A stretch of 64,000 nt of DNA, taken from assembly GCF_024808255.1 (NCBI RefSeq), contig NZ_JANTYS010000004.1, forward strand, positions 1 through 64,000, written 5' to 3'. The stretch comes from Mucilaginibacter dorajii (GTDB lineage Bacteria > Bacteroidota > Bacteroidia > Sphingobacteriales > Sphingobacteriaceae). The translations under genes were made by a program, and so were the position numbers. The notes beneath the pieces were generated by a model. That model was not told the origin of the DNA. It ran no database searches and saw only the letters and a list, made by a program, of their open reading frames with translations. Shown here in pieces: positions 1 to 64,000 of the stretch (positions are counted from its first letter, which is position 1; each line of letters starts with the position of its first letter).

Positions 1-95
1 CCTGCTACCGCCAGTGATGCTTCCTGCTGGTTGCCATAAACGCTCACCGGCAGCTTCTCGTACCGGGTCTCTTCCAATAAATTTAATCGGGCCAT
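1..95 (-). CDS. nagB: Probable glucosamine-6-phosphate deaminase, N-terminal fragment
   Basis: Only the first 31 codons are inside the window; the gene runs off the left edge. The peptide starts MARLNLLEETRYEKLPVSVY and matches, from memory, the N-terminus of the long NagB-type glucosamine-6-phosphate deaminases of Sphingobacteriaceae, which convert glucosamine-6-phosphate to fructose-6-phosphate plus ammonia. No catalytic residue is visible. The ATG at 95 has no Shine-Dalgarno sequence. A strong intrinsic terminator lies about 50 bases upstream on the same strand, so the leader may be attenuated or the terminator may close a separate small transcript. The identification rests on N-terminal similarity only. 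Confidence 0.5.
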   Translation of the reverse strand, partial: MARLNLLEETRYEKLPVSVYGNQQEASLAVA

Positions 96-142
96 AATTT
101 TTAAGAACCTGTGTTATATATATGTTGAAATAAAAAGATCGC

Positions 143-175
143 ATAAAAAAACCCCCGCCGAAACGAGGGTTTTAT
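143..175 (-). terminator. Intrinsic terminator or attenuator upstream of nagB
   Basis: On the minus strand AAAACCCTCG, a short loop and a CGGGGGTTTT arm form a GC-rich hairpin followed by seven T. It lies in the same direction as, and just upstream of, the probable nagB start, so it can act as an attenuator of nagB or as the end of a short leader transcript. A possible -7 element TATGTTTG is at 267-260 on the minus strand. The hairpin is preceded by AATTGGTTTGATAA, nearly the same box that precedes the terminator at 326-359. Confidence 0.7.
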
Positions 176-259
176 CAAACCAATTAACAAAACTGTTTTA
201 ACCTCACCGACATAAGGCTAAAATGAATTCTATTTAATAACAAGTTGTGCATTACACTA

Positions 260-267
260 CAAACATA
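260..267 (-). promoter_or_regulatory. Candidate -7 element for a short nagB leader transcript
   Basis: TATGTTTG fits the Bacteroidota -7 consensus TAnnTTTG on the minus strand. No well-spaced -33 TTTG is visible. A start here would give a transcript of roughly 100 bases ending at the terminator at 143-175, or reading through into nagB. A 22-codon ORF (MHNLLLNRIHFSLMSV...) fits between promoter and hairpin and stops at the AATTGGTT box. Confidence 0.35.
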
Positions 268-325
268 ATAAAACTAATTTTCAATTTAAAGAACTTTTTA
301 AATTATTTTAATAAGTGTTTTTGAG

Positions 326-359
326 CAAAAAAAAAGAGCTCCTGATGGGCAGGAACTCT
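326..359 (-). terminator. Intrinsic terminator of a short minus-strand unit
   Basis: On the minus strand AGAGTTCCTG, a five-base loop and CAGGAGCTCT form a hairpin with one mismatch, followed by nine T. It closes a short unit whose candidate promoter is at 493-500. The sequence just before it, AATTGGTTAGATCA, repeats the box before the terminator at 143-175. Confidence 0.75.
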
Positions 360-370
360 GATCTAACCAA

Positions 371-475
371 TTATAAAACATAAATATGAGAAGAGAAGTA
401 GATGCAGGGGACAGGATCGAACCATCCGCTCACCCGCCAACCGGTACCTGCTTTGTAGCTGTTAAATGCACCCAT
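371..475 (-). CDS. Candidate 34-residue small protein or leader ORF
   Basis: An ATG at 475 opens 34 codons (MGAFNSYKAGTGWRVSGW...) and stops at TAA at 371, 12 bases before a terminator. A TATATTTG -7 element lies 18 bases upstream of the ATG, so promoter, ORF and terminator form a compact unit. It resembles no family that I recognise. The unit may instead be a small RNA in which the ORF is incidental; codon-level conservation would decide. The piece GGTTCGATCC inside it resembles a tRNA T-loop, but no tRNA can be folded around it. Confidence 0.3.
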   Translation of the reverse strand: MGAFNSYKAGTGWRVSGWFDPVPCIYFSSHIYVL

Positions 476-492
476 TTATAAACTACCTGCTG

Positions 493-500
493 CAAATATA
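493..500 (-). promoter_or_regulatory. -7 promoter element of the short minus-strand unit
   Basis: TATATTTG on the minus strand matches TAnnTTTG exactly. It is 18 bases upstream of the small ORF at 371-475 and about 135 bases upstream of its terminator. No convincing -33 TTTG is seen. Confidence 0.5.
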
Positions 501-734
501 TAATTAATTCTATAATATCCATGTATTTAGTAGTATAAATATTATAGCCTTTCTGCATTTTTTTCATCATTTGTGACCCTGCGAATCGCTTTTACCGGCT
601 TCGTCGATACAAAAATCCACTCTATCGATACTCCTGGCATTAACTGCATTTAAATTTAAAACTTGCCTTAGTTGATAATTAATTAAAGGTTTAACATCAA
701 CCTGCTTTTTCGTTTACCCATTAAAATCAATTTT

Positions 735-1286
735 ATGATCATACTGCTTTGCGGATTATCCGGTGCCGGAAAAACAACACTTGCTAAAAAAGTTAAAGAC
801 AAGCTTGAGCGCATGGGCCATTTAACAGAAGTAATTGATGCCGACGAATATCGCCAGGAGCTTTTTCCTGATCTTAAATATTCAAAGGAGGATCGTTTTG
901 AAAATGTGCGTCGCCTGGGTTTCATCGCTGATAAATTTAGCAACCAGGGCATTATTACCATCATCAGCGCTATAATGCCTTATGAGGCAATGCGTCAGGA
1001 ACTGGTTAATAATTATGATGAGGTTAAAGTGGTTCATGTAGATTGCCCCCTAAGTGTTTTAAAAGCAAGGGATACCAAAGGACTTTACTACCGGGCGCAA
1101 TTGCCTGCCGGCGATCCGCAACGGATTAATAACCTAACGGGAGTAAGTGATCCTTTCGAGGCACCGCAACAACCACACCTATATATTAACACCTATGCCT
1201 ATGATGTTGCCGAATGTACCGGCAGGTTACTGGCATTTATTGAATATCAACGCTTTTTATCAAAACAGCGACCTGTTGCCTGTTAA
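735..1286 (+). CDS. cysC: Adenylyl-sulfate (APS) kinase
   Basis: This 183-residue cytoplasmic protein should phosphorylate adenosine 5'-phosphosulfate to PAPS, the universal sulfate donor. The Walker A motif GLSGAGKT is at residues 7-14, and the nucleotide-binding core continues through IDADEYR. DTKGLYYRAQ corresponds to the DPKGLY signature of APS kinases. The length is that of a stand-alone kinase with no fused sulfurylase domain. The next gene, 37 bases downstream on the same strand, is a sulfotransferase that would use PAPS, so the pair looks dedicated to sulfating a molecule rather than to cysteine synthesis. ATP sulfurylase is not in the window. No Shine-Dalgarno sequence is present, as is usual here. 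Confidence 0.85.
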   Translation: MIILLCGLSGAGKTTLAKKVKDKLERMGHLTEVIDADEYRQELFPDLKYSKEDRFENVRRLGFIADKFSNQGIITIISAIMPYEAMRQELVNNYDEVKVVHVDCPLSVLKARDTKGLYYRAQLPAGDPQRINNLTGVSDPFEAPQQPHLYINTYAYDVAECTGRLLAFIEYQRFLSKQRPVAC

Positions 1287-1323
1287 TCAATAACGTTTTA
1301 AGAACAACATTAAATTAAACATT

Positions 1324-2151
1324 ATGCAACATCAAACATTGATCATCGCCGGAATGCACCGCTCAGGTACATCATTAATAACCAATTGGCTTAGCCGATG
1401 TGGATTAGAAATAGGAGAACGCCTGGCCGAAGGCAACGCGGGCAATGTGGACGGGCATTTTGAAGATGTGGAGTTTTTAAAACTACATGAGGAGATACTG
1501 AATAATAACAGTCTGGATATCTCGGGCCTGGTCGATACTAAAAAGATCGTGCTATCGCCATACCAGTTGGCTAAGCTGGAGAGCATCATCAGCATAAAAC
1601 AGCAGCTATATGAGCAATGGGCCTGGAAAGACCCGCGTACCTGCCTGTTCCTTGAAACCTATTCCAAGCTACTGCCCGGTGCAAAATACCTGGTGATCAT
1701 GCGCGATTACCGGGCGGTGATAGGCTCGCTGTTAAAAAGGGAGTTTGCTTATATCGACAGAAAATACATGGCCCGCGGTTATTTTTCAAAACTGGTTTGG
1801 AAACACATCAGGCGTAAACGCAAACAGGAAAAATTTTATACCGAACACGCCGAAACCTTTTTGAAAGTTTGGATCAACTACAATGAAGAGATTCTTAAAA
1901 CCCTTAAAAAGCTTCCTGCCGATGATTACCTGGTTATTAACTACGAGCTGCTGTTGGAGAAAGACGAACAGGTGATAGGTTTTTTGAAAGACCACTGGAA
2001 ATTCAATTTAAACTACTTTGATTTTGGCCAGGTTTATAAACATGGTTTAATGAGTGCCACCCATGAAATTGAACAGTATGTAAGCGCTAAAACTTTACTG
2101 GTAAAAGCGCAATACCTTCAGCTGCGTTTAAATCATTATGTACGGATGTAG
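1324..2151 (+). CDS. PAPS-dependent sulfotransferase family protein
   Basis: The 275-residue protein has the 5'-phosphosulfate-binding loop GMHRSGTS at residues 10-17, typical of the Sulfotransfer_3 type. R127 and S135 in VIMRDYRAVIGSLLKR keep the eight-residue spacing of the 3'-phosphate-binding Arg and Ser. The family moves a sulfuryl group from PAPS to a carbohydrate, lipid or protein acceptor; the acceptor cannot be read from the sequence. There is no signal peptide or membrane segment, so transfer should happen in the cytoplasm or at its membrane face. It follows the APS kinase gene in an apparent two-gene operon that would make and use PAPS together. Confidence 0.8.
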   Translation: MQHQTLIIAGMHRSGTSLITNWLSRCGLEIGERLAEGNAGNVDGHFEDVEFLKLHEEILNNNSLDISGLVDTKKIVLSPYQLAKLESIISIKQQLYEQWAWKDPRTCLFLETYSKLLPGAKYLVIMRDYRAVIGSLLKREFAYIDRKYMARGYFSKLVWKHIRRKRKQEKFYTEHAETFLKVWINYNEEILKTLKKLPADDYLVINYELLLEKDEQVIGFLKDHWKFNLNYFDFGQVYKHGLMSATHEIEQYVSAKTLLVKAQYLQLRLNHYVRM

Positions 2152-2152
2152 A

Positions 2153-2359
2153 TGATTTGAAAATTTGAGGATTTGAAGATTTGAAAATTTGAAGATGAAT
2201 GTTTGTCTGAACCACGATTTAGCGGATTAAGGGATTAAAGCAGGATTTTTTGCCAAATCAGAATCTTGTTAATCTGATAAATCTGTTTAACCCGGGGGCA
2301 GATTATTTCTTATCTAATCATTTTCAAATTTTCAAATCCTCAAATTTTCAAATCATCTG
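2153..2359. repeat. Long inverted repeat of GATTTGAAAATTTG-type oligomers
   Basis: The left arm, 2153-2196, is made of variants of GATTTGAAAATTTGA in tandem. The right arm, 2319-2359, is made of their reverse complement. The arms can pair over about 27-40 bases around a 120-base centre that itself carries GGATTAAGGGATTAAAG and AATCTTGTTAATC segments. It fills the space between the sulfotransferase gene and parC. Confidence 0.75.
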
Positions 2360-2413
2360 CACATCCGAACCTTATTTTTTATCTTTACCCATCCAAAACT
2401 TTTTGAGTACATA

Positions 2414-5197
2414 ATGAGTGAAGATCTGAACGCAAACGAGATACCAGCAAATAACGAAGATAAATTACATAACGTTACCTCACTCGACGGTTTATACGAA
2501 AACTGGTTTCTTGATTATGCCTCTTACGTAATACTTGACCGTGCCGTACCGCACATCAACGATGGTTTAAAACCGGTACAACGCCGTATTTTACATTCTT
2601 TGAAGGAGATGGACGACGGGCGCTTTAACAAGGCTGCCAACGTAATTGGTAACACCATGAAATATCACCCTCACGGTGATGCTTCCATTGGTGATGCCAT
2701 GGTACAAATAGGGCAAAAGAACCTGTTGATTGATTGCCAGGGTAACTGGGGCGATCCGGTAACCGGCGACTCGGCCGCGGCACCACGTTACATCGAGGCA
2801 CGTTTATCAAAATTCGCGCTTGATGTTGTTTTTAATGCCGATACAACCGTTTGGCAGGCCAGTTATGATGGCCGTAACAAAGAGCCTATTACGCTGCCTG
2901 TAAAGTTCCCGCTGTTATTAGCCCAGGGTGCCGAGGGTATTGCCGTAGGTTTGGCTACCAAAATTTTACCGCACAATTTTAATGAACTGATTGATGCTTC
3001 CATTGAAGCATTAAAAGGTGTCCGTCCGAATATATTGCCCGACTTCCCGACAGGGGGTATGGCCGATGCTTCGTTGTATAACGAGGGTCAGCGTGGCGGC
3101 AAGGTTCGTGTGCGTGCTAAAATTGTGGAGCGCGATAAAAAAACCTTAGCCATTACCGAAATTCCCTTTACTACCACAACCGGTAGTTTGATCGATAGTG
3201 TAATATCTGCCAATGATAAAGGTAAGATCAAGATCAAAAAGATCGAAGATAATACTGCAGCAAGCGTAGAGATCATCATCCACCTGGCACCCGGCATTTC
3301 GCCCGATGTAACTATCGACGCCTTGTATGCCTTTACCGATTGCGAAGTTTCCATATCGCCAAATACCTGTGTTATCCAATCGGATAAGCCACGTTTTATG
3401 AGCGTGAACGATATGCTTACCGAAAGCACATTTTTCACCAAAGAACTGTTAAAGCAGGAGCTGGAGATCAGGTTGAAAGAGCTGATGGAAAAGATCTTCT
3501 TTAGCTCCTTACTTAAAATATTTATTCAGGAGGGGATGTACAAACACCCCGACTACGAAACCTCCGGTAATTTTGAAACGGTACTGGAAGTGCTTAACCG
3601 TTTGTTTGAGCCTTTCTTCCCTCAGTTTTACCGTACTATAGTGCCCGAGGATTATAAAAAGCTTATTGATAAACCAATGAGCAGCATCACCCGCTTTGAC
3701 GTTAAAAAGGCGGATGAGCAGATGAAAACCCTCGAAAATGAAATAAAACAGGTAAAACATCACCTGAAACACCTTACCGATTATACCATTGCCTGGTTTG
3801 AAAAACTGAAGGAAAAATATGGTAAGGATCGTGGCCGTAAAACCGAGTTGCGCACTTTTGATAAGGTAGAAGCCGCACAGGTAGCATTGGCCAACATTAA
3901 ATTATATGTTAACAGGGCCGATGGTTTTATTGGTTCTGGTTTGAAGAAAGATGAATCTGTTGAGTATGTGGGCGATTGCTCCGATATTGACGAGATCATC
4001 ATTTTCCGGTCGGATGGTCGTTGCATTATCACCAAAGTACAGGATAAGGTTTTTGTGGGTAAGGATATCATCCACGTAGCCGTATTTAAAAAGAACGATG
4101 AGCGTACCGTTTATAACATGATTTATAAAGATGGTGAAAGCGGTATAGCTTATATTAAGCGTTTCTCGGTAGTTGGTGTAACCCGCGATAAAGAATATGA
4201 CTTAACTAAGGGTACAAAAGGCACCAAAACGCTATACTTTACTGCCAACCCTAACGGTGAGGCCGAAATTGTGAACGTACAGCTTAAACCACACTCCAAA
4301 TTGAAAAAGCTTCAGTTTGATGAGGATTTTGCGTCGATAGCAATCAAGGGACGTGGTTCTATGGGGAATATCATCACCAAATACCCGGTTAAAAAGATAT
4401 TGCTGAAAAGCAAAGGGGTATCTACATTGGCTGGTCGTAAAATTTGGTACGATGCGATCCTGAAACGCCTGAATGCTGATAGCCGAGGCAAATACCTGGG
4501 TGAGTTTGATGGCGACGACCGCATCCTGACCATGATGAGCAACGGTATTTATGAGCTAACCAACTTCGATCTTAATAATCATTTTGATGATAAAATGATT
4601 TTGATAGAAAAGTACGATGCCCAAAAAGTTTATTCGGCTATCCACATTGATGGAAAATCGAAAAACTACATGGTGAAGCGTTTCCTATTTGAAAACATAG
4701 CGCTTAGTAAACAGGTAAGCATCATTAGCGACGAACCGGGATCAAAACTGGCATACATTGCCAAAGGCAACCAGCAGTTTAGCGTAGTGCAGTTGAGAGG
4801 TAAGGAACAAGCTCCCGAAACCATTGAAGTAAACGTTGCCGACCTGATTGATGTAAAAGGGATGAAAGCCATGGGAAACCGTTTATCGCAATTGCCTATA
4901 AAATCTGTCGAGCTGATTGTTACTGAGGATGCTGTTGAAGAACCAGCGGAGGCTGAACAGGAAGTAGAAACCGAAGATATCGGCGAAGTAGCAAGCGGCG
5001 AAGCTGAACCTGAAGAGGCCGAAACTGAGGTGACCGAACCTGCAAAAGCCCCTGCCGAGTCACAAGCTCCGGCAGCTGCACCAGCGCCGCCCAAGGAAGA
5101 AAAACCAACCCAGGAACCACCTAAAAAGGTAGACTTTGAGATCACCAATCCCGATGATATCGACATAAAGGATAACGGTCAGTTAGGGTTATTTTAA
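2414..5197 (+). CDS. parC: DNA topoisomerase IV subunit A (ParC type)
   Basis: The 927-residue type IIA topoisomerase A subunit cleaves and rejoins DNA; with ParE it decatenates daughter chromosomes. The start (ENWFLDYASYVILDRAVPHI, then DGLKPVQRRILHSLKEMDDG) is that of Bacteroidota ParC rather than GyrA. The catalytic tyrosine is Y126 in AAAPRYIEAR. The quinolone-pocket loop KYHPHGDASIGD (83-94) has Ala90 where E. coli GyrA has Ser83 and keeps an Asp at the Asp87 position. A beta-pinwheel C-terminal domain follows, then an acidic Glu/Ala/Pro-rich tail from about residue 835 to 905. parE is not adjacent. TATCTTTA about 20 bases upstream is a one-mismatch -7 element. Confidence 0.88.
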   Translation: MSEDLNANEIPANNEDKLHNVTSLDGLYENWFLDYASYVILDRAVPHINDGLKPVQRRILHSLKEMDDGRFNKAANVIGNTMKYHPHGDASIGDAMVQIGQKNLLIDCQGNWGDPVTGDSAAAPRYIEARLSKFALDVVFNADTTVWQASYDGRNKEPITLPVKFPLLLAQGAEGIAVGLATKILPHNFNELIDASIEALKGVRPNILPDFPTGGMADASLYNEGQRGGKVRVRAKIVERDKKTLAITEIPFTTTTGSLIDSVISANDKGKIKIKKIEDNTAASVEIIIHLAPGISPDVTIDALYAFTDCEVSISPNTCVIQSDKPRFMSVNDMLTESTFFTKELLKQELEIRLKELMEKIFFSSLLKIFIQEGMYKHPDYETSGNFETVLEVLNRLFEPFFPQFYRTIVPEDYKKLIDKPMSSITRFDVKKADEQMKTLENEIKQVKHHLKHLTDYTIAWFEKLKEKYGKDRGRKTELRTFDKVEAAQVALANIKLYVNRADGFIGSGLKKDESVEYVGDCSDIDEIIIFRSDGRCIITKVQDKVFVGKDIIHVAVFKKNDERTVYNMIYKDGESGIAYIKRFSVVGVTRDKEYDLTKGTKGTKTLYFTANPNGEAEIVNVQLKPHSKLKKLQFDEDFASIAIKGRGSMGNIITKYPVKKILLKSKGVSTLAGRKIWYDAILKRLNADSRGKYLGEFDGDDRILTMMSNGIYELTNFDLNNHFDDKMILIEKYDAQKVYSAIHIDGKSKNYMVKRFLFENIALSKQVSIISDEPGSKLAYIAKGNQQFSVVQLRGKEQAPETIEVNVADLIDVKGMKAMGNRLSQLPIKSVELIVTEDAVEEPAEAEQEVETEDIGEVASGEAEPEEAETEVTEPAKAPAESQAPAAAPAPPKEEKPTQEPPKKVDFEITNPDDIDIKDNGQLGLF

Positions 5198-5249
5198 ATA
5201 TTTAAACAAGTCACGTTCAGTGAAAGTCATGACGTAAACAAGGCGCAGA

Positions 5250-5385
5250 CGACTCACCCCGACGAGGCTGCGCCCGTCTCCCCTCTCTCCGACTGCGTCG
5301 CATAGAGCGGGAAGAATATTTTTTAACCCTCTTTGCGGCTTGCCGGAGAGAGGGTCGGCCAGCGAAGCGTAGCCGGGGTGAGTCG
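5250..5385. repeat. Imperfect palindromic intergenic element (CGACTCACCCCG ends)
   Basis: CGACTCACCCCG at 5250-5261 is the inverse of CGGGGTGAGTCG at 5374-5385. Internal CCCTCTCTCCG and CGGAGAGAGGG also pair, giving a long cruciform-like element of about 136 bases between parC and the GH35 gene. The GC-rich composition differs from its surroundings. It looks like a non-autonomous dispersed repeat; no transposase is present. Confidence 0.7.
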
Positions 5386-5457
5386 TAGCCAGCGTTCTAT
5401 ATCGCCGTTTGTTCGGCCACCAATGCCTTTTTTCGATATAAAATAAAATAGATTACC

Positions 5458-7344
5458 ATGAAAAAGATCATTATCGCCTGCTTATTATTCATAGCAGCTT
5501 TCACCACTACATTAAACGCGCAAACCGCCAATCACACCTTTGCCCTTGGCGATTCGACTTTTATGTTAGATGGGAAGCCGCTGCAACTGATCTCGGGCGA
5601 AATGCACTGTTACCGTTTACCGCGCGAGTACTGGCGCTCACGTATGAAAATGGCAAAGGCCATGGGTTTAAATACCATTGGTACCTATATTTTTTGGAAT
5701 GTGCACGAGCCTGTACAAGGCACTTATGATTTTACAGGTAATAACGACATTGCCGAGTTTGTTAAAATAGCCAAAGAAGAAGGCCTTTGGGTAATAATGC
5801 GCCCAAGTCCTTACGCCTGTGCCGAGTGGGAATTTGGCGGCTACCCCTGGTGGCTGTTAAAAGATAAGGATATGAAGGTGCGCAGCAAGGATCCTAAATT
5901 TCTGGCTGCCTATAAAAATTACGTAATGCAGTTAGGCAAGCAGCTTACTCCATACCTGGTAACGCATGGAGGCAATATTTTAATGGTGCAGATTGAAAAC
6001 GAATACGGATCATACAGTAACGATAAAGAATACCTGGATATTAACCGCAAAATATTCCGTGAGGCTGGTTTTGATGGCTTGCTGTTTACCTGCGATGGTC
6101 CTTCGCAATTGCCTGCGGGTTATTTGCCGGGCTATTTGCCTGCTGTGAACGGCTTGGATAATCCTAAAGAGGTAAAAGAGCTGATCAATAAATATCACAA
6201 TGGTAAGGGCCCATATTACATTGCTGAATGGTATCCGGGTTGGTTTGATAGCTGGGGAACCCCGCATGCTACTACCAAAGCCGATGAGGATGCCAAAAAG
6301 CTGGATGAGGTTTTATCGGCAGGCATCTCTATTAACCTTTACATGTTTCATGGTGGTACCACCCGTGGTTTCATGAACGGGGCCAACATGAGCAAGCATG
6401 ATCCATACTCGCCGCAAACATCAAGCTATGATTACGACGCCCCGTTGGATGAATCTGGCAATCCAACCACTAAGTTTTATAAGTTCCGTGAGGTGATTCA
6501 GAAGCATTTGCCTAAAGGTGAAACTTTGCCGCCTGTACCTGCAACCAACAAAACCATTGCCATACCCAATATAAAACTTACTGCCTGGGCTCCCTTATTT
6601 TCAAAAACGGTTGATAACCTGGGTGCACCTGTAGTATCTGAAAAGCCATTATGTTTTGAAGACCTTGACCAGGGATACGGCTTTGTTTTATACCGCACTA
6701 CCTTAAAAAACGATGTCAGCGGCTTGCTAAAAGTTAAAGAAATGCGTGATTATGCTACCGTTTACCTTAACGGGCGACGCATTAGTATATTAGACAGGCA
6801 TCTACGTAAAGATTCATTGCAGTTAGATAAGGCTAAAAGAGGTGATGTGCTTGATATATTGGTAGAAAACAACGGTCGTATTAATTACGGGGCATATTTA
6901 ACCGATAACCGCCAGGGCATTACCGAAAAGGTGACCTTAAACGGAGATGAACTTTTGGGTTGGAAAATGTACAAGCTTCCGTTTGAAACAACAAAAGGCG
7001 TAAAGTTTTTAACCGAAAATACCAGGGTTAAACAGGGGTTACATACTAACGTAGCAACGCCAACCCCTACCTTATACAAAGGAACTTTTACGTTAACCAA
7101 AACAGGCGATACTTATTTAGACCTGAGCAGCTTTGGTAAAGGGTTTGTGTTCCTGAACGGGCGCAATATTGGTAAGTATTGGAATGTTGGTCCGCAGCAA
7201 ACACTGTATATCCCTGCCGGCTGGTTGAATAAAGGAGTGAACGAAGTAGTGGTTTTTGACGAATTGAAAAATGGTCACGCTGAAATAGCCGCGCTTGATC
7301 ATCCAATATTGGATAAAGTGGTAAAAGAAGCCGATTTGAAATAA
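5458..7344 (+). CDS. Secreted GH35 beta-galactosidase
   Basis: The 628-residue protein has a signal peptide (residues 1-21, ending LNAQ) and should act in the periplasm or at the cell surface on terminal beta-galactosides of plant or other polysaccharides. The TIM barrel fills about residues 30-355. The GH35 signature GGNILMVQIENEYG is at 171-184, with E182 as the likely acid/base. E257 in YYIAEWYPGW is the likely nucleophile. Beta-sandwich domains follow (FLNGRNIGKYWNVGPQ near 566-582). The length is normal for bacterial GH35. No SusC/SusD pair or other glycosidase is beside it, so it is not in a classical utilisation locus. Confidence 0.88.
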   Translation: MKKIIIACLLFIAAFTTTLNAQTANHTFALGDSTFMLDGKPLQLISGEMHCYRLPREYWRSRMKMAKAMGLNTIGTYIFWNVHEPVQGTYDFTGNNDIAEFVKIAKEEGLWVIMRPSPYACAEWEFGGYPWWLLKDKDMKVRSKDPKFLAAYKNYVMQLGKQLTPYLVTHGGNILMVQIENEYGSYSNDKEYLDINRKIFREAGFDGLLFTCDGPSQLPAGYLPGYLPAVNGLDNPKEVKELINKYHNGKGPYYIAEWYPGWFDSWGTPHATTKADEDAKKLDEVLSAGISINLYMFHGGTTRGFMNGANMSKHDPYSPQTSSYDYDAPLDESGNPTTKFYKFREVIQKHLPKGETLPPVPATNKTIAIPNIKLTAWAPLFSKTVDNLGAPVVSEKPLCFEDLDQGYGFVLYRTTLKNDVSGLLKVKEMRDYATVYLNGRRISILDRHLRKDSLQLDKAKRGDVLDILVENNGRINYGAYLTDNRQGITEKVTLNGDELLGWKMYKLPFETTKGVKFLTENTRVKQGLHTNVATPTPTLYKGTFTLTKTGDTYLDLSSFGKGFVFLNGRNIGKYWNVGPQQTLYIPAGWLNKGVNEVVVFDELKNGHAEIAALDHPILDKVVKEADLK

Positions 7345-7349
7345 AAATA

Positions 7350-7394
7350 TTGCTGACGAATGCGTCATTTTTTTATTTTTGGATAATCTTATCC
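7350..7394 (+). promoter_or_regulatory. Promoter with a small palindrome upstream of the PLDc_N-TPR gene
   Basis: TTG at 7350-7352, a 21-base spacer and TATTTTTG at 7374-7381 fit the Bacteroidota promoter. The 14-base palindrome GGATAATCTTATCC (7381-7394) covers the expected transcription start and could be an operator. Confidence 0.5.
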
Positions 7395-7413
7395 TTTTAA
7401 AGCTTTGTGAACT

Positions 7414-8178
7414 ATGAGTATGCTCTTTGGTGGCGGTAGCTATTACTATCTTATCCTTATACTTGAAGCCTTTTGTATTATCCATTGCTTACGCAGGGGT
7501 ACGCAGCAAAAGTGGCTTTGGATGCTGATTGTTTTACCCGTTGTAGGCTGCTTTATTTATATCTATTCAGAAATACTCACCAACCGGTCGACCCTGCGGA
7601 TGCCAAAGGTTGATGTTGGCGCGGTGCTAAACCCCGGTGTAAAACTTAAGCGCCTGGAAGATGAGCTGCGCTTTACCGACACTTTTGCCAACAAAATAAA
7701 ATTAGCAGATGCTTACCTTGAGGCCGGCTTCACCGATAAAGCTGTCGACCTGTACCAAACCAGCCTTACCGGAGCTTTTGCCGAAAACGAGCACGTATTA
7801 GCCCAATTGATTGTAGCTTACTCCGAACAGGCCAGGTACCAGGAGATTATCCCTATTGCCAAAAAACTGTATAAGCTGCCCCAGTTCCCCCGCTCAAAAG
7901 CGCATATCGGTTACGCCATAGCTTTAGAAAACACCGGTCAGGTTGATTTAGCCGAAGCCGAATTTAAAGCCATGAAAGGCCGCTATTCGTACTTTGGGCC
8001 ACGGTATGAGTACGGCATGTTTTTGGTGAGGCAGGGCCGGGACGAAGATGCTTATCAGATCTTTACCGATATCCTGAACGAAGTACCCCAGCTTAGCGCC
8101 ATGGAGCGTAAAGCGAGTAAAGTTTGGTTTGGTAAAGCCAAGGATGAGTTGAAGCGGTTATCAGCGAAATCGGCTTAG
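7414..8178 (+). CDS. Membrane-anchored TPR protein with PLDc_N-like N-terminus
   Basis: The 254-residue protein begins with two hydrophobic segments (about residues 9-24 and 34-53) with the pattern of the short PLDc_N membrane domain (LEAFCIIHCLRRG, then KWLWMLIVLPVVGCFIYIY). No phospholipase catalytic HKD motif follows. Instead residues about 85-245 form TPR-like helical repeats (ADAYLEAGFTDKAVDLYQTS; AIALENTGQVDLAEAEFKAM). TPRs mediate protein-protein contacts, so this is probably an inner-membrane scaffold; the partner is unknown. Confidence 0.65.
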   Translation: MSMLFGGGSYYYLILILEAFCIIHCLRRGTQQKWLWMLIVLPVVGCFIYIYSEILTNRSTLRMPKVDVGAVLNPGVKLKRLEDELRFTDTFANKIKLADAYLEAGFTDKAVDLYQTSLTGAFAENEHVLAQLIVAYSEQARYQEIIPIAKKLYKLPQFPRSKAHIGYAIALENTGQVDLAEAEFKAMKGRYSYFGPRYEYGMFLVRQGRDEDAYQIFTDILNEVPQLSAMERKASKVWFGKAKDELKRLSAKSA

Positions 8179-8210
8179 TAACACAGAATATCAAAACGTA
8201 ATTCTTCATC

Positions 8211-8352
8211 ATGTCATTGCGAGTTGTAAAATTTCGCGAAATTCTGAAGGTGGAATGACATGGTGGACTTGTCATGGGTAGGAACGAAGCAATCGCGAAC
8301 TATGTATATCCGCTTTTCACGCGTGCGATTGCTTCGTGCCTCGCAATGACAT
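8211..8352. repeat. Palindromic dispersed repeat, ATGTCATTGCGAG family
   Basis: ATGTCATTGCGAG at 8211-8223 is inverted as CCTCGCAATGACAT ending at 8352. Inside, AACGAAGCAATCGCG pairs with CGATTGCTTCGTG. Related copies are at 50324-50597 and 52542-52878. Each has palindromic ends and no coding capacity, which fits a MITE-like or REP-like repeat. Confidence 0.75.
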
Positions 8353-8369
8353 TGTTTTTATACTGTGCT

Positions 8370-8410
8370 GTCCGTCCGCTCACAGGTACCCATTACCTTT
8401 CGGACACCCC
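8370..8410. repeat. GTCCGTCCGC repeat family, copy 1
   Basis: GTCCGTCCGCTCACAGGTAC and a closing CGGACACCCC form a short GC-rich partly self-complementary element. Related copies lie at 13719-13767, 17373-17394, 17536-17625, 18311-18356 and 20599-20623. Confidence 0.6.
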
Positions 8411-8419
8411 TAAGTATGT

Positions 8420-9286
8420 CTAAAGGCTTATAAAAAACGGTGCTTCAAAAACGTGGCCTACGCCTAATTTCTGGATGGCTTCTTTATGCTTGATATCTTT
8501 TTGCTCGCCTTCGGTATCGGCACAGCCTAACCATGGTTCAATGCAAACAAAATCGGCACCGGGTTTGGCCCAGATGCCCAGGTAATTAAAATGAGGGAAC
8601 TCCACCGATAACGATTGTCCATGCTTATCGCTCTTGATGGTTACCATCCTTGACGATAGGTTTTTAAACACCAGCGCATCGGCATCAAATAAATGACGGG
8701 TTAGCTGCAGCCTGTTTTTAGGCGTTGGTACGGGGTGGCTTTCGCCGGTAAAGAAGCCATCTGCAGATAACAGGTCTGTTTCCAGGTGCTCATCGGTTTC
8801 AAACTCCAGGTAATAATCTTCATAGCGTTCGCCTTTGTTAAAGGGCACGTTAAAGGCGGGGTGTGCACCTACCGAAAAGTAGATGGTTTTCTTATCAAGG
8901 TTAATCACCTTGTAGGTTATTCTTAAGGCGTTATCTATAAGGGTATATAAAACCTGGTAGTCAAATTTAAAAGGATAAACCTGTAAAGTTTTATCGCAGT
9001 TGGGTAACGAAAAATTGGCCGATACCTCATCGGCATTCAACAGCACAAACTCCGATTGCCTGGCAAAGCCGTGCCTGTTCATGGCATACTTTTGCCCATC
9101 TACCAGCAGTTCGTTGTTAATTAAACCGCCCACTACCGGGAACAGGTTTGGCGCATGCCATGGCCAAACACTGGCATCGGCTTGCCACATATGTTCAACG
9201 CCGGTTGCTTTATCAATCAATGAACTTAACTGGGCACCTTTGGTATCGATGCTTACTTTCAGGTATTCATTTTCAATGGTAGTCAT
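8420..9286 (-). CDS. Aldose 1-epimerase family protein (LACX type)
   Basis: The 288-residue protein has the galactose mutarotase-like fold, which interconverts alpha and beta anomers of aldoses or sugar phosphates. Visible marks are the N-terminal strand ENEYLKVSIDTKGAQLSSL, LFPVVGGLINNE, the conserved VGAHPAFNVPF segment holding a catalytic His, and a C-terminal IEPWLGCADTEGE motif typical of the LACX subgroup. There is no signal peptide, so it is cytoplasmic. It is downstream of, and on the same strand as, the phosphoesterase gene with a 120-base gap. The natural substrate cannot be read from sequence. Confidence 0.8.
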   Translation of the reverse strand: MTTIENEYLKVSIDTKGAQLSSLIDKATGVEHMWQADASVWPWHAPNLFPVVGGLINNELLVDGQKYAMNRHGFARQSEFVLLNADEVSANFSLPNCDKTLQVYPFKFDYQVLYTLIDNALRITYKVINLDKKTIYFSVGAHPAFNVPFNKGERYEDYYLEFETDEHLETDLLSADGFFTGESHPVPTPKNRLQLTRHLFDADALVFKNLSSRMVTIKSDKHGQSLSVEFPHFNYLGIWAKPGADFVCIEPWLGCADTEGEQKDIKHKEAIQKLGVGHVFEAPFFISL

Positions 9287-9406
9287 GGTACAGCTATTTG
9301 TCAGAACCCGAAGTTATGCATTTGTTTTAATTTCAGAAATTACTTCAACCCTACAATTTTCAATTCTGTTCATTCTTTAATTCCGGCAATTCCGATTCCG
9401 GCAACA

Positions 9407-11857
9407 TTAATCATCATCCTCTTCCTTTTTTGGCTCCAATAGCACAAAAGCGCTGCGTTTTGGCGCGGGCATTATGGCATTTTCGCCTTTTACAGATTTC
9501 CAAACCACCTCATTAAGTTCAATATCCGGGGCGGCATCTTCCTTGGCCAGGTTAAACAATTCAGACCGGCGACTGCTTTCGTTAACTGCCATGTTGCGTT
9601 GCTCCAGGTCAACCTGTGGGGCTTTGGTTACGTATGGGCTAAAATCGGGCTTGTTAGTAAAGCAATCAAACAAAGGCATGGCGGCAGCATCGTATTGGCT
9701 CATAGGTGGCAGGCCTAAAATAAGCTCCATGGTGCGCAGCACGCCCGATGTGGAATACATGCCATGAATTACCTGGTTACGCTTCACATACGGCCCTGCA
9801 ACAAACACAGGCGAGCGGTGTGCATCCACATGGTCGGGGCCGTTTTGGGCATCATCCTCTAAAATAAACACCACCGATTCCTTCCAGATGGAACTTTTAG
9901 AAAGGTGCTCAATAAACTGCCCAATAGCCTGGTCGTTATCACCAACGGCCGCGATGGGCGATATAGCTCCTTTACGTTGCCCGCTGGTGTGGTCATTTGA
10001 TATGCGGATGGTATTAAAACGTGGCACGGCGTTAATAGCCAATAATGAGTCGAAGTCATGTGCCCAGATCTGGGTGCGTTTAACATCTTTTACGGCAAGA
10101 TCAAAGCCTGGCGATTGCTGGCAGAAATGCCCTTCTAACGATTTCAGGCTGGCTTTGCCCGGGTTGCCATCGGTTACAAATTCGCCGTAAGTGCGGTAGC
10201 TTAAGCCTGCACGCTTGCAGTAATCCCATATAAAGCCATCGCGCGGGTAAGCTGCCTTGCGGGTTCCTTCAAAATCGTAATTACCGCCACGCCCACCGTA
10301 GCTGGTTGGCCAGGTTTTTTCAACAAAGTCGGTACCGTAGGCTGCCATACTCCAGTTGTGTCCGTCCGCGCTAACCTCCGCGTCTACATAAAAATTGTCT
10401 AACAGTACAAACTCGTTGGCAATGGCATGGTGGTTGGGCGTTACCTTTTTACCAAAAATACAAAGCGAAGTATCGCCATTACCCTGTGGCATATCGCCTA
10501 AAACCTGGTCGTAAGTGCGGTTTTCTTTAATAATGTAAAACACATATTTAATAGGCGATTTTTCGCCCATGCGCCTTGGTATCGGGTTGCCTGTTTCGCC
10601 GGCCGCGGTTTTAGCCTTGGCACTGGTAAACGGCGTATTGGCATATACCTGTTTGGTAAGGGCCTTAAGCTGTATGGCGCTGGGTGTGTTTATAAACGAT
10701 AACGTACCTTTAAACAAGCCGCCTATGTATTGTTCCCTGCTGTTGGTAGCGCCCTGCTTATAGCCGCTATTATCGGTTTTAAGTACGGGCTGCGGGCCTT
10801 TGGGGTTGGCCATTGAGGTGAACCCTTTACCGTTTGATACTATGATTTTTTTGCCCAGCATTTTAATATTGGTGGGGTACCAGCCCACCGGTATAAAGCC
10901 CATGCTACGGCTGCTGCCCGCTTGGCTTACATCAAATACGGCAAGGCAATTGTTATCGGCATTGGCTATGTATAGCGTTTTTTCATCGGCAGATAATGCC
11001 AGTCCGTTGGTGGTTGAGCCTGTTAAACGGGTAGGGAACAGGGCAGTGGCAATGTTCTCTAACGTTTTATGGGTAGTGGTATTTATTACCGATACCGAGT
11101 TGTCATTGGCATTAGCCACATATAGGATAGTACCCTTTTTGTTTAATAGCAGCTCGTTGGGGTGGCTTTCGGTATTCAGGGTGCTTAACTTATCGGTTGC
11201 GATGTTGTAAATACCCAGCTTATCACCTCCCCACAGGGAAATATAAAGCGTTTTTTCATCGGGCGATAGGGTGCAGGCATAAGCCTCGGCAGGGAGTTTT
11301 ACCGTTTTTAGGGTTTTGCCCTGGTTGGGGTTAACTATGTAAAGCAGGCTATCCTCTTTGGTAACGGTGTACAGGCGGGTATCGGCTTTATTAACGGTGA
11401 TGCCGGTTGGGCACACCTTGCTTTTGGGCCATTTGTTGGGTGCAAGTCTAATGGTATCCGGCTTGCCCAGTTTGTTGTTGGCTATATTGAAAACGTAGAC
11501 CCAGTTATCGTTACCGCCTGATGCGTATAGCTTGCGCTCATCATGACTAAAAGCCAGCCCGTACCATGATTTGGCTATCACCTTTTCGTCGAGCAGTTGC
11601 TCGTTCTTTGGGTCGATAAGCTGAACCGACTGCGTGCTTTGCCCGTTATTGGTTACGGCAAGTAATTTGCCCGATGCCGATAGCTGGATGTTAAGGGGCA
11701 AATCGCCCAATGGCAATGATGTACCTGCGGGACTAAGCTTCCAGCCATTGGGTAATAATACCTGCTGGGTTTGGGCTATTTTGCCCGGTGTTTGGGCGCA
11801 TACGGTTAGTGCCGATAGTGTAAGGGCACAAAGGCCAACGATAAACTTTTGTTTCAT
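9407..11857 (-). CDS. Secreted YncE-like beta-propeller / phosphoesterase fusion
   Basis: The 816-residue protein starts with a signal peptide (cleavage near VCAQ, residue 22). Residues about 40-350 form a seven-bladed YncE-like propeller (repeated segments such as LSPDEKTLYISLWGGDKLGI and LSADEKTLYIANADNNCLAV). Residues about 430-740 form an AcpA-type phosphoesterase domain with IIKENRTYDQVLGD at its start and later SNDHTSGQR and EDDAQNGPDHVDAHRSP metal-ligand segments. This two-domain arrangement is common in Bacteroidota. The substrate is unknown; phosphoesters or phospholipids outside the cytoplasm are likely. The acidic tail ends EEDDD. Confidence 0.8.
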   Translation of the reverse strand: MKQKFIVGLCALTLSALTVCAQTPGKIAQTQQVLLPNGWKLSPAGTSLPLGDLPLNIQLSASGKLLAVTNNGQSTQSVQLIDPKNEQLLDEKVIAKSWYGLAFSHDERKLYASGGNDNWVYVFNIANNKLGKPDTIRLAPNKWPKSKVCPTGITVNKADTRLYTVTKEDSLLYIVNPNQGKTLKTVKLPAEAYACTLSPDEKTLYISLWGGDKLGIYNIATDKLSTLNTESHPNELLLNKKGTILYVANANDNSVSVINTTTHKTLENIATALFPTRLTGSTTNGLALSADEKTLYIANADNNCLAVFDVSQAGSSRSMGFIPVGWYPTNIKMLGKKIIVSNGKGFTSMANPKGPQPVLKTDNSGYKQGATNSREQYIGGLFKGTLSFINTPSAIQLKALTKQVYANTPFTSAKAKTAAGETGNPIPRRMGEKSPIKYVFYIIKENRTYDQVLGDMPQGNGDTSLCIFGKKVTPNHHAIANEFVLLDNFYVDAEVSADGHNWSMAAYGTDFVEKTWPTSYGGRGGNYDFEGTRKAAYPRDGFIWDYCKRAGLSYRTYGEFVTDGNPGKASLKSLEGHFCQQSPGFDLAVKDVKRTQIWAHDFDSLLAINAVPRFNTIRISNDHTSGQRKGAISPIAAVGDNDQAIGQFIEHLSKSSIWKESVVFILEDDAQNGPDHVDAHRSPVFVAGPYVKRNQVIHGMYSTSGVLRTMELILGLPPMSQYDAAAMPLFDCFTNKPDFSPYVTKAPQVDLEQRNMAVNESSRRSELFNLAKEDAAPDIELNEVVWKSVKGENAIMPAPKRSAFVLLEPKKEEDDD

Positions 11858-11956
11858 AGTAAAACGATTGTAATCAAAATTACATAATCGTTTTGCATAG
11901 ATGGGTGGGTTAACACAAACTTAATGTGTAAGATTATTGCTATAATCAAACACGGC

Positions 11957-12094
11957 TGTCATTTCGACGAACAGTTGTGGGTAAAAGAAAGGGGTGAGGA
12001 GAAATCTTATACAACCTGCGTGTTCGCTTGTCGCTTATACAAGATTTCTCCTCACCCCACTGCTCGTGCCATCCCGCTGTTCGTCGAAATGACA
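11957..12094. repeat. Nearly perfect long inverted repeat
   Basis: TGTCATTTCGACGAACAG (11957-11974) is exactly inverted as CTGTTCGTCGAAATGACA (12077-12094). A second nested pair, GGGGTGAGGAGAAATCT from 11991 and AGATTTCTCCTCACCCC ending near 12059, extends the stem. It sits between the phosphoesterase and glyS genes, both on the minus strand, and would form a large hairpin in any read-through transcript. Confidence 0.8.
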
Positions 12095-12110
12095 TGGGTT
12101 ATATATTTAC

Positions 12111-13592
12111 TTACTTCAGCAAATTCTTCCAGCTTACCTGGTCGCCAATGATTTTTTCAAGATCGGCGCTGGCCACACGTTCCTGGGCCATGGTATCGCG
12201 GTAACGGATGGTTACGGTATCGTCCTCTAACGTTTGATGATCAACCGTGATACAGAATGGTGTACCAATAGCATCCTGGCGGCGGTAGCGTTTACCAATA
12301 GCGTCTTTTTCTTCGTACTGTATGTTAAAGTCAAGTTTCAGGCGGTCCATAATTTCGCGGGCTTTCTCTGGCAAGCCATCTTTTTTGGTAAGCGGAAAAA
12401 TAGCCGCTTTAACCGGGGCCAGGCAAGGGTGCAGGTGCAGCACGGTACGGCTATCCTGTTTCTCTTCTGTACTCAGGTCTTCTTCCTCAAAAGCGTTTAT
12501 CATGGTTAACAGGAACATCCTATCCAAACCTATCGAAGTTTCAATAACATAAGGTACGTAATTACCATAAGGCTTGCCGGTTTCCGGGTCAACCTCGGGG
12601 TCAAAGTACTGCATCTTTTTGTTTGAGAATTTCTCGTGCTGTTTTAAATCAAAATCGGTACGGCTGTGAATACCCTCTACCTCTTTAAAGCCAAACGGAA
12701 ACTCAAATTCAATATCGTAAGCAGCATCGGCATAATGGGCCAGTTTTACGTGCTCATGGTAACGGTATTTGGCGGCATCGGTACCCAGGGCAAGGTGCCA
12801 TTGTAAACGGGCTTCTTTCCATTTATCAAACCATTCTTTTTGAGTGCCAGGACGTACAAAGTATTGCATCTCCATTTGCTCAAACTCGCGCATGCGAATA
12901 ATGAACTGGCGGGCAATCACCTCGTTACGGAAAGCCTTACCTATTTGCGCAATACCGAAGGGGATTTTCATCCTACCCGATTTTTGCACGTTTAAATAGT
13001 TCACAAAAATACCCTGCGCGGTTTCCGGGCGAAGGTAAACCACATCGGCATCATCAGCTACAGCGCCCATTTGGGTGCTAAACATCAGGTTAAACTGGCG
13101 TACATCGGTCCAGTTGCGGGTACCGCTTACCGGGCAGGCAATTTCGTGCTCAATAATAAGCTCCTTTAAACGTGGCAAATCCTCATTTGTAAGGGCTTCA
13201 TTCATATCGTGTTCCAACTTTTCGGCCTTGTCGGTTTTGCCATCTTTGGCATAACGTTCAATCTTATCCTCCAAAAGCTGATCGGCACGGTAACGTTTTT
13301 TGGAGTCCTTGTTGTCAATCATCGGGTCGCTGAAGCCATCAACGTGACCGCTCGCTTTCCAAATTTTGGGGTGCATAAATATGGCACTGTCAATACCAAC
13401 AATGTTATCGTGCATTTGCACCATGGCTTTCCACCAGTAGGTTTTAATGTTGTTCTTCAGCTCGGCACCATTTTGGCCGTAATCGTAAACGGCGCTTAAG
13501 CCATCATAAATTTCGCTCGAAGGGAAAACAAAGCCATACTCCTTGGCATGCGATATCACATTTTTAAAAAGTTCGTCGGTTGATTTGCTCAT
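12111..13592 (-). CDS. glyS: Glycine--tRNA ligase
   Basis: This class II synthetase of the dimeric bacterial/eukaryotic type charges tRNA-Gly. The start MSKSTDELFKNVISHAKEYG at 13592 is preferred; a longer frame to 13661 adds a hydrophobic stretch unlike the family. With this start the protein is 493 residues. Marks are VFPSSEIYDGLSAVYDYGQNG at the N-terminus, YLRPETAQGIFVNY (motif 2 region), FRNEVIARQFIIRMREFEQ, motif 3 around SIGLDRMFL, and a C-terminal anticodon-binding domain ending in ISWKNLL-like sequence (QVSWKNLLK). It is complete and appears monocistronic. Confidence 0.93.
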   Translation of the reverse strand: MSKSTDELFKNVISHAKEYGFVFPSSEIYDGLSAVYDYGQNGAELKNNIKTYWWKAMVQMHDNIVGIDSAIFMHPKIWKASGHVDGFSDPMIDNKDSKKRYRADQLLEDKIERYAKDGKTDKAEKLEHDMNEALTNEDLPRLKELIIEHEIACPVSGTRNWTDVRQFNLMFSTQMGAVADDADVVYLRPETAQGIFVNYLNVQKSGRMKIPFGIAQIGKAFRNEVIARQFIIRMREFEQMEMQYFVRPGTQKEWFDKWKEARLQWHLALGTDAAKYRYHEHVKLAHYADAAYDIEFEFPFGFKEVEGIHSRTDFDLKQHEKFSNKKMQYFDPEVDPETGKPYGNYVPYVIETSIGLDRMFLLTMINAFEEEDLSTEEKQDSRTVLHLHPCLAPVKAAIFPLTKKDGLPEKAREIMDRLKLDFNIQYEEKDAIGKRYRRQDAIGTPFCITVDHQTLEDDTVTIRYRDTMAQERVASADLEKIIGDQVSWKNLLK

Positions 13593-13991
13593 AATAGCTG
13601 CAAAGATACAATTTAGGAGGAAAGGCGAAAGTGAGAAATAGTAGCAAGTAGTTAGTATCAAGTATCAAGACAAAAGTGGGCGATCATTAACCTTTACGCT
13701 GAGTCGCCGGCTAAAAGCGTCCGTCCGCTACCGGGTATCCACTGTTTTACGGATGGTGCCGGACAGATTAATCATCTTAAATACAGGGAAAACGCATCTA
13801 ATTGGGTTAACATAACTTAACATATTTTTAGATTTATGCAATGTAAGTGATTGATAATAAATGTTTTATATTTTTGCAAGGTTAACACTAAACTGATGTA
13901 TCGCGCAATTTAGCTCATGTAAGTATTTAAATGCTTTAAAACTAAATGGCCAAAAAACTATTTTATTAGTAGACATCAAAAACACCAAGCC
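13593..13991. other. Non-coding interval with one repeat and a -7 element
   Basis: No gene is visible. A GTCCGTCCGC-family element lies at 13719-13767. TATTTTTG at 13869-13876 matches TAnnTTTG and could start transcription of the frameshifted oxidoreductase gene with a leader of about 115 bases; its -33 partner is not convincing. Confidence 0.5.
13719..13767. repeat. GTCCGTCCGC repeat family, copy 2
   Basis: GTCCGTCCGCTACCGGGTAT is followed by ACGGATGGTGCCGGAC, so the two ends are roughly complementary. The first 14 bases are shared with copy 3 at 17373-17394. Confidence 0.6.
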
Positions 13992-14661
13992 ATGGAAACC
14001 GTTATAAGCATCCTATCAACCCGGTATGTAACCCATAATGTAAAGCAGTTTAGGCTGCAAAAGCCGGCGGGGTTTACTTTTTACCCCAGGGCAGGCTACC
14101 GAGCTATCCGTTAACCAGCCCGATTGGAAGGACAAAAAGAACCCTTTTACCTTCACCAGCCTTACGGATGATCCTTACCTGGAATTCACCATTAAAATAT
14201 ATCCCGATAGTCCCGAGGGTGTAACCAACCAGCTAAGCAAATTAACCGTGGGCGATGAGTTGATCTTACGCGATGCCTGGGGTGTTATTGAATACAAAGG
14301 CCCCGGTTACTTTATAGCCGGTGGGGCAGGTATTACACCCTTTATAGCCATTTTAAGGGATTTAAACAGGCAAGGCAAGCTGGCAGGCAACAAACTGTTT
14401 TTTAGCAATAAAACCGATAAGGATATTATTTTGGCCGATGAGCTTAAAAGCATGCTTGGTCCCGATGCCTTGTTTTTAATAAGCGGGCAAAAAGATAGCG
14501 TTCACGATACCCGCCGCATAGATGAAACCTTTTTAAAAGCCGAAGTAAGCGATTTTACCAAACACTTTTACGTATGCGGCCCCGACCCGATGGTTGAACA
14601 GATTAACGGTATTTTAACCAGGCTGGGTGCCAGTGCCGATTCGGTGGTATTTGAGCGGTAG
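13992..14661 (+). pseudogene. Ferredoxin/flavodoxin-reductase-like oxidoreductase, frameshifted
   Basis: The family transfers electrons between NAD(P)H and an iron-sulfur or flavin partner through FAD. Frame 1 from ATG 13992 encodes METVISILSTRYVTHNVKQF and reaches TAA after about 42 codons. The continuation lies in another frame from about 14088: QATELSVNQPDWKDKKNPFT and onward to 14661. Removing one C from the CCCC run at 14084-14087 joins both parts into a protein of about 222 residues. The NAD-binding half is intact: GGAGITPFIAIL and FYVCGPDPMVEQI. Either the gene is inactivated or this is a homopolymer sequencing error. A stand-alone C-terminal product from ATG 14248 would lack most of the FAD domain. 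Confidence 0.75.
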
Positions 14662-14748
14662 GGGGCAATAACATCGGTACAAATAATATCGGTTTGTTAT
14701 AAAAATAACCTATTTTTAGCCTACTTTATCACATAGGATAGGCTATTT

Positions 14749-17343
14749 ATGCGGTTGTTTGTTTCTGCTTTGTTTTCAGTTGTATTACTGGTTTTTCTGT
14801 TGGTATTTAATACCCAATACTTATATGCACAGGCGCCGGTAATAAAGTATACAACTCCGCGTGTTTATGTAATTAATAAGCCCATAGCGCCTTTGGCACC
14901 AGCAAATACAGGCGGCGCAGTGCCCGCTACAATATATGGACAGGTAAGCACTGTTGCAGATTATAGTTTTGTTAGCGCTTTTTTCACTATTACTGGGCTT
15001 GTTGTGGATAATGCTGGTAATTTTTTTGTTGAAGACTGGGGTGGAAACCAAATTAAGAAGCTAACTCCAGCAGGTAATCTCTCCGTGTTTGCAGGTAGTG
15101 GTGCTGCAGGTTCAGCAGATGGCAATGGTTTGGCTGCAAGTTTTTCTGAACCGGATGCTATAATTATTGGTCCCACAGGCGATTTTTTTGTTTCAGATCA
15201 GGCAAGTAATTTAATTAGAAAGGTAACCATAAATGCCGATGTAACCACGTTTGCGGGCAGTGGCGCTGCCGGGGCTACAGATGGTAAGGGCAAAGCGGCA
15301 AGTTTCAATAGCCCCAGGGGATTGGCCGTGGATGGATTGGGCAATATTTACGTAGCCGACCAGGCAAATAACCTGATACGTAAAATTACGCCCGATGGAA
15401 CGGTATCTACCTATGCAGGTAATGGTACAATGGGTTCTGCCGATGCGGCAACACCGCTATCGGCTTCATTTAATACGCCTACGGCAGTTGAGTTGGATAC
15501 TCAGGGCAATTTATATGTTTCAGATACGGGAAATGGCGCTGTCAGGAAGATAACGCCTGCGGGTGTAGTGAGCACCTTTGCCAGGGGGTTTAACTTTCCG
15601 CGGGAATTGAAGGCTGATGGCACCGGTAATGTGTATGTGGGCGATCAGGCGGATAATGTGATTAAAAGAATCTCGCCAACTGGTGTTGTAACCGTGGTAG
15701 CCGGTAGTGGTGCACGGGGCGGAGTTGATGGTGTGGGGAAGGCGGCTTCTTTTGCCGGAACAATTGGAATGGCTGTGGACGGAAAAGGCAATTTATTTTT
15801 GGGCGAAAGTGGTAATAATATGATAAGGAAATTAGTCATTACAGGTTACACCATTGATAAAGCCCTGCCTGCCGGCTTAACTTTTGATGCTACCACCGGC
15901 AAAATTACCGGTACGCCAACGGTTTTATGGCCTGCAACAGATTATACTATTACGGCTTACAACGCTACCGGAAGCAACAGCACTGTTTTAAATTTGCAGG
16001 TTGTGTTTGAAATAGTATTAAAGCCATCTATCATTACCTTTCCGCCACCGGTTAATATCAATATAGATGCAGATAATATTCTACATCCCGATGCTACCAG
16101 CACCAACACCGAAACGCCTGTTACCTATACCAGCAGCAACCCGGCAGTGGCCTATATTGGTACCGACGGGCAAATTCATGTAATAGCGCCGGGAGTAACC
16201 ACCATTACCGCTAATCAGGCAGGTAATGAAAATTATTCGCCTGCCAACGCCGTTCAGGAAGTATTTACTATCAAGCAGAACCAGGTCATCAACTTTCCTG
16301 CCATTGCCGTTAAATCAACCTGTAGTGCCGATTTTGCTGTAGGGGCCATAAGCTCAAATGCGCTTATTCCCCTTGTTTATTCAAACACCAACCCTGCTGT
16401 AGCAACAGTATCTGCAACGGGAAGCATACACATTGTTGGCCCCGGTACAACCACTATTACGGTTTCGCAGGCAGGCAGTACTTTATACAACGAAGCTTTA
16501 CCGGTTTCGCAAACGTTAACGGTAAACCCTTTGATAACGCCATCGGTAAAAATCAGTCCCGATTTTTACGCCAGTTGCGATGGGCTATTGCTATCCTATA
16601 CTGCAACGCCCACAAACGGCGGCAACAACCCAACATATCAATGGAAGCTTAATGGTAATAACAGCGGCGATAACACTGATGTTTACTCCAGTACCACCTT
16701 AAAAACCGGTGATGTGATTACCTGTATAGTTACCAATAATGATCAGTGTACACCGGTTTCCTCGCCGGTATCAAAGCCGGTTTCGCTCAGTTCAGATCCT
16801 TTTGTTACTATTGGGTTGGTTATCACATCATCGGCAACAACGGTTGATGCAGGCACACCTATCACCTTTAAGGCAACGGCATCTGCCAATGTTCAGATTG
16901 CGCCGGCATATACCTGGATGGTGAACGGGCAAATAGCGGGTACCAGCAGTGCCACTTTTACTTCTAACACATTATCAAACGGCGATGTGGTTACCTGTGG
17001 CATTCTTATTGCCGGCAAGTGTATTGTAAATCCATCGGTTACATCCAATAGTATCACCGTTTCTATATCGATACCCGAAAAAATTATTATCCCTAATGCA
17101 TTTACTCCAAACGGCGACGGAAGTAACGATACCTGGAGTATTGCAGCATTACTATCTTATCCTAATTGCACGGTAAACATCTACAACCGCTATGGCGCGG
17201 CTGTTTATCAATCTAAAGGATACCAATATCCCTGGGATGGGCGGATGAACGGTAAGCAACTACCAGCCGGTACCTATTACTACATTATAGATACCCAAAA
17301 GAATAACCAAAAACTTTCGGGGCCGGTAACCATATTGAGATAG
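14749..17343 (+). CDS. Secreted NHL-repeat/Ig-like protein with type B T9SS sorting domain
   Basis: The 864-residue protein has a signal peptide (residues 1-28, ending LYAQ). Residues about 60-370 hold six NHL-type repeats (DGLGNIYVADQANNLIRKIT; DTQGNLYVSDTGNGAVRKIT), which should form a propeller. A putative Ig segment follows (GLTFDATTGKITGTPT), then BIG2-like and Ig-like repeats to about residue 770. The last 85 residues (IIIPNAFTPNGDGSNDTW to the end) are a CHU_C/gliding-motility C-terminal domain, the type B signal for export through the type IX system. It is therefore expected at the cell surface or outside the cell, as an adhesin-like or binding protein; the ligand is unknown. Confidence 0.85.
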   Translation: MRLFVSALFSVVLLVFLLVFNTQYLYAQAPVIKYTTPRVYVINKPIAPLAPANTGGAVPATIYGQVSTVADYSFVSAFFTITGLVVDNAGNFFVEDWGGNQIKKLTPAGNLSVFAGSGAAGSADGNGLAASFSEPDAIIIGPTGDFFVSDQASNLIRKVTINADVTTFAGSGAAGATDGKGKAASFNSPRGLAVDGLGNIYVADQANNLIRKITPDGTVSTYAGNGTMGSADAATPLSASFNTPTAVELDTQGNLYVSDTGNGAVRKITPAGVVSTFARGFNFPRELKADGTGNVYVGDQADNVIKRISPTGVVTVVAGSGARGGVDGVGKAASFAGTIGMAVDGKGNLFLGESGNNMIRKLVITGYTIDKALPAGLTFDATTGKITGTPTVLWPATDYTITAYNATGSNSTVLNLQVVFEIVLKPSIITFPPPVNINIDADNILHPDATSTNTETPVTYTSSNPAVAYIGTDGQIHVIAPGVTTITANQAGNENYSPANAVQEVFTIKQNQVINFPAIAVKSTCSADFAVGAISSNALIPLVYSNTNPAVATVSATGSIHIVGPGTTTITVSQAGSTLYNEALPVSQTLTVNPLITPSVKISPDFYASCDGLLLSYTATPTNGGNNPTYQWKLNGNNSGDNTDVYSSTTLKTGDVITCIVTNNDQCTPVSSPVSKPVSLSSDPFVTIGLVITSSATTVDAGTPITFKATASANVQIAPAYTWMVNGQIAGTSSATFTSNTLSNGDVVTCGILIAGKCIVNPSVTSNSITVSISIPEKIIIPNAFTPNGDGSNDTWSIAALLSYPNCTVNIYNRYGAAVYQSKGYQYPWDGRMNGKQLPAGTYYYIIDTQKNNQKLSGPVTILR

Positions 17344-17776
17344 GTGTTAACTGCCGCTGACTAACGGTAAGTGTCCGTCCGCTACCAGGTGACCAATACC
17401 TAAGGACAATTGATGCACGTTAACCATCTTAAATAAATTTCATTCTTTATTTTAAAGAATTTTCTGTATATTTGAAACGTGTATAGTGTTTTTATACACA
17501 TCAGCTGTCCGCAGGTTGTCTGGGAAATTGGATACACCGGGACGGACGGACAGACAGGAGCGTTATCAAGGCTGTCCGCAACGTGTTTGCAACTGTCTTA
17601 CTCCTCTTTGCGGACGGACACCCCAACCCACCCAACATATTCTACAGGCAGTATGCACCCGTACACCGTCAAGGTCATTTATATATCCCCTTATATAAAT
17701 AGGCTATTGGAGGGGTATTTTTAAAAATCGTGGAAGATTTTTAAAATAGGTATCGCAGAAAAAAAATTAGGGCAGT
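17344..17776. other. Non-coding interval rich in GTCCGTCCGC elements
   Basis: No credible gene is seen; an 81-codon frame here is low-complexity repeat translation. Repeat copies are at 17373-17394 and 17536-17625, the latter with GGGACGGACGGACAGACAGG and a closing GCGGACGGACACCCC. TATATTTG at 17466-17473 matches the -7 consensus on the plus strand, but nothing recognisable follows. Confidence 0.5.
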
Positions 17777-18193
17777 CTATTCAAGTATCTCACTTAGCAT
17801 ACTTCTTGCTATACTATGCTTCACCAGCATGCTTATACCTATCGCAATGGTAAAAAATATTACAAAGAATAGCGGAGCGTAGTAATCCCCATGGTTTATA
17901 GCAAAAATTGAAAGGGCAGCTATTATTAATACAGGTGTCAGCAAATTGCTATACCAGGTAAATGTGATCAATGCGTCATTGTTTGATGAATTGATTTCAA
18001 ACCTGCCTCCATCCAATCGCTTTGCTGTTTCAAAATTCCACATCAGTTTAAAGGGTTCTTCATCAAATTCAACGCTGCTAACGGTAACGTTGTTAACCCT
18101 GTATTTGCCCTCATCTAATTTTGATACTATCCTGCCAATAACAACAGCAGGGGCAAGGCTGGTTGATTGTGATACTGTAAACTTTATTTTCAT
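17777..18193 (-). CDS. Unknown small membrane protein
   Basis: I do not recognise this protein. Using the ATG at 18193 (MKIKFTVSQSTSLAPAVVIG) it has 138 residues; an upstream ATG at 18247 would add 18. The first 85 residues look like a soluble beta-rich domain (KLDEGKYRVNNVTVSSVEFD), followed by two membrane segments at about residues 82-98 and 104-122, and a short charged tail. The neighbours are unrelated secreted proteins. It could be an inner-membrane protein with a cytosolic N-terminal domain. Confidence 0.6.
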   Translation of the reverse strand: MKIKFTVSQSTSLAPAVVIGRIVSKLDEGKYRVNNVTVSSVEFDEEPFKLMWNFETAKRLDGGRFEINSSNNDALITFTWYSNLLTPVLIIAALSIFAINHGDYYAPLFFVIFFTIAIGISMLVKHSIARSMLSEILE

Positions 18194-18310
18194 TGATGTA
18201 ATAAGGGCAAAGGTGAAGGTAATAAAGTATTCATTAATAGTTGCCATGTGTTTTTATTGCCCTGTTGATAATAGGCTTTGGCAGTGGCGGTTGGCTATTA
18301 CATGTTACTG

Positions 18311-18336
18311 GGGGTGTCCGTCCGTCTGGAGGTGCC
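18311..18336. repeat. Left inverted repeat flanking the FAD oxidoreductase gene
   Basis: GGGGTGTCCGTCCGTCTGGA and the following GGTGCC are the reverse complement, with two mismatches, of the element at 20599-20623. A further AACGGACAG occurs at about 18353. No transposase lies between the two copies. Confidence 0.65.
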
Positions 18337-18538
18337 AATGTTTTTTTAATGAACGGACAGCTGCAAAAGCATAGTAAAAAAGAAAGCAAACCATCGTTTC
18401 ATCAACCTAAGGCATACAGCGGCAAATTACTATTGGAAACTTATCTATATGTTGTATATGTTTGTTCAGCAAAGTCTTTTGCCTCAAAATTAAAAAAGAC
18501 TTTTGAGTGACCGCTATTTGCCTATCAAACCAATTGTT

Positions 18539-20566
18539 ATGAAACAACATCAAAGCGCCATAGCCTTGCTCATGATTGCCCTAAGCTTTATGATGGTACC
18601 GGGTGCGCAGGCCCAACAGAGGCCCGGTATTAAGGTAGATGTTTGTGTATATGGTGGCACATCCGCAGGAGTGATTGCTGCTTACACTGCAAAAAAGATG
18701 GGTAAAACCGTTGTACTGATAGAACCTGGTAAGCATTTGGGAGGGATGACATCCGGCGGATTAGGTTATACAGATATTGGCAACAAATATGTAGTTACCG
18801 GCCTTGCCCGCGATTTTTACCGGCGTGTTGGCAGTCATTACCAAAAATTTGAACAATGGGTGTTTGAACCTAAGGTGGCAGAGGGCATATTTAATGATTA
18901 CGTAAAGCGGGCAGGTTTTAGCGTAATGTATAATAACCGCATTATAAAAGTAACTAAAACCGCCAGTAAACTGCGGGAAATTGTGTTGGAAAATACTACC
19001 CTGCCAGCTGCGTACGGCCGTACCGCTATACAGGCTAAAGTATTTATTGATTGTACCTATGAAGGCGATTTGATGGCCATGGCCGGCGTTGCCTACAGGG
19101 TTGGGCGGGAAGCTAACAGCGAGTATAATGAAACCATTAACGGTACACAACTAATGGAAGGGCATCAACTCCCCGGCGGAATTGATCCCTATGTTGTGCC
19201 TGGTGCACCCCAAAGCGGCCTTTTATGGGGTGTAAGCAGCCAGCAGTTACAAACAACGGGCGCAGGCGATAAAAAGGTGCAGGCCTATAATTTTCGCATT
19301 ACCTTAACTAATGTGCCCGAAAATAGAATAGCCATTACTAAACCCGAAAATTACGATCCTAAGAAATATGAATTATTAATTCGCCTTAAGGAAAAACAGC
19401 CGTGGAAAGCGCTGACTGATGTGTTTATTTGGAGCATGATGCCTAATGGAAAAACAGATATCAATAATAAAGGCGGTTTTTCTACAGATATGATAGGGAT
19501 GAACTGGGACTACCCGGATGCCGATTATAACAAAAGGGCGGTGCTTTGGAAAGCACATGAAGATTATACCAAAGGCCTTTTATACTTTGTTGGAAACGAT
19601 GCGCGTATTCCGGCCTTCATCAGGGAGGAGATGCAAAAATGGGGATATCCTAAGGATGAGTTTACCGACAATCAGAACTGGACACCACAGCTTTATATCC
19701 GCGAAGCACGCCGTATGGTTGGCCAGCTGGTGATGACCCAGCATTATTGCCAGGGTAAAGAAGTAGCCGGCGATGGCATTGGCATGGCCGCTTACACCAT
19801 GGATTCGCATAATTGCGACCGCCTTGTAGTAAACGGGGAGGTGAAGAATGAAGGCAATGTTGAGGTGGGCGGGTTTGGGCCGTATCCAATTTCTTACAGG
19901 GCCATCATCCCAAAGGAAAAAGAGGCTGATAATTTATTTGTGCCGGTATGCCTGTCGGCCACTCACATCGCCTATGGTTCTATCCGGATGGAACCTGTAT
20001 TTATGGTACTGGCGCAATCAGCCGCGGTAGCCGCTTGCCAGGCTATCGATAAAAAAATACCTGTGCAGCAGGTAAACGTTGTAGCAGTGCAACAGATCCT
20101 AAAGGATGACCCACTTGCCGATAAAAGTGTACCGGAGATTTTGGTTGACGATAGTGACACGGCCCGGGTGAAAATAACAGGCGACTGGAAAATGGCGAAA
20201 AATGGCGGTTACGGCCCGTCATTCCTTTTAGATAGCGCTAAAGTTGCTCCAGCTGCTTCTGTGAAGTTTACCCCGGTGGTTGTTAAAGAAGGGGCTTATC
20301 ATGTCTATTCCTATTTTCCGAAGGTTAAAAACGCTGCCAGTAAAACGATGGTAATGGTTTATGACGGTCAAAAGGCGACTGAAAGGATAATAAACCAGTC
20401 GGATATACAAGTGCAGGGCCAAACATCCGGCGAATGGGTGTCGTTGGGTGAGTATCAACTGCCACGCGGAAAAAAAGCTTATGTACAGGTATCCAGTCAA
20501 AACGCGGATGGAGCTGTCATTGCCGACGCTGTGCTCTTTATTCCAGTAAATAAAACCGCTAAATAA
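18539..20566 (+). CDS. Secreted FAD-dependent oxidoreductase with golvesin-like C-terminal domain
   Basis: From the ATG at 18539 the protein has 675 residues. A signal peptide (1-26, ending AQAQ) directs it out of the cytoplasm, where FAD-dependent enzymes are less usual. The Rossmann fold begins at VDVCVYGGTSAGVIAAYTA (33-51), followed by IEPGKHLGGMTSGGLGYTDI, the pattern of the FAD_dependent_oxidored_2/PF12831 group often labelled xanthan lyase-like. The last 130 residues (KITGDWKMAKNGGYGPSF onward) look like a golvesin-type beta domain. The substrate is unknown; a carbohydrate is plausible. The upstream extension to 18503 is rejected because the signal peptide starts at this Met. It is bracketed by inverted repeats at 18311 and 20599. 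Confidence 0.78.
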   Translation: MKQHQSAIALLMIALSFMMVPGAQAQQRPGIKVDVCVYGGTSAGVIAAYTAKKMGKTVVLIEPGKHLGGMTSGGLGYTDIGNKYVVTGLARDFYRRVGSHYQKFEQWVFEPKVAEGIFNDYVKRAGFSVMYNNRIIKVTKTASKLREIVLENTTLPAAYGRTAIQAKVFIDCTYEGDLMAMAGVAYRVGREANSEYNETINGTQLMEGHQLPGGIDPYVVPGAPQSGLLWGVSSQQLQTTGAGDKKVQAYNFRITLTNVPENRIAITKPENYDPKKYELLIRLKEKQPWKALTDVFIWSMMPNGKTDINNKGGFSTDMIGMNWDYPDADYNKRAVLWKAHEDYTKGLLYFVGNDARIPAFIREEMQKWGYPKDEFTDNQNWTPQLYIREARRMVGQLVMTQHYCQGKEVAGDGIGMAAYTMDSHNCDRLVVNGEVKNEGNVEVGGFGPYPISYRAIIPKEKEADNLFVPVCLSATHIAYGSIRMEPVFMVLAQSAAVAACQAIDKKIPVQQVNVVAVQQILKDDPLADKSVPEILVDDSDTARVKITGDWKMAKNGGYGPSFLLDSAKVAPAASVKFTPVVVKEGAYHVYSYFPKVKNAASKTMVMVYDGQKATERIINQSDIQVQGQTSGEWVSLGEYQLPRGKKAYVQVSSQNADGAVIADAVLFIPVNKTAK

Positions 20567-20598
20567 TATTCGGCATTATGCATGTCATTCAAGTAACG

Positions 20599-20623
20599 GG
20601 CACCTCTGGACGGACGGACACCC
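20599..20623. repeat. Right inverted repeat flanking the FAD oxidoreductase gene
   Basis: GGCACCTCTGGACGGACGGA then CACCC is the inverse of the element at 18311-18336 with 23 of 25 bases matching. Downstream, at 20710-20741, lies a CTCAAATCTCATATCTAACA repeat that recurs at 63839-63860. Confidence 0.65.
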
Positions 20624-20750
20624 AGAAAACCTCAAATCAAAAATAAACGGCGAAGCCTTCAACGAAGTTAATCCGAAATCGAAATTCCGCAATCCGAAAT
20701 TTAATTAGTCTCCTATCTCAAATCTCATATCTAACATCTATTTTTACGCC

Positions 20751-21455
20751 ATGAGTATCCGGGTAGAAGCATTAACAAAAGTTTACGGCGAGCAAAAGGC
20801 GGTTGATGGCATTAGTTTTATGGCAGGGCCTGGTGTATTGGGCTTTTTAGGGCCAAATGGAGCCGGTAAATCAACCACCATGAAAATACTTACGGGCTTT
20901 ATACCGCAAACATCGGGCACGGCATCGGTGTGTGGGTTTGATGTGGTAAGCCAATCGCTTGATGTGCGCAAACACATTGGTTACCTGCCCGAGAGTAATC
21001 CGTTGTACCTGGATATGTATGTAAAGGAATCATTGGCCTTTATAGCCGGCATTCATAAGGTTGCCGAACCTGAAGCCCGCATAGCCGAAGTGATTGAACA
21101 AACCGGTCTGGGCCCCGAGCAGCATAAAAAGATAGGGCAGCTATCAAAAGGCTACCGCCAGCGGGTAGGGCTTGCGCAGGCTATTATTCATAACCCCGAT
21201 GTATTGATATTGGACGAACCAACATCGGGCCTTGATCCTAACCAGCTGATAGGCATCCGCCAGTTGATAACCGATTTGGGTAAAACCAAAACCATCATCC
21301 TATCTACCCATATTATGCAGGAGGTTGAAGCCGTTTGCGATAAGGTGATCATCATTAATAAAGGAAAAATTGTTGCCGATGATACCCTGTCGGGTTTACG
21401 TAACAAGAACAGCAACAGCACACTTGAGCAAATATTTATTAGCCTCACTAATTGA
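20751..21455 (+). CDS. gldA: Gliding-type ABC transporter ATP-binding subunit (GldA-like)
   Basis: The 234-residue ATPase has all ABC motifs: Walker A GPNGAGKST (about 33-41), signature LSKGYRQRVGLAQ (about 129-141), Walker B VLILDEPTSGLDP and the H-loop LSTHIMQEVE. MKILTGFIPQTSGTASVCGF and LPESNPLYLDMYVKESL are typical of GldA and its Nod-factor-export-like relatives. It should energise the GldF/GldG membrane component encoded at 22597-25002. GldA and GldFG are required for gliding in Flavobacterium johnsoniae, but they also occur in non-gliding relatives, so motility is not proven. A beta-barrel gene and a repeat field separate the two parts. Confidence 0.8.
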   Translation: MSIRVEALTKVYGEQKAVDGISFMAGPGVLGFLGPNGAGKSTTMKILTGFIPQTSGTASVCGFDVVSQSLDVRKHIGYLPESNPLYLDMYVKESLAFIAGIHKVAEPEARIAEVIEQTGLGPEQHKKIGQLSKGYRQRVGLAQAIIHNPDVLILDEPTSGLDPNQLIGIRQLITDLGKTKTIILSTHIMQEVEAVCDKVIIINKGKIVADDTLSGLRNKNSNSTLEQIFISLTN

Positions 21456-21502
21456 GATGATCAATAAAATACCTATTTTCGAATCCTAAATCCTTAAACA
21501 AT

Positions 21503-22147
21503 ATGAAAAAAACCTTACTCGCATTAGTCGTTTTAGTATGTGCCGCGTTAACAAGTTATGCCCAGGTGCCTGGCGAAGGTAGTTCGGGAATACGGCTTAG
21601 CGGTGGCTTTAACGTTGGCGGCACCATTGGGCACAATGCCAGCGATTACCCTGTAGCTTCGGGTGTAAATTTGAATTTAGAGATCCCTGTAAATGAGGAT
21701 GTACCCTTAAATATTATCTTAAAAACGGGCTACACCGGTTTTATATCAAAAGATGGTTACAGCACGGGTTATTCAAATGGCGAAAGTTACAGCTATGGCT
21801 CTATAGTTTCCTTTGTACCTGCGCAAATAGGTGTAAGGGTATATGTAAACAAACTTTTTTTTGAAGGTGCCGCCGGTGCTTCTTTTTGCATCAATTCAGA
21901 TCCTTCCGCATATACCAGTAAAAAAACAGCCTTGTTGGTATCACCCGCAATAGGTTATGGCTGGCGCTTTGGCTACTCAGAAAAGTTTGGTTTGGATTTA
22001 AGCCTGGCCTACGAAGCCCGTATTGAACCCACACGCGAAACTACCACCAATTATGATGATGGCAGCGGTTTCTCTACCAGTATCACAACATCTACCGGCG
22101 CATATAACCAGGTAGCATTGCGTGTAGCATTCAGCTTTGGATTGTAA
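21503..22147 (+). CDS. Probable outer-membrane beta-barrel protein
   Basis: The 214-residue protein has a signal peptide (1-20, ending SYAQ) and alternating hydrophobic beta strands throughout, and it ends in aromatic FSFGL, the usual terminal strand of an outer-membrane barrel. Gly/Ser/Tyr-rich segments (DGYSTGYSNGESYSYGS) may be surface loops. I do not recognise a specific family. It lies between gldA and gldFG, but no functional link is known; the stop codon is followed at once by the tandem-repeat field. Confidence 0.65.
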   Translation: MKKTLLALVVLVCAALTSYAQVPGEGSSGIRLSGGFNVGGTIGHNASDYPVASGVNLNLEIPVNEDVPLNIILKTGYTGFISKDGYSTGYSNGESYSYGSIVSFVPAQIGVRVYVNKLFFEGAAGASFCINSDPSAYTSKKTALLVSPAIGYGWRFGYSEKFGLDLSLAYEARIEPTRETTTNYDDGSGFSTSITTSTGAYNQVALRVAFSFGL

Positions 22148-22157
22148 AGCTGCGCAG

Positions 22158-22395
22158 TCATTACGCTTCGCTGTCATTTGCTTCGCGTCATTGGGGCATT
22201 ACGCTTTGCTGTCATTTGCTTCGCGTCATTGGGGCATTGCGCTTTGCTGTTATTTTGCTTCGCAGTCATTGGGGCATTGCGCTTTGCTGTCATTTGCTTC
22301 GCGTCATTGGGGCATTGCGCTTTGGTGTCATTTGCTTCGCAGTCATTGGGGCATTGCGCTTTGGTGTCATTTGCTTCGCAGTCATTGGGGTTTTA
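22158..22395. repeat. Six tandem copies of a 38-40 base repeat
   Basis: The unit begins GTCATTGGGGCATTGCGCTT and ends GTCATTTGCTTCGC. The first copy lacks part of the unit, and copies differ by a few substitutions (TTGCTG/TTGGTG) and by an extra A. Copies abut with no spacers, so this is not CRISPR. Because 38 is not a multiple of three, all frames translate to similar hydrophobic peptides, which creates false ORFs. It forms an inverted pair with the array at 22441-22535. Confidence 0.9.
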
Positions 22396-22440
22396 ATTTG
22401 ATTTCTTTAAAACAACCAACAATGATTTGAATTTACCTTA

Positions 22441-22535
22441 ATGACCCAATGACCCAATGACCCAATGACCCAATGACCCAATGACCCAATGACCCAATGA
22501 CCCAATGACGCGAAGCAAATAACCGCGAAGCGAAA
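22441..22535. repeat. Eight tandem ATGACCCA octamers and inverted tail
   Basis: Eight perfect ATGACCCA units occupy 22441-22504. They lead into ATGACGCGAAGCAAATAACC and GCGAAGCGAAATGAC, the reverse complement of the end of the 38-base unit upstream (GTCATTTGCTTCGCGTCAT). The two arrays can pair extensively. It ends about 60 bases before the gldFG start and could form a large hairpin in the leader, or vary in copy number by slippage. Confidence 0.9.
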
Positions 22536-22596
22536 TGACTCTTTGCTTTAGTATATTATTGTTGTAATTTCGGCGTTTCAGCATAAATACACAGCA

Positions 22597-25002
22597 GTGC
22601 TTAGCATCTTAAAAAAAGAAATAACATCATACCTCAGCTCGTTGGTAGCCTATGTTACCATTGGCGTATTTTTACTGGTATTAGGATTATTCCTGTGGGT
22701 ATTCCCAGATTCAAGTATCCTCGATTATGGTTACGCCGGCCTGGATAGCCTGTTTAGCACCGCTCCCTATTTGTTCATGTTCCTTATCCCGGCCATCACC
22801 ATGCGTTCCTTAGCCGAAGAGCGCAAGGAAGGCACGTTCGAGCTGCTGTTTACCCGTGCATTAAAGGACTGGGAAATAGTGTTGGGTAAATACCTGGCCT
22901 GCCTGCTTATTGTGCTTTTTGCGCTGCTGCCTACGTTGGTATACTACTTTTCGGTAAGTACATTGGGTACACCGCAAGGTAATATAGATAGCGGCGCGGT
23001 TATAGGCTCGTACATCGGTTTGTTTTTGTTAGGTGGAGCATTTGTGGCGATAGGTATGTTCGCATCGTCTATCACCAAAAATCAGATCATCGCTTTCACG
23101 GTGGCCGTTTTCCTATGCTTCTTTTTCTACAGCGGGTTCGATTCATTGAGCCAGCTGCTATCCCTGCAGGATTTTAACCTGCAAAGCCTGGGCATTACGG
23201 CGCACTATCAATCGGTGAGCCGTGGGGTACTGGATACCCGCGATTTGGCTTACTTTTTATTGGTAGCCACCTTTTTTATTTGGCTTACCTTATTTATACT
23301 CATCAAACAAAGGCAAAAAAAACTGCGTGGTACTCCTATGTTGAGCCTGCTTTCACTGTTTATTTTCTTCGGACTGTTAACTCAATCTGTTTTTACCCGG
23401 TTTGATTTTACCACCGAGAAGCGCTTTACCATATCGCCCATTAGCAGGCATATTATGGATAGCCTGCAAAAGCCGGTGAAGGTTACCGTTTACCTGCAAG
23501 GTAGTGGTCTGCCCAGCGGCTTAAGGCACCTGCAAAGCGCAACTAAGGACATGCTGAGCGATTTAAAGGCCTACAGCCACGGCAATATTCAGTTTGAATT
23601 TGTAGACCTGCTGTCGTCAATCAAAAACCTGCCGCAGGATAAGCAAAAGCAAACTTACGAGGATTTTGAGGCCAAAGGCGTTGTCGGCCAAAACCTAAGC
23701 TTTAAAACAGATGATGGCGTATCGCAAAAGCTCATCTTCCCCGAAGCTGTGGTTAAAGCGGGCGACAGAGAGATTGTAGTAAACCTTATTCAAACCCGAA
23801 TTGGTTTATCAGATGATGAACAGATCAATAACTCTATCCAGAATTTAGAATACGCTTTTTCATCGGCCATAAAAAAGGTTGTTAAAGGTGGTAAACCCCA
23901 GATAGGCTTTACCGAAGGTCATCATGAACTGAACGATGTGCAGCTTAACGACGCTATGAAATCATTATCGGATGGGTTTGAAGTAGGCCGGTTAAATCTG
24001 TCGGTTATTCCTTTCAAGGCCTTAATGAATATCAAGTTACTGGTAATCCCTAAACCCGATACCAAATTTACCGAACTGGAAAAATTTAAGCTCGACCAAT
24101 ACATTATGCGCGGCGGCCGGGTGCTATGGACGATAGACCAGGTAAGCGCCGAACTGGACAGCCTGCGCGGTCATGGCGGCGAGCAGCTGGCTTTTCCCAA
24201 ACAATTGAATTTAGATGATCAGCTATTCATGTACGGTGTGCGGATCAATTACGACCTGATAGCCGACTTAAGTGCAGCGCAGATTCCCGTAAGTACCGGT
24301 GATGTAGGCGGGCAGGCACAAATTCAAATGCTGCCCTGGTTGTTTTACCCGGTACTAATGCCATTGGCCAAACACCCCATCGTAAAAAACCTGGATGCCA
24401 TCAATAGCCAGTTCATCAGTACCATTGATTTGCTCGAAACCAAAAATGTGAAGAAAACCATATTGCTGAGTTCTTCGCCCTATAACCATAAAGTAACAGC
24501 GCCGCACCTGCTATCGTTACAGGCATTGGAACAGGAGCCGAACCCTAAAGATTTTCAGGGTACCCCTAAAACGGTTGCCGTTTTATTGGAAGGCAGGTTT
24601 GTATCCAACTGGCGTAACCGCCCCTTGCCCGATAGCCTGAAAGAGCCTGTTACCATTATGCCCGAAAGTGTGCCTACCAAAATGGTGGTGATAAGCGATG
24701 GCGATATTTTAAAGAACCAGGTAGGCAGGGATGGCTCGCCTTACCCGTTGGGGTATGATCATTACACCCAGCAAAGCTACGGCAACAAAAACCTGCTGTT
24801 AAACATAGCAGATTACATGACCGACGACTCGGGCCTTATTGCCCTGCGTACCAAAGAGATCAAGATCCGCCTGTTGAACCGTGCCCGCATCCGCAACGAA
24901 AAGCTATATTGGCAGCTGGTAAACACGGTTGGTCCATTAGCTTTGGTGTTGATATGTGCTATTTTTCAACATTATTTCCGCAGACGAAAGTATGCCCATT
25001 AA
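22597..25002 (+). CDS. gldFG: GldF-GldG fusion: ABC permease plus substrate-binding-like subunit
   Basis: The 801-residue protein starts at GTG 22597 (MLSILKKEITSYLSSLVAYV). Residues 1-235 are a GldF-type permease with about six membrane segments and the motif RSLAEERKEGTFELLFTRAL. After a short basic linker (KQRQKKLRG) a new membrane segment opens a GldG-type region (FTRFDFTTEKRFTISPISRH) that runs to a final membrane segment near 775-795. In Flavobacterium johnsoniae gldF and gldG are separate genes, so this is a natural fusion of the two. It should work with the GldA-like ATPase. No frameshift or internal stop is present, and no ATG is available at the start. Confidence 0.82.
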   Translation: MLSILKKEITSYLSSLVAYVTIGVFLLVLGLFLWVFPDSSILDYGYAGLDSLFSTAPYLFMFLIPAITMRSLAEERKEGTFELLFTRALKDWEIVLGKYLACLLIVLFALLPTLVYYFSVSTLGTPQGNIDSGAVIGSYIGLFLLGGAFVAIGMFASSITKNQIIAFTVAVFLCFFFYSGFDSLSQLLSLQDFNLQSLGITAHYQSVSRGVLDTRDLAYFLLVATFFIWLTLFILIKQRQKKLRGTPMLSLLSLFIFFGLLTQSVFTRFDFTTEKRFTISPISRHIMDSLQKPVKVTVYLQGSGLPSGLRHLQSATKDMLSDLKAYSHGNIQFEFVDLLSSIKNLPQDKQKQTYEDFEAKGVVGQNLSFKTDDGVSQKLIFPEAVVKAGDREIVVNLIQTRIGLSDDEQINNSIQNLEYAFSSAIKKVVKGGKPQIGFTEGHHELNDVQLNDAMKSLSDGFEVGRLNLSVIPFKALMNIKLLVIPKPDTKFTELEKFKLDQYIMRGGRVLWTIDQVSAELDSLRGHGGEQLAFPKQLNLDDQLFMYGVRINYDLIADLSAAQIPVSTGDVGGQAQIQMLPWLFYPVLMPLAKHPIVKNLDAINSQFISTIDLLETKNVKKTILLSSSPYNHKVTAPHLLSLQALEQEPNPKDFQGTPKTVAVLLEGRFVSNWRNRPLPDSLKEPVTIMPESVPTKMVVISDGDILKNQVGRDGSPYPLGYDHYTQQSYGNKNLLLNIADYMTDDSGLIALRTKEIKIRLLNRARIRNEKLYWQLVNTVGPLALVLICAIFQHYFRRRKYAH

Positions 25003-25008
25003 ATTTTA

Positions 25009-25016
25009 TATTTTTG
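25009..25016 (+). promoter_or_regulatory. -7 element of dnaN
   Basis: TATTTTTG matches TAnnTTTG 19 bases upstream of the dnaN ATG, just beyond the gldFG stop. No clear -33 TTTG is present. Confidence 0.5.
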
Positions 25017-25035
25017 ATAGATTAATTAGACCCAT

Positions 25036-26160
25036 ATGAGATTTATTGTTTCTACCACAACCTTACTCAAGCAACTGCAGGCAGTAAGCGGCGCTTTAAG
25101 TAACAGTACCGTTTTGCCTATACTGGAAAACTTTTTGTTTGAAATAAAGGAAGGAAACTTAACCATTTCTGCAACAGACCTGCAAACCAGCATGACCACC
25201 TCTTTACCTGTTGAAGCTAAAGAGAACGGCCGCATAGCTATACCATCGCGTATTTTATTAGATACCTTAAAATCGTTACCAGAGCAGCCTGTTGCTTTTT
25301 CTGTTGATGACAGCACCTTTGCCATTGAAATTAACGCAGGCGACGGTAAATACAAACTAAGCGGCGAGAATGGTGAGGATTTCCCTAAAATTCCGGTTGT
25401 TGAAAACGCGTCGTCGGTAAACTTACCGGCATCGGTTTTAGCCGAAGCTATAAACAAAACCATCTTCGCGGTAAGTAACGATGAGTTACGCCCTGCCATG
25501 ACTGGTGTATTTTGCCAGTTAAGCCAGCAGCACCTTACCTTTGTAGCTACCGATGCCCACAAGCTGGTACGCTACCGCCGTAAAGATGCCAAGGCGGCAA
25601 CTGCTACTTCGTTCATTTTACCAAAAAAGGCGTTAACGCTTTTAAAATCATCATTACCAAGTGATGATGTAAACGTATCTGTTGAATATAACTCAACCAG
25701 CGCGTTTTTTAAATTTGGAAACATTAACCTGGTATGCCGCTTAATTGACGAGCGTTACCCGGATTATGAAGCAGTTATTCCACAAAACAATCCCAATAAA
25801 TTAACAATAGACAGGCTTACTTTCTTAGGATCGTTAAGTCGTGTGGCTATCTACGCCAACAAAACCACTCACCAGGTAAGGCTTAAAATCAACGGCAGCG
25901 AATTGAATATCTCATCAGAAGATATTGACTTTGCAAATGAAGCTCATGAGCGTTTAAGCTGCCAATATGAAGGTGACGACATGGAAATTGGCTTCAATGC
26001 ACGTTTTTTAATAGAAATGTTGAAGAATTTAAGTTGCGAAGAAGTATCTTTGGAGATGTCGACTCCTAACCGTGCCGGCTTATTGCTGCCACAGGGTGGT
26101 GATGAAAATGAAGATGTGCTGATGCTGGTTATGCCGGTGATGCTCAATAGTTATGCTTAA
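25036..26160 (+). CDS. dnaN: DNA polymerase III beta subunit (sliding clamp)
   Basis: The 374-residue protein has normal clamp length and forms the ring that tethers DNA polymerase III. It starts MRFIVSTTTLLKQLQAVSGA and shows three clamp subdomains, with FVATDAHKLVRYR in the second and a C-terminus ending MLVMPVMLNSYA that carries the conserved MPV/MPM-type motif. dnaA and a replication origin are not beside it, unlike in many other phyla. A good terminator follows at 26191-26219, so it appears to be monocistronic. Confidence 0.95.
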   Translation: MRFIVSTTTLLKQLQAVSGALSNSTVLPILENFLFEIKEGNLTISATDLQTSMTTSLPVEAKENGRIAIPSRILLDTLKSLPEQPVAFSVDDSTFAIEINAGDGKYKLSGENGEDFPKIPVVENASSVNLPASVLAEAINKTIFAVSNDELRPAMTGVFCQLSQQHLTFVATDAHKLVRYRRKDAKAATATSFILPKKALTLLKSSLPSDDVNVSVEYNSTSAFFKFGNINLVCRLIDERYPDYEAVIPQNNPNKLTIDRLTFLGSLSRVAIYANKTTHQVRLKINGSELNISSEDIDFANEAHERLSCQYEGDDMEIGFNARFLIEMLKNLSCEEVSLEMSTPNRAGLLLPQGGDENEDVLMLVMPVMLNSYA

Positions 26161-26190
26161 GTGTAAACTTAAATTATAAATCCAAAACAG

Positions 26191-26219
26191 AGTCCGGCTT
26201 TAAAAACCGGACTTTTTTG
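26191..26219 (+). terminator. Intrinsic terminator of dnaN
   Basis: AGTCCGG, an eight-base A-rich loop and CCGGACT are followed by a run of T (ACTTTTTTG). Confidence 0.85.
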
Positions 26220-26270
26220 TTCACTGTGGATAACAAAAATTACCATAAGCAGTTATAGCTTATAATTAAT

Positions 26271-26984
26271 ATGGATAACAGGATTAAATCTTTTTTTATT
26301 GTTGCGGTAGCAGTAACCTGTTGGGCATCCTGCAAAAAAAAAGGCGATGCGCCGACTAAGTCGGTAGGTACCTCGCTGGTTAACGTATTAAATTTGTCTA
26401 ATAACAATATAAACTTTTACATAAACGGTAATCGTATTAACAATACTACAACCTTTTATCCGGGGGGGACGCTGGGTTACATGAACGTTATTTCGGGTAC
26501 TCAAAACTATTCCTTTAAGGTTGATGGCAGTGGCGCCAATTCGCCTTTTTATAATAAACCATTTAAGGCCGATTCGGCCGCCGGGTATACGTTTTATGTA
26601 GCAGGGCAAACCGAAAACGACGTGTTTAGTACCCACGATACCTGGTTTCCAGATACCGGCGCAAATTTAACCAAGTATGCACAAATCAGGTTTGTAAACG
26701 CTTCATCTGTAGCGGGTAACGTAAAATTTGTATTGGTTGGAAAAAACAGCACAATAGCGGATAGCGTCCAGTTTGATAATGTGCCGTATAAAACCATCAC
26801 CGATTTTACAAGAATTACAAAAGGGATACATTACATAGGTATTTACCGCTCGGCTTATCCGCAAACCCCCAAAATTGATACCGTGACCATTTCTGCCGGG
26901 AAAATATATACGTTTTATGGTTATGGTACTTCAATACCTGCCGGTAACCTTGGTATTATTGCAGGTTTATTTAACAATGGTTAA
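26271..26984 (+). CDS. DUF4397-like lipoprotein
   Basis: The 237-residue protein has a hydrophobic leader and a probable lipidated Cys at residue 21 (CWASCKKKG). The rest is beta-rich, with NLSNNNINFYINGNR and later RFVNASSVAGNVKFVLVG segments that look like the repeated Ig-like units of DUF4397 proteins. These are envelope proteins of unknown function, often in multiple copies in Bacteroidota. The next gene, starting one base after this stop, is a paralogue, so the two probably form an operon by tandem duplication. Confidence 0.7.
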   Translation: MDNRIKSFFIVAVAVTCWASCKKKGDAPTKSVGTSLVNVLNLSNNNINFYINGNRINNTTTFYPGGTLGYMNVISGTQNYSFKVDGSGANSPFYNKPFKADSAAGYTFYVAGQTENDVFSTHDTWFPDTGANLTKYAQIRFVNASSVAGNVKFVLVGKNSTIADSVQFDNVPYKTITDFTRITKGIHYIGIYRSAYPQTPKIDTVTISAGKIYTFYGYGTSIPAGNLGIIAGLFNNG

Positions 26985-26985
26985 T

Positions 26986-27717
26986 ATGGCTAATCAATAT
27001 AAAAAAGGCTTGTTATTATTCACTGCCCCGGTATGGATACTGCTGGTTTGTTTTATTGCATCATGCGGTAAATCAACCAATATAACGGGTGCCAATACAC
27101 AGCTGCAGATCATTAATTTAAGTTCGGATATCGGGCCGTTAAATTTATTTATCAATTCGGTTAAGCAAAGCTTAACTACATATACTTATCCCAACAATTC
27201 GGGCTATTTTTTCCTCAATTCGCTTACTCCTCCAATTCAGCTTCGTACGGCAGATGCGGCGGCGTTAAGTATCCCTTATCAAATAGATACCGTTTTACGT
27301 TCCAACTCAAAATATACCTTGTTTATAACCGGTTACAAGGCCGATGGAACTATCAAAAACTCAATACTATCACTCGATACTGCAACATTACCAGTAATAG
27401 GGCGGGCTAAAGTGCGGTTTGCCAACCTGTCGCCATCATCGCCTAACCTGGATATCCGGGCCAACGATACCCTGGCTTTTAACAATGTTAAATTTGATAG
27501 TATATCAAAGTATGTTAGTTTACCTACCGGTAATTACAATTTTACCATAAACGTTCACACTACCCCTACCAAAGTAGAGTATACCCTTAAAAACGTAACT
27601 GTACAGGATGGACGTGCTTATACTATTTATACTCAGGGTATTGTTGGTCGTACAGATTCGGTTGCTTTTGGCGCAGCGGTGTTAACCAATAATCTACTGA
27701 TTAAGGCAACGCAATAG
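26986..27717 (+). CDS. DUF4397-like lipoprotein, tandem paralogue
   Basis: The ATG at 26986, one base after the previous stop, is preferred over an in-frame upstream ATG, since MANQYKKGLL starts a normal lipoprotein leader with lipobox FIASC (Cys27). The mature part has two DUF4397-like units, INLSSDIGPLNLFINSVKQS and RFANLSSPSSPNLD-type sequence (RFANLSPSSPNLDIRANDTL). It resembles the preceding protein in layout. Likely on the outer-membrane or periplasmic face; function unknown. About 243 residues. Confidence 0.7.
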   Translation: MANQYKKGLLLFTAPVWILLVCFIASCGKSTNITGANTQLQIINLSSDIGPLNLFINSVKQSLTTYTYPNNSGYFFLNSLTPPIQLRTADAAALSIPYQIDTVLRSNSKYTLFITGYKADGTIKNSILSLDTATLPVIGRAKVRFANLSPSSPNLDIRANDTLAFNNVKFDSISKYVSLPTGNYNFTINVHTTPTKVEYTLKNVTVQDGRAYTIYTQGIVGRTDSVAFGAAVLTNNLLIKATQ

Positions 27718-27761
27718 TGGCAATTTAGATAAACAAAGCTTTTTTTTGAAATATTGACGCT

Positions 27762-28054
27762 TTAGAGCAAGCGCTTGTTTTTTTTAAGGCTCCGTCTGTT
27801 ATCAATAAAAGTGACAAGTTCAATAACGTTGCTTCTGGGTTTGATACGATAGATCACCGAGATTTGCGGGATGATAACTCCTATATAAGTATTTTTTGTT
27901 TTGAAAGTTTTGCGGGCAATAAACGGCGTGTATCAAGGTATTGGAAAACCCGTTCTATAAACTTCTTTGATTCATTTTCTGACCAGTTTGCCAAAAGGTA
28001 TTCTACATTCTTTTGAAATGTTTCACCGGCTTTTTCAGACCAGATTATCGTCAT
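27762..28054 (-). pseudogene. RelE/ParE-family toxin, disrupted by a one-base deletion
   Basis: The ATG at 28054 overlaps the antitoxin stop as ATGA. Frame 1 reads MTIIWSEKAGETFQKNVEYL and onward to YLDT, then stops at TAG. The remainder is in a second frame: PFIARKTFKTKNTYIGVIIP, then QISVIYRIKPRSNVIELVTF, the classic RelE/ParE end. The total of 293 bases is one short of 98 codons, which places a single-base deletion near 27925-27935. Intact relatives are mRNA interferases or gyrase poisons. The product would be inactive unless the frame is corrected. Confidence 0.75.
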
Positions 28055-28278
28055 TGTTTAAACCCAAATCGTTTTTTTGCGTCTTCATGACTAAATGAGC
28101 GGCCATTATCTAATTGATCTAATCCTTCCTGAACATCACTCTTTTGACTATCGTTTAAGTCATCAAACCAATCCAAATTCCTGTTGCTGATATAAGCTTT
28201 AATGTCTTGAATTAAGCTTATATCATCGGTATTGATAATTTGCTGTAATACATTTAGTTTTTCTGCCTGTATGTTCAT
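28051..28278 (-). CDS. Antitoxin of a RelE/ParE-type module
   Basis: The 75-residue acidic protein (MNIQAEKLNVLQQIINTDDI; ending SHEDAKKRFGFKQ) has the typical build of small Bacteroidota addiction-module antitoxins: an N-terminal helical dimerisation part, a central DLNDSQKSDVQEGLDQLDNG and a short tail that would bind the toxin. Its stop TGA overlaps the toxin ATG by four bases, so the two are translationally coupled. The toxin gene is frameshifted, leaving an orphan antitoxin. A TAAATTTG -7 element lies four bases before the ATG, which suggests a nearly leaderless mRNA. Confidence 0.78.
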   Translation of the reverse strand: MNIQAEKLNVLQQIINTDDISLIQDIKAYISNRNLDWFDDLNDSQKSDVQEGLDQLDNGRSFSHEDAKKRFGFKQ

Positions 28279-28282
28279 ATCT

Positions 28283-28290
28283 CAAATTTA
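28283..28290 (-). promoter_or_regulatory. -7 element of the antitoxin gene
   Basis: TAAATTTG on the minus strand matches TAnnTTTG and ends four bases before the ATG at 28278, implying a leaderless or almost leaderless transcript. A divergent -7 element for dedA is about 45 bases away. Confidence 0.5.
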
Positions 28291-28334
28291 ATAATTAAAA
28301 CGTCGTATTAACTGGGTTTCTTTTTTTATATTTC

Positions 28335-28342
28335 TATTTTTG
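28335..28342 (+). promoter_or_regulatory. -7 element of the DedA gene
   Basis: TATTTTTG matches the consensus 16 bases upstream of the GTG start at 28359. Confidence 0.5.
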
Positions 28343-28358
28343 GGCAAAAATTAAAAAA

Positions 28359-29015
28359 GTGGAAGTAATAAAAAGCATTATCGATTTTATCCTGCACATT
28401 GATAAACACCTGGTACAAATTACCAGCGCTTACCAGGGCTGGACTTACCTGATATTATTCGCCATTATTTTTGCCGAAACCGGCTTTGTGGTTACTCCGT
28501 TTTTACCTGGCGATTCTTTACTGTTTGCGGCCGGCGCTTTAATAGCAGGCGGTCAATCGGGATTGGATATTTATTTGTTAGCTATCATTTTAATTGTTGC
28601 GGCGTTTGCCGGTAATACGGTGAATTACCTGTTGGGTAACTATTTAGGTCCCAAAGTATTTAAAGAAGAAAACAAGATCCTGAAGCTGGAATATTATCTT
28701 AAAACCAAGGCCTTTTTTGATAAGCATGGTGCCAAGGCGGTTATTTTCAGTCGTTTTATGCCTATCATTCGTACTATAGCGCCGTTTGTTGCCGGTGTAG
28801 GTAGGATGCCATTTTTAAAGTATAGCTTATACAATATTGTTGGCGGCGCATCATGGATAGTGGTTTTTCTGTTTGCTGGCTACAAATTGGGTAAAGTGCC
28901 GTTTTTTGAAAAGAACTTTTCATTAGTGGGAATAGTGATCATTTTGATATCTATTATTCCGCCAATATACGCAGCTATTGCAAGTCGTGGTGCTAAGAAA
29001 CAGGCTGCGCAGTAA
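28359..29015 (+). CDS. DedA family membrane protein
   Basis: The 218-residue inner-membrane protein starts at GTG. It carries the DedA/SNARE-assoc marks ETGFVVTPFLPGDSLLFAAG and FSRFMPIIRTIAPFVAGVGR. It has about five hydrophobic segments, including re-entrant helices. Family members are undecaprenyl-phosphate or phospholipid flippases, important for envelope maintenance and proton-motive force. The predicted role is lipid-carrier recycling; the exact substrate is not determined by sequence. It appears monocistronic. Confidence 0.88.
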   Translation: MEVIKSIIDFILHIDKHLVQITSAYQGWTYLILFAIIFAETGFVVTPFLPGDSLLFAAGALIAGGQSGLDIYLLAIILIVAAFAGNTVNYLLGNYLGPKVFKEENKILKLEYYLKTKAFFDKHGAKAVIFSRFMPIIRTIAPFVAGVGRMPFLKYSLYNIVGGASWIVVFLFAGYKLGKVPFFEKNFSLVGIVIILISIIPPIYAAIASRGAKKQAAQ

Positions 29016-29018
29016 GGT

Positions 29019-29711
29019 TTAATTAATAGCCTCCAGCATCGTAGTCGCAACTAATTTTCCATCTTTACCATAGGTTTCTGATTTGGCAAACCGGCCAAGC
29101 TTAGGCGCAAACCATTCTATTATTTTAATCTGGAAAGGTAAGGACATACCCATCATCTTGATGTTCAGCGAAACATCATTAGTGATCTTAAAGCAATCAA
29201 AGCTGCCAGCTTTGGTGCTTATCTTTTCAGCTTTCTCTACCTTCCGATTATTGATGTTAAGTAGCACCTGGCCCATTTGCTGGCCGTTGTTTGCTACGTT
29301 AATGGTTAAAGCTCCATCCTCCAGTTTTTGGCCTGCTTTAAGGTTCATGGGGTAGGTGAGGTATTTGGTATCGCCCGTCATTTGCATGCTGCCCAATTGT
29401 TTTAATGATGATGCCGGGATAAAAGTTTTCATATCTACTTTGATAGATGTGCCTGTACATAAAATTTCAGAATCGCCGCTCCCCATTGATTTGCTTGTTT
29501 TATCGAACAGTTCAATGTGGGCCGCTATGGTCGATGCGTCCTTTTTAGTGGTATTACATACCATGGTGCCTATGGTATTGCCTTGGGTATTTTGGTTGGC
29601 ATACCTGAACTTTTTGCCATTGATACTATTAATGAACTGGCTGCAGTTTTGCGCCGATACGAATTGCGAACAGATAACAAGCAGGAGGATAATAAGGCTG
29701 ATCTTTCTCAT
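29019..29711 (-). CDS. TapB/DUF3108-like secreted protein
   Basis: The 230-residue protein has a signal peptide (1-20, ending VSAQ) and a beta-rich body with a SFDCFKITND segment and IKIIEWFAPKLGRFAKSETY, the C-terminal signature of TapB/DUF3108-like proteins, a fold that resembles lipoprotein carriers. Molecular function is unknown; a periplasmic binding or chaperone role is plausible. It is convergent with dedA, with only three bases between the stops. Confidence 0.65.
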   Translation of the reverse strand: MRKISLIILLLVICSQFVSAQNCSQFINSINGKKFRYANQNTQGNTIGTMVCNTTKKDASTIAAHIELFDKTSKSMGSGDSEILCTGTSIKVDMKTFIPASSLKQLGSMQMTGDTKYLTYPMNLKAGQKLEDGALTINVANNGQQMGQVLLNINNRKVEKAEKISTKAGSFDCFKITNDVSLNIKMMGMSLPFQIKIIEWFAPKLGRFAKSETYGKDGKLVATTMLEAIN

Positions 29712-29778
29712 TCAGGATGATTTATAAGTATCTAAACTACAAAATTTAAACCAAAGTATAGCGGAGGCCAAAATCGGG

Positions 29779-30672
29779 CTATTTGTCTGGCGGCGAAACC
29801 CGGCCCACAGGCAAATCGGGCTGACCGGCATCCACCCAGGCCGAATACCAGAAACTCCCAACCGAAAGGATGGACGATCTCATTTGCCGCTCAACCATAC
29901 CTTTCATCATTTTTTGATAGGCCAGGCAATAGGCTTCCGAGTAATCTTTGACCTCTTTTTTGCCATGTAACACCATTGCATACTTTTTATCGGCAGGAAA
30001 GCTTTTAGTTAAAATTCTTTCAAAGCGTAAAACGGTATCCACGCTTTTGAAAGATGCCCGGCAAATTTTAAATGCCTCGGCCAATGGGTTTTCGATATAG
30101 CGTGCTTTGCCAACCTTGTAATTATATTTATCGCCAAAAAGTTCGGGAATGCGGCTTTCCCAAAGCGCGTGGATACCGGTTTGATTGCTCAATTGCCCGT
30201 TATAGTTTTGGGTGAGGTGTAAGGGCACATGCGCATCGGCAAGGTAATGCCCCAGGTTGGCCGATGTGTTCAGGATGGCTATCGTGTCATGAGCTTTGAA
30301 GGCACGTACCAGTTTGTAATACTGATATTGAATGGTCCAGGGAACGGTGCCGTATTTATTTAAAGTGTCAGCGGTGTATTGGGCGGCTGCGTCCTTCCAT
30401 TTTTGGGGCATAGCCGCCCAGGGCTTTTTACCGTAGTGATCGGCGTTAAAAAAATGATGAGGCGCTTCGGTAGAGTCAACGTAGCGGCGTTTATCGGCGC
30501 TTACAGCGTGTTTAACAATGTAGTCGATGTTGGATTTGTAAAAGCCGGCCATTGCCTTGGGTAACGTATAAACCGCCATTCGGTTAATGCGATAGTGTGC
30601 ATAAAAGCCCCAGGAGCAACAAAGCAGTAAAATACAGATGCTCGAAAAGCTTAAAACGATATGCCGCTTCAT
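29779..30672 (-). CDS. Zinc-dependent phospholipase C / S1-P1 nuclease-like protein
   Basis: The 297-residue protein has a signal peptide; the mature part starts near W21 (SWGFYAHYRINRMAVY), and this N-terminal Trp and the following His are metal ligands in the family. Other zinc-ligand segments are ADHYG, SANLGHYLADAHVPLHLT and GIHALWESRIPELFG. Three-zinc enzymes of this group hydrolyse phosphodiester bonds in phospholipids or nucleic acids. It is likely a periplasmic or secreted phosphate-scavenging enzyme; whether the substrate is lipid or nucleic acid is not decided by sequence. Confidence 0.75.
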   Translation of the reverse strand: MKRHIVLSFSSICILLLCCSWGFYAHYRINRMAVYTLPKAMAGFYKSNIDYIVKHAVSADKRRYVDSTEAPHHFFNADHYGKKPWAAMPQKWKDAAAQYTADTLNKYGTVPWTIQYQYYKLVRAFKAHDTIAILNTSANLGHYLADAHVPLHLTQNYNGQLSNQTGIHALWESRIPELFGDKYNYKVGKARYIENPLAEAFKICRASFKSVDTVLRFERILTKSFPADKKYAMVLHGKKEVKDYSEAYCLAYQKMMKGMVERQMRSSILSVGSFWYSAWVDAGQPDLPVGRVSPPDK

Positions 30673-30727
30673 GAAACAAATATGGGCTTAAGTTTTAGGT
30701 TTTAAACAGGTGCGGTAATATTATTTG

Positions 30728-31486
30728 CTATAACCTACCCACATACACCTTGGTATCATAATTAATAGTAATCAAACCATTCTGTTGGTATTTGTCAAAA
30801 AGAATGTTAAGATCGGCTATCATCGGCTCATAACCGGCATCCTCTTTGGTAGGCATATATGATGACGAAAGCAGCCTTCCCGCCAAGCCCTCAAAATCAA
30901 ACACCTGCTTATTGGCAAACTCCTGTAAATGGAACGCTTCAGGGCTAAAAAACACCCCTATAGCAACAGGATCGATATTGCGGTGATCTACCTTTAAGTA
31001 GTCATTTCCATGTTTAAAAATTAACTCGTCGTACTCTTTTTCAAAGGGGGAGGTGGTTAACCGCTCATTCCAAATCAACGCTACTATACCGCCGGGCGTA
31101 AGTACGCGTTTAAACTCCTCCCTGGTTTTTACCGCATCAAACCAATGAAAAGCCTGGCCGGCAATAATGGCATCAATGCTGCCGGTTTCAAGTCCGGTAT
31201 TTTCGGCGGTGCCGTTTTGCGCCTTAAAGCCGGGTTGTGAGCTTAACAGTTCAATTGATTTTTCGCGCATCTCCAGGTTTGGTTCAATGGCGATTACACG
31301 GTACCCGGCATCTAAAAACAGCCCGGTTGAAATTCCCGTGCCGGCACCGATATCGGCTATCAATTTATCGGCAGATAGGTCGTAACCGTCTCGCAAAAAG
31401 CTGATGATTTCGGTAGGGTAGCCTGGCCGGTATTTTACATAGTCGTCTACACGGTTGCTGAAGCGGGTTGTACTGTTGTTTTCCAT
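30728..31486 (-). CDS. Class I SAM-dependent methyltransferase
   Basis: From the ATG at 31486 the protein is 252 residues; an upstream frame to 31561 only translates a low-complexity repeat and is rejected. The start MENNSTTRFSNRVDDYVKYR with PGYP is typical of Methyltransf_11/25 proteins of Bacteroidota. Motif I is ADIGAGTGIS (44-53), followed by VIAIEPNLEMR. GQAFHWFDAVKTREEFKRVL resembles the UbiE/Tam group. The methyl acceptor is unknown, and the neighbours give no clue. Confidence 0.8.
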   Translation of the reverse strand: MENNSTTRFSNRVDDYVKYRPGYPTEIISFLRDGYDLSADKLIADIGAGTGISTGLFLDAGYRVIAIEPNLEMREKSIELLSSQPGFKAQNGTAENTGLETGSIDAIIAGQAFHWFDAVKTREEFKRVLTPGGIVALIWNERLTTSPFEKEYDELIFKHGNDYLKVDHRNIDPVAIGVFFSPEAFHLQEFANKQVFDFEGLAGRLLSSSYMPTKEDAGYEPMIADLNILFDKYQQNGLITINYDTKVYVGRL

Positions 31487-31488
31487 GT

Positions 31489-31770
31489 GTTGATTCGGTT
31501 GATTAAGTTGATTGGGTTGATTAAGTTGGAGTAAGTTGAATTGAGTTAACACGGCACACAATAGTTCAATAAGAAATAATTTGTATGATTGTTTTTAAGA
31601 TTGTTATCAAATACTCGCTTATTCCGCTCATTTCAACCTGATAAACTTACTTGTCAAGTATTGCCATACCTCAATATAATCAACTCAATCTAACCTAATC
31701 AACCCAATCAACTTAAAACATAACCCCACTTAATCAACTCAATCCAACATAATCAACTCAATAAACTAAA
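31489..31770. repeat. Inverted arrays of TTGATTAAGTTGATTGGG-type oligomers
   Basis: The left arm, 31489-31550, carries TTGATTAAGTTGATTGGG repeats; the right arm, 31673-31770, carries their complement (AATCAACCCAATCAACTTAA). About 25 bases match with one mismatch. A single-arm relative is at 59088-59155. It separates the methyltransferase from rpsT. Confidence 0.75.
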
Positions 31771-31782
31771 AATAAAAAACAC

Positions 31783-31813
31783 TTGCATAATTAAATTTAT
31801 CACCCTATATTTG
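31783..31813 (+). promoter_or_regulatory. Promoter of rpsT
   Basis: TTG at 31783-31785, a 20-base spacer and TATATTTG at 31806-31813 match the Bacteroidota promoter. The expected start is about 40 bases before the rpsT ATG. Confidence 0.7.
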
Positions 31814-31855
31814 CAGTCCTTAAAATAAGTAGAAAAAGAATAACAAAGCTATACG

Positions 31856-32110
31856 ATGGCAAATCATAAATCATCTTTAAAAAGAATCAGGTCAAACGCT
31901 GCGAAGCGTCTGCGCAACAGGTACCAGGCTAAAACAACCAGGAACGCTATTAAAAAATTAAGAACCACAACTACTAAAGCTGATGCAGCTGCATTGTTAG
32001 GTAAAGTGATTTCTATGCTTGATCGTTTGGCTAAAAAGAATGTTATTCACAAAAACAAAGCTTCAAACAATAAATCGAAGCTTACTAAATTTGTAAATAG
32101 CTTAAGCTAA
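31856..32110 (+). CDS. rpsT: Ribosomal protein bS20
   Basis: The 84-residue basic protein [20 protein letters not shown] is the typical start of bS20, which binds 16S rRNA in the body of the small subunit. Alternating Lys/Arg-rich helices continue to [11 protein letters not shown]. It has its own promoter and an intrinsic terminator, so it is monocistronic. There is no Shine-Dalgarno sequence. Confidence 0.95.
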
Positions 32111-32130
32111 TCTTTAGCTTTCATCATATT

Positions 32131-32167
32131 AAAAAGGGATTGTGCCATGGCATGATCCCTTTTTTTG
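32131..32167 (+). terminator. Intrinsic terminator of rpsT
   Basis: AAAAAGGGAT and ATCCCTTTTTT flank a TGCCATGGCA palindrome, giving a stable hairpin with a T run. The in-frame ATG upstream of radC at 32142 lies inside this hairpin, which argues against it as the radC start. Confidence 0.88.
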
Positions 32168-32195
32168 TTTCGGGAGATTTTCATACTTTAAGGCC

Positions 32196-32894
32196 GTGGA
32201 AAACTACGACAACAAGATCAGCATAAAATCATGGGCCGAGGAAGACCGCCCGCGCGAAAAACTAAGCGGGCAAGGTCGCCGGGCTTTAACCGATGCCGAG
32301 CTGATCGCCATTCTCATAGGTTCGGGCAGCCGTACCGAAACCGCTGTTGAACTCAGCAAGCGCATCCTGCATCATTATGAAAATGATTTAAACAAACTTG
32401 GCAAGGCATCTATTGCCGAGCTTTGTAAATTTAAAGGCATAGGCGAGGCAAAAGCGATTTCCATTATCGCGGCGTTGGAGATTGGTCGCCGCCGTAACGA
32501 CACCGAAAGCCAGGCTCCAGAGTTTATCAACAGCAGCAAAGATGGTTACAACATCATGCGCCGCCACCTGATGGATTTAAACCACGAGGAGTTTTGGATT
32601 ATCCTGTTGGGTCGTTCGCAAAAAGTATTAGGCAAAGAACTGATCAGTAAAGGCGGACTAACTGCTACTGTTTGCGACCCTAAGATTATTTTCCTATCGG
32701 CCATACAATACCAGGCCAGCGGCATTATATTGGTGCATAACCATCCATCGGGCAACCTAAAAGCCAGTCACGAAGATATTTCCCTAACCCGTAACCTCAT
32801 TAACGCCGGCCGTATGCTGGACATCAAGATATTTGATCACCTCATTATTACCGATAATGGGTATACGAGTTTGGGGGATGCGGATTTGATGTAG
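32196..32894 (+). CDS. radC: RadC/JAB-domain DNA repair protein
   Basis: GTG at 32196 gives a 232-residue protein of normal RadC length; the longer frame from 32142 begins in the rpsT terminator. A UPF0758 N-terminal part (KSWAEEDRPREKLSGQGRRA), a helix-hairpin-helix region (about 64-95, CKFKGIGEAKA) and a JAMM/JAB motif HNHPSGNLKASHED with H181, H183 and D194 as metal ligands are all present. RadC is named for repair, but its biochemical role is uncertain. A defence-like cassette follows convergently; the RadC itself looks like the core chromosomal copy. Confidence 0.88.
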   Translation: MENYDNKISIKSWAEEDRPREKLSGQGRRALTDAELIAILIGSGSRTETAVELSKRILHHYENDLNKLGKASIAELCKFKGIGEAKAISIIAALEIGRRRNDTESQAPEFINSSKDGYNIMRRHLMDLNHEEFWIILLGRSQKVLGKELISKGGLTATVCDPKIIFLSAIQYQASGIILVHNHPSGNLKASHEDISLTRNLINAGRMLDIKIFDHLIITDNGYTSLGDADLM

Positions 32895-32949
32895 ATGTGC
32901 AGATATGCAGATTTCAAATGTGCAGATGAAATTGGCCGGGGTGGTGAAT

Positions 32950-33522
32950 TTAATTTTTTAGTTTTTCGTCAAATTCGGCTATGAAGTCTCTGAAGCATGC
33001 GCATTTGGCTTCTATTTTGTCGATGTTCAATTGTTTGAATATCTCCGGGCAGTGCGACTCTTTGAACTGCTTTTTTGATTTAGAAGTTAAATGTTTCAGA
33101 ACTTCTTTTGGATCTTTCACTTTCATCGGATCGCTTTTGAATTTATGATCGATGGAGTGGATTTTGTTAAAAGTCTCGATGTCGCCAAATATCAAAGCTT
33201 CTAACTCCCATATGTTAAGCAATAAGATGCCTTCATTATTTACCAGTGCATCTAAATCTTTAAACCATTTGGTTTTAGTCTGTAGTTTATCTTCCTGAGA
33301 TTTAAAAGCATCTAAATCCCGGATATACACGATGAATTTGCATTGCTGGTCTTCAAATTCGATAGGTAAACTTTTCTTTATCTTGGGGCTGTCCAATTGA
33401 TGTCCCTTTATTCCTTTAGCTAAAGACCTAAACTGAACACGGCCTTTATATCTTTTATCCAGGAGATTTTTTATTGAAGAAGTATCATTTGGATCTTCGC
33501 CCACAAGTCCTACTTTAATCAT
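32950..33522 (-). CDS. Toprim-like (DUF4276/RloB-type) protein, partner of the ATPase
   Basis: The 190-residue protein begins MIKVGLVGEDPNDTSSIKNL and has a central FIVYIRDLDAF. An acidic residue near the start (GED...D) and a DxD after a hydrophobic strand are the layout of Toprim nucleases. WELEALIFG resembles the E-A-L segment seen in DUF4276-type proteins. The ATG at 33522 overlaps the ATPase stop (TAATG), so the two are translationally coupled. Composition is AT-rich and unlike radC and pheT. The split ATPase plus Toprim arrangement is that of PARIS/OLD-like defence, so this is probably the effector nuclease; the family name is tentative. Confidence 0.6.
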   Translation of the reverse strand: MIKVGLVGEDPNDTSSIKNLLDKRYKGRVQFRSLAKGIKGHQLDSPKIKKSLPIEFEDQQCKFIVYIRDLDAFKSQEDKLQTKTKWFKDLDALVNNEGILLLNIWELEALIFGDIETFNKIHSIDHKFKSDPMKVKDPKEVLKHLTSKSKKQFKESHCPEIFKQLNIDKIEAKCACFRDFIAEFDEKLKN

Positions 33523-34718
33523 TATTCCAAATCTGATAGCATCCAGTAATCACTAAAAAAGCCAACTTCCTTCATGTATTTTTGGGCTTTTTTTATTTCC
33601 TTATCACTTAGGTGTCGTATTTGGGTGCCCTTTTCTAAATCGTAATAGGCAATGAGAATATGGTCTAATTCATCGGGACTTAAATGGTCTAATGCTTTTG
33701 GTGAATGGGTTGAAATGATAATTTGCTTATCTTCTGATTGCTCTTTTAGGAAATCCATCAATAGATTAAATTGGTGCGGGTGAATGCCCAATTCTGGTTC
33801 TTCAAGTAATGCCAATCCTTTTGTGTTGGTAATTTCTGCTATAATGTAAAATAAGCGACGCGTACCATCAGATAATTGAGACCATGGAAGCCAATGGCCG
33901 TTAATTTTAAAATCAAGTTTAGCATTTTCTATTATCAAAGATTCATTGTCATTATATAAAATCAGATTGGGATTAAATCTAACGTCTTCAATATTGGTAT
34001 AGGCAGCCAAGTTTTCCAATATTTCATTAGGAAAATTTAATTTTTCTAAGATATCCGTAACGGCAACACCTTTTATTTTAGCCGGCTCATCATAATAGCT
34101 TTCAAACTGCCAAAGTATATCATCGATAAAGCTTAGGCTTTTAGGGAAATTCCAATTTAAATAGTCTTCATCTTCGGCGTTGCACCGGAAGATGCCAGGT
34201 AAGTCAATGCATCCCAAATCAGGAGGTAGATTGAATTTTATAAACAGAGGATAGATATGTTGGTAAGACATATAACGAAACAATCCAAATCCGACCTTTG
34301 TATAGGTGAATTGTCGCCCTTGAAACTCAAATTTTCTTTTTAAATCCGATTTTACTGAATTGTCAAATTTAAGCTCGTCGTCGATATAAAACTTCTCAAT
34401 TAATCCAGTCCGATCCTCAATATTATTATCTTTTATCGTTCTAGAGTGAAGTACCCGTTCATTTTCTATTACAAACGAGTGATTATCGTCAGAAATAAAT
34501 TGAAGTTTTGAAAACTTATAAGGTACTTTGGAGTGTAATCTATATTTTATAGCCTCGTTTACGAATTCCAAAAAATTAGATTTTCCAGATCCATTTTTTC
34601 CAATTAGTATATTTAACCCTTTTTTAAAATCAATAGTTAAATCCTCAACGGATTTAAATCCTTTAAGATGCGCGTTATTTAAATATACTCTCGGGAGCTC
34701 TGTTGCTTCAGTTGACAT
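33522..34718 (-). CDS. ABC-type AAA family ATPase (AAA_15/AAA_21), defence-associated
   Basis: With the start at 34718 the protein is 398 residues. This start lies about 25 bases downstream of a TACATTTG -7 element; a longer frame to 34793 would begin upstream of the promoter. Walker A is IGKNGSGKSN (39-48), the signature LSDGTRR (282-288), Walker B LALLEEPELGIHP (302-314) and the H-loop STHS (336-339), all intact. The long insertion between Walker A and the signature is usual for OLD/AriA/RecF-like ATPases that sense DNA or phage proteins. The coupled downstream gene encodes a Toprim-like protein. The AT-rich composition suggests acquisition by transfer. Confidence 0.75.
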   Translation of the reverse strand: MSTEATELPRVYLNNAHLKGFKSVEDLTIDFKKGLNILIGKNGSGKSNFLEFVNEAIKYRLHSKVPYKFSKLQFISDDNHSFVIENERVLHSRTIKDNNIEDRTGLIEKFYIDDELKFDNSVKSDLKRKFEFQGRQFTYTKVGFGLFRYMSYQHIYPLFIKFNLPPDLGCIDLPGIFRCNAEDEDYLNWNFPKSLSFIDDILWQFESYYDEPAKIKGVAVTDILEKLNFPNEILENLAAYTNIEDVRFNPNLILYNDNESLIIENAKLDFKINGHWLPWSQLSDGTRRLFYIIAEITNTKGLALLEEPELGIHPHQFNLLMDFLKEQSEDKQIIISTHSPKALDHLSPDELDHILIAYYDLEKGTQIRHLSDKEIKKAQKYMKEVGFFSDYWMLSDLE

Positions 34719-34742
34719 AAATACAAACAAGTCTGTTTTACA

Positions 34743-34750
34743 CAAATGTA
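34743..34750 (-). promoter_or_regulatory. -7 element of the ATPase/Toprim cassette
   Basis: TACATTTG on the minus strand matches TAnnTTTG. The start site would be about 15-20 bases before the ATG at 34718. The pheT -7 element is about 110 bases away on the other strand. Confidence 0.55.
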
Positions 34751-34856
34751 TTTGTTTTTCTATAGATATCCGCTTTTCGTGATATTCAGTCAAGAAATTC
34801 CCAAATCTTCAAATTAAATAAATCCCAATTCCCAAATCCGACATCCGAAATCTTTA

Positions 34857-34864
34857 TATCTTTG
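34857..34864 (+). promoter_or_regulatory. -7 element of pheT
   Basis: TATCTTTG matches TAnnTTTG 20 bases upstream of the pheT ATG. Confidence 0.5.
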
Positions 34865-34884
34865 CCGATTATCATTCTTGAATA

Positions 34885-37284
34885 ATGAAGATATCGTATA
34901 ACTGGCTTAAAGAATTTATTGATACTGATAAAACCCCTCAGGAAATTTCCATTATCCTTACCGGTACCGGTTTGGAGGTTGAAAGTCTTGAAAAAGTGCA
35001 ACCCATCCCCGGCGGATTAGAAGGTCTGGTGATTGGCTACGTAAAGGAGTCTGTTGATCATGCCAACTCCGATCACCTGCATGTAACCAAAGTTGATGTT
35101 GGCGGCGCGGAAGACCTACAGATTGTTTGCGGTGCACATAATGTGGCTGCAGGTCAAAAAGTGGTTGTGGCTACCGTTGGTACTACCATTTACCCAACCG
35201 TGGGCGAGCCTTTTACAATAAAAAAATCAAAGATTCGTGGTGAAGTATCTGAAGGCATGATCTGTGCCGAAGATGAAATAGGTTTAGGTACCGACCATGC
35301 AGGCATCATGGTGCTTGATGATGACGCGGTTGTTGGCTCATTGGCTAAAAACTATTTTAAACTGCACGACGATTATATGTACGAAATTGGCCTTACCCCA
35401 AACCGCGCCGATGCCACATCGCATTTAGGTACTGCAAGGGATATTGCCGCGTTCTTAAAAATCGGTATCACCAAGCCGGATGTTAGCGCTTTTAAGGTTG
35501 ATAACACAGACAGGGTTATTGAAGTTGTGGTGGAGAATGAAGCGGCAAGTCCGCGTTATTCTGGCTTAACCATTAGCGGTGTCGAAGTTAAGGAATCGCC
35601 AAAATGGTTAAAAGAGCGTTTGGCTGTTATCGGCATCCGTTCTATCAACAACATTGTGGATGTTACCAACTATGTACTGCATGAGCTTGGGCAGCCATTA
35701 CATGCTTTTGATGCCGATGAAATAACCGGCAACAAAGTATTGGTTAAAAACTATGCCGAAGGAACTGTTTTTAAAACTTTGGATGATGCAGATCGTAAAT
35801 TATCAGAAAATGACCTGATGATTGGTAACGCCGAAGAGCCGATGTGTATTGCCGGGGTATTTGGTGGTGCAAAATCTGGTGTTAAGGAATCTACTACCAG
35901 TATTTTCCTGGAGAGCGCTTATTTCAATTCCGTGTCGGTACGTAAAACTGCAAAAAGACATGGTTTAAAAACCGATGCATCTTTCAGGTTTGAGCGTGGC
36001 ACCGATCCGGATATGACTGTGTTTGCCTTGAAGCGTGCCGCCTTGCTTATTCAGCAGGTAGCGGGTGGTAAAGTATCATCAAATATTGTTGATCATTACC
36101 CTGCCCCGGTTTCGCCATTTGCCTTTGATGTAACTTATAAAAACATCGACAGGCTGATAGGGCAGGAGATAACCCATGGCGAGATCAAAGCGATCATTGA
36201 GGCGCTTGATATTAAGATAGTGAACGAAACTGCGGATTCGCTATCCTTACAAGTTCCTCCATACCGTGTTGATGTTACCCGCGAGGTTGATATTGTGGAA
36301 GAGATATTGCGTATTTATGGTTACAATAACATCCATATCCCTACGCAGATCCGGGCATCCTTAAATAACTCTCAACGGGCAGAGAAAGATACTGTTCAAA
36401 ACCAAATCTCGGATCTGTTAACGGCTAATGGCTTTAACGAGATACTTTCAAACTCGTTAACCAAATCATCCTATTCAGATAACCTGGATGCGGCCGTAAA
36501 AATCCTGAACCCGCTAAGCAGCGATCTGGATGTAATGCGTCAAACCTTATTGTACTCTGGGCTGGAAGCTATCGCTTATAACCAAAACCGCCGTGCTGCC
36601 GATTTGAAGTTTTATGAGTTTGGCAAGGTATACAGTGTAAAGGATGATAAATATAGCGAAGTGCAACGTTTCTCGATATTTATCACCGGTGCCGATACTG
36701 CCGAACAATGGAACCTGAAACAAAAGCCGGTTTCGTTTTACAACCTAAAGGCCATTGTTGATGGTATTTTAAAACGGCTGAACATTACCGACCTGGTAAC
36801 CGAAGATGCCACTTGCAGCAAGCTGGCTTTCGGTTTGCAATACATGCTTAATGGTAAGCAGCTGGTTAAATTTGGCCAGGTGAATACTACTTCGCAAAAA
36901 AAGGTTGATGTTGATAAGGATGTATTTTATGCCGATTTCAACTTTGATATGGTGCTTAACGCGGTACGTAAAAACAAAATTGTTTACCAGGAGGTTTCTA
37001 AGTTCCCGGCCGTAAGGCGCGATCTTTCCATGCTGATAGATCAATCGGTTTCGTTTGGTCAGTTAAAGCAAATTGCCCAGCGTACCGAGCGTAAGCTGTT
37101 GAAGGAGGTAAGTGTATTTGACGTGTACCAGGGCGATAAATTACCAGCTGGCAAAAAGTCATACGCGCTGAGCTTTATCATCCAGGATATTGAGAAAACC
37201 CTTACCGATAAAGCGATCGACAGCATTATGCAAAAATTAATTTATAATTTAGGAAAAGAAGCAGGAGCGGAGATAAGGAAATAG
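34885..37284 (+). CDS. pheT: Phenylalanine--tRNA ligase beta subunit
   Basis: The 799-residue protein, with PheS, charges tRNA-Phe. Domains in order: N-terminal B1 (MKISYNWLKEFIDTDKTPQE), EMAP-like tRNA-binding domain (about 40-150, HLHVTKVDVGG), B3/B4 editing domain (about 210-380, DVTNYVLHELGQPLHAFDAD), B5 (about 400-475, PPYRVDVTREVDIVEEILRI), a catalytically silent synthetase-like core and an FDX-ACB domain (from about 705, SKFPAVRRDLSMLID). The length is normal. pheS is not adjacent. Confidence 0.95.
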   Translation: MKISYNWLKEFIDTDKTPQEISIILTGTGLEVESLEKVQPIPGGLEGLVIGYVKESVDHANSDHLHVTKVDVGGAEDLQIVCGAHNVAAGQKVVVATVGTTIYPTVGEPFTIKKSKIRGEVSEGMICAEDEIGLGTDHAGIMVLDDDAVVGSLAKNYFKLHDDYMYEIGLTPNRADATSHLGTARDIAAFLKIGITKPDVSAFKVDNTDRVIEVVVENEAASPRYSGLTISGVEVKESPKWLKERLAVIGIRSINNIVDVTNYVLHELGQPLHAFDADEITGNKVLVKNYAEGTVFKTLDDADRKLSENDLMIGNAEEPMCIAGVFGGAKSGVKESTTSIFLESAYFNSVSVRKTAKRHGLKTDASFRFERGTDPDMTVFALKRAALLIQQVAGGKVSSNIVDHYPAPVSPFAFDVTYKNIDRLIGQEITHGEIKAIIEALDIKIVNETADSLSLQVPPYRVDVTREVDIVEEILRIYGYNNIHIPTQIRASLNNSQRAEKDTVQNQISDLLTANGFNEILSNSLTKSSYSDNLDAAVKILNPLSSDLDVMRQTLLYSGLEAIAYNQNRRAADLKFYEFGKVYSVKDDKYSEVQRFSIFITGADTAEQWNLKQKPVSFYNLKAIVDGILKRLNITDLVTEDATCSKLAFGLQYMLNGKQLVKFGQVNTTSQKKVDVDKDVFYADFNFDMVLNAVRKNKIVYQEVSKFPAVRRDLSMLIDQSVSFGQLKQIAQRTERKLLKEVSVFDVYQGDKLPAGKKSYALSFIIQDIEKTLTDKAIDSIMQKLIYNLGKEAGAEIRK

Positions 37285-37400
37285 AGTCAAGAGATTAGAA
37301 TCAAGAGTCAAGACCTTGATTTTGAAATTTTTGATTTCTTTTTTGGATATATTTTTTGATTTAGAGTTTAGAAATTAAGATTTAGAGTTTTAGCAAATAC

Positions 37401-37691
37401 ATGGCCTCGGTAGCAGAACAGTTAAATAAGATAGTTGATAAAACCGAGAGGTTGATTGAGCTTTGTGCTGCTTTACAGGAGGAGAATGACTTGTTGAAGC
37501 TGGAGAGTGAGGCGCTTACCGTGGCACTTGATGCAAGCAAAAATAAGACGAAAGACCTTGAAGAAAAGCTTCGTGTATTGAAACTTGCAAAATCATTTTC
37601 AGAAACAAATGAAAAAAGTGTTGACATTAAGCAAAAAATTAACGACTTTGTGCAAGAAATAGATAAGTGTATTGTATTATTGAAGAAATAG
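37401..37691 (+). CDS. Small coiled-coil protein upstream of zapA
   Basis: The 96-residue protein (MASVAEQLNKIVDKTERLIE) is predicted to be almost entirely coiled coil, with heptads through KLESEALTVALDASKNKTKD. Its size and position 21 bases before zapA suggest a ZapB-like or other divisome partner, but that is by context only. There is no signal peptide. A stretch of AT-rich oligomer repeats separates it from pheT. Confidence 0.65.
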   Translation: MASVAEQLNKIVDKTERLIELCAALQEENDLLKLESEALTVALDASKNKTKDLEEKLRVLKLAKSFSETNEKSVDIKQKINDFVQEIDKCIVLLKK

Positions 37692-37712
37692 TACAAAAAG
37701 TGAACAGCTCAA

Positions 37713-38003
37713 ATGGGAGAAATCTCAATAAAAATAAATATTGCTGACAGAGTTTACCCCTTAAAGGTAAACATGGAAGAAGAAGAAATAATACGCAGGG
37801 CGGCTAAACTAATTAACGACCGGATAAAAGAATATCAGGAAAATTATGCAGTGAGGGATAAGCAGGATCTGCTTTCAATGTGCGTGCTGCATTATGCAAC
37901 ATCGTCATTAAAGGCCGAGAAGAAGGTAAATGTAGAGGATACTGATGTAGCCGAAAAAGTTTACCAATTAGATCATATGCTTGACAAATTTTTTTCGAAG
38001 TAA
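37713..38003 (+). CDS. zapA: Cell division protein ZapA
   Basis: The 96-residue protein has the ZapA start EISIKINIADRVYPLKVNME, then EEIIRRAAKLINDRIKEYQE and a C-terminal helix for dimerisation. ZapA binds FtsZ and stabilises the Z-ring. It follows the small coiled-coil gene in an apparent operon and is followed by a probable 6S RNA; in E. coli zapA is also next to the 6S RNA gene. Confidence 0.85.
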   Translation: MGEISIKINIADRVYPLKVNMEEEEIIRRAAKLINDRIKEYQENYAVRDKQDLLSMCVLHYATSSLKAEKKVNVEDTDVAEKVYQLDHMLDKFFSK

Positions 38004-38039
38004 TAAACGTTCTTTACATAATATACAGAGCACATTTAA

Positions 38040-38205
38040 GATTTAACCGCAGTTAAATTTTAGGTTTCACTATTAAAAACTTAACGCTTCAATATGAGCG
38101 GATCAAAGAGGCATGCGTTACTATAAGTACTAACGTAACCCATGATTCCAATATCCGAAATGAGGTTTTAAATACATGATACTTAAAAATTAGTTGCGGT
38201 TTTTT
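38040..38205 (+). ncRNA. ssrS: Probable 6S RNA
   Basis: AACCGCAGTTAAATTTTA (38045-38062) pairs with its near complement ending GTTGCGGTT (38184-38201), so a 155-base transcript would be closed by a long terminal stem, followed by a T run. Inside, CGGAT/ATCCG (38099-38103/38153-38157), CATG/CATG (38112/38141) and GTTAC/GTAAC (38117-38121/38135-38139) form an apical hairpin, leaving a large open region between the two stems. This closing stem, bubble and apical stem layout is that of 6S RNA, which sequesters housekeeping RNA polymerase. The zapA neighbourhood supports it. An upstream promoter is not clear. Confidence 0.6.
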
Positions 38206-38235
38206 TATATACATACATACCACCAATAACCTAAA

Positions 38236-39798
38236 ATGAACATACTATATGTTATTATCGGACTACTCGTAGGCACTGGCCTTGGGATAGTCATCGGACG
38301 CTTCCTGCTACTGAAGTTGTTCAAAGACCAGGAAGTATCGGCACAAAATAAAGTGAAGAAGATTTTAAAAGACGCTGAAAACAATGCCGAGATCCTGAAG
38401 AAAAATAAATTACTGGAAGCCAAGGAGAAGTTTTTACAAATGAAAGCTGAGCATGAGCAGGAAGTTACCACAAAAAACAACAACATCAACCAGCGCGAAA
38501 ACGGTGTGAAACAAAAGGAGCAATCCATGAATCAACGCCTGGAAAACATGAACCGCAAGGAAAATGAGCTTGATAACACCCGCAAAAACCTGGAGAAACA
38601 AACCGAGATTGTTGTTAAAAAGCAGGAAGAGGTTGAGCTTCTTAAAAACTCGCACGTACAGCAATTGGAAACTATTGCAGGCTTATCTGCCGAGGATGCT
38701 AAGAACCAGTTGGTAGACAACCTGCGCGAAGAAGCCCGCAGCAAAGCCATGATACAGATTAAGGATATTGTGGACGAAGCTAAGCTTACCGCTACTAAAG
38801 AAGCTAAAAAGATAGTTATCCAAACCATTCAGCGTACCGCTACAGAAAGCGCTATCGAAAACACAGTATCTATCTTTAACATCGAAAATGATGAGATCAA
38901 GGGCCGTATCATCGGTCGTGAGGGTAGGAACATCCGAGCTTTGGAGGCCGCTACCGGTATCGAAATTATTGTGGATGATACTCCGGAGGCCATCATTTTA
39001 TCAGGTTTTGACCCGGTAAGGCGCGAAATTGCAAGGTTGGCTATGCACCGTTTGGTAACAGATGGCCGTATTCACCCGGCGCGTATTGAAGAGGTGGTTG
39101 CCAAAACCAAAAAGCAAATTGAAGAAGAAATTGTTGAGATAGGCGAGCGTACCGTGATTGACCTGGGCATCCACGGTTTACACCCCGAGCTGATCCGTAT
39201 GGTTGGCCGTATGCGCTACCGCTCATCTTATGGGCAAAACCTGTTACAGCACTCACGTGAGGTTGCTAACTTTTGCGCCACAATGGCTGCCGAGCTTGGC
39301 CTTAATGTAAAAATGGCTAAACGTGCCGGCTTGTTACATGATATTGGCAAAGTCCCTGATGATAACCCAGAACTGCCACACGCTATTTTGGGGATGCAAT
39401 TGGCCGAAAAATATAAGGAACATCCTGAAGTTTGTAACGCGATAGGTGCCCACCATGATGAAATTGAAATGACATCGATGCTGTCGCCAATCATCCAGGC
39501 TTGTGATGCCATTTCTGGCGCCCGGCCGGGTGCACGCCGCGAAGTGGTTGAAAGCTACATCAAACGTTTAAAGGAGTTGGAAGAACTGGCAATGTCATAT
39601 CCTGGTGTCGAAAAAACTTTCGCTATACAGGCCGGCCGCGAATTGCGTGTTGTGGTTGAAAGCGAAAAGATAAGCGATGCACAATCAGAAGTATTGGCTG
39701 CCGATATCTCAAACCGTATCCAAACCGAAATGACCTACCCGGGTCAGATCAAGGTTACCGTGATCAGGGAAACCCGTTCGGTAGCGTTCGCGAAATAA
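38236..39798 (+). CDS. rny: Ribonuclease Y
   Basis: The 520-residue endoribonuclease initiates mRNA decay at the membrane. It has one N-terminal membrane helix ([20 protein letters not shown]), a long coiled coil to about residue 190, a KH domain ([19 protein letters not shown]) and an HD domain with H and D in [11 protein letters not shown] and [11 protein letters not shown]. The length and order are those of typical RNase Y. A terminator that also contains the promoter of the next gene follows. Confidence 0.95.
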
Positions 39799-39819
39799 TT
39801 AAACATCAAAAAATAAAAA

Positions 39820-39860
39820 ATAAACCCTTTTGGCCTAAAGCTGAAAGGGTTTTTATATTT
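39820..39860 (+). terminator. Intrinsic terminator of rny
   Basis: AAACCCTTT, a loop of about 13 bases and AAAGGGTTT with a T run form a clear terminator. Its loop and T tract overlap the promoter of the DUF962 gene. Confidence 0.85.
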
Positions 39861-39861
39861 G
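39829..39861 (+). promoter_or_regulatory. Promoter of the DUF962 gene, embedded in the rny terminator
   Basis: TTTG at 39829-39832, a 21-base spacer and TATATTTG at 39854-39861 match the full consensus. The -7 element is formed by the terminator T tract. The GTG start codon is at 39866, only four bases downstream, so the transcript should be leaderless. Confidence 0.65.
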
Positions 39862-39865
39862 TATT

Positions 39866-40402
39866 GTGGCAGCAAAAACATCAAATTCCAAAACCAATCC
39901 GGTACCTAAAACTGAAGAAACCAGTGCCGAACGTTTGTTGAACGGTTATGCCTTGAGTCATCAAGACCCGCTTAATAAAGTGATCCATTATATATGCGTA
40001 CCGCTTTTAATGTTTAGCCTTTTTGGCTTGTTTTGGGCTATCCCTTTTCCTCACCTTCAATTTTTAGGATCGTATAACGGTTATTTTAACTGGGCATCCT
40101 TTGTTATAGCCATTGCTATTTACTACTATCTGCGCATTTCTCCGCTTATTTCATACGCCATCCTGTTTATACTGTTGGGCTTTAGCTATTTGATATTAGA
40201 GTTGCTCAGCTGGCAGCAATTAGGCGGGCCGGCTATGTGGCTTGTTTGCACCATCATTTTTATCCCAAGCATTTGCGTGGTGCTTATTGGTAATACCCGC
40301 GAAAAAACCTATGTACAATACGGGCTCAACATTAGCTCATTGCCCCTGGCCCCGGTTAGCATTATTTATAAATTACTTAAAGCCGTAGGTGTTAACAGGT
40401 AA
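39866..40402 (+). CDS. DUF962/Mpo1-like membrane protein
   Basis: The 178-residue protein starts at GTG. LLNGYALSHQDPLNKVIHYI with CVP matches the Y-x4-H-x5-N-x3-H-x3-P pattern of the DUF962/Mpo1 family, whose yeast member is an iron-dependent dioxygenase that alpha-oxidises 2-hydroxy fatty acids. Four hydrophobic segments span about residues 45-160. A lipid-oxidation role is plausible but untested in bacteria. A promoter overlapping the previous terminator suggests leaderless expression. Confidence 0.75.
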   Translation: MAAKTSNSKTNPVPKTEETSAERLLNGYALSHQDPLNKVIHYICVPLLMFSLFGLFWAIPFPHLQFLGSYNGYFNWASFVIAIAIYYYLRISPLISYAILFILLGFSYLILELLSWQQLGGPAMWLVCTIIFIPSICVVLIGNTREKTYVQYGLNISSLPLAPVSIIYKLLKAVGVNR

Positions 40403-40403
40403 C

Positions 40404-40730
40404 TCATACCATAAGTTGTTTATTGGTAACAAAGCTAAATAGTTGCGCAATTTTTAGGGCCATTGTATCAAACAGGTGTTCATCTATAGCATATTTGATG
40501 TTCCCTTTATAGCCACTCGCCTTTATTATTCCCAGGGTTTTTAATTCGGCAATGTGTTTGTTGATGGTTTCGTGGTGAAAAGGGATTTCGTAAAAGTTTT
40601 CTTTGGTTATGGTATTACCATTAAGAATAATGGTACGGATAATAGCTATACGTACAGGTAATGCAAGGGCTTTGGCAAAATTGGCCAGCTCATTATCAGC
40701 ATTTGAAAATTTAGAATCACTAAACGGCAT
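40404..40730 (-). CDS. ArsR-type winged-helix regulator 1
   Basis: The 108-residue protein has the winged helix-turn-helix layout of ArsR regulators: ANFAKALALPVRIAIIRTII, recognition region FHHETINKHIAELKTLGIIK and a C-terminal dimer helix. No Cys-based metal site is visible, so the signal is not a classical thiol-bound metal. It lies on the minus strand convergent with the DUF962 gene, with stops almost touching. The target is unknown. Confidence 0.75.
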   Translation of the reverse strand: MPFSDSKFSNADNELANFAKALALPVRIAIIRTIILNGNTITKENFYEIPFHHETINKHIAELKTLGIIKASGYKGNIKYAIDEHLFDTMALKIAQLFSFVTNKQLMV

Positions 40731-41425
40731 AATAGTTCAATTGATAATATGAATTGAATGTTTTTTAAAAACATGTGTTTGTTAATGGGGAAGCATGCAT
40801 CTGAAATCGAACAGTGATTTAACAAAATGCAGCAAACAGCAAAAAAACATTTATTGATTTTTTGCGAAGTAGTTTTTGATTGGATGTTTGATCAAATTCG
40901 CCAGGAGCGGAGAATTGAAAAGATTTTATCGGAATGTAAGGCTTTGGTGCCGAAGCACAGGTTTCTTAAATTGTATTTATAACAAACAGACCGCAATAAG
41001 CCAGTAGATAAACTTACAATGTGGGCTTTTAATAGTACAACAATATTTTTGCTGAAAATAACCCGCGGCCGCGATAAAAAGGCTATAGGCAAAGCCTTGG
41101 CACTTTTGTGTTTAGATACAGTATAGGTATTTAGCTTTGTAATGCTGTTCTTGAATGAGCAATGCGTTTCTGTAGATGAAGAACAGTTAGTACCGGGACA
41201 CCTGGTAACATATAGACAAGAAAAAATGAAGTATAGCGATGCTACAATTAAAGATGAAATCTTTACGCTCATTTTGGCCTTAGTCATGCTGATTTGACGA
41301 AACTGGTTCTAATTGGCAAACTTATATCGCTGATGTTACTAAGGCATTAACTAATGATGAATATGGTGTTAATAATATCGCCGTTTAGTTAATTAGGTAA
41401 TGTATGGTACACAACCTAAAAGAAG
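40731..41425. other. Gene-poor interval with a possible decayed ORF
   Basis: One plus-strand frame from ATG 40828 to TGA near 41297 can be read through two in-frame stops (TAA at about 40979 and TAG at about 41126). It starts MQQTAKKHLLIFCEVVFDWM and later reads NEQCVSVDEEQLVPGHLVTY. This may be a decayed gene of about 155 codons, or chance. A minus-strand frame of 131 codons over it has odd composition and is not accepted. No RNA gene or repeat is recognised. Confidence 0.25.
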
Positions 41426-41752
41426 CTAAACCTCTTGGTTATTATTGATAGCGCTCAACATATTTTCAAATTCGATAGTGTACTTATTCCAGCGTTCGTG
41501 GTTTACATCATATAATGATTTTTTGCCGGATATGGTCATCGTAATCAGGCTGGCATCCATCAACTCTTTGAGATGGTGGGATACAGTGGGTTGGGCAAGT
41601 GGCAGGATCTCTACAACCTCGCCGCATGTTAAATGCGGATGTTGTGCCAAAATACGAAGGATGGCTATCCTTGCAGGATGCGAAAGCGCCTTGGCTACTA
41701 AAGACAGGTCCTGGTCTGTTGCTGTAAATTCAGCCTTTTTGTGATTAGCCAT
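41426..41752 (-). CDS. ArsR-type winged-helix regulator 2
   Basis: From ATG 41752 the protein is 108 residues (MANHKKAEFTATDQDLSLVA); a longer frame to 41812 would start upstream of the TATCTTTG -7 element at 41776-41769. The DNA-binding part reads ALSHPARIAILRILAQ, TCGEVVEI and LPLAQPTVSHHLKELMDASL, a canonical ArsR fold; one Cys in TCGE is a possible ligand or redox sensor. It is divergent from the TonB receptor gene at 41955, with a palindromic operator between them, so it probably represses that receptor and perhaps itself. Confidence 0.82.
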   Translation of the reverse strand: MANHKKAEFTATDQDLSLVAKALSHPARIAILRILAQHPHLTCGEVVEILPLAQPTVSHHLKELMDASLITMTISGKKSLYDVNHERWNKYTIEFENMLSAINNNQEV

Positions 41753-41856
41753 TGTTAAGATTAAGTGCCAAAGATATAATGGAATCTTTAATCTTAAGTA
41801 CTTGTACTTCAAATCTTCATGTAATCTTCACGAATCATTTGGATAGTATTGTTACT

Positions 41857-41890
41857 ATTAGATATAATCTAATATCTAAGATATTAGATT
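41857..41890. promoter_or_regulatory. Palindromic operator between the ArsR gene and the TonB receptor gene
   Basis: AATCTAATATCT (41866-41877), a single A, and AGATATTAGATT (41879-41890) form a perfect 12-1-12 inverted repeat. ATTAGAT at 41857-41863 forms a second palindrome with ATCTAAT at 41867-41873, so three half-sites overlap. ArsR/SmtB operators are commonly 12-2-12 AT-rich inverted repeats. The site is 65-98 bases upstream of the receptor ATG and about 105-140 bases from the ArsR gene start. Confidence 0.65.
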
Positions 41891-41954
41891 TGATAATATT
41901 TGCTTAACATAGGTTTAATGTGTTGCGGGTAGTTTTGACCCGTCAATAAAATTT

Positions 41955-44789
41955 ATGTTCAAACTAAAAGTTTACTTCACGCTCCTGATTTTCATTTTAA
42001 CTATAAGCACAGCGCTATTCGCGCAATCACCTGGTAAGATAGCCGGTAGGATAACCGATAAAAAGACAGGCGAAACTTTAATAGGCGCATCTATTGGAAT
42101 TGAAGGGACAACTAAAGGTGCCTCAACCAATGTTGATGGCCGGTTTTTATTAAGTGACCTGCAGCCGGGAAAGTATACGCTTAGCATCAGGTACATTGGT
42201 TACCAAAGCAAATCGATATCTGATGTTGAAGTAAAAGCCGGAGCGGTTGTGCAGCTTGATGCCACGTTAGAAGAGGCATCAACACAGGCCTTAAAAGAAG
42301 TAACCATTAGAGCCACATACCGGCAAGAATCGGTAAATGCCCTATATGCGCGCCAAAAAACGAGCATTCAGGTTACTGATGGTATTTCGGCAGATGTTAT
42401 CCGCCGGTCGCCGGATAGGAATACCGGCGATGTTTTAAAACGGGTAAGCGGTACATCTGTTCAGGACGGAAAGTTTGTTGTAATACGCGGATTGGCCGAG
42501 CGCTATAATAATAACCTGTTGAACAACGCTGTATTGCCAAGTTCCGAACCGGATAAAAAGGCCTTCGCGTTTGACATTATTCCCTCAAGCATGGTAGATA
42601 ATATAGTGGTATACAAAACTGCCACGCCCGATTTGCCCGGCGATTTCTCAGGCGGTACCATTAATACAATTACTAAAGATATTCCCGACAATCAGTTTTT
42701 AGAGGCCTCCTTAAGTGTAGGTTATAACTCAAAAACTACCTTTAAAAATAATTTTATTAATGCCCGCCCATCAGGTAAATATGATTTTCTTGGCTTTGAT
42801 GATGGATCAAGGAAATTGCCTGCGGCTTATTCAAGTGTGAAAAATAACTATACATCGGGTACCACCAGCGATCAAAAGGTTGCTATAGCGCAGCAGTTTC
42901 CAAATACATTTTATTACCAGGAGGGCCAAAATAGCTTGCCAAATATCGGTTTCCAGTTTTCTACGGGTAATTCGCACACATCAAAAAGCAATAACCGCTT
43001 TGGCTATAACTTCAGCTTAAATTATAGTAACGGGCACCGCTCGTCATTTGGTGATAGGATAGGGTATACCGGTTTTAATGATGCATCTAAAGAGCTGCCA
43101 TTATATAGCTATGATCGCAACGTATTCAGTAATTATAAAAGCCTGGGCGGTTTGCTCAATTTTGCATACACCTTCGGGCGTAATAAAATAGCTTTGCGAA
43201 ACCTGTATAATAACGATTTTACCGTCGATTTTGAACAAACGAGCAATGCGCTAAACTTTGAAGCCAGCCAAACAGATCCTTTACGTTACCGCGGCTATTC
43301 TGTTGAAACCACCCAAAATGGCATTTATTCGTCAGTATTAGAAGGGCAGCATACCCTGGGTAAGCGTAATATTATTTTTGACTGGAATGCATCATACGGT
43401 CTGTCGTACCGCAATCAGCCCGATCAACGCATTGTTACCGTTTATACGCCGCTAAACCAGCCCGAATATATTTCTTTATCGAGCGAGAACAGTCCTAAAC
43501 CGAATGACCTGGGCAGGGTATACTCTACTTTGCATGAAAACATATCGGGTGCTAAAGCCAACCTGGCCATTCCGTTTAAATGGATGGACCAGCCACAACG
43601 TTTAAAATTTGGTGGTTTGATCTCGCACCGCAGTCGCGATTTTAGTATCGACGCCTTGGGCTATACAGATGCTGTTGGCTTTGGTAACAGGAACATTATA
43701 TTGCAAAACGGTTATACAACAGCTAATGTGTTTAGCCCCGAAAGTATCAAATCAAATGGTATTGATCTTTCCCGTCTGGATCAAAGCTCAACAGATTATA
43801 CTGGCAAAGCCGATCAGGATGCCGGTTATCTAATGCTGGATAACAAGTTTACCAATAAACTTAGGTTTGTGTGGGGTGCAAGAGTTGAGCGTTACAATCA
43901 AACTTTATTACCCGCAGGTAAAACACTACAGGAATATAACAATACCGATGTTTTGCCATCGGGCAACTTAACCTATGGCTTAACCGAAAAAGCAAATTTC
44001 AGGGCATCATATTTTCGCTCGGTTAACAGGCCCGAATTCAGGGAATTGGCCAGCTTCAGGTATTTTGATTATCAAACCAATTTTATCATCAGCGGTAACC
44101 CCGCTTTACAGCGCAGTTTGGTTGATAACGCCGATATCCGTTACGAGTACTTCCCATCCGGCGGCGAAATTATCTCTGTATCGGCATTCTACAAAAAGTT
44201 TAAAAACCCTATTGAGCAAATTAACCAGGGCAATGATATCTTAACCTATCAAAACGCGTTAAGTGCAAAAGATATTGGTGTTGAAGCAGAATTGCGTAAG
44301 AAACTGAATTTTATTGCCGAAGGCAGCTTTTTACGTAATGTTACCTTTTACGTAAACGCCTCCTATATAAATGCAAAGGTAAAACTGGCCGACGGCAGGG
44401 CAGTATCAACGCCCTTGCAAGGGCAATCGCCTTACCTCATCAATTCTGGTTTGTATTACACTCCTGATAATGCCGATTTTTCATTCAATATCCTTTACAA
44501 CCGCATTGGCGAACGCCTGAAGTTCAGAGCGGTAACCGGTGGCGTAGATATCTATGAAAAACCGCGCGATGTGATAGACATGCAACTGAGTAAAGCCCTG
44601 TTTAACAAACACGCCGAAATCAAATTAACCGTATCAGATCTGCTGGCGCAGCCATTTGTTTATTATAATAATTACGGCTCATCAAGCAGTACGGCTTATA
44701 AAAAAGGTGAAGATAAGGTAATTCAAAGCCGTTACTCAGGCTTTGGCACTACGCTTTCCTTTAAATACAATTTTGATTTCAAAAAATAA
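41955..44789 (+). CDS. TonB-dependent outer-membrane receptor
   Basis: The 944-residue protein has a signal peptide (about 1-23), a carboxypeptidase-D-like domain (about 27-108, GKIAGRITDKKTGETLIGAS), a plug (about 125-235, DVLKRVSGTSVQDGKFVVIR) and a 22-strand barrel ending GFGTTLSFKYNFDFKK. Such receptors import bulky substrates across the outer membrane with TonB energy. The substrate is unknown. No SusD follows; the next gene encodes a beta-helix lipoprotein, so the pair is probably a non-SusD receptor/lipoprotein system. The divergent ArsR gene and operator suggest control by a metal or redox signal, as inference only. Confidence 0.88.
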   Translation: MFKLKVYFTLLIFILTISTALFAQSPGKIAGRITDKKTGETLIGASIGIEGTTKGASTNVDGRFLLSDLQPGKYTLSIRYIGYQSKSISDVEVKAGAVVQLDATLEEASTQALKEVTIRATYRQESVNALYARQKTSIQVTDGISADVIRRSPDRNTGDVLKRVSGTSVQDGKFVVIRGLAERYNNNLLNNAVLPSSEPDKKAFAFDIIPSSMVDNIVVYKTATPDLPGDFSGGTINTITKDIPDNQFLEASLSVGYNSKTTFKNNFINARPSGKYDFLGFDDGSRKLPAAYSSVKNNYTSGTTSDQKVAIAQQFPNTFYYQEGQNSLPNIGFQFSTGNSHTSKSNNRFGYNFSLNYSNGHRSSFGDRIGYTGFNDASKELPLYSYDRNVFSNYKSLGGLLNFAYTFGRNKIALRNLYNNDFTVDFEQTSNALNFEASQTDPLRYRGYSVETTQNGIYSSVLEGQHTLGKRNIIFDWNASYGLSYRNQPDQRIVTVYTPLNQPEYISLSSENSPKPNDLGRVYSTLHENISGAKANLAIPFKWMDQPQRLKFGGLISHRSRDFSIDALGYTDAVGFGNRNIILQNGYTTANVFSPESIKSNGIDLSRLDQSSTDYTGKADQDAGYLMLDNKFTNKLRFVWGARVERYNQTLLPAGKTLQEYNNTDVLPSGNLTYGLTEKANFRASYFRSVNRPEFRELASFRYFDYQTNFIISGNPALQRSLVDNADIRYEYFPSGGEIISVSAFYKKFKNPIEQINQGNDILTYQNALSAKDIGVEAELRKKLNFIAEGSFLRNVTFYVNASYINAKVKLADGRAVSTPLQGQSPYLINSGLYYTPDNADFSFNILYNRIGERLKFRAVTGGVDIYEKPRDVIDMQLSKALFNKHAEIKLTVSDLLAQPFVYYNNYGSSSSTAYKKGEDKVIQSRYSGFGTTLSFKYNFDFKK

Positions 44790-44838
44790 GAATAACTAAA
44801 AATCCCGATACAAAAGAAAGAACGATTATCAGTCAATT

Positions 44839-46212
44839 ATGAAAAAAGCGATTTATTTATTCGGTGCCGCGGCTCTTTTAGCCTTTGCATCGTGCTCTAA
44901 GGACAAAGATCCTGGAACAACTCCCCCTGTTACACCTCCTGTAACCAACCTTGACGTAAGAGGTAACATTACTAAAGATACCCATTGGACAGCCGGTATA
45001 ACTTACCGCATCAGGGGTTATGTTTATGTTGATGGTGCAACTCTTACTATCGATCCGGGAACAAAAATTGTAAGTAACAAAGACTCTGCCGGTGTTTTAA
45101 TTATCTACAAAGGAAGCAAGATCAATGCTGCCGGTACTGCTGCTAAGCCAATTGTTTTCACTTCGGCAGAAGCATCACCTAAACCGGGCGATTTTGGTGG
45201 CCTTGTAATTGTTGGTAATGCAACAGGTAACGGTAACCATGCCGTATTAGAAGGTGGTGTTGACGTAGCTCACCAATCATTTGGTGGTACTAATGATGCC
45301 GATAACTCCGGTGTTTTACAATATGTACGTATTGAATACGGTGGTAAAGCTGTTAACCCTGGCGACGAGGTGAATGGTTTAAGTATGTACACAGTAGGAA
45401 GCGGTACTACTGTTGATCACGTTGAGGTATTACGTGGCCTTGACGACGCGTTTGAGTTTTTTGGCGGAGCCTTCAACGCTAAATACCTTATTGCTTACAA
45501 CAACGCCGATGATGATTATGATATGGACGATGGATACCATGGTAAAATTCAGTTTGCGGTTTCAATTAAAGATCCGGCCTTTACTGATAACAAAGGTACA
45601 ACCGGCGATATTTCAAACAACTTTGAGGTTGATAATACTACCGATGCAAAGGGTTATTTATTAACCCCGGTAACCAACCCAACTTTATCAAATTTTACAG
45701 CCATCGGTCCTAACAACGCTACCGGAGTATCCGCCGATTATGGTTACGGTATGCGTTGGAGAAGAGGTGCTAAATTCACCCTTGCCAACTCTATTGTTAT
45801 GGGCGGCCAAAAAGCAGGTTTTGATATCGATAATGATCCTACTGCTCAATTTTACATTAGCGGTACAAGCGGATTTTTGAATAGCTTGTTACAATCATAT
45901 GGCGATAACTATAAAGTTGATAAACTGGCTACTGCAGGTTTGTTAACTGCTGCAGGCTTAAAAACTTTGGTTGAAGGCCGCGACAAAAGCAAAACTTATG
46001 CTGCTGCAACTGATATTGGTTTAACAGATCCGTTTAATAACACTGCTCCAAACCTGCTTCCTAAATCAGGTTCGGCTGCGGCTACTGCGGCTGCGGCGTT
46101 TACTGCTACTGCTTTAACAGATTCGTTCTTTACCAAAGTAACTTACGTTGGCGCTATTGACCCGGCTGGTACCGATTGGTCAAAAGCTTCATGGACTGCT
46201 TACGGTAAATAA
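44839..46212 (+). CDS. Beta-helix-like surface lipoprotein paired with the TonB receptor
   Basis: The 457-residue protein has a lipobox with Cys19 (LLAFASCSKD), then a Pro/Thr linker and a long body of repeated Gly/Asn/Asp-rich strands (DGATLTIDPGTKIVSNKDSA; GGLVIVGNATGNGNHAVLEG) typical of right-handed parallel beta-helices. Acidic loops such as NNADDDYDMDDGYHG could bind cations. It starts 49 bases after the receptor stop on the same strand and is followed by a terminator, so it is the second gene of the operon and probably the extracellular partner of the receptor. I do not recognise a specific family. Confidence 0.7.
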   Translation: MKKAIYLFGAAALLAFASCSKDKDPGTTPPVTPPVTNLDVRGNITKDTHWTAGITYRIRGYVYVDGATLTIDPGTKIVSNKDSAGVLIIYKGSKINAAGTAAKPIVFTSAEASPKPGDFGGLVIVGNATGNGNHAVLEGGVDVAHQSFGGTNDADNSGVLQYVRIEYGGKAVNPGDEVNGLSMYTVGSGTTVDHVEVLRGLDDAFEFFGGAFNAKYLIAYNNADDDYDMDDGYHGKIQFAVSIKDPAFTDNKGTTGDISNNFEVDNTTDAKGYLLTPVTNPTLSNFTAIGPNNATGVSADYGYGMRWRRGAKFTLANSIVMGGQKAGFDIDNDPTAQFYISGTSGFLNSLLQSYGDNYKVDKLATAGLLTAAGLKTLVEGRDKSKTYAAATDIGLTDPFNNTAPNLLPKSGSAAATAAAAFTATALTDSFFTKVTYVGAIDPAGTDWSKASWTAYGK

Positions 46213-46223
46213 TATCTTTTAAA

Positions 46224-46254
46224 AGAAAAACCTGGTTTAACGCCAGGTTTTTCT
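46224..46254 (+). terminator. Terminator of the receptor/lipoprotein operon
   Basis: AGAAAAACCTGG, a seven-base loop and CCAGGTTTTTCT form a strong hairpin; it can act in both directions. Confidence 0.85.
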
Positions 46255-46311
46255 TGGTTTTAATGTTGCATTTAGTTCATTATCTACGTATTGTATAATA
46301 AAACCTGCATC

Positions 46312-46815
46312 ATGAAACATACAATTACCTTTTCAGTTATCTTATCGGCTTTAATTTTAATCGCCGCTTGTGGTAAAAGCACGCAGCCGGAAATTGATAC
46401 CAAACTCACAGACTGTCCGGCAAACTCAGACTGTACTTTTAGTTTCCAGGATAAAGCAGACTTGGTCGCTCCAAATAAGGTGATAAATGGTAACAGTACT
46501 GTTTTTTATTATAGTAGTATTAATACAAGGCTTTGCAGTGCAACCACGCAGCTTTATTTTAAAGCAAACACCGACGGAGGTACTTTTAAAGTAAGTGGCA
46601 GTGAAATAGCCGGCAATAGTGCTGTATATAATTTTATTTGCCCCTGCTGCGACTATATTGGTGTGAAACCAATTGGCGGCGAAATTAAAGGTAAGCGGAT
46701 TAATGGATCAAAATGGTTAGTTAACGCTGTTGTGATATTAGGTAATGAGCAAGCTAAATTTACAGATACGCTAAAAATTAATCAATACTACAACCTTCAA
46801 AAGCTAATTATGTAA
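46312..46815 (+). CDS. Cysteine-containing lipoprotein of unknown function
   Basis: From ATG 46312 the protein is 167 residues with lipobox LILIAACGKS (Cys20). An in-frame ATG seven codons upstream is less likely. Six further Cys occur: TDCPANSDC, TRLC and NFICPCCDY; the CPCC motif could make disulfides or bind a metal. The body looks like a small beta domain. It stands between two TonB receptor loci, after a terminator, so it may be expressed on its own. No family is recognised. Confidence 0.65.
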   Translation: MKHTITFSVILSALILIAACGKSTQPEIDTKLTDCPANSDCTFSFQDKADLVAPNKVINGNSTVFYYSSINTRLCSATTQLYFKANTDGGTFKVSGSEIAGNSAVYNFICPCCDYIGVKPIGGEIKGKRINGSKWLVNAVVILGNEQAKFTDTLKINQYYNLQKLIM

Positions 46816-46919
46816 AAGTTAATTTATTGTCAATTTTTTTATGGAAATAGCTTGTTTAGCTATAATTTGCGTCTTAAAAGGACGAATTGTAAAGTTACAT
46901 TAAACAGGTGTTAATATAA

Positions 46920-46943
46920 TAATACAGTGTTAACACTGTATTA
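46920..46943. promoter_or_regulatory. 24-base perfect palindrome upstream of the Oar-like receptor
   Basis: TAATACAGTGTT is followed directly by its exact reverse complement AACACTGTATTA. The site ends 38 bases before the receptor ATG, where a repressor would block the promoter. The transcript would also fold here, but no T tract follows, so an operator is more likely than a terminator. No regulator gene is adjacent. Confidence 0.65.
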
Positions 46944-46981
46944 ACATTGGAGCAGGACTTTTGTGTTCAAAATAAACACAA

Positions 46982-49900
46982 ATGAAAAAGCTTTACTTTA
47001 TCCTTTTATCACTGCTGATTATTGGGGTTGCTAATGTTGCCAGCGCGCAAATTACAACGTCATTAGTTAGTGGTAAAGTTACCGATCAGAAGGGCGTAAC
47101 CCTGCCAGGTGTTACTATTACCGTACTTAACACCAGTACCGGCACCCGTTACGGCTCACAAACCAATTCTGACGGCCGTTACACTATTGCTAACGTTAAC
47201 CCGGGTGGTCCTTACACCATCACAGCTTCATTCGTAGGCTTTAAAAAAGAAGAAAGAAATGATGTTAACCTAAGTTTAGGTAGCGTAACTTTCAACTTTG
47301 CGCTTGCCGATGAAACTACTTCCTTATCTGAAGTAAAAATTAAGGCTTCTGCCGGTGGTACCAAAACTGGTGCAAGCACCCGCATTAACCAAAATCAAAT
47401 TAAAAACCTGCCTACCATTAACCGTAGCTTGCAGGATTTAACAAGGTTAACCCCACAAAGTAACAACAACTCTTTCCAGGGAACCAACTACCGTTACAAT
47501 AACGTAACGCTTGATGGTGCCATTAATAACGATGCAATTGGTTTTAGCCCATCATTAGGTGGTCAAAACAATGCATCTGGCCAGGTTGGTAGCAGCACAC
47601 GTACAAGCCCGGTATCATTAGATGCTATCCAGGATGTACAGGTATTAGTTGCTCCTTATGATATTAAGATTGGTAACGTATTAGGTGGTAGTATCAACGC
47701 GGTAACCCGTAGTGGTACCAATGATTTTACCGGTTCAATCTACGGTTTCGGTCGCGGTGCGTTTTTGGTAGGTCCTAACAATGCTTCTGCTGCTGCTGGT
47801 GGCGATGGCTCAAAACTACCATCAACTTTCCACGATTACCAAACAGGTATCCGTTTAGGTTTTCCTATCATCAAAAACAAATTATTCTTCTTTACAAATG
47901 AGGAGATTGCACGCCGTCAGGACCCGGTTATTCGTGGTGCAGATGCAAGCGGTTCAAGCCAGATCCTGAGCTTAACTGATGCGCAAAACTTAGCTACAGC
48001 ATTCACCAAATATACCGGTGTAAGCCCAGGTACTTATCAAAATACTTCAATCTATTCACATTCAAACAAATTCTTTAACCGTTTGGATTGGAATATCAAC
48101 GATAATAACCAGTTAACTATCCGTAACAATACCATCACATCTACAGCTACAAACTTAGAGCGCGATCAGCAAAACTTCCGTTTTGGTGGTATTGATTATA
48201 CCTCTCATAACAACTCAACATCAACAGTTGCCGAGTTAAAAACAAGGTTTTCAAATGATGCGAGCAATAGCTTGGTTTTAGGTTACTCAAACGTACATGA
48301 TTTCCGTGATCCTAATTCAGATCCATCGTTGCCACAAATTGAAATAACCGGCCGTACACCAGGTACAACCATATTTATGGGTACCGACCGTGAGGCTGCT
48401 ATTTTTGACATGCACCAGAAAACTACCGAGTTTACCGATAACTTTACACTTACTAAAGGAAGACATACCTTTACTTTTGGTACACACAACGAGTTTTATA
48501 ACATTACTTATAACTTCGTAAATGCCTGGAATGGTCGTGTTGCTTACAGCAGCATTGAAAACTTTATCAATAATGTTCCTTCACGTGTACGTGCTAACTA
48601 CAACTACACTGATAACACCAGGGATTACATTTTAGCTAACCCATCAGCTCAATTTAAAGTTAACCTGTTAAGCTTATATGGGCAGGACGAAATTCAGCTT
48701 ACTGATAACTTTAAACTGACTGCAGCTTTACGTTTAGATTACGCTGGCGTACCTAACAAACAGCCTTTAAGCAGCAAAACAACCGGAGCAGTTTCTGATC
48801 CTAACTACGGAAACACGTTCACTTACACTAAGCCAAGAGACATTAAGCAAAATTATTTGAGCAATGTTGAATTTAACCCACGTGTATCATTTAACTATGA
48901 CGTTAACGGCGATCAAAGCCTGATCGTTCGTGGTGGTAGCGGCTTCTTTACTGGTCGTGTTCCTTTTGCATGGTTTGGTTACGCGTTTTATAACAACGGT
49001 ACAACCTACGGTGCTTATGATAGCAAAGCAGCTCAAAAAGCAGGTACTAACCCGGTACAAATTGCGCCTAACGGTGGTTTAAACTACGTTAATCAACAAG
49101 GTGCAAATACTGCCGCTACAGGCCCAACCCAGGTGGATTTAATTGACAACAACTTTAAAATGCCGCAGGTTTGGAGAAGCAGCTTAGCTTTTGATTATAC
49201 AACTGATGATCAGTGGAAATTTACTGTTGAAGGTATTTATACCAAAACTATCCACGATTTGAAATTCCAACAAGTGAATACCAAGGATAGTGTAACATAC
49301 TACACTTACGATACCCAAAAACAACAGCCAATATTTGTTAACCAAAAAGTAAGCCCATCATTTACCAACGCTTATGAGTTATCAAACACAAGCCTTGGTT
49401 ACCGTTATAGCTTAACCGCCCAGGTTGGTAAAACCTTCCCATTTGGTTTAAGCGGTAATGTGGCATATACTTACGGTCATTCAAAAGATGTAACCAACGG
49501 TATCCGTAACTCAATGGAATCAAACTGGCAGTTAAACCAGGCTTTAAACCCTAACAACCCGGGTTTGGCTAACTCAAACTTTGATATCCGTCACCGCATT
49601 GTGTCAAACGTCAACATCCGTCATGACTGGGATGCTGCTAAAAACTATACTGCAAACTTCAGCTTCTTCTTCAGCGCACAATCTGGTAACCCATACACTT
49701 ATGGTTTTTACCCAAGCGCTATTGATGGAACAGGTCAACAAGTTAGTTTAGCTTATATTCCTAAACAAGGCGAAACTGTTAATTTCTTTACCGACATAGT
49801 AGGTGGCCAGACAGCTGCGCAGCAAGCTGCCGCTTTTGATGCGTTCATCAATAAAAACAGCTACCTGTCATCACGTCGTGGTAATTTCACACAACGTAAC

Positions 49901-50233
49901 GCAGCGTTTACACCATGGAATAACCAACTTGATTTCCGTTTTGCCCAGGACTTTAAATTTGGTAACGGTAAACACAAACAAGTGATCACTTTCACTTATG
50001 ATATTGTTAACTTAACCAACCTGTTGAACAAAAAATGGGGGCAGTACTATTTCTCTGCTAACACCTTTAACTCAACATCAAGCATTGGTTTAACGCCAAA
50101 AACAACACCATCATTTGCTAATGCAGCAACAACTTATCCAAAATATACTTTCCAGGATCCAGGATTGCCATATTCAGTTGATTTGTTTGCATCCCGCTGG
50201 CAAATGCAGTTTGGTATCCGCTACGCGTTCTAA
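46982..50233 (+). CDS. TonB-dependent receptor of the Oar-like type
   Basis: The 1083-residue protein has a signal peptide (1-23, ending ASAQ), a carboxypeptidase-D-like domain (about 28-115, GKVTDQKGVTLPGVTITVLN), a plug with TRINQNQIKNLPTINRSLQD and SIQ-like GGSINAVTRSGTNDFTGSIY, and a large barrel ending MQFGIRYAF. These are marks of OmpA/Oar-like receptors, which in Bacteroidota often lack a SusD partner. Codon choice (many GGT, AAC, CGT) suggests high expression. The substrate is unknown. A perfect palindrome precedes the gene and a strong terminator follows. Confidence 0.88.
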   Translation: MKKLYFILLSLLIIGVANVASAQITTSLVSGKVTDQKGVTLPGVTITVLNTSTGTRYGSQTNSDGRYTIANVNPGGPYTITASFVGFKKEERNDVNLSLGSVTFNFALADETTSLSEVKIKASAGGTKTGASTRINQNQIKNLPTINRSLQDLTRLTPQSNNNSFQGTNYRYNNVTLDGAINNDAIGFSPSLGGQNNASGQVGSSTRTSPVSLDAIQDVQVLVAPYDIKIGNVLGGSINAVTRSGTNDFTGSIYGFGRGAFLVGPNNASAAAGGDGSKLPSTFHDYQTGIRLGFPIIKNKLFFFTNEEIARRQDPVIRGADASGSSQILSLTDAQNLATAFTKYTGVSPGTYQNTSIYSHSNKFFNRLDWNINDNNQLTIRNNTITSTATNLERDQQNFRFGGIDYTSHNNSTSTVAELKTRFSNDASNSLVLGYSNVHDFRDPNSDPSLPQIEITGRTPGTTIFMGTDREAAIFDMHQKTTEFTDNFTLTKGRHTFTFGTHNEFYNITYNFVNAWNGRVAYSSIENFINNVPSRVRANYNYTDNTRDYILANPSAQFKVNLLSLYGQDEIQLTDNFKLTAALRLDYAGVPNKQPLSSKTTGAVSDPNYGNTFTYTKPRDIKQNYLSNVEFNPRVSFNYDVNGDQSLIVRGGSGFFTGRVPFAWFGYAFYNNGTTYGAYDSKAAQKAGTNPVQIAPNGGLNYVNQQGANTAATGPTQVDLIDNNFKMPQVWRSSLAFDYTTDDQWKFTVEGIYTKTIHDLKFQQVNTKDSVTYYTYDTQKQQPIFVNQKVSPSFTNAYELSNTSLGYRYSLTAQVGKTFPFGLSGNVAYTYGHSKDVTNGIRNSMESNWQLNQALNPNNPGLANSNFDIRHRIVSNVNIRHDWDAAKNYTANFSFFFSAQSGNPYTYGFYPSAIDGTGQQVSLAYIPKQGETVNFFTDIVGGQTAAQQAAAFDAFINKNSYLSSRRGNFTQRNAAFTPWNNQLDFRFAQDFKFGNGKHKQVITFTYDIVNLTNLLNKKWGQYYFSANTFNSTSSIGLTPKTTPSFANAATTYPKYTFQDPGLPYSVDLFASRWQMQFGIRYAF

Positions 50234-50253
50234 TCACCAAACAACGTAATATA

Positions 50254-50286
50254 AAAAGTCCCTGCCGTTATCGGCAGGGACTTTTT
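50254..50286. terminator. Bidirectional intrinsic terminator after the Oar-like receptor gene
   Basis: AAAAAGTCCCTGCCG, a short loop and CGGCAGGGACTTTTT form a near-perfect stem with A and T tracts on both sides. Confidence 0.9.
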
Positions 50287-50323
50287 GTTTATGTATTAAA
50301 TTTGAGTGGTAATAGTTAAAGCT

Positions 50324-50597
50324 ATGTCATTGCTTCGTTCCTCGCAATGACATGGCGAAGTTGTGATTCGATACTGCCGGGCAATCGCATACTTTACAGG
50401 CCGGCTCTGTACCGTTCGCGATTGCTTCGTGCCTACCCATGACAAGTCCACCATGTCATTGCGAGGCACGAAGCAATCGCATGCTATACAGGGCGAATCT
50501 GCACAGTTCGCGATTGCTTCGTTCCTCGCAATGACATAGCTTTATATTGTCATTCTACCTTCAGAATTTCGCGAAATTTTACAACTCGCAATGACAT
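50324..50597. repeat. ATGTCATTGCGAG repeat family, multi-copy block
   Basis: Three related palindromic units stand in series: ATGTCATTGC...TCGCAATGACAT, then GTCATTGCGAGGCACGAAGC and its complement, then a unit with AATTTCGCGAAATT ending CTCGCAATGACAT at 50597. The interval contains no gene. Confidence 0.75.
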
Positions 50598-50625
50598 AGT
50601 TTTATAGGCACACTTAACCACTATC

Positions 50626-52371
50626 CTACCTATCCACAAGTGACTCCGCCCTTAAATGCTTCAAAACAGTAGTCAACACCGTTTGCGGGGCAAAAGGTTT
50701 CAGGATGCAATCAACAAAACCACTATCAAGCAAATCTTTTAGCATTTTATCATCAACAAGCGAGGCTGTAAATGCAATTACAGGGATGGATGGGTATAGC
50801 CTGGTTACTTCGTAAATAGCAGTGTAGCCGTTCATTACCGGCATTTCCAGGTCCATTAAAATAATGTGATAATTTTGATTCAGCGCTAATTCGTCAAGTG
50901 CTTCCCGGCCGTTGTAAGTACCGGTAACAATGGCTTCAAAGCCGGTAAGGCACTTTTTTGCCACCAGCATATTGATCTTGTTATCTTCAACTAACAACAC
51001 CTTAACGCCGGCCAGGTTATCGCCTGGTATAATGCCCTGCTCTTTAAGCTGATATTGATCTTCGGGATACTCCAGTGTCAATTTAAAGCTAAAAGTGCTC
51101 CCCTTATCTTTATCACTCACCAAAACAAGCGTGCTGTTCATTAACTTTAACAAGCGCAGGCAATTGGTAAGGCCAAGGCCGGTACCAACCATTTGCCTGG
51201 TATTTTCATTATAAACCTGGTAAAAGCTTTCAAATATCAGTTCCTGGTCATCACTATCTATCCCAATGCCAGAATCCTGCACACTAATATTAACCTCAAT
51301 ATGCTTTTCAGTTTTATGGATACAATCGGCTTTAAGCCTGATGTACCCGCTTTCGGTGAATTTGAGGGCGTTTGCAAAAAGGTTATTGATAATTTGTATT
51401 AGATGGAGATCATCGGCCAGCACAATAATATTTAATTGCGGGTCGATGTCGATATCAAGCTTTAGGCCCTTTTGTCTGAAAGCCGCAAGGAAAGGCAGCC
51501 CCGAGTTGAGCAAAAGATTTCGCAGGTTAACTTTTACCGGGTGGTTCTCTAATTGGCCGGCCTCTATTTTATTAAAGTCAAGAATGTCGTTCACCTGTTT
51601 CAGCATATGGTCTGAGCAGTATTGCAGGATCTGCATATATTTCGCTTGATCCATCGGATCGTCCTTCATCAGGGCAATGGTACCAATAATGCCGTTTAAT
51701 GGTGTTCGTAACTCATGTCCCATAGTAGCCAAAAACTGGGTGCGGGTATTAATAACCTGTTTACTTTGCGCTGTTAGTTCATTGATATACATCTTTTCAA
51801 AAAAGATATAAGCTACCGCGAATACGATGGTTGATGAGATAGCTACAATACGGTTAACAATAGCCAGCTTATTAATTTGAGCTACAGTAAAACTCTCTAA
51901 GGGCTGCATGGTGCGCCCTATAATGATGCTGAGGCCGAATGAAAGCAGGATGACCGAGATGTAAATAAAAATCTGTTTGTACCTTACCTGTTTCAAATCT
52001 ATCACTATAGGGACAGCTATCAGTACGGGGAAAAAATATAGGTACGCGTCAGACTGTAGACCTTCTAATACAACCGAAAAAATGAGGAGCGCGCAAATCA
52101 AATAGATGATGGATATGGTTAGGTTTAAAACTACACCCTGGTACTTGAGCAGCATGAATAATAAAATGGCGAAGCAGAAGCAAGCCACCAAAAACGAAGA
52201 AACATAGATGCCGGCATAGGCATCATAAACAGAAAGGCCTATACCCGTAAAAAGCGCGGCTAATCCCAGCTGATAAGATCTTTTAGAAACCTCTTTGATA
52301 TCAAAAAGGGGGTTAAGATGCTTATCGTTGCGCTCAATTTGCTTGTGATACTTATCGGTTGTATTGCTCAT
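50626..52371 (-). CDS. Hybrid sensor histidine kinase/response regulator
   Basis: The 581-residue inner-membrane protein has about six membrane segments (residues 33-195), a HisKA domain with phospho-accepting H219 (FLATMGHELRTPLNG), a HATPase domain with N box NNLFANALKFTE and G boxes VQDSGIGID and GTGLGLTNC, and a C-terminal receiver domain (LLVEDNKINMLVAK) with D507 (ILMDLEMPVMNG) as the acceptor. No periplasmic sensor domain is evident, so the signal is probably perceived in the membrane. A hybrid kinase of this type needs a downstream Hpt or regulator that is not in the window. It stands alone between repeat blocks. Confidence 0.9.
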   Translation of the reverse strand: MSNTTDKYHKQIERNDKHLNPLFDIKEVSKRSYQLGLAALFTGIGLSVYDAYAGIYVSSFLVACFCFAILLFMLLKYQGVVLNLTISIIYLICALLIFSVVLEGLQSDAYLYFFPVLIAVPIVIDLKQVRYKQIFIYISVILLSFGLSIIIGRTMQPLESFTVAQINKLAIVNRIVAISSTIVFAVAYIFFEKMYINELTAQSKQVINTRTQFLATMGHELRTPLNGIIGTIALMKDDPMDQAKYMQILQYCSDHMLKQVNDILDFNKIEAGQLENHPVKVNLRNLLLNSGLPFLAAFRQKGLKLDIDIDPQLNIIVLADDLHLIQIINNLFANALKFTESGYIRLKADCIHKTEKHIEVNISVQDSGIGIDSDDQELIFESFYQVYNENTRQMVGTGLGLTNCLRLLKLMNSTLVLVSDKDKGSTFSFKLTLEYPEDQYQLKEQGIIPGDNLAGVKVLLVEDNKINMLVAKKCLTGFEAIVTGTYNGREALDELALNQNYHIILMDLEMPVMNGYTAIYEVTRLYPSIPVIAFTASLVDDKMLKDLLDSGFVDCILKPFAPQTVLTTVLKHLRAESLVDR

Positions 52372-52541
52372 TACACCTGTTTGCAGGCATTCGGTTTAAC
52401 ATTCATCAATTGCACAGGAAGGTTGGCTGGTGATGCCTTTCATGCACAATAAATGTACCTAAATATTTTATAAAAGTAAATGAAGTAAGGAAGATTGCGG
52501 GTTGTAAAATACGGCAGACAGTGGAAGGACAATATAAAGCT

Positions 52542-52878
52542 ATGTCATTGCGAATAATAAAATCCCGCGGACTGTGAAGGGGGAAATGACAACCCCCTTT
52601 AACCCCGCTGTCATGCTGAACTTGTTTCAGCACCCCACACGCTAAGTATACATCATGCGGAAAACCTGTCCTGTGGGAGCCTGAACGTAGTGAAGGATCT
52701 TCTTCGTTAGAAAAGTCTGCAATTAGCAGGGCGAAGAAGATCCTTCGTTCCTCAGGATGACAAACTTTTACGTCATTTCCCCTTCAGAGTCCCCTGGATT
52801 TTATTATTCGCAATGACATAATTTTATATTGTCATGTCCACCTTCACAGTCCGCGGATTTTACAACTCGCAATGACAT
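52542..52878. repeat. Nested palindromic repeats
   Basis: The outer arms are ATGTCATTGCGAATAATAAA (from 52542) and TTTATTATTCGCAATGACAT (ending 52819). Between them lies a different palindromic element running from GTCATGCTGAAC to CTCAGGATGAC, with AGGATCTTCTTCG inverted as CGAAGAAGATCCT. A truncated third unit runs from 52831 to 52878. The order suggests that one repeat inserted into another. Confidence 0.75.
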
Positions 52879-52980
52879 GGTGTAGAATCCAGACTTACGA
52901 AGTTTGAAAAACTTCGTAAGTCTTTCGGCGCGTTGTCATTTCCATTTCAATCGCCACCTATCATGCTTCCCCTTTGTTTC

Positions 52981-54735
52981 TTACAAATTTTTACCCAATT
53001 TATCCAAAATATCCTGTGGCACCTGTTCCAGATCCAGCACCAGGAAACCATCAAGGCAATCGGCAAATTTAGGGTCGATGTTAAAGCTGATGATCTTGGC
53101 ATTAAGGGCAATATACTGGCGCAGCAGTACAGGCACCTTCATGTTGCGGGTTTCTACTTCCGATATCAGGTTATCCAGCCCTTTAAAACTGTCTTCGCCG
53201 GCCATCAGCAGGTCGGTATCAATGCTTGCAAAATCAACTTTGAATTTTTTACGGGGCTTAACATATTGTGCCAGCTCATGATCAAAGTGGTTACGGTTAA
53301 TGTAATCAACAATTAACGATTTGGAAAATTTGGAGAATGCGTTGCTGATGCTTACCGGCCCTATTAAATAACGGTAGCGTGGGTTATCAATTAAAAACTT
53401 AAGGATCCCTTTCCACAATAAAAACAGTGGCAGGGGTTTGGTTTGGTATTCCTTGCGGATCCATGAGCGGCCCAGCTCAAGGCTTTTGCGCAATACCGGC
53501 GTAAACTGGGTTTTAAGCTTAAATAGCTCATTTACATAAAACCCCTTTTTACCAACGCTGTAAAAGATCTCATCGCCAAGGCCAATGCGGTATGCACCTA
53601 CAATCAGCTTTGCTTCAAAATCCCAAATGAACAGGTGGTTATAATAAATATCATACTCATCCAGATCGATGGCTTTGTTTGATCCTTCACCAATTTCCCT
53701 GAAGGTAATTTCGCGCAGGCGGCCAATTTCGCGGATCACATTGGGGATCACCGAGGTTGGCACAATAAAAACCTCATAGTTTTTTTCGGTCCACACCTTG
53801 TAATTATCGCGCAGCGGCTCCACTTCTCTTTCCAATATGGCCGAACTGATTTCCGGGACAATTTCTTGAGGCTCGCGTTTGATCTTAAATAGGTTGCGCG
53901 GGTTGAAAATTTTCTTCTCCTCCTCCAAACCGGTGCCTAAGGCATAAGTGCGAGCGCGTAAAAAGTTGAGCAGTTTTGAGCTGTTGTTATAATCGGGCAC
54001 CTCCAATACATTAATTGGTTTACCTATGCGCAGTTTAATGGTGTGGCCGTGTTTATTGAACAACTCCGACGGTAGCTTTGCAGTACGCAATGCCGGATGA
54101 ATAAGGCTGAGCAGATTAAACAGCAAACCATTATTGCCGTGGAAATAAATAGGTACAACAGGCACTTTTGCTTTTGCTATAATTTTGCCAACAACCGGGT
54201 GCCAAAGCTTATCGGTTACCTGCTGCTGCTCTACCTTAAAGGTTGATACCTCACCGGCGGGGAAAATTCCAATTGGGGTGCCACTGTTTAAAAGCTCAAG
54301 CGTGTTTTTTAAGCCGCTGATACTTGAAGAATGCTCAACGTTTTCAAAAGGGTTTACAGCTATGAAAAAATCGCTTAGGTTAGGGATCTTTTTAAGCAGG
54401 AAATTGGCCATCAGTTTTGCATCGGGCCTTACGGTTAGCAGCATTTTTAGCAGCACAAGGCCTTCAATACCACCATATGGGTGGTTGGCAATGGCTATAA
54501 ACGAGCCCGTTTTGGGGATATTCCTTAGTTCGCGTTCATCAAACTCGATATCTATACCGCAGCCCTCTAAAATAGCATCAATAAATTCGATGCCTTGTTT
54601 AGGTTGCGCTGCTGCAAAAAGCTCGTTAACCTGGTTAATTTTCATGAGCTCCATCAATAAAGCGGCCAGGCCAGGCATTTTCAGCTTATCCAGTTTTGTG
54701 GCTTTGGCAAACTCTTCGGTGGTTATTACTTTCAT
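52981..54735 (-). CDS. Bifunctional acyltransferase, OlsF-like (ornithine-lipid type)
   Basis: The 584-residue protein has an N-terminal PlsC-like acyltransferase (about 70-260) with ANHPYGGIEGLVLL (H85, E91) and FPAGEVST, and a C-terminal GNAT/hemolysin-type N-acyltransferase (about 310-520, REITFREIGEGSNKAIDLDE, then VGAYRIGLGDE). Family knowledge: OlsF proteins of Serratia and Flavobacterium have this order and make ornithine lipids by N-acylation followed by O-acylation. A membrane-associated role in aminolipid synthesis is therefore likely; the amino-acid substrate is inferred. It appears monocistronic. Confidence 0.75.
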   Translation of the reverse strand: MKVITTEEFAKATKLDKLKMPGLAALLMELMKINQVNELFAAAQPKQGIEFIDAILEGCGIDIEFDERELRNIPKTGSFIAIANHPYGGIEGLVLLKMLLTVRPDAKLMANFLLKKIPNLSDFFIAVNPFENVEHSSSISGLKNTLELLNSGTPIGIFPAGEVSTFKVEQQQVTDKLWHPVVGKIIAKAKVPVVPIYFHGNNGLLFNLLSLIHPALRTAKLPSELFNKHGHTIKLRIGKPINVLEVPDYNNSSKLLNFLRARTYALGTGLEEEKKIFNPRNLFKIKREPQEIVPEISSAILEREVEPLRDNYKVWTEKNYEVFIVPTSVIPNVIREIGRLREITFREIGEGSNKAIDLDEYDIYYNHLFIWDFEAKLIVGAYRIGLGDEIFYSVGKKGFYVNELFKLKTQFTPVLRKSLELGRSWIRKEYQTKPLPLFLLWKGILKFLIDNPRYRYLIGPVSISNAFSKFSKSLIVDYINRNHFDHELAQYVKPRKKFKVDFASIDTDLLMAGEDSFKGLDNLISEVETRNMKVPVLLRQYIALNAKIISFNIDPKFADCLDGFLVLDLEQVPQDILDKLGKNL

Positions 54736-54813
54736 TTTTTAATAACAATGTATTTGATTAACAAATAAATATCCTGAAATTTTATTTAATTTAACACCTG
54801 GTAACATATATAA

Positions 54814-55680
54814 ATGAAGGCGTATATTAAAAACTACCTGTCCATCACAAAAAAGGAATGGAACGGTATGGTGGTAGTAATTATTTTAATGGCATTGGTT
54901 TTAGCCGCGCCATATGTTTATCAGGCAAACCGCAAAGATAATACAATAAATTTTAATGCCTTTGATAAAGCGGCCGCTATGCTTAATAAAGCTAAAACCG
55001 GTTTGCCCGATGATGGATCACCAACAGATAGTAAAAAGCAGGCAAATACTCCCCTGTTTACTTTTAACCCAAATAACTTACCTCTTGCCGATTGGGAAAA
55101 ATTAGGCCTTTCGGCGCAGCAGGTACAGGTGATCAGAAATTACGAAGCTAAAGGAGGCAGGTTTTACAGTAAGGCAGATGTTAAAAAGATGTACTCCATT
55201 ACCGATGTAGATTATAAACGCCTGGAGCCGTATATCAATTTGCCGGCAAGCGATCATTATGCTAAGAAAGCAGCGCCGGGCGTGGTCATTGAAATAAACG
55301 CCGCCGATTCGGCAAAGCTAACTACCATCCGTGGTATAGGACCATCGTTTGCCAGGCGGATTGTGCGGTACCGCGATAGGATAGGGGGCTTTTATGATAA
55401 GGAACAGCTAAAAGAGGTATTTGGATTGGATGATGCCAAATATGCCGAGATAAAAAATGGCGTTGCTGTAGATGGTAAACACGTAGTTAAATTGAATGTA
55501 AATATAGCCACTTTCGATCAGCTCAGGCGTTTCCCGTATTTAAGCTTTAAGCAGATGAACGCCATTTTAGAATACCGCAATCAACACGGCGATTATGAGT
55601 CATTAGCCGATATGAAAAATATTGCCATACTTGATGACGGAATTTTGCGTAAAATTGGGCCTTATTTAGTTTTCAAATGA
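54814..55680 (+). CDS. ComEA-like helix-hairpin-helix membrane protein
   Basis: The 288-residue protein has one N-terminal membrane segment (about 18-34) and three helix-hairpin-helix units: NLPLADWEKLGLSAQQVQVI, INAADSAKLTTIRGIGPSFA and NVNIATFDQLRRFPYLSFKQ. HhH motifs bind DNA non-specifically; ComEA-type proteins bind incoming DNA in competence, but many Bacteroidota have such proteins without proven competence. Its stop overlaps the apt start (ATGA), so the two genes are translationally coupled. Confidence 0.8.
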   Translation: MKAYIKNYLSITKKEWNGMVVVIILMALVLAAPYVYQANRKDNTINFNAFDKAAAMLNKAKTGLPDDGSPTDSKKQANTPLFTFNPNNLPLADWEKLGLSAQQVQVIRNYEAKGGRFYSKADVKKMYSITDVDYKRLEPYINLPASDHYAKKAAPGVVIEINAADSAKLTTIRGIGPSFARRIVRYRDRIGGFYDKEQLKEVFGLDDAKYAEIKNGVAVDGKHVVKLNVNIATFDQLRRFPYLSFKQMNAILEYRNQHGDYESLADMKNIAILDDGILRKIGPYLVFK

Positions 55681-56204
55681 TAGCCGAGCAAATAAAAAAA
55701 GCCATCCGCGATATTCCAGACTTCCCTAAACCGGGAATTGTTTTTAAAGATATAACCCCCATTTTAAAAGAGCCAGCACTGTGCGATAACATTATAGCCG
55801 CATTTGTGGAGCAATTGAAAGGCACCCGCATTGATGTGATAGCAGGTATTGAAAGCCGCGGGTTTTTATTTGGGTTAACGCTGGCCACAAAATTGGGGAT
55901 CCCTTTTGTACCGATACGCAAAGCGGGTAAATTACCTTATACCATAAAGAGGAAGGCCTATAAATTAGAATATGGCGAGGCCGTTATTGAATGCCATACC
56001 GATGCGTTTGAACCCGGTCAACATATCCTTATCCACGACGACTTGTTAGCAACCGGGGGCACCGTAACCGCGGCCAGCGAACTGATCCAGGAGATGGGCG
56101 GTATAGTAGCCGGTTTCTCTTTTGTGGTTGAGCTTGGCTTTTTAAAAGGCAGGGAGCGGATAGCGCCTATTAGCGATACCCTGGTGGTGCTGGCGGAGTA
56201 TTAG
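55677..56204 (+). CDS. apt: Adenine phosphoribosyltransferase
   Basis: The 175-residue cytoplasmic enzyme salvages adenine with PRPP to AMP. The start MIAEQIKKAIRDIPDFPKPG, the GIESRGFLFG segment, PIRKAGKLPY and the PRPP-binding motif HILIHDDLLATGGT are all conserved, and the length is standard. The ATG overlaps the stop of the preceding HhH gene by four bases. Confidence 0.95.
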   Translation: MIAEQIKKAIRDIPDFPKPGIVFKDITPILKEPALCDNIIAAFVEQLKGTRIDVIAGIESRGFLFGLTLATKLGIPFVPIRKAGKLPYTIKRKAYKLEYGEAVIECHTDAFEPGQHILIHDDLLATGGTVTAASELIQEMGGIVAGFSFVVELGFLKGRERIAPISDTLVVLAEY

Positions 56205-56675
56205 TTCATTGAAATGGGAGTCAAGTTAATCAATAATCCTGGTAATCTTTTAATCCGATGAATCAAGGTTCAGGCAATTTTTTGCGTTAGGGATCGTCGC
56301 GGATACCGGCCAATGTGGCTAAGGCCTGTGCAGTATGAGCATAGAGCCCGGCCGCAGGCAACGCCCATAGTTGGATTCAAGATTTATGGACAAAGGATAA
56401 ATGGAATTGGGCAGATCATCGATTTCGATAAGCAATGGATGATCTTGAAAGAGGGCTCAAAACCTCTCTTCCTAAATAATTGACTGGATTTTAATCCACT
56501 TTTAACTTTTTTTTGAAAATATTTTTTGTTGTTTCCCTATCCCCAAAACCACCCTATTTAAACTAAACCTATTATTCATACCCAATACCATTCTGTACTA
56601 TATTTTAGGCTCATTTTATTAAAACTAAGCTGATAATTAAATCGTTAATTTGTATAACCAGTTATATAAATTAGT
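56205..56675. other. Non-coding interval with one structured repeat
   Basis: No gene is visible. A structured element occupies about 56285-56370: GCGTTAGGGATCG at the left, an inner GGCC-loop-GGCC hairpin, and GAGCCCGGCCGCAGG with CAACGCCC at the right that can close it. It resembles an interspersed Bacteroidota element with the ending AGCCCGGCC...GCCC that I have seen in other genomes. AAGAGGG and CCTCTCTT near 56450-56475 form a small hairpin. Confidence 0.5.
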
Positions 56676-57854
56676 ATGGAAACCCTACTTTCAGACGGTC
56701 CGGTATTAGGCGGATTCGACTTTTCTGCAAACGAAAATCAGCGTATGGTAGGCCAAATGGCCAAAGATTTTGCCGAACGCAACATTAAACCTCACGTAAT
56801 GGAATGGGACGAGGCCCAACATTTCCCAATCGAACTATTTAAGCAATTAGGTGAGCTGGGTATGATGGGGGTAGTAGTGCCCGAGATCTATGGCGGCTCG
56901 GGCTTTGGGTATTTTGAATATGTTACCGTTATTGTGGAGATAGCCAAAGTTTGTGGCTCGATTGGTTTATCATTGGCCGCCCATAACTCGCTATGCACCG
57001 GCCACATCCTGGCCTTTGGCAGCGAAGAGCAAAAACACAAATGGCTGCCCAAACTGGCTACCGCCCAATGGCTTGGCGCCTGGGGCCTAACCGAAGCCAA
57101 TACAGGATCTGATGCCTTAGGCATGAACACCACCGCCGTTTTGGATGGCGATCATTATATAGTTAATGGCTCCAAAAATTGGATCACCCATGGTAAATCG
57201 GGAGATGTGGCTGTGGTAATGGTGCGCACCGGTAATAAAGGTGATTCGCGCGGCATCTCGGCATTGGTTATTGAAAAGGGCACGCCTGGCTTCACCCATG
57301 GCAAAAAGGAAAATAAACTGGGCATGCGTGCCTCCGAAACTACCGAGCTGATCTTTGATAATTGCCGGGTACCTAAACAGAATTTGTTGGGCGTAGAGGG
57401 CGAAGGCTTTAAACAAGCCATGACGGTGCTGGATGGTGGCCGCATCTCTATTGCGGCGTTATCCTTAGGGATTGCGAAGGGTGCTTTTGAGGCAGCGGTA
57501 AGTTATTCAAAGGAGCGCCGGCAGTTTGGCCAACCGATAAGTAATTTCCAGGGCATAGCTTTCAAATTGGCCGACATGGCTACCGAAATTGAAGCCGCCG
57601 AACTATTGGTAATGCAGGCGGCGGACTTGAAGAACCGCCACCTGCCGGTAACCAAACAATCGGCCATGGCCAAATACTTTGCATCAGAAACCGCAGTGCG
57701 TACCGCTACCGAGGCTGTACAGATCTTCGGCGGGTACGGCTATACCAAAGACTTCCCTGTTGAGAAATACTACCGCGATGCCAAGCTATGTACCATAGGA
57801 GAGGGGACAAGTGAGATTCAGAAGATTGTAATAAGCAGGGAAGTGTTGAGGTGA
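56676..57854 (+). CDS. Acyl-CoA dehydrogenase
   Basis: The 392-residue flavoprotein oxidises acyl-CoA to trans-2-enoyl-CoA, passing electrons to ETF. Marks are the N-terminal helical domain, AWGLTEANTGSDALGMNTTA (FAD/substrate loop), FDNCRVPKQNLLG, RRQFGQPISNFQGIAFKLAD and a C-terminal GEGTSEIQ with catalytic E376. It resembles short/branched-chain dehydrogenases of fatty-acid or branched-chain amino-acid degradation; chain length cannot be assigned. It appears monocistronic. Confidence 0.92.
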   Translation: METLLSDGPVLGGFDFSANENQRMVGQMAKDFAERNIKPHVMEWDEAQHFPIELFKQLGELGMMGVVVPEIYGGSGFGYFEYVTVIVEIAKVCGSIGLSLAAHNSLCTGHILAFGSEEQKHKWLPKLATAQWLGAWGLTEANTGSDALGMNTTAVLDGDHYIVNGSKNWITHGKSGDVAVVMVRTGNKGDSRGISALVIEKGTPGFTHGKKENKLGMRASETTELIFDNCRVPKQNLLGVEGEGFKQAMTVLDGGRISIAALSLGIAKGAFEAAVSYSKERRQFGQPISNFQGIAFKLADMATEIEAAELLVMQAADLKNRHLPVTKQSAMAKYFASETAVRTATEAVQIFGGYGYTKDFPVEKYYRDAKLCTIGEGTSEIQKIVISREVLR

Positions 57855-57882
57855 GATAGAGGTAATATTTAAATCTTTTTAA

Positions 57883-57925
57883 CAAATACCCGCCTGAAAA
57901 TAAGCTAATTTCAGGCGAGTATTTG
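57883..57925. terminator. Long hairpin after the acyl-CoA dehydrogenase gene
   Basis: CAAATAC-C-CGCCTGAAA pairs with TTTCAGGCG-A-GTATTTG around a nine-base loop: 17-base arms with one mismatch. No T tract follows on either strand, so it may be a 3' stabiliser or an operator as well as a terminator. The ATG of the next gene is 14 bases downstream. Confidence 0.55.
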
Positions 57926-57938
57926 TAAAGAGGATTTT

Positions 57939-59075
57939 ATGTTAAGATACATGAATAGAGGCCAGTTTAAGAATTTTAGCTTTTTATTGATTTTATTCCT
58001 GTTAACAACAGTTTGTAAGGCAGATGATGGGGGCAAAGAGGGGGGCTTTAAATGCCATTTGATTTCTGGTTGCTCAACAAAGAAAATATCAAAACCTAAT
58101 TTATCGCTATTTATTGATAGGGCAGATCTGGGCATTTATGCGATGGGCAACCCTGAACAATTTTTACACATTACTTATTTTTTAATTAATAACTCTGATG
58201 ATACAGTGAAGTACGTAGGGGCGGGCTGTTTGACTTCCAGGTTTTTTCATATAGATAATCCCGATATAACTATAATTGACAATAACTGGCCACCTGATAG
58301 CACAGAGATGTTACTAATCCCGCCACATAGAGGGATTGAAGGAAATTTGATTGGGAAGTTTAAACTGAGGCCTGTTAGTGCCTTCAAATTCAAAGTTGGT
58401 ATAAGCCTGCTAAAATGGGGAAGAGACGACATTCCCTCTATTCTCAAGAAAGTAACGATCTCTGGAGCCAATGTCCTTTGGTCTGATGTTGAAACAGTTG
58501 AAGTTGAAAACAAGCATTATAATTACAAAAGGGATATAGCAAATATAAAAGCTCGTTGGTTAAAACGGCCTATGGACGCATTTTTTCCGCCACTTACTAA
58601 AACTGATCGGGATAAATATTCCATAAGTATAGATGAAAATAAGATAGCGAAATTACGGGATAGTATTGTTTATGATTTAAATATATCTAAAAGGAGTATT
58701 TTGAAGCGAAAATGCTTAGTTACCATGTGTCCGGTAAAATTGAATAATAATTCAAAGGATACTTTAGAGTACATTAATATGAAATGCTCGTGGACGGATA
58801 TTTATAAACCGGATAATAATAAATTTAGTGTTGTAAAGATGATCTGTTACAGTAATTTCCCTACAACGATAAAAGTTTTTCCCGATCAATCGATTACTAT
58901 ATATGTGCCTATTAAGACATTCGATTTGAAAAATAGAAATACAAAAATTAAAATTGGGATGAATCTTTATAAGTACTGGAGCAATGATCAACTTCATATG
59001 TTTAACCCAGATGAACTTATGCTACGACCCGAAACGAACAATATGGTCTGGTCAAATGAAATTTTGGTTAAATAA
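57939..59075 (+). CDS. Secreted protein of unknown function
   Basis: I do not recognise this 378-residue protein. It has a signal peptide (hydrophobic 14-25, likely cleaved near VCKAD) and is beta-rich, with two similar halves suggested by FLINNSDDTVKYVGAGC and VKLNNNSKDTLEYINMKC, possibly duplicated domains. There is no lipobox or C-terminal sorting domain. The gene is clearly more AT-rich than its neighbours, with many AAA and ATA codons, which hints at transfer. GAGG before the ATG is a weak Shine-Dalgarno-like match; a second ATG at codon 5 is possible. Confidence 0.6.
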   Translation: MLRYMNRGQFKNFSFLLILFLLTTVCKADDGGKEGGFKCHLISGCSTKKISKPNLSLFIDRADLGIYAMGNPEQFLHITYFLINNSDDTVKYVGAGCLTSRFFHIDNPDITIIDNNWPPDSTEMLLIPPHRGIEGNLIGKFKLRPVSAFKFKVGISLLKWGRDDIPSILKKVTISGANVLWSDVETVEVENKHYNYKRDIANIKARWLKRPMDAFFPPLTKTDRDKYSISIDENKIAKLRDSIVYDLNISKRSILKRKCLVTMCPVKLNNNSKDTLEYINMKCSWTDIYKPDNNKFSVVKMICYSNFPTTIKVFPDQSITIYVPIKTFDLKNRNTKIKIGMNLYKYWSNDQLHMFNPDELMLRPETNNMVWSNEILVK

Positions 59076-59164
59076 TGAGGACTACATGCAAGTTGTATAA
59101 GGACTTCAATAACCTAATCAACCACTCTCCCCAATCAACCACTCAACTAAATTCACCTTACCTA

Positions 59165-59195
59165 TTTGATATTCAAAACCAAATACTTAACTTTG
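59165..59195 (+). promoter_or_regulatory. Promoter of rpsU
   Basis: TTTG at 59165-59168, a 19-base spacer and TAACTTTG at 59188-59195 match the Bacteroidota consensus fully. The start site should be near 59200, giving a leader of about 25 bases that contains the Shine-Dalgarno sequence. Confidence 0.75.
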
Positions 59196-59204
59196 CCCTC
59201 CCTT

Positions 59205-59214
59205 GAAAGGAGGT
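59205..59214 (+). promoter_or_regulatory. Strong Shine-Dalgarno site of rpsU
   Basis: GAAAGGAGGT is a near-complete complement of the 16S 3' end, 12 bases before the ATG at 59227. Such sites are rare in Bacteroidota, where the anti-SD is occluded by bS21 on the ribosome. CCTCC at 59197-59201 could pair with GGAGG if included in the transcript. Confidence 0.8.
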
Positions 59215-59226
59215 ATTTAGGAAATT

Positions 59227-59418
59227 ATGATCATTATTAACGTAAAAGACGGCGAATCATTAGACAAAGCATTGAAACGCTTCAAAAAGAAATTTGAAAA
59301 AACTGGTGTTTTAAGAGAGCTTCGCAGTCGTCAGGCATTTGAGAAAAAGTCTGTAACCCGTCGTCATGTTGTTAAACATGCCATCTACAAGCAAAATATG
59401 AATATCGAAACTGTTTAA
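59227..59418 (+). CDS. rpsU: Ribosomal protein bS21
   Basis: The 63-residue protein MIIINVKDGESLDKALKRFK is a typical bS21 with a basic C-terminus (KKSVTRRHVVKHAIYKQN). In Bacteroidota bS21 helps bury the 16S anti-Shine-Dalgarno on the 30S subunit, so it controls whether mRNAs with SD sites can be read. Its own mRNA has a strong SD, consistent with autogenous control: ribosomes lacking bS21 would translate it better. A terminator-like hairpin separates it from xerC. Confidence 0.95.
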   Translation: MIIINVKDGESLDKALKRFKKKFEKTGVLRELRSRQAFEKKSVTRRHVVKHAIYKQNMNIETV

Positions 59419-59460
59419 TTCTGTTAAAAGAATTTTTTCAGATTTGTTAACACTATATTA

Positions 59461-59503
59461 AAACTATTTGTACATTCAATCTCTGGATGTTCAAATAGTT
59501 TTT
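59461..59503 (+). terminator. Terminator between rpsU and xerC
   Basis: AAACTATTTG with ACAT pairs with ATGT and CAAATAGTTT around a short loop, followed by T. The T run runs into the xerC ATG at 59504, so xerC is either expressed by read-through or from within the hairpin. Confidence 0.75.
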
Positions 59504-60415
59504 ATGTTTTTAGAGCGTTTTATCCAATATATTCAGTACGAAAAGCGGTATTCACCGCACACCGTATCGGCCTATGAATCAGACCTGGATCAATTCATGC
59601 GCTTCCTCAACAACCCTGGCAATGCCATAGTTGCCCCCGAATCCACTATTACCCATCCCGATCAAATTAGCTACCACGATATTCGTAACTGGATGGTTGA
59701 GCTTATCGACCAAAAATTAACCGGTCGGTCGGTAAATCGCAAAATGGCCACTTTGCGCAAATACTTTAAGTTTTTGTTGCAGGAGGGGATCATCACTCAA
59801 AATCCTACTTCAAAGATCCGTTCGCAAAAAGTACCCAAACAACTTCCGGTTGTTGTGGAAGGCGATAGCCTGGCAAAAATGCTTAATGATGACAATATTT
59901 TTACAAACGATTTTACCGGCATCCGTGATAAGCTGATCATTGAAATATTGTTTGGCACCGGCATGCGCCTGGCCGAGCTTTTGGGGCTGAAGGACAGTGA
60001 TATTAACGACTACGAAGGTACCTTAAAAGTATTGGGAAAACGCAATAAGGAGCGCATTATTCCCATCAATACAGAACTTAGGATATTACTTGGGCAGTAC
60101 ATGGAGGTGAAGAAAAATGAGAATTTTGATAACAATTCCTTAATGTTAATCGTTACAAGTAAAGGTGCCAAGGCATACCCAAATTTAATTTACCTGATAG
60201 TGCAGAAATACCTTTCAAACATATCAACCCAAAATAAACGAAGCCCTCACGTACTAAGGCACACATTTGCAACAAGCTTACTAAACAACGGAGCCGACCT
60301 GAACTCCATTAAAGAACTTTTAGGCCACGCCAACCTGAGCGCGACCCAGATTTATACACACAATTCAGTTGAACGATTAAAGTCTATTTACAAACAAGCC
60401 CATCCAAAGGCGTAA
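59504..60415 (+). CDS. xerC: Tyrosine recombinase XerC
   Basis: From ATG 59504 the protein is 303 residues (MFLERFIQYIQYEKRYSPHT); a TTG at 59468 in the terminator is rejected. A SAM-like N-terminal core-binding domain is followed by the catalytic domain with R155 (GTGMRLAELLGL), K179, H249 and R252 (HVLRHTFATSLL), H275 (LLGHANLSATQ) and nucleophile Y284. The length and full set of residues are those of chromosomal XerC/D that resolve dimers at dif with FtsK. It lies between rpsU and hpf, a conserved order in this phylum, which argues against a phage integrase. Confidence 0.9.
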   Translation: MFLERFIQYIQYEKRYSPHTVSAYESDLDQFMRFLNNPGNAIVAPESTITHPDQISYHDIRNWMVELIDQKLTGRSVNRKMATLRKYFKFLLQEGIITQNPTSKIRSQKVPKQLPVVVEGDSLAKMLNDDNIFTNDFTGIRDKLIIEILFGTGMRLAELLGLKDSDINDYEGTLKVLGKRNKERIIPINTELRILLGQYMEVKKNENFDNNSLMLIVTSKGAKAYPNLIYLIVQKYLSNISTQNKRSPHVLRHTFATSLLNNGADLNSIKELLGHANLSATQIYTHNSVERLKSIYKQAHPKA

Positions 60416-60418
60416 CAC

Positions 60419-60424
60419 AGGAGG
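60419..60424 (+). promoter_or_regulatory. Strong Shine-Dalgarno site of hpf
   Basis: AGGAGG lies four bases before the hpf ATG (60429), immediately after the xerC stop. This is the ideal spacing and is uncommon in this genome. Confidence 0.75.
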
Positions 60425-60428
60425 AAAC

Positions 60429-60776
60429 ATGAAAATTACAGTGCAATCAATTCATTTTACCGCAGACAAAAAATTATTAGATTTTATTCAGAAAAAGGCT
60501 GATAAGCTGGATACGTTTTATGACCACATCATAAGTGGTGAAGTTTATTTGAAGCTTGAGAATGTGGAAGATGAGGCAAATAAAATAGCCGAGATTAAAC
60601 TATTGTTGCCGGGTAACCAGATTTTTGCAAAAGAGAAATGCAAAAGTTTTGAAGAGGCAACAGATTTGGCCATTGAGAGCTTGCGCAAGCAGATTGAAAA
60701 GCATAAACAGAAGAAAACCATCGCTGCTGCTACAGCCAAAAAGGCAATTTTAACAGAAGCAGAAGACGGATTTTAA
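60429..60776 (+). CDS. hpf: Ribosome hibernation promoting factor (HPF/RaiA)
   Basis: The 115-residue protein MKITVQSIHFTADKKLLDFI is the short form of HPF, which binds the decoding centre of 30S and inactivates ribosomes in slow growth. ENVEDEANKIAEIKLLLPGN and KSFEEATDLAIESLRKQIEK are conserved; the C-terminal long-HPF domain is absent. The strong SD suggests that it is favoured on ribosomes with an exposed anti-SD. It follows xerC by 13 bases, probably in one transcript, and ends at a strong terminator. Confidence 0.9.
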   Translation: MKITVQSIHFTADKKLLDFIQKKADKLDTFYDHIISGEVYLKLENVEDEANKIAEIKLLLPGNQIFAKEKCKSFEEATDLAIESLRKQIEKHKQKKTIAAATAKKAILTEAEDGF

Positions 60777-60800
60777 TATAAAAACGGCCATTTTATGGTT

Positions 60801-60836
60801 AAAATCGACAGGTTTACAGCCTGTCGATTTTTTTTG
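60801..60836 (+). terminator. Intrinsic terminator after hpf
   Basis: AAAATCGACAGG, a short loop and CCTGTCGATTTT are followed by a long T run. Confidence 0.9.
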
Positions 60837-60845
60837 ATAAAAAAT

Positions 60846-60875
60846 TTTGCAACGGCTTAAATTTTTGTAGATTTG
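60846..60875 (+). promoter_or_regulatory. Promoter of the tRNA-tuf operon
   Basis: TTTG at 60846-60849, an 18-base spacer and TAGATTTG at 60868-60875 fit the consensus. The first tRNA starts about 150 bases later, leaving a long leader of unknown role. Confidence 0.65.
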
Positions 60876-61026
60876 CAATCCCTTTCAGAGAGGCACCAGC
60901 GTAGTAAAATACCCCGGAAAACTTTTATGAAAATAGTTCTTTAAAATATAAAAAACTTATTAGTTTTGCGCCTCGATTAACGGAGCCCTTAAGGGTTTCA
61001 AAAATTGAAAGGGTAAATTAAAATAA

Positions 61027-61099
61027 GCCTCCTTAGCTCAGCTGGTAGAGCGACTGACTTGTAATCAGTAGGTCATTGGTTCGATCCCGATAGGAGGCT
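61027..61099 (+). tRNA. tRNA-Thr (anticodon TGT)
   Basis: A full cloverleaf folds: acceptor GCCTCCT/AGGAGGC, D arm, anticodon arm ACTGA-CTTGTAA-TCAGT and T arm with TTCGATC. CCA is not encoded. It is the first of four tRNAs before tuf. Confidence 0.95.
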
Positions 61100-61165
61100 C
61101 AGTTTTTTTCGGAGATATAATGTTTAGCTTCAACTTTGGACATTGTAAATCCGGAACAAACTAAT

Positions 61166-61246
61166 GGGGAGATACCAGAGCGGTCAAATGGGGCGGACTG
61201 TAAATCCGCTGCTTCGGCTACGAAGGTTCGAATCCTTCTCTCCCCA
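61166..61246 (+). tRNA. tRNA-Tyr (anticodon GTA)
   Basis: Type II tRNA with a long variable arm (CTGCTTCGGCTAC). Acceptor GGGGAGA/TCTCCCC and anticodon stem CGGA-CTGTAAA-TCCG are intact; the T loop is TTCGAAT. CCA is not encoded. Confidence 0.95.
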
Positions 61247-61263
61247 CTGGAAGTTCCAGAGAT

Positions 61264-61311
61264 AACTAAATTCTAAATTCTAAAAATTGTTTTAGAGTTT
61301 AGAGTTTAGTT
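61264..61311. repeat. Self-complementary spacer between tRNA-Tyr and tRNA-Gly
   Basis: AACTAAATTCTAAATTCTAA and TTTTAGAGTTTAGAGTTTAG form a hairpin in the tRNA precursor. It is built of repeated TTCTAAA-like units and may be a processing site. Confidence 0.6.
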
Positions 61312-61328
61312 TTTGGAATTTAAAACAA

Positions 61329-61401
61329 GCGGAAGTAGCTCAGTTGGTAGAGCGATAGCCTTCCAAGCTATAGGTCGCGAGTTCGAACCTCGTCTTCCGC
61401 T
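61329..61401 (+). tRNA. tRNA-Gly (anticodon TCC)
   Basis: Acceptor GCGGAAG/CTTCCGC, anticodon arm ATAGC-CTTCCAA-GCTAT and T arm GCGAG-TTCGAAC-CTCGT are complete. Confidence 0.95.
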
Positions 61402-61406
61402 CGGTT

Positions 61407-61490
61407 GGTTCATTAGGCGGTTAGTTCATTTGTTCATTAGTGGCGGCCGGAACAGACCAATGAACTAATAAACGAGTGAACCAATGAACA
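61407..61490. repeat. Self-complementary spacer between tRNA-Gly and tRNA-Thr
   Basis: GGTTCATTAGGCGGTTAGTT and GTTCATTAG at the left pair with CCAATGAACTAATAAACGAG and GTGAACCAATGAAC at the right, giving a long hairpin in the precursor. Confidence 0.65.
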
Positions 61491-61498
61491 AAAAATAA

Positions 61499-61570
<72 letters not shown>

Positions 61571-61638
61571 CAATAAGAGAGTAAAGAGTAAAAGAATACA
61601 TTTTTAAGTAAAAATTAACCTACAAATAATTATAAATC

Positions 61639-62826
61639 ATGGCAAAAGAAAAGTTTGACCGCAGTAAACCGCACTTAAACATCGGTACAATCGGTCACGT
61701 TGACCACGGCAAAACAACCCTTACTGCAGCTATCACTAAAGTATTAGCTGATGCAGGTTTATCAGAAGCTCGTTCATTTGATTCAATTGACTCAGCTCCT
61801 GAAGAAAAAGAACGTGGTATTACCATCAACACGGCTCACGTTGAGTATTCAACTGCAAACCGTCACTATGCTCACGTTGACTGTCCAGGTCACGCGGATT
61901 ATGTGAAAAACATGGTTACCGGTGCTGCTCAGATGGACGGTGCAATCATTGTGGTTGCTGCTACTGATGGTCCGATGCCACAAACCCGCGAGCACATCCT
62001 GTTGGCACGTCAGGTAGGTGTACCTGCGCTTGTTGTTTTCATGAACAAGGTTGACATGGTTGATGATCCGGAATTATTAGAATTAGTAGAAATGGAAATT
62101 CGTGAATTATTATCATTCTACGAATATCCAGGTGATGATATCCCAGTTATCCAGGGTTCTGCATTAGGTGGTCTTAACGGCGATCCTACCTGGGTTGGTA
62201 AAATTATGGAGCTTATGGATGCTGTTGATAGCTACATCCCTATCCCTCCACGTTTAACTGAATTGCCTTTCTTAATGCCTGTTGAAGACGTGTTCTCAAT
62301 CACTGGTCGTGGTACTGTTGCTACCGGTCGTATTGAGCGTGGTGTAATCAACTCAGGTGAGCAAGTTGACATCCTTGGTATGGGTGCTGAAAACTTGAAA
62401 TCAACTGTAACTGGTGTTGAGATGTTCCGTAAGATACTTGATCGCGGTGAGGCTGGTGACAACGTAGGTTTATTGTTACGTGGTATTGAAAAAACTGATA
62501 TCCGTCGTGGTATGGTTATTTGCAAACCAGGTTCAGTAACTCCACACACTGATTTCAAAGCAGAAGTTTACGTATTATCAAAAGCAGAAGGTGGCCGTCA
62601 CACTCCATTCTTCAACAAATACCGTCCGCAATTCTATTTCCGTACAACTGACGTAACTGGTGAGATTTCATTAGCCGAAGGTGTAGAAATGGTTATGCCA
62701 GGTGATAACGTTACAATCACTGTAAAGCTGATCAACGCTATTGCAATGGAAAAAGGCTTACGTTTCGCTATCCGTGAAGGTGGCAGAACAGTAGGTGCTG
62801 GTCAGGTAACTGAAATATTGAAATAA
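61639..62826 (+). CDS. tuf: Elongation factor Tu
   Basis: The 395-residue GTPase carries aminoacyl-tRNA to the ribosome. G1 GHVDHGKT (19-26), switch [14 protein letters not shown]3 DCPGHADY and G4 NKVD are intact, followed by domains 2 and 3 ending [14 protein letters not shown]. Codon use is strongly biased (GGT, CGT, AAC), as expected for very high expression. There is no SD upstream. The order Thr-Tyr-Gly-Thr-tuf, with the same anticodons, is that of the E. coli thrU-tyrU-glyT-thrT-tufB operon. Confidence 0.98.
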
Positions 62827-62849
62827 CAATTTCAAAAAGGTTAATTGGA

Positions 62850-62885
62850 AACATAAGTTTACCGTTAAAAGTAAACTTATGTTTT
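62850..62885 (+). terminator. Hairpin terminator after tuf
   Basis: AACATAAGTTTAC, an eight-base loop and GTAAACTTATGTTTT form a terminator-like stem with a short T run. Some read-through into tRNA-Trp and secE is possible. Confidence 0.75.
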
Positions 62886-62903
62886 CTTATTATAATTATA
62901 TAC

Positions 62904-62974
62904 ACGGGAATAGTTCAACGGTAGAATAGAGGTCTCCAAAACCTTTGATCAGGGTTCGAATCCTTGTTCCCGTG
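62904..62974 (+). tRNA. tRNA-Trp (anticodon CCA)
   Basis: Acceptor ACGGGAA/TTCCCGT with discriminator G. Anticodon loop CTCCAAA with stem AGGT/ACCT, and T loop TTCGAAT. CCA is not encoded. The secE start is 18 bases downstream. Confidence 0.93.
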
Positions 62975-62992
62975 CATAAAGCAAATAAGCAA

Positions 62993-63187
62993 ATGGCTGG
63001 CGTAGCAGAATATATTAAGGAATCATACATCGAGTTAACTGAAAAGGTAACCTGGCCAACCTGGCGCGAGTTGCAAAGCAGTGCCGTATTGGTACTGGTT
63101 GCTGCTATCATCATTGCCATGGTTGTTTTAGGTATGGATCAAATCATAGCTTACCTGCTAAAGGCATTTTATAATTCACTTACATAA
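62993..63187 (+). CDS. secE: Preprotein translocase subunit SecE
   Basis: From ATG 62993 the protein is 64 residues (MAGVAEYIKESYIELTEKVT); the longer frame starts inside tRNA-Trp and is rejected. The amphipathic helix is followed by KVTWPTWRELQSS and one membrane segment (about 33-55), as in the short SecE of most bacteria. It is part of the SecYEG channel in the inner membrane. It is followed by nusG in the conserved secE-nusG-rplK order. Confidence 0.92.
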   Translation: MAGVAEYIKESYIELTEKVTWPTWRELQSSAVLVLVAAIIIAMVVLGMDQIIAYLLKAFYNSLT

Positions 63188-63192
63188 TTTTT

Positions 63193-63198
63193 AGGAGA
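63193..63198 (+). promoter_or_regulatory. Shine-Dalgarno site of nusG
   Basis: AGGAGA lies five bases before the nusG ATG at 63204, the third clear SD in the window besides rpsU and hpf. Confidence 0.65.
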
Positions 63199-63203
63199 TA
63201 ACG

Positions 63204-63746
63204 ATGAGTGATCAATTGAAGTGGTATGTGGTGAGGGCCATTAGTGGTAAAGAAAAAAAGGTTAAACAATATATAGATGCCGAAATTAGTCGTTTGGGCA
63301 TTACGCATTTAGTACCACAGGTATTAATACCTACCGAAAAGTACTACCAGATGCGCGACGGAAAGAAGATCGCTAAAGAGCGTAACTATTTCCCGGGCTA
63401 TGTGTTGATGGAAGCCGTACTTGATGGCGAAACTGAACACATCATCAAAAATATTAACAGTGTTATAGGATTTTTAGGCGATAAAGCCGGCAATGCTATC
63501 CCACTGCGCCAGGCCGAAGTTAACCGTATTTTAGGTAAGGTTGACGAAATGAGTGCCCAGGGCGAAACAATGAACGTTCCTTACTACATCGGCGAAAACG
63601 TAAAAGTAATGGACGGACCTTTCAACGGTTTTAGCGGCGTTATCGAAGAAGTTAACGAAGAGAAAAAGAAATTGAAAGTAATGGTAAAGATATTCGGGCG
63701 CCGTACGCCGCTTGAATTGAATTACATGCAGGTAGAGAAAGAATAG
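63204..63746 (+). CDS. nusG: Transcription termination/antitermination protein NusG
   Basis: The 180-residue protein has an N-terminal NGN domain (KWYVVRAISGKEKKVKQYID; YFPGYVLMEA) that binds RNA polymerase and a C-terminal KOW domain (VKVMDGPFNGFSGVIEEVNE) that contacts Rho or S10. The length is normal. It lies between secE and rplK and has a good SD site, unusual here. Confidence 0.95.
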   Translation: MSDQLKWYVVRAISGKEKKVKQYIDAEISRLGITHLVPQVLIPTEKYYQMRDGKKIAKERNYFPGYVLMEAVLDGETEHIIKNINSVIGFLGDKAGNAIPLRQAEVNRILGKVDEMSAQGETMNVPYYIGENVKVMDGPFNGFSGVIEEVNEEKKKLKVMVKIFGRRTPLELNYMQVEKE

Positions 63747-63749
63747 ATT

Positions 63750-63868
63750 TGAGATATGAGATTTTACATGTGAGACATTGAAAATCAAATTAATCAAATT
63801 TTTAATAAAATATACAGGTTTGTAAATAAGATAGGAGTCTCAAATCTCATATCTAACATCTCAGATCT
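63750..63868. repeat. Inverted repeat of AGATATGAGATTT-type oligomers between nusG and rplK
   Basis: GATTTGAGATATGAGATTTT near 63747 pairs with TCTCAAATCTCATATCTAAC near 63837-63858. The right-hand sequence recurs at 20711-20740 before gldA. Confidence 0.6.
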
Positions 63869-63932
63869 AAAAACCTTAAATGTTACTTAGCTTCCACTTA
63901 CTAACATTGAGTTATAATTAAAGTAAATTAAA

Positions 63933-64000
63933 ATGGCAAAAGAGATCGGTGCAATGGTAAAGCTGCAAGTTAAAGGCGGCGCCGCAAACCCATCACCTCC
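63933..64000 (+). CDS. rplK: Ribosomal protein uL11, N-terminal fragment
   Basis: ATG 63933 opens MAKEIGAMVKLQVKGGAANP and runs off the window edge. The conserved GGAANPSPP segment of uL11 is present. Its position after secE-nusG is the universal order leading to rplA-rplJ-rplL. No SD precedes it. Confidence 0.93.
   Translation, partial: MAKEIGAMVKLQVKGGAANPSP

Follow-up and report, generated by a model that had tools for sequence, protein, structure and literature searches.

A putative small RNA with a tRNA-like 5' part and a separate candidate nagB leader in Mucilaginibacter dorajii

Two short units ending in terminators precede nagB on the minus strand of a contig from the Mucilaginibacter dorajii genome (7.16 Mb). 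They lie in a window of 64,000 nucleotides, positions 1-64000 of that contig. Judged from sequence comparison, and with a probability of roughly 60%, unit 1 is a small RNA gene carrying a tRNA mimic, and unit 2 is a separate nagB leader. The role most likely to apply to unit 1 is that of a small RNA with many siblings, its tRNA-like domain setting or protecting its 5' end.

In the proposed mechanism, unit 1 would encode a small non-coding RNA that has a large family of siblings. The effector of this RNA would be the 3' module, comprising at most 30 nt that end in AGGUUUAUAAUUGGUUAG or a close variant, followed by the terminator hairpin. The 5' part, according to alignment, is a tRNA mimic cut down to the acceptor, D-like, and T arms, which RNase P, RNase Z, or similar enzymes would probably recognize, thereby setting or protecting the 5' end of the module. 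At other loci, a short promoter-driven leader, tRNA-Cys, or a class-II tRNA-like RNA stands 5' of the same module. Unit 2 would probably be under a GlcNAc-responsive regulator, with its terminator setting the transcription that reaches nagB. The same protein or RNA probably contacts the box next to the terminator, on its 5' side, in both units.

Layout of the two units

493..500, minus strand: promoter box of unit 1, TATATTTG (sequence)
455..486, minus strand: 5' leader hairpin of unit 1 (minimum free energy fold; kept with changed arms in L008 and L010)
404..451, minus strand: mini tRNA-like domain without an anticodon arm (alignment A2; window copy by eye)
within 404..451, minus strand: acceptor of the mini tRNA-like domain, GCAGG/CCTGC (by eye)
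432-445, minus strand: D-like hairpin, part of the mini tRNA-like domain
410-426, minus strand: T arm with loop TTCGATC, part of the mini tRNA-like domain
326..396, minus strand: conserved 3' module of the R1 family (R1 85.1 bits; this copy is a seed sequence)
363..377, minus strand: module box UUUAUAAUUGGUUAG (alignments A1 and A6)
327..359, minus strand: unit 1 terminator hairpin with GCCCAUC loop and T run (pattern scanner, alignments)
293..316, minus strand: palindrome ACTTATTAAAATAATTTAAAAAGT 5' of unit 2, putative GlcNAc-regulon operator (four genome sites)
260..267, minus strand: promoter box of unit 2, TATGTTTG (sequence; TATGTTTG or TAAGTTTG in orthologues)
196..223, minus strand: unit 2 hairpin with TGTCGG loop (A4 pair counts; not retained in more distant copies)
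174..185, minus strand: unit 2 box AATTGGTTTGAT (A4; distant copies keep TTTATAGTTAATTGGTTG or a sequence near it)
143..173, minus strand: unit 2 terminator and T run, 5' of nagB (fold, A4)
3..95, minus strand: nagB, first 31 codons, continuing beyond the contig start (open reading frame)

As an earlier note on this DNA had claimed, both minus-strand units contain, where it had placed them, a TAnnTTTG box, which from its consensus we take to be the Bacteroidota -7 promoter box, the element AATTGGTT[A/T]GAT, and a hairpin followed by a T run. The shared box reads AATTGGTTAGAT at 361-372 in unit 1 and AATTGGTTTGAT at 174-185 in unit 2, and the hairpins with their T runs span approximately 327-359 and 143-173, respectively. 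The unit 1 terminator was found by a pattern scanner, and that of unit 2 by sequence reading and folding. Enrichment of the box before terminators in relatives, on which the earlier note had staked its proposal, is strong: of the 201 distinct sequences that match the unit 1 box plus GCCCAYC, 194 have a closing stem, and all 12 unit 2 copies, every one 5' of nagB, carry ATTGGTTTGA unchanged. Divergent from unit 1 is an adenylylsulfate kinase-like gene (window 735-1286), relatives of which also lie upstream of four module copies of the T-arm class described below.

The units had also been read as possibly encoding leader peptides. Short open reading frames exist in both units, but their conservation is poor. 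That of unit 1 (34 aa, 371-475) is open to the box in the orthologue L008 and stops early in L009 and L010. That of unit 2, as read from the sequence, has 22 codons, with an ATG at 252-250 and a TAA at the box; the in-frame ATG, 36 or 39 nt 5' of the hairpin motif, is kept in 12 copies, while residues and stop vary and the frame runs beyond the box in L008, L010, L012, and L159. With orthologous frames read by eye, the leader peptide is unsupported in unit 1, the case for it in unit 2 is weak, and it is disfavoured because the frames are kept not at all or in part only. The box does read N-W-[L/F]-D in both units, as reported, but this is simply the translation of the box.

The comparison with Rfam that the earlier note had proposed was run with Rfam 15, Flavo-1 included. 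At gathering score, the window gave five tRNAs alone, and both units were without a match. Matches below gathering score fell on unit 2 (istR, E 0.0007; Leu_leader, E 0.004) and over a module in L080 (rnk_pseudo, E 0.04). A search of open-licence literature found no description of these RNAs.

A recurrent 3' module behind different 5' parts

Unit 1 ends in a 70-nt module made up of the box, a hairpin with a GCCCAUC loop, and a U run. In BLAST searches with unit 1, the 3' part recurs in its own genome and in 36 of the 36 same-genus genomes searched; 23 genomes of other families of the class gave one marginal match, to the promoter stretch only. The model R1, built from 23 BLAST-found copies with the window's unit 1 among the seeds, finds five copies in the M. 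dorajii genome and up to 22 matches in a single genome. Of the 121 Sphingobacteriaceae genomes sampled, 95 have an R1 match, as do 20 of the 25 genera, some of these matches being marginal (E near 0.01). A search of 295 genomes of the class gave matches in 12: eight Sphingobacteriaceae and four weak cases outside the family, which resemble diverged or partial modules. A diverged module-like element with CATAGTTTAGGTTTTAGGTAATTA before a hairpin is seen in two genomes from another family (L088 and L091). A pattern scan of named genomes gave at least 120 stretches; the matches listed include a few chance ones and come from Mucilaginibacter, Sphingobacterium, Pedobacter, Parapedobacter, Arcticibacter, Daejeonella, and other genera. 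Ten viral contigs match the module pattern, and R1 gives three of them 33.5-64 bits and a fourth 21; no viral contig matches a tRNA-like pattern. Two of the viral-collection contigs, L265 and L267, with R1 matches of 57 and 64 bits, could be host DNA.

The hairpin is well supported. The 194 stem-bearing copies have at least three pairs around the loop, and 190 of them have a T run, neither stem nor T run being specified by the pattern; of the seven stem-less matches, five look like chance and two (L003 and L060) have a stem mismatch. Covariation was assessed over nine stem pairs in 58 distinct aligned copies from 55 loci against 500 shuffles, in an alignment that was fitted to the model and is thus biased in favour of pairing. 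Pairing reached 99.4% of cells as opposed to 72.5% in shuffles, and 130 cells showed double changes as opposed to 34; four of the five measures were reached by none of the 500 shuffles. The remaining measure, which counts the pairs that have at least one double change, showed no excess (8 vs 7.7 shuffled, 384/500) and is at its ceiling. Because the scan pattern fixes the loop, its invariance is best judged on the 23 BLAST-found copies, all of which have GCCCATC. Most Mucilaginibacter-type copies also keep CTTCTCAT 5' of the box.

What precedes the module is far more varied. The 5' partners of the 201 modules comprise 86 class-II tRNA-like RNAs, 33 other sequences with a T arm, and 82 cases of something else. 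On inspection, the 33 T-arm copies divide into 3 tRNA-Cys, 3 class-II variants, 2 truncated or masked copies, and 25 mini tRNA-likes. The apparent tRNA-Cys genes lie 5' of the module in L002, L102, and L117, with ARAGORN support for L002 only. Among the 76 stem-bearing copies of the something-else class, RGTGTTANNTTTACAC occurs within 120 nt in 34, and TANNTTTG within 150 nt in 40 (11 with the reversed-pattern control). In the T-arm class, 24 of 32 copies have TANNTTTG no more than 150 nt 5' of the module (control 5 of 32), and in the class-II set 0 of 86 do (control 4), the stretch concerned being mostly the tRNA-like RNA itself. The mean fold of 58 promoter-driven leaders is -3.7 kcal/mol compared with -1.9 kcal/mol in shuffles, although only 18 of the 58 beat their shuffles individually at p <=0.05. 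The complete unit 1 shows no folding advantage over its shuffles (z -1.1), and the ensemble prediction has part of its box paired.

tRNA-like RNAs with and without an anticodon arm

The 5' part of unit 1 resembles a tRNA from which the anticodon arm is absent. Alignment A2 holds 21 of the 25 mini tRNA-like copies (L011, L166, L187, and L202 are excluded, the last having GGTTCAA), and GGTTCGA is invariant in it. The D-like hairpin, RGCTG-nnGG-CAGC, varies across the aligned copies with compensatory changes; the window copy pairs ACCG with CGG(G)T. RNAalifold on A2 does not show the acceptor helix. In a per-sequence test, 19 of 19 distinct other copies have at least five contiguous base pairs, compared with 30% when the strands are shuffled; the test expression missed the window copy and three others, and strands from other copies pair nearly as well (cross mean 5.3 bp, own mean 5.9 bp).

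These domains are not recognized as ordinary tRNAs. Of 22 loci scanned with ARAGORN, 21 are without a tRNA call and L002 has two tRNA-Cys; the five tRNAs that it calls in the window all lie at 61027-62975, away from unit 1. The Rfam tRNA model has no match in window positions 1-740 up to E 10, nor on the tRNA-like parts of five loci up to E 0.1, the tRNA of L082 being elsewhere. RNase P and RNase Z contact tRNA parts of the kind that the mini tRNA-like retains, which suggests a processing or protective role.

The lack of ARAGORN calls in 21 of 22 loci, together with the diverse length and linker of the mini tRNA-like copies, would also be expected if the tRNA-like parts were non-functional, being either tRNA genes in decay or integration sites. 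This is very improbable, however, as compensatory changes preserve the D-like and T arms of the mini form and maintain the acceptor and V arm of the class-II form, and neighbours are conserved. Nor does the one class-II copy with its module that was compared with plasmid and phage records (L069) have a match there; a mobile element was rejected on that basis and on the lack of a tRNA-like pattern match in viral contigs.

The class-II tRNA-like RNA was aligned using 33 of 88 sequences. Pairing reached 98.6% of cells, compared with 96.0% in shuffles, and seven pairs showed double changes; no shuffle out of 500 did as well on four measures, and 9 did on the fifth. The D and anticodon-like stems are uninformative because they are invariant. 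Best matches of the corresponding model, R2, at E <1e-19 extend to 14 of 25 Sphingobacteriaceae genera, including two (g28 and g31) without an R1 match; weaker R2 matches are probably ordinary tRNA-Leu. At E <=1e-12, R2 matches 43 of 295 genomes of the class, 36 of which lie outside the family, in 18 further families. In 24 R2 matches inspected from 20 outside-family genomes, full pairing of the anticodon-like stem is possible when G-U pairs are counted, most of the loops read YNGUCNC (those of L297 and L300 do not), and many of the V arms are longer. The longest V arms (L288-L290, L294, L298, L299, and L271) hold a submotif close to GGGTTGACCAC. Copies of this RNA (L281-L300, L269-L280, and C22:49841-50097 in the M. 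dorajii genome) have a long V arm and mostly GUC in the anticodon-like loop, and are sometimes in tandem. ARAGORN and Rfam give no call for it.

A divergent Lrp/AsnC-type gene, an assignment checked by Pfam for one member, adjoins the class-II RNA at 21 of 30 loci, and at 13 of 20 outside the family, when approximately 1 kb of flank is considered on each side. In the earlier set, such a gene lies beside 56 of 86 class-II copies, tandem copies sharing neighbours.

The nagB leader, possible partners, and known systems

As the window begins at the contig start, nagB is truncated, and its identity comes from the L123 orthologue, which falls under NCBIfam NF002557 (glucosamine-6-phosphate deaminase-like) and passes TIGR00502 nagB. 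All 12 distinct copies of the unit 2 hairpin motif lie 5' of nagB. The unit 2 model, R3, has matches in 19 of 201 Sphingobacteriaceae genomes. Those of at least 40 bits (15 of 15) are directly 5' of nagB, all in Mucilaginibacter (the window's own genome, G020, and 13 more), whereas four further matches of 33-34 bits lie away from nagB, one of them (L319) being an R1-type module. By its sequence context, unit 2 can be regarded as a nagB leader, and the placement of these 15 matches suggests attenuation. The window contains no TAnnTTTG between the unit 2 terminator and nagB, so nagB transcription probably passes the terminator.

The two stems of unit 2 (alignment A4) show modest covariation, with 97.3% of cells paired compared with 94.5% in shuffles, four double-change pairs (5/500 shuffles), and no excess of pair types (90/500). 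The distant copies L307-L315 lack the TGTCGG hairpin and keep TTTATAGTTAATTGGTTG or a close variant together with the terminator. No antiterminator was found for unit 2: pairing of GGTTT in its box with AAACC in the terminator is seen in the window and was rejected on being lost in orthologues. The palindrome at 293-316 has four genome sites within three mismatches (control 0). One of these (G000:C2:246850-246873) begins 67 nt 5' of the start of a GH20 beta-N-acetylhexosaminidase, and the other two are near genes with no obvious GlcNAc link.

Units 1 and 2 are not copies of each other and belong to different families: R1 gives unit 1, a seed sequence, 85.1 bits and unit 2 7.7 bits, the background level in 3 kb. 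R1 nonetheless has sub-threshold matches at unit 2 in 7 of the 14 orthologues given (E 0.07 to 0.9), with two elsewhere, which indicates that the shared box is probably not due to chance. A remote link between the boxes of the two units is likely on these comparisons.

That both units might be cis-acting attenuators of nagB alone is suggested by their position 5' of this gene in the window and in L008, L009, L010, and L012. This reading is improbable, since other mini tRNA-likes and modules adjoin many unrelated genes, and in L032-L034 unit 2 stands 5' of nagB with no module in the sequence examined. The same three loci, with no unit 1 nearby, and the difference in families speak against the pairing of the units that had been proposed earlier. 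The accompanying suggestion of small RNAs or attenuators can be divided, small RNA suiting unit 1 and nagB attenuator suiting unit 2.

The partner of the module was sought in two directions. Hfq, which an Hfq-dependent small RNA would require to be encoded, was found over cut-off in 0 of 101 Sphingobacteriaceae genomes, with one sub-cut-off match (20.5 bits, G117), in a search for which 5 of 14 controls were positive. Genome-wide, near-complements of the box number 56, five of which are modules, compared with 47 for the reversed control, which is no clear excess; duplexes at 400 of 648 gene starts near modules are no better than with shuffled boxes. These two negative antisense tests weaken simple seed pairing by the box and make a protein or a single conserved RNA the likelier partner.

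The same observations bear on a different reading, in which the module has no effector role. It would instead be a sequence-specific 3'-end element, with an RNA-binding protein or termination factor binding box and hairpin and so stabilizing or terminating any carrier, be it a tRNA, a small RNA, or, in diverged form, the nagB leader. A near-identical module behind very different 5' parts, loop conservation beyond the needs of a terminator, and the absence of both antisense enrichment and Hfq over cut-off in the 101 family genomes would fit this reading. It is a serious but less likely explanation, given that conservation spans more sequence than a protein site would usually need and that most Mucilaginibacter-type copies share CTTCTCAT 5' of the box as well. 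The preferred reading remains a small RNA whose effector would be the module.

Comparable systems are known. The Escherichia coli 3'ETS-leuZ, from the 3' external transcribed spacer of tRNA-Leu, is one of several tRNA-trailer small RNAs. As in those RNAs, a putative small RNA here lies directly 3' of a tRNA or tRNA-like sequence and ends in a terminator. In contrast to 3'ETS-leuZ, the tRNA part is often non-canonical, the trailer is common to many loci, and no Hfq was found over cut-off. YrlA and other bacterial Y RNAs mimic tRNA and are likewise non-coding RNAs with a tRNA-like fold, whereas the RNAs described here have a conserved 3' terminator module with varied 5' partners. Unit 2, similar to attenuators and riboswitch leaders, would combine leader structure with a terminator immediately before a metabolic gene but, unlike them, has no Rfam family at gathering score. 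BatR of Bacteroides thetaiotaomicron is a 154-nt RNA with a 3' terminator and probable 5' processing, and its neighbours in the genus include genes with Lrp/AsnC domains (PMC10861873). At the level of description, this is a suggestive parallel.

Three putative RNA families emerge to which these Rfam scans assigned nothing at gathering score. One is the 3' module, multicopy in Sphingobacteriaceae; another is the class-II tRNA-like RNA, which frequently has an Lrp/AsnC gene next to it and in one sample reaches 18 further families of the class; the third is the nagB leader of Mucilaginibacter. A tRNA fold without an anticodon arm would make it possible to test which tRNA enzymes need only the elbow and acceptor, and the shared module could serve as bait for a small-RNA partner in bacteria where Hfq was not found. 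A broader and quite tentative proposal is that in Sphingobacteriaceae a single sequence-specific 3' module marks many small RNAs for an RNA-binding partner, part of the pool arising from tRNA mimics, both the class-II form, paired with an Lrp/AsnC regulator in many Bacteroidia, and the form lacking an anticodon arm. If true, amino-acid status would feed a small-RNA network via tRNA look-alikes that do not decode.
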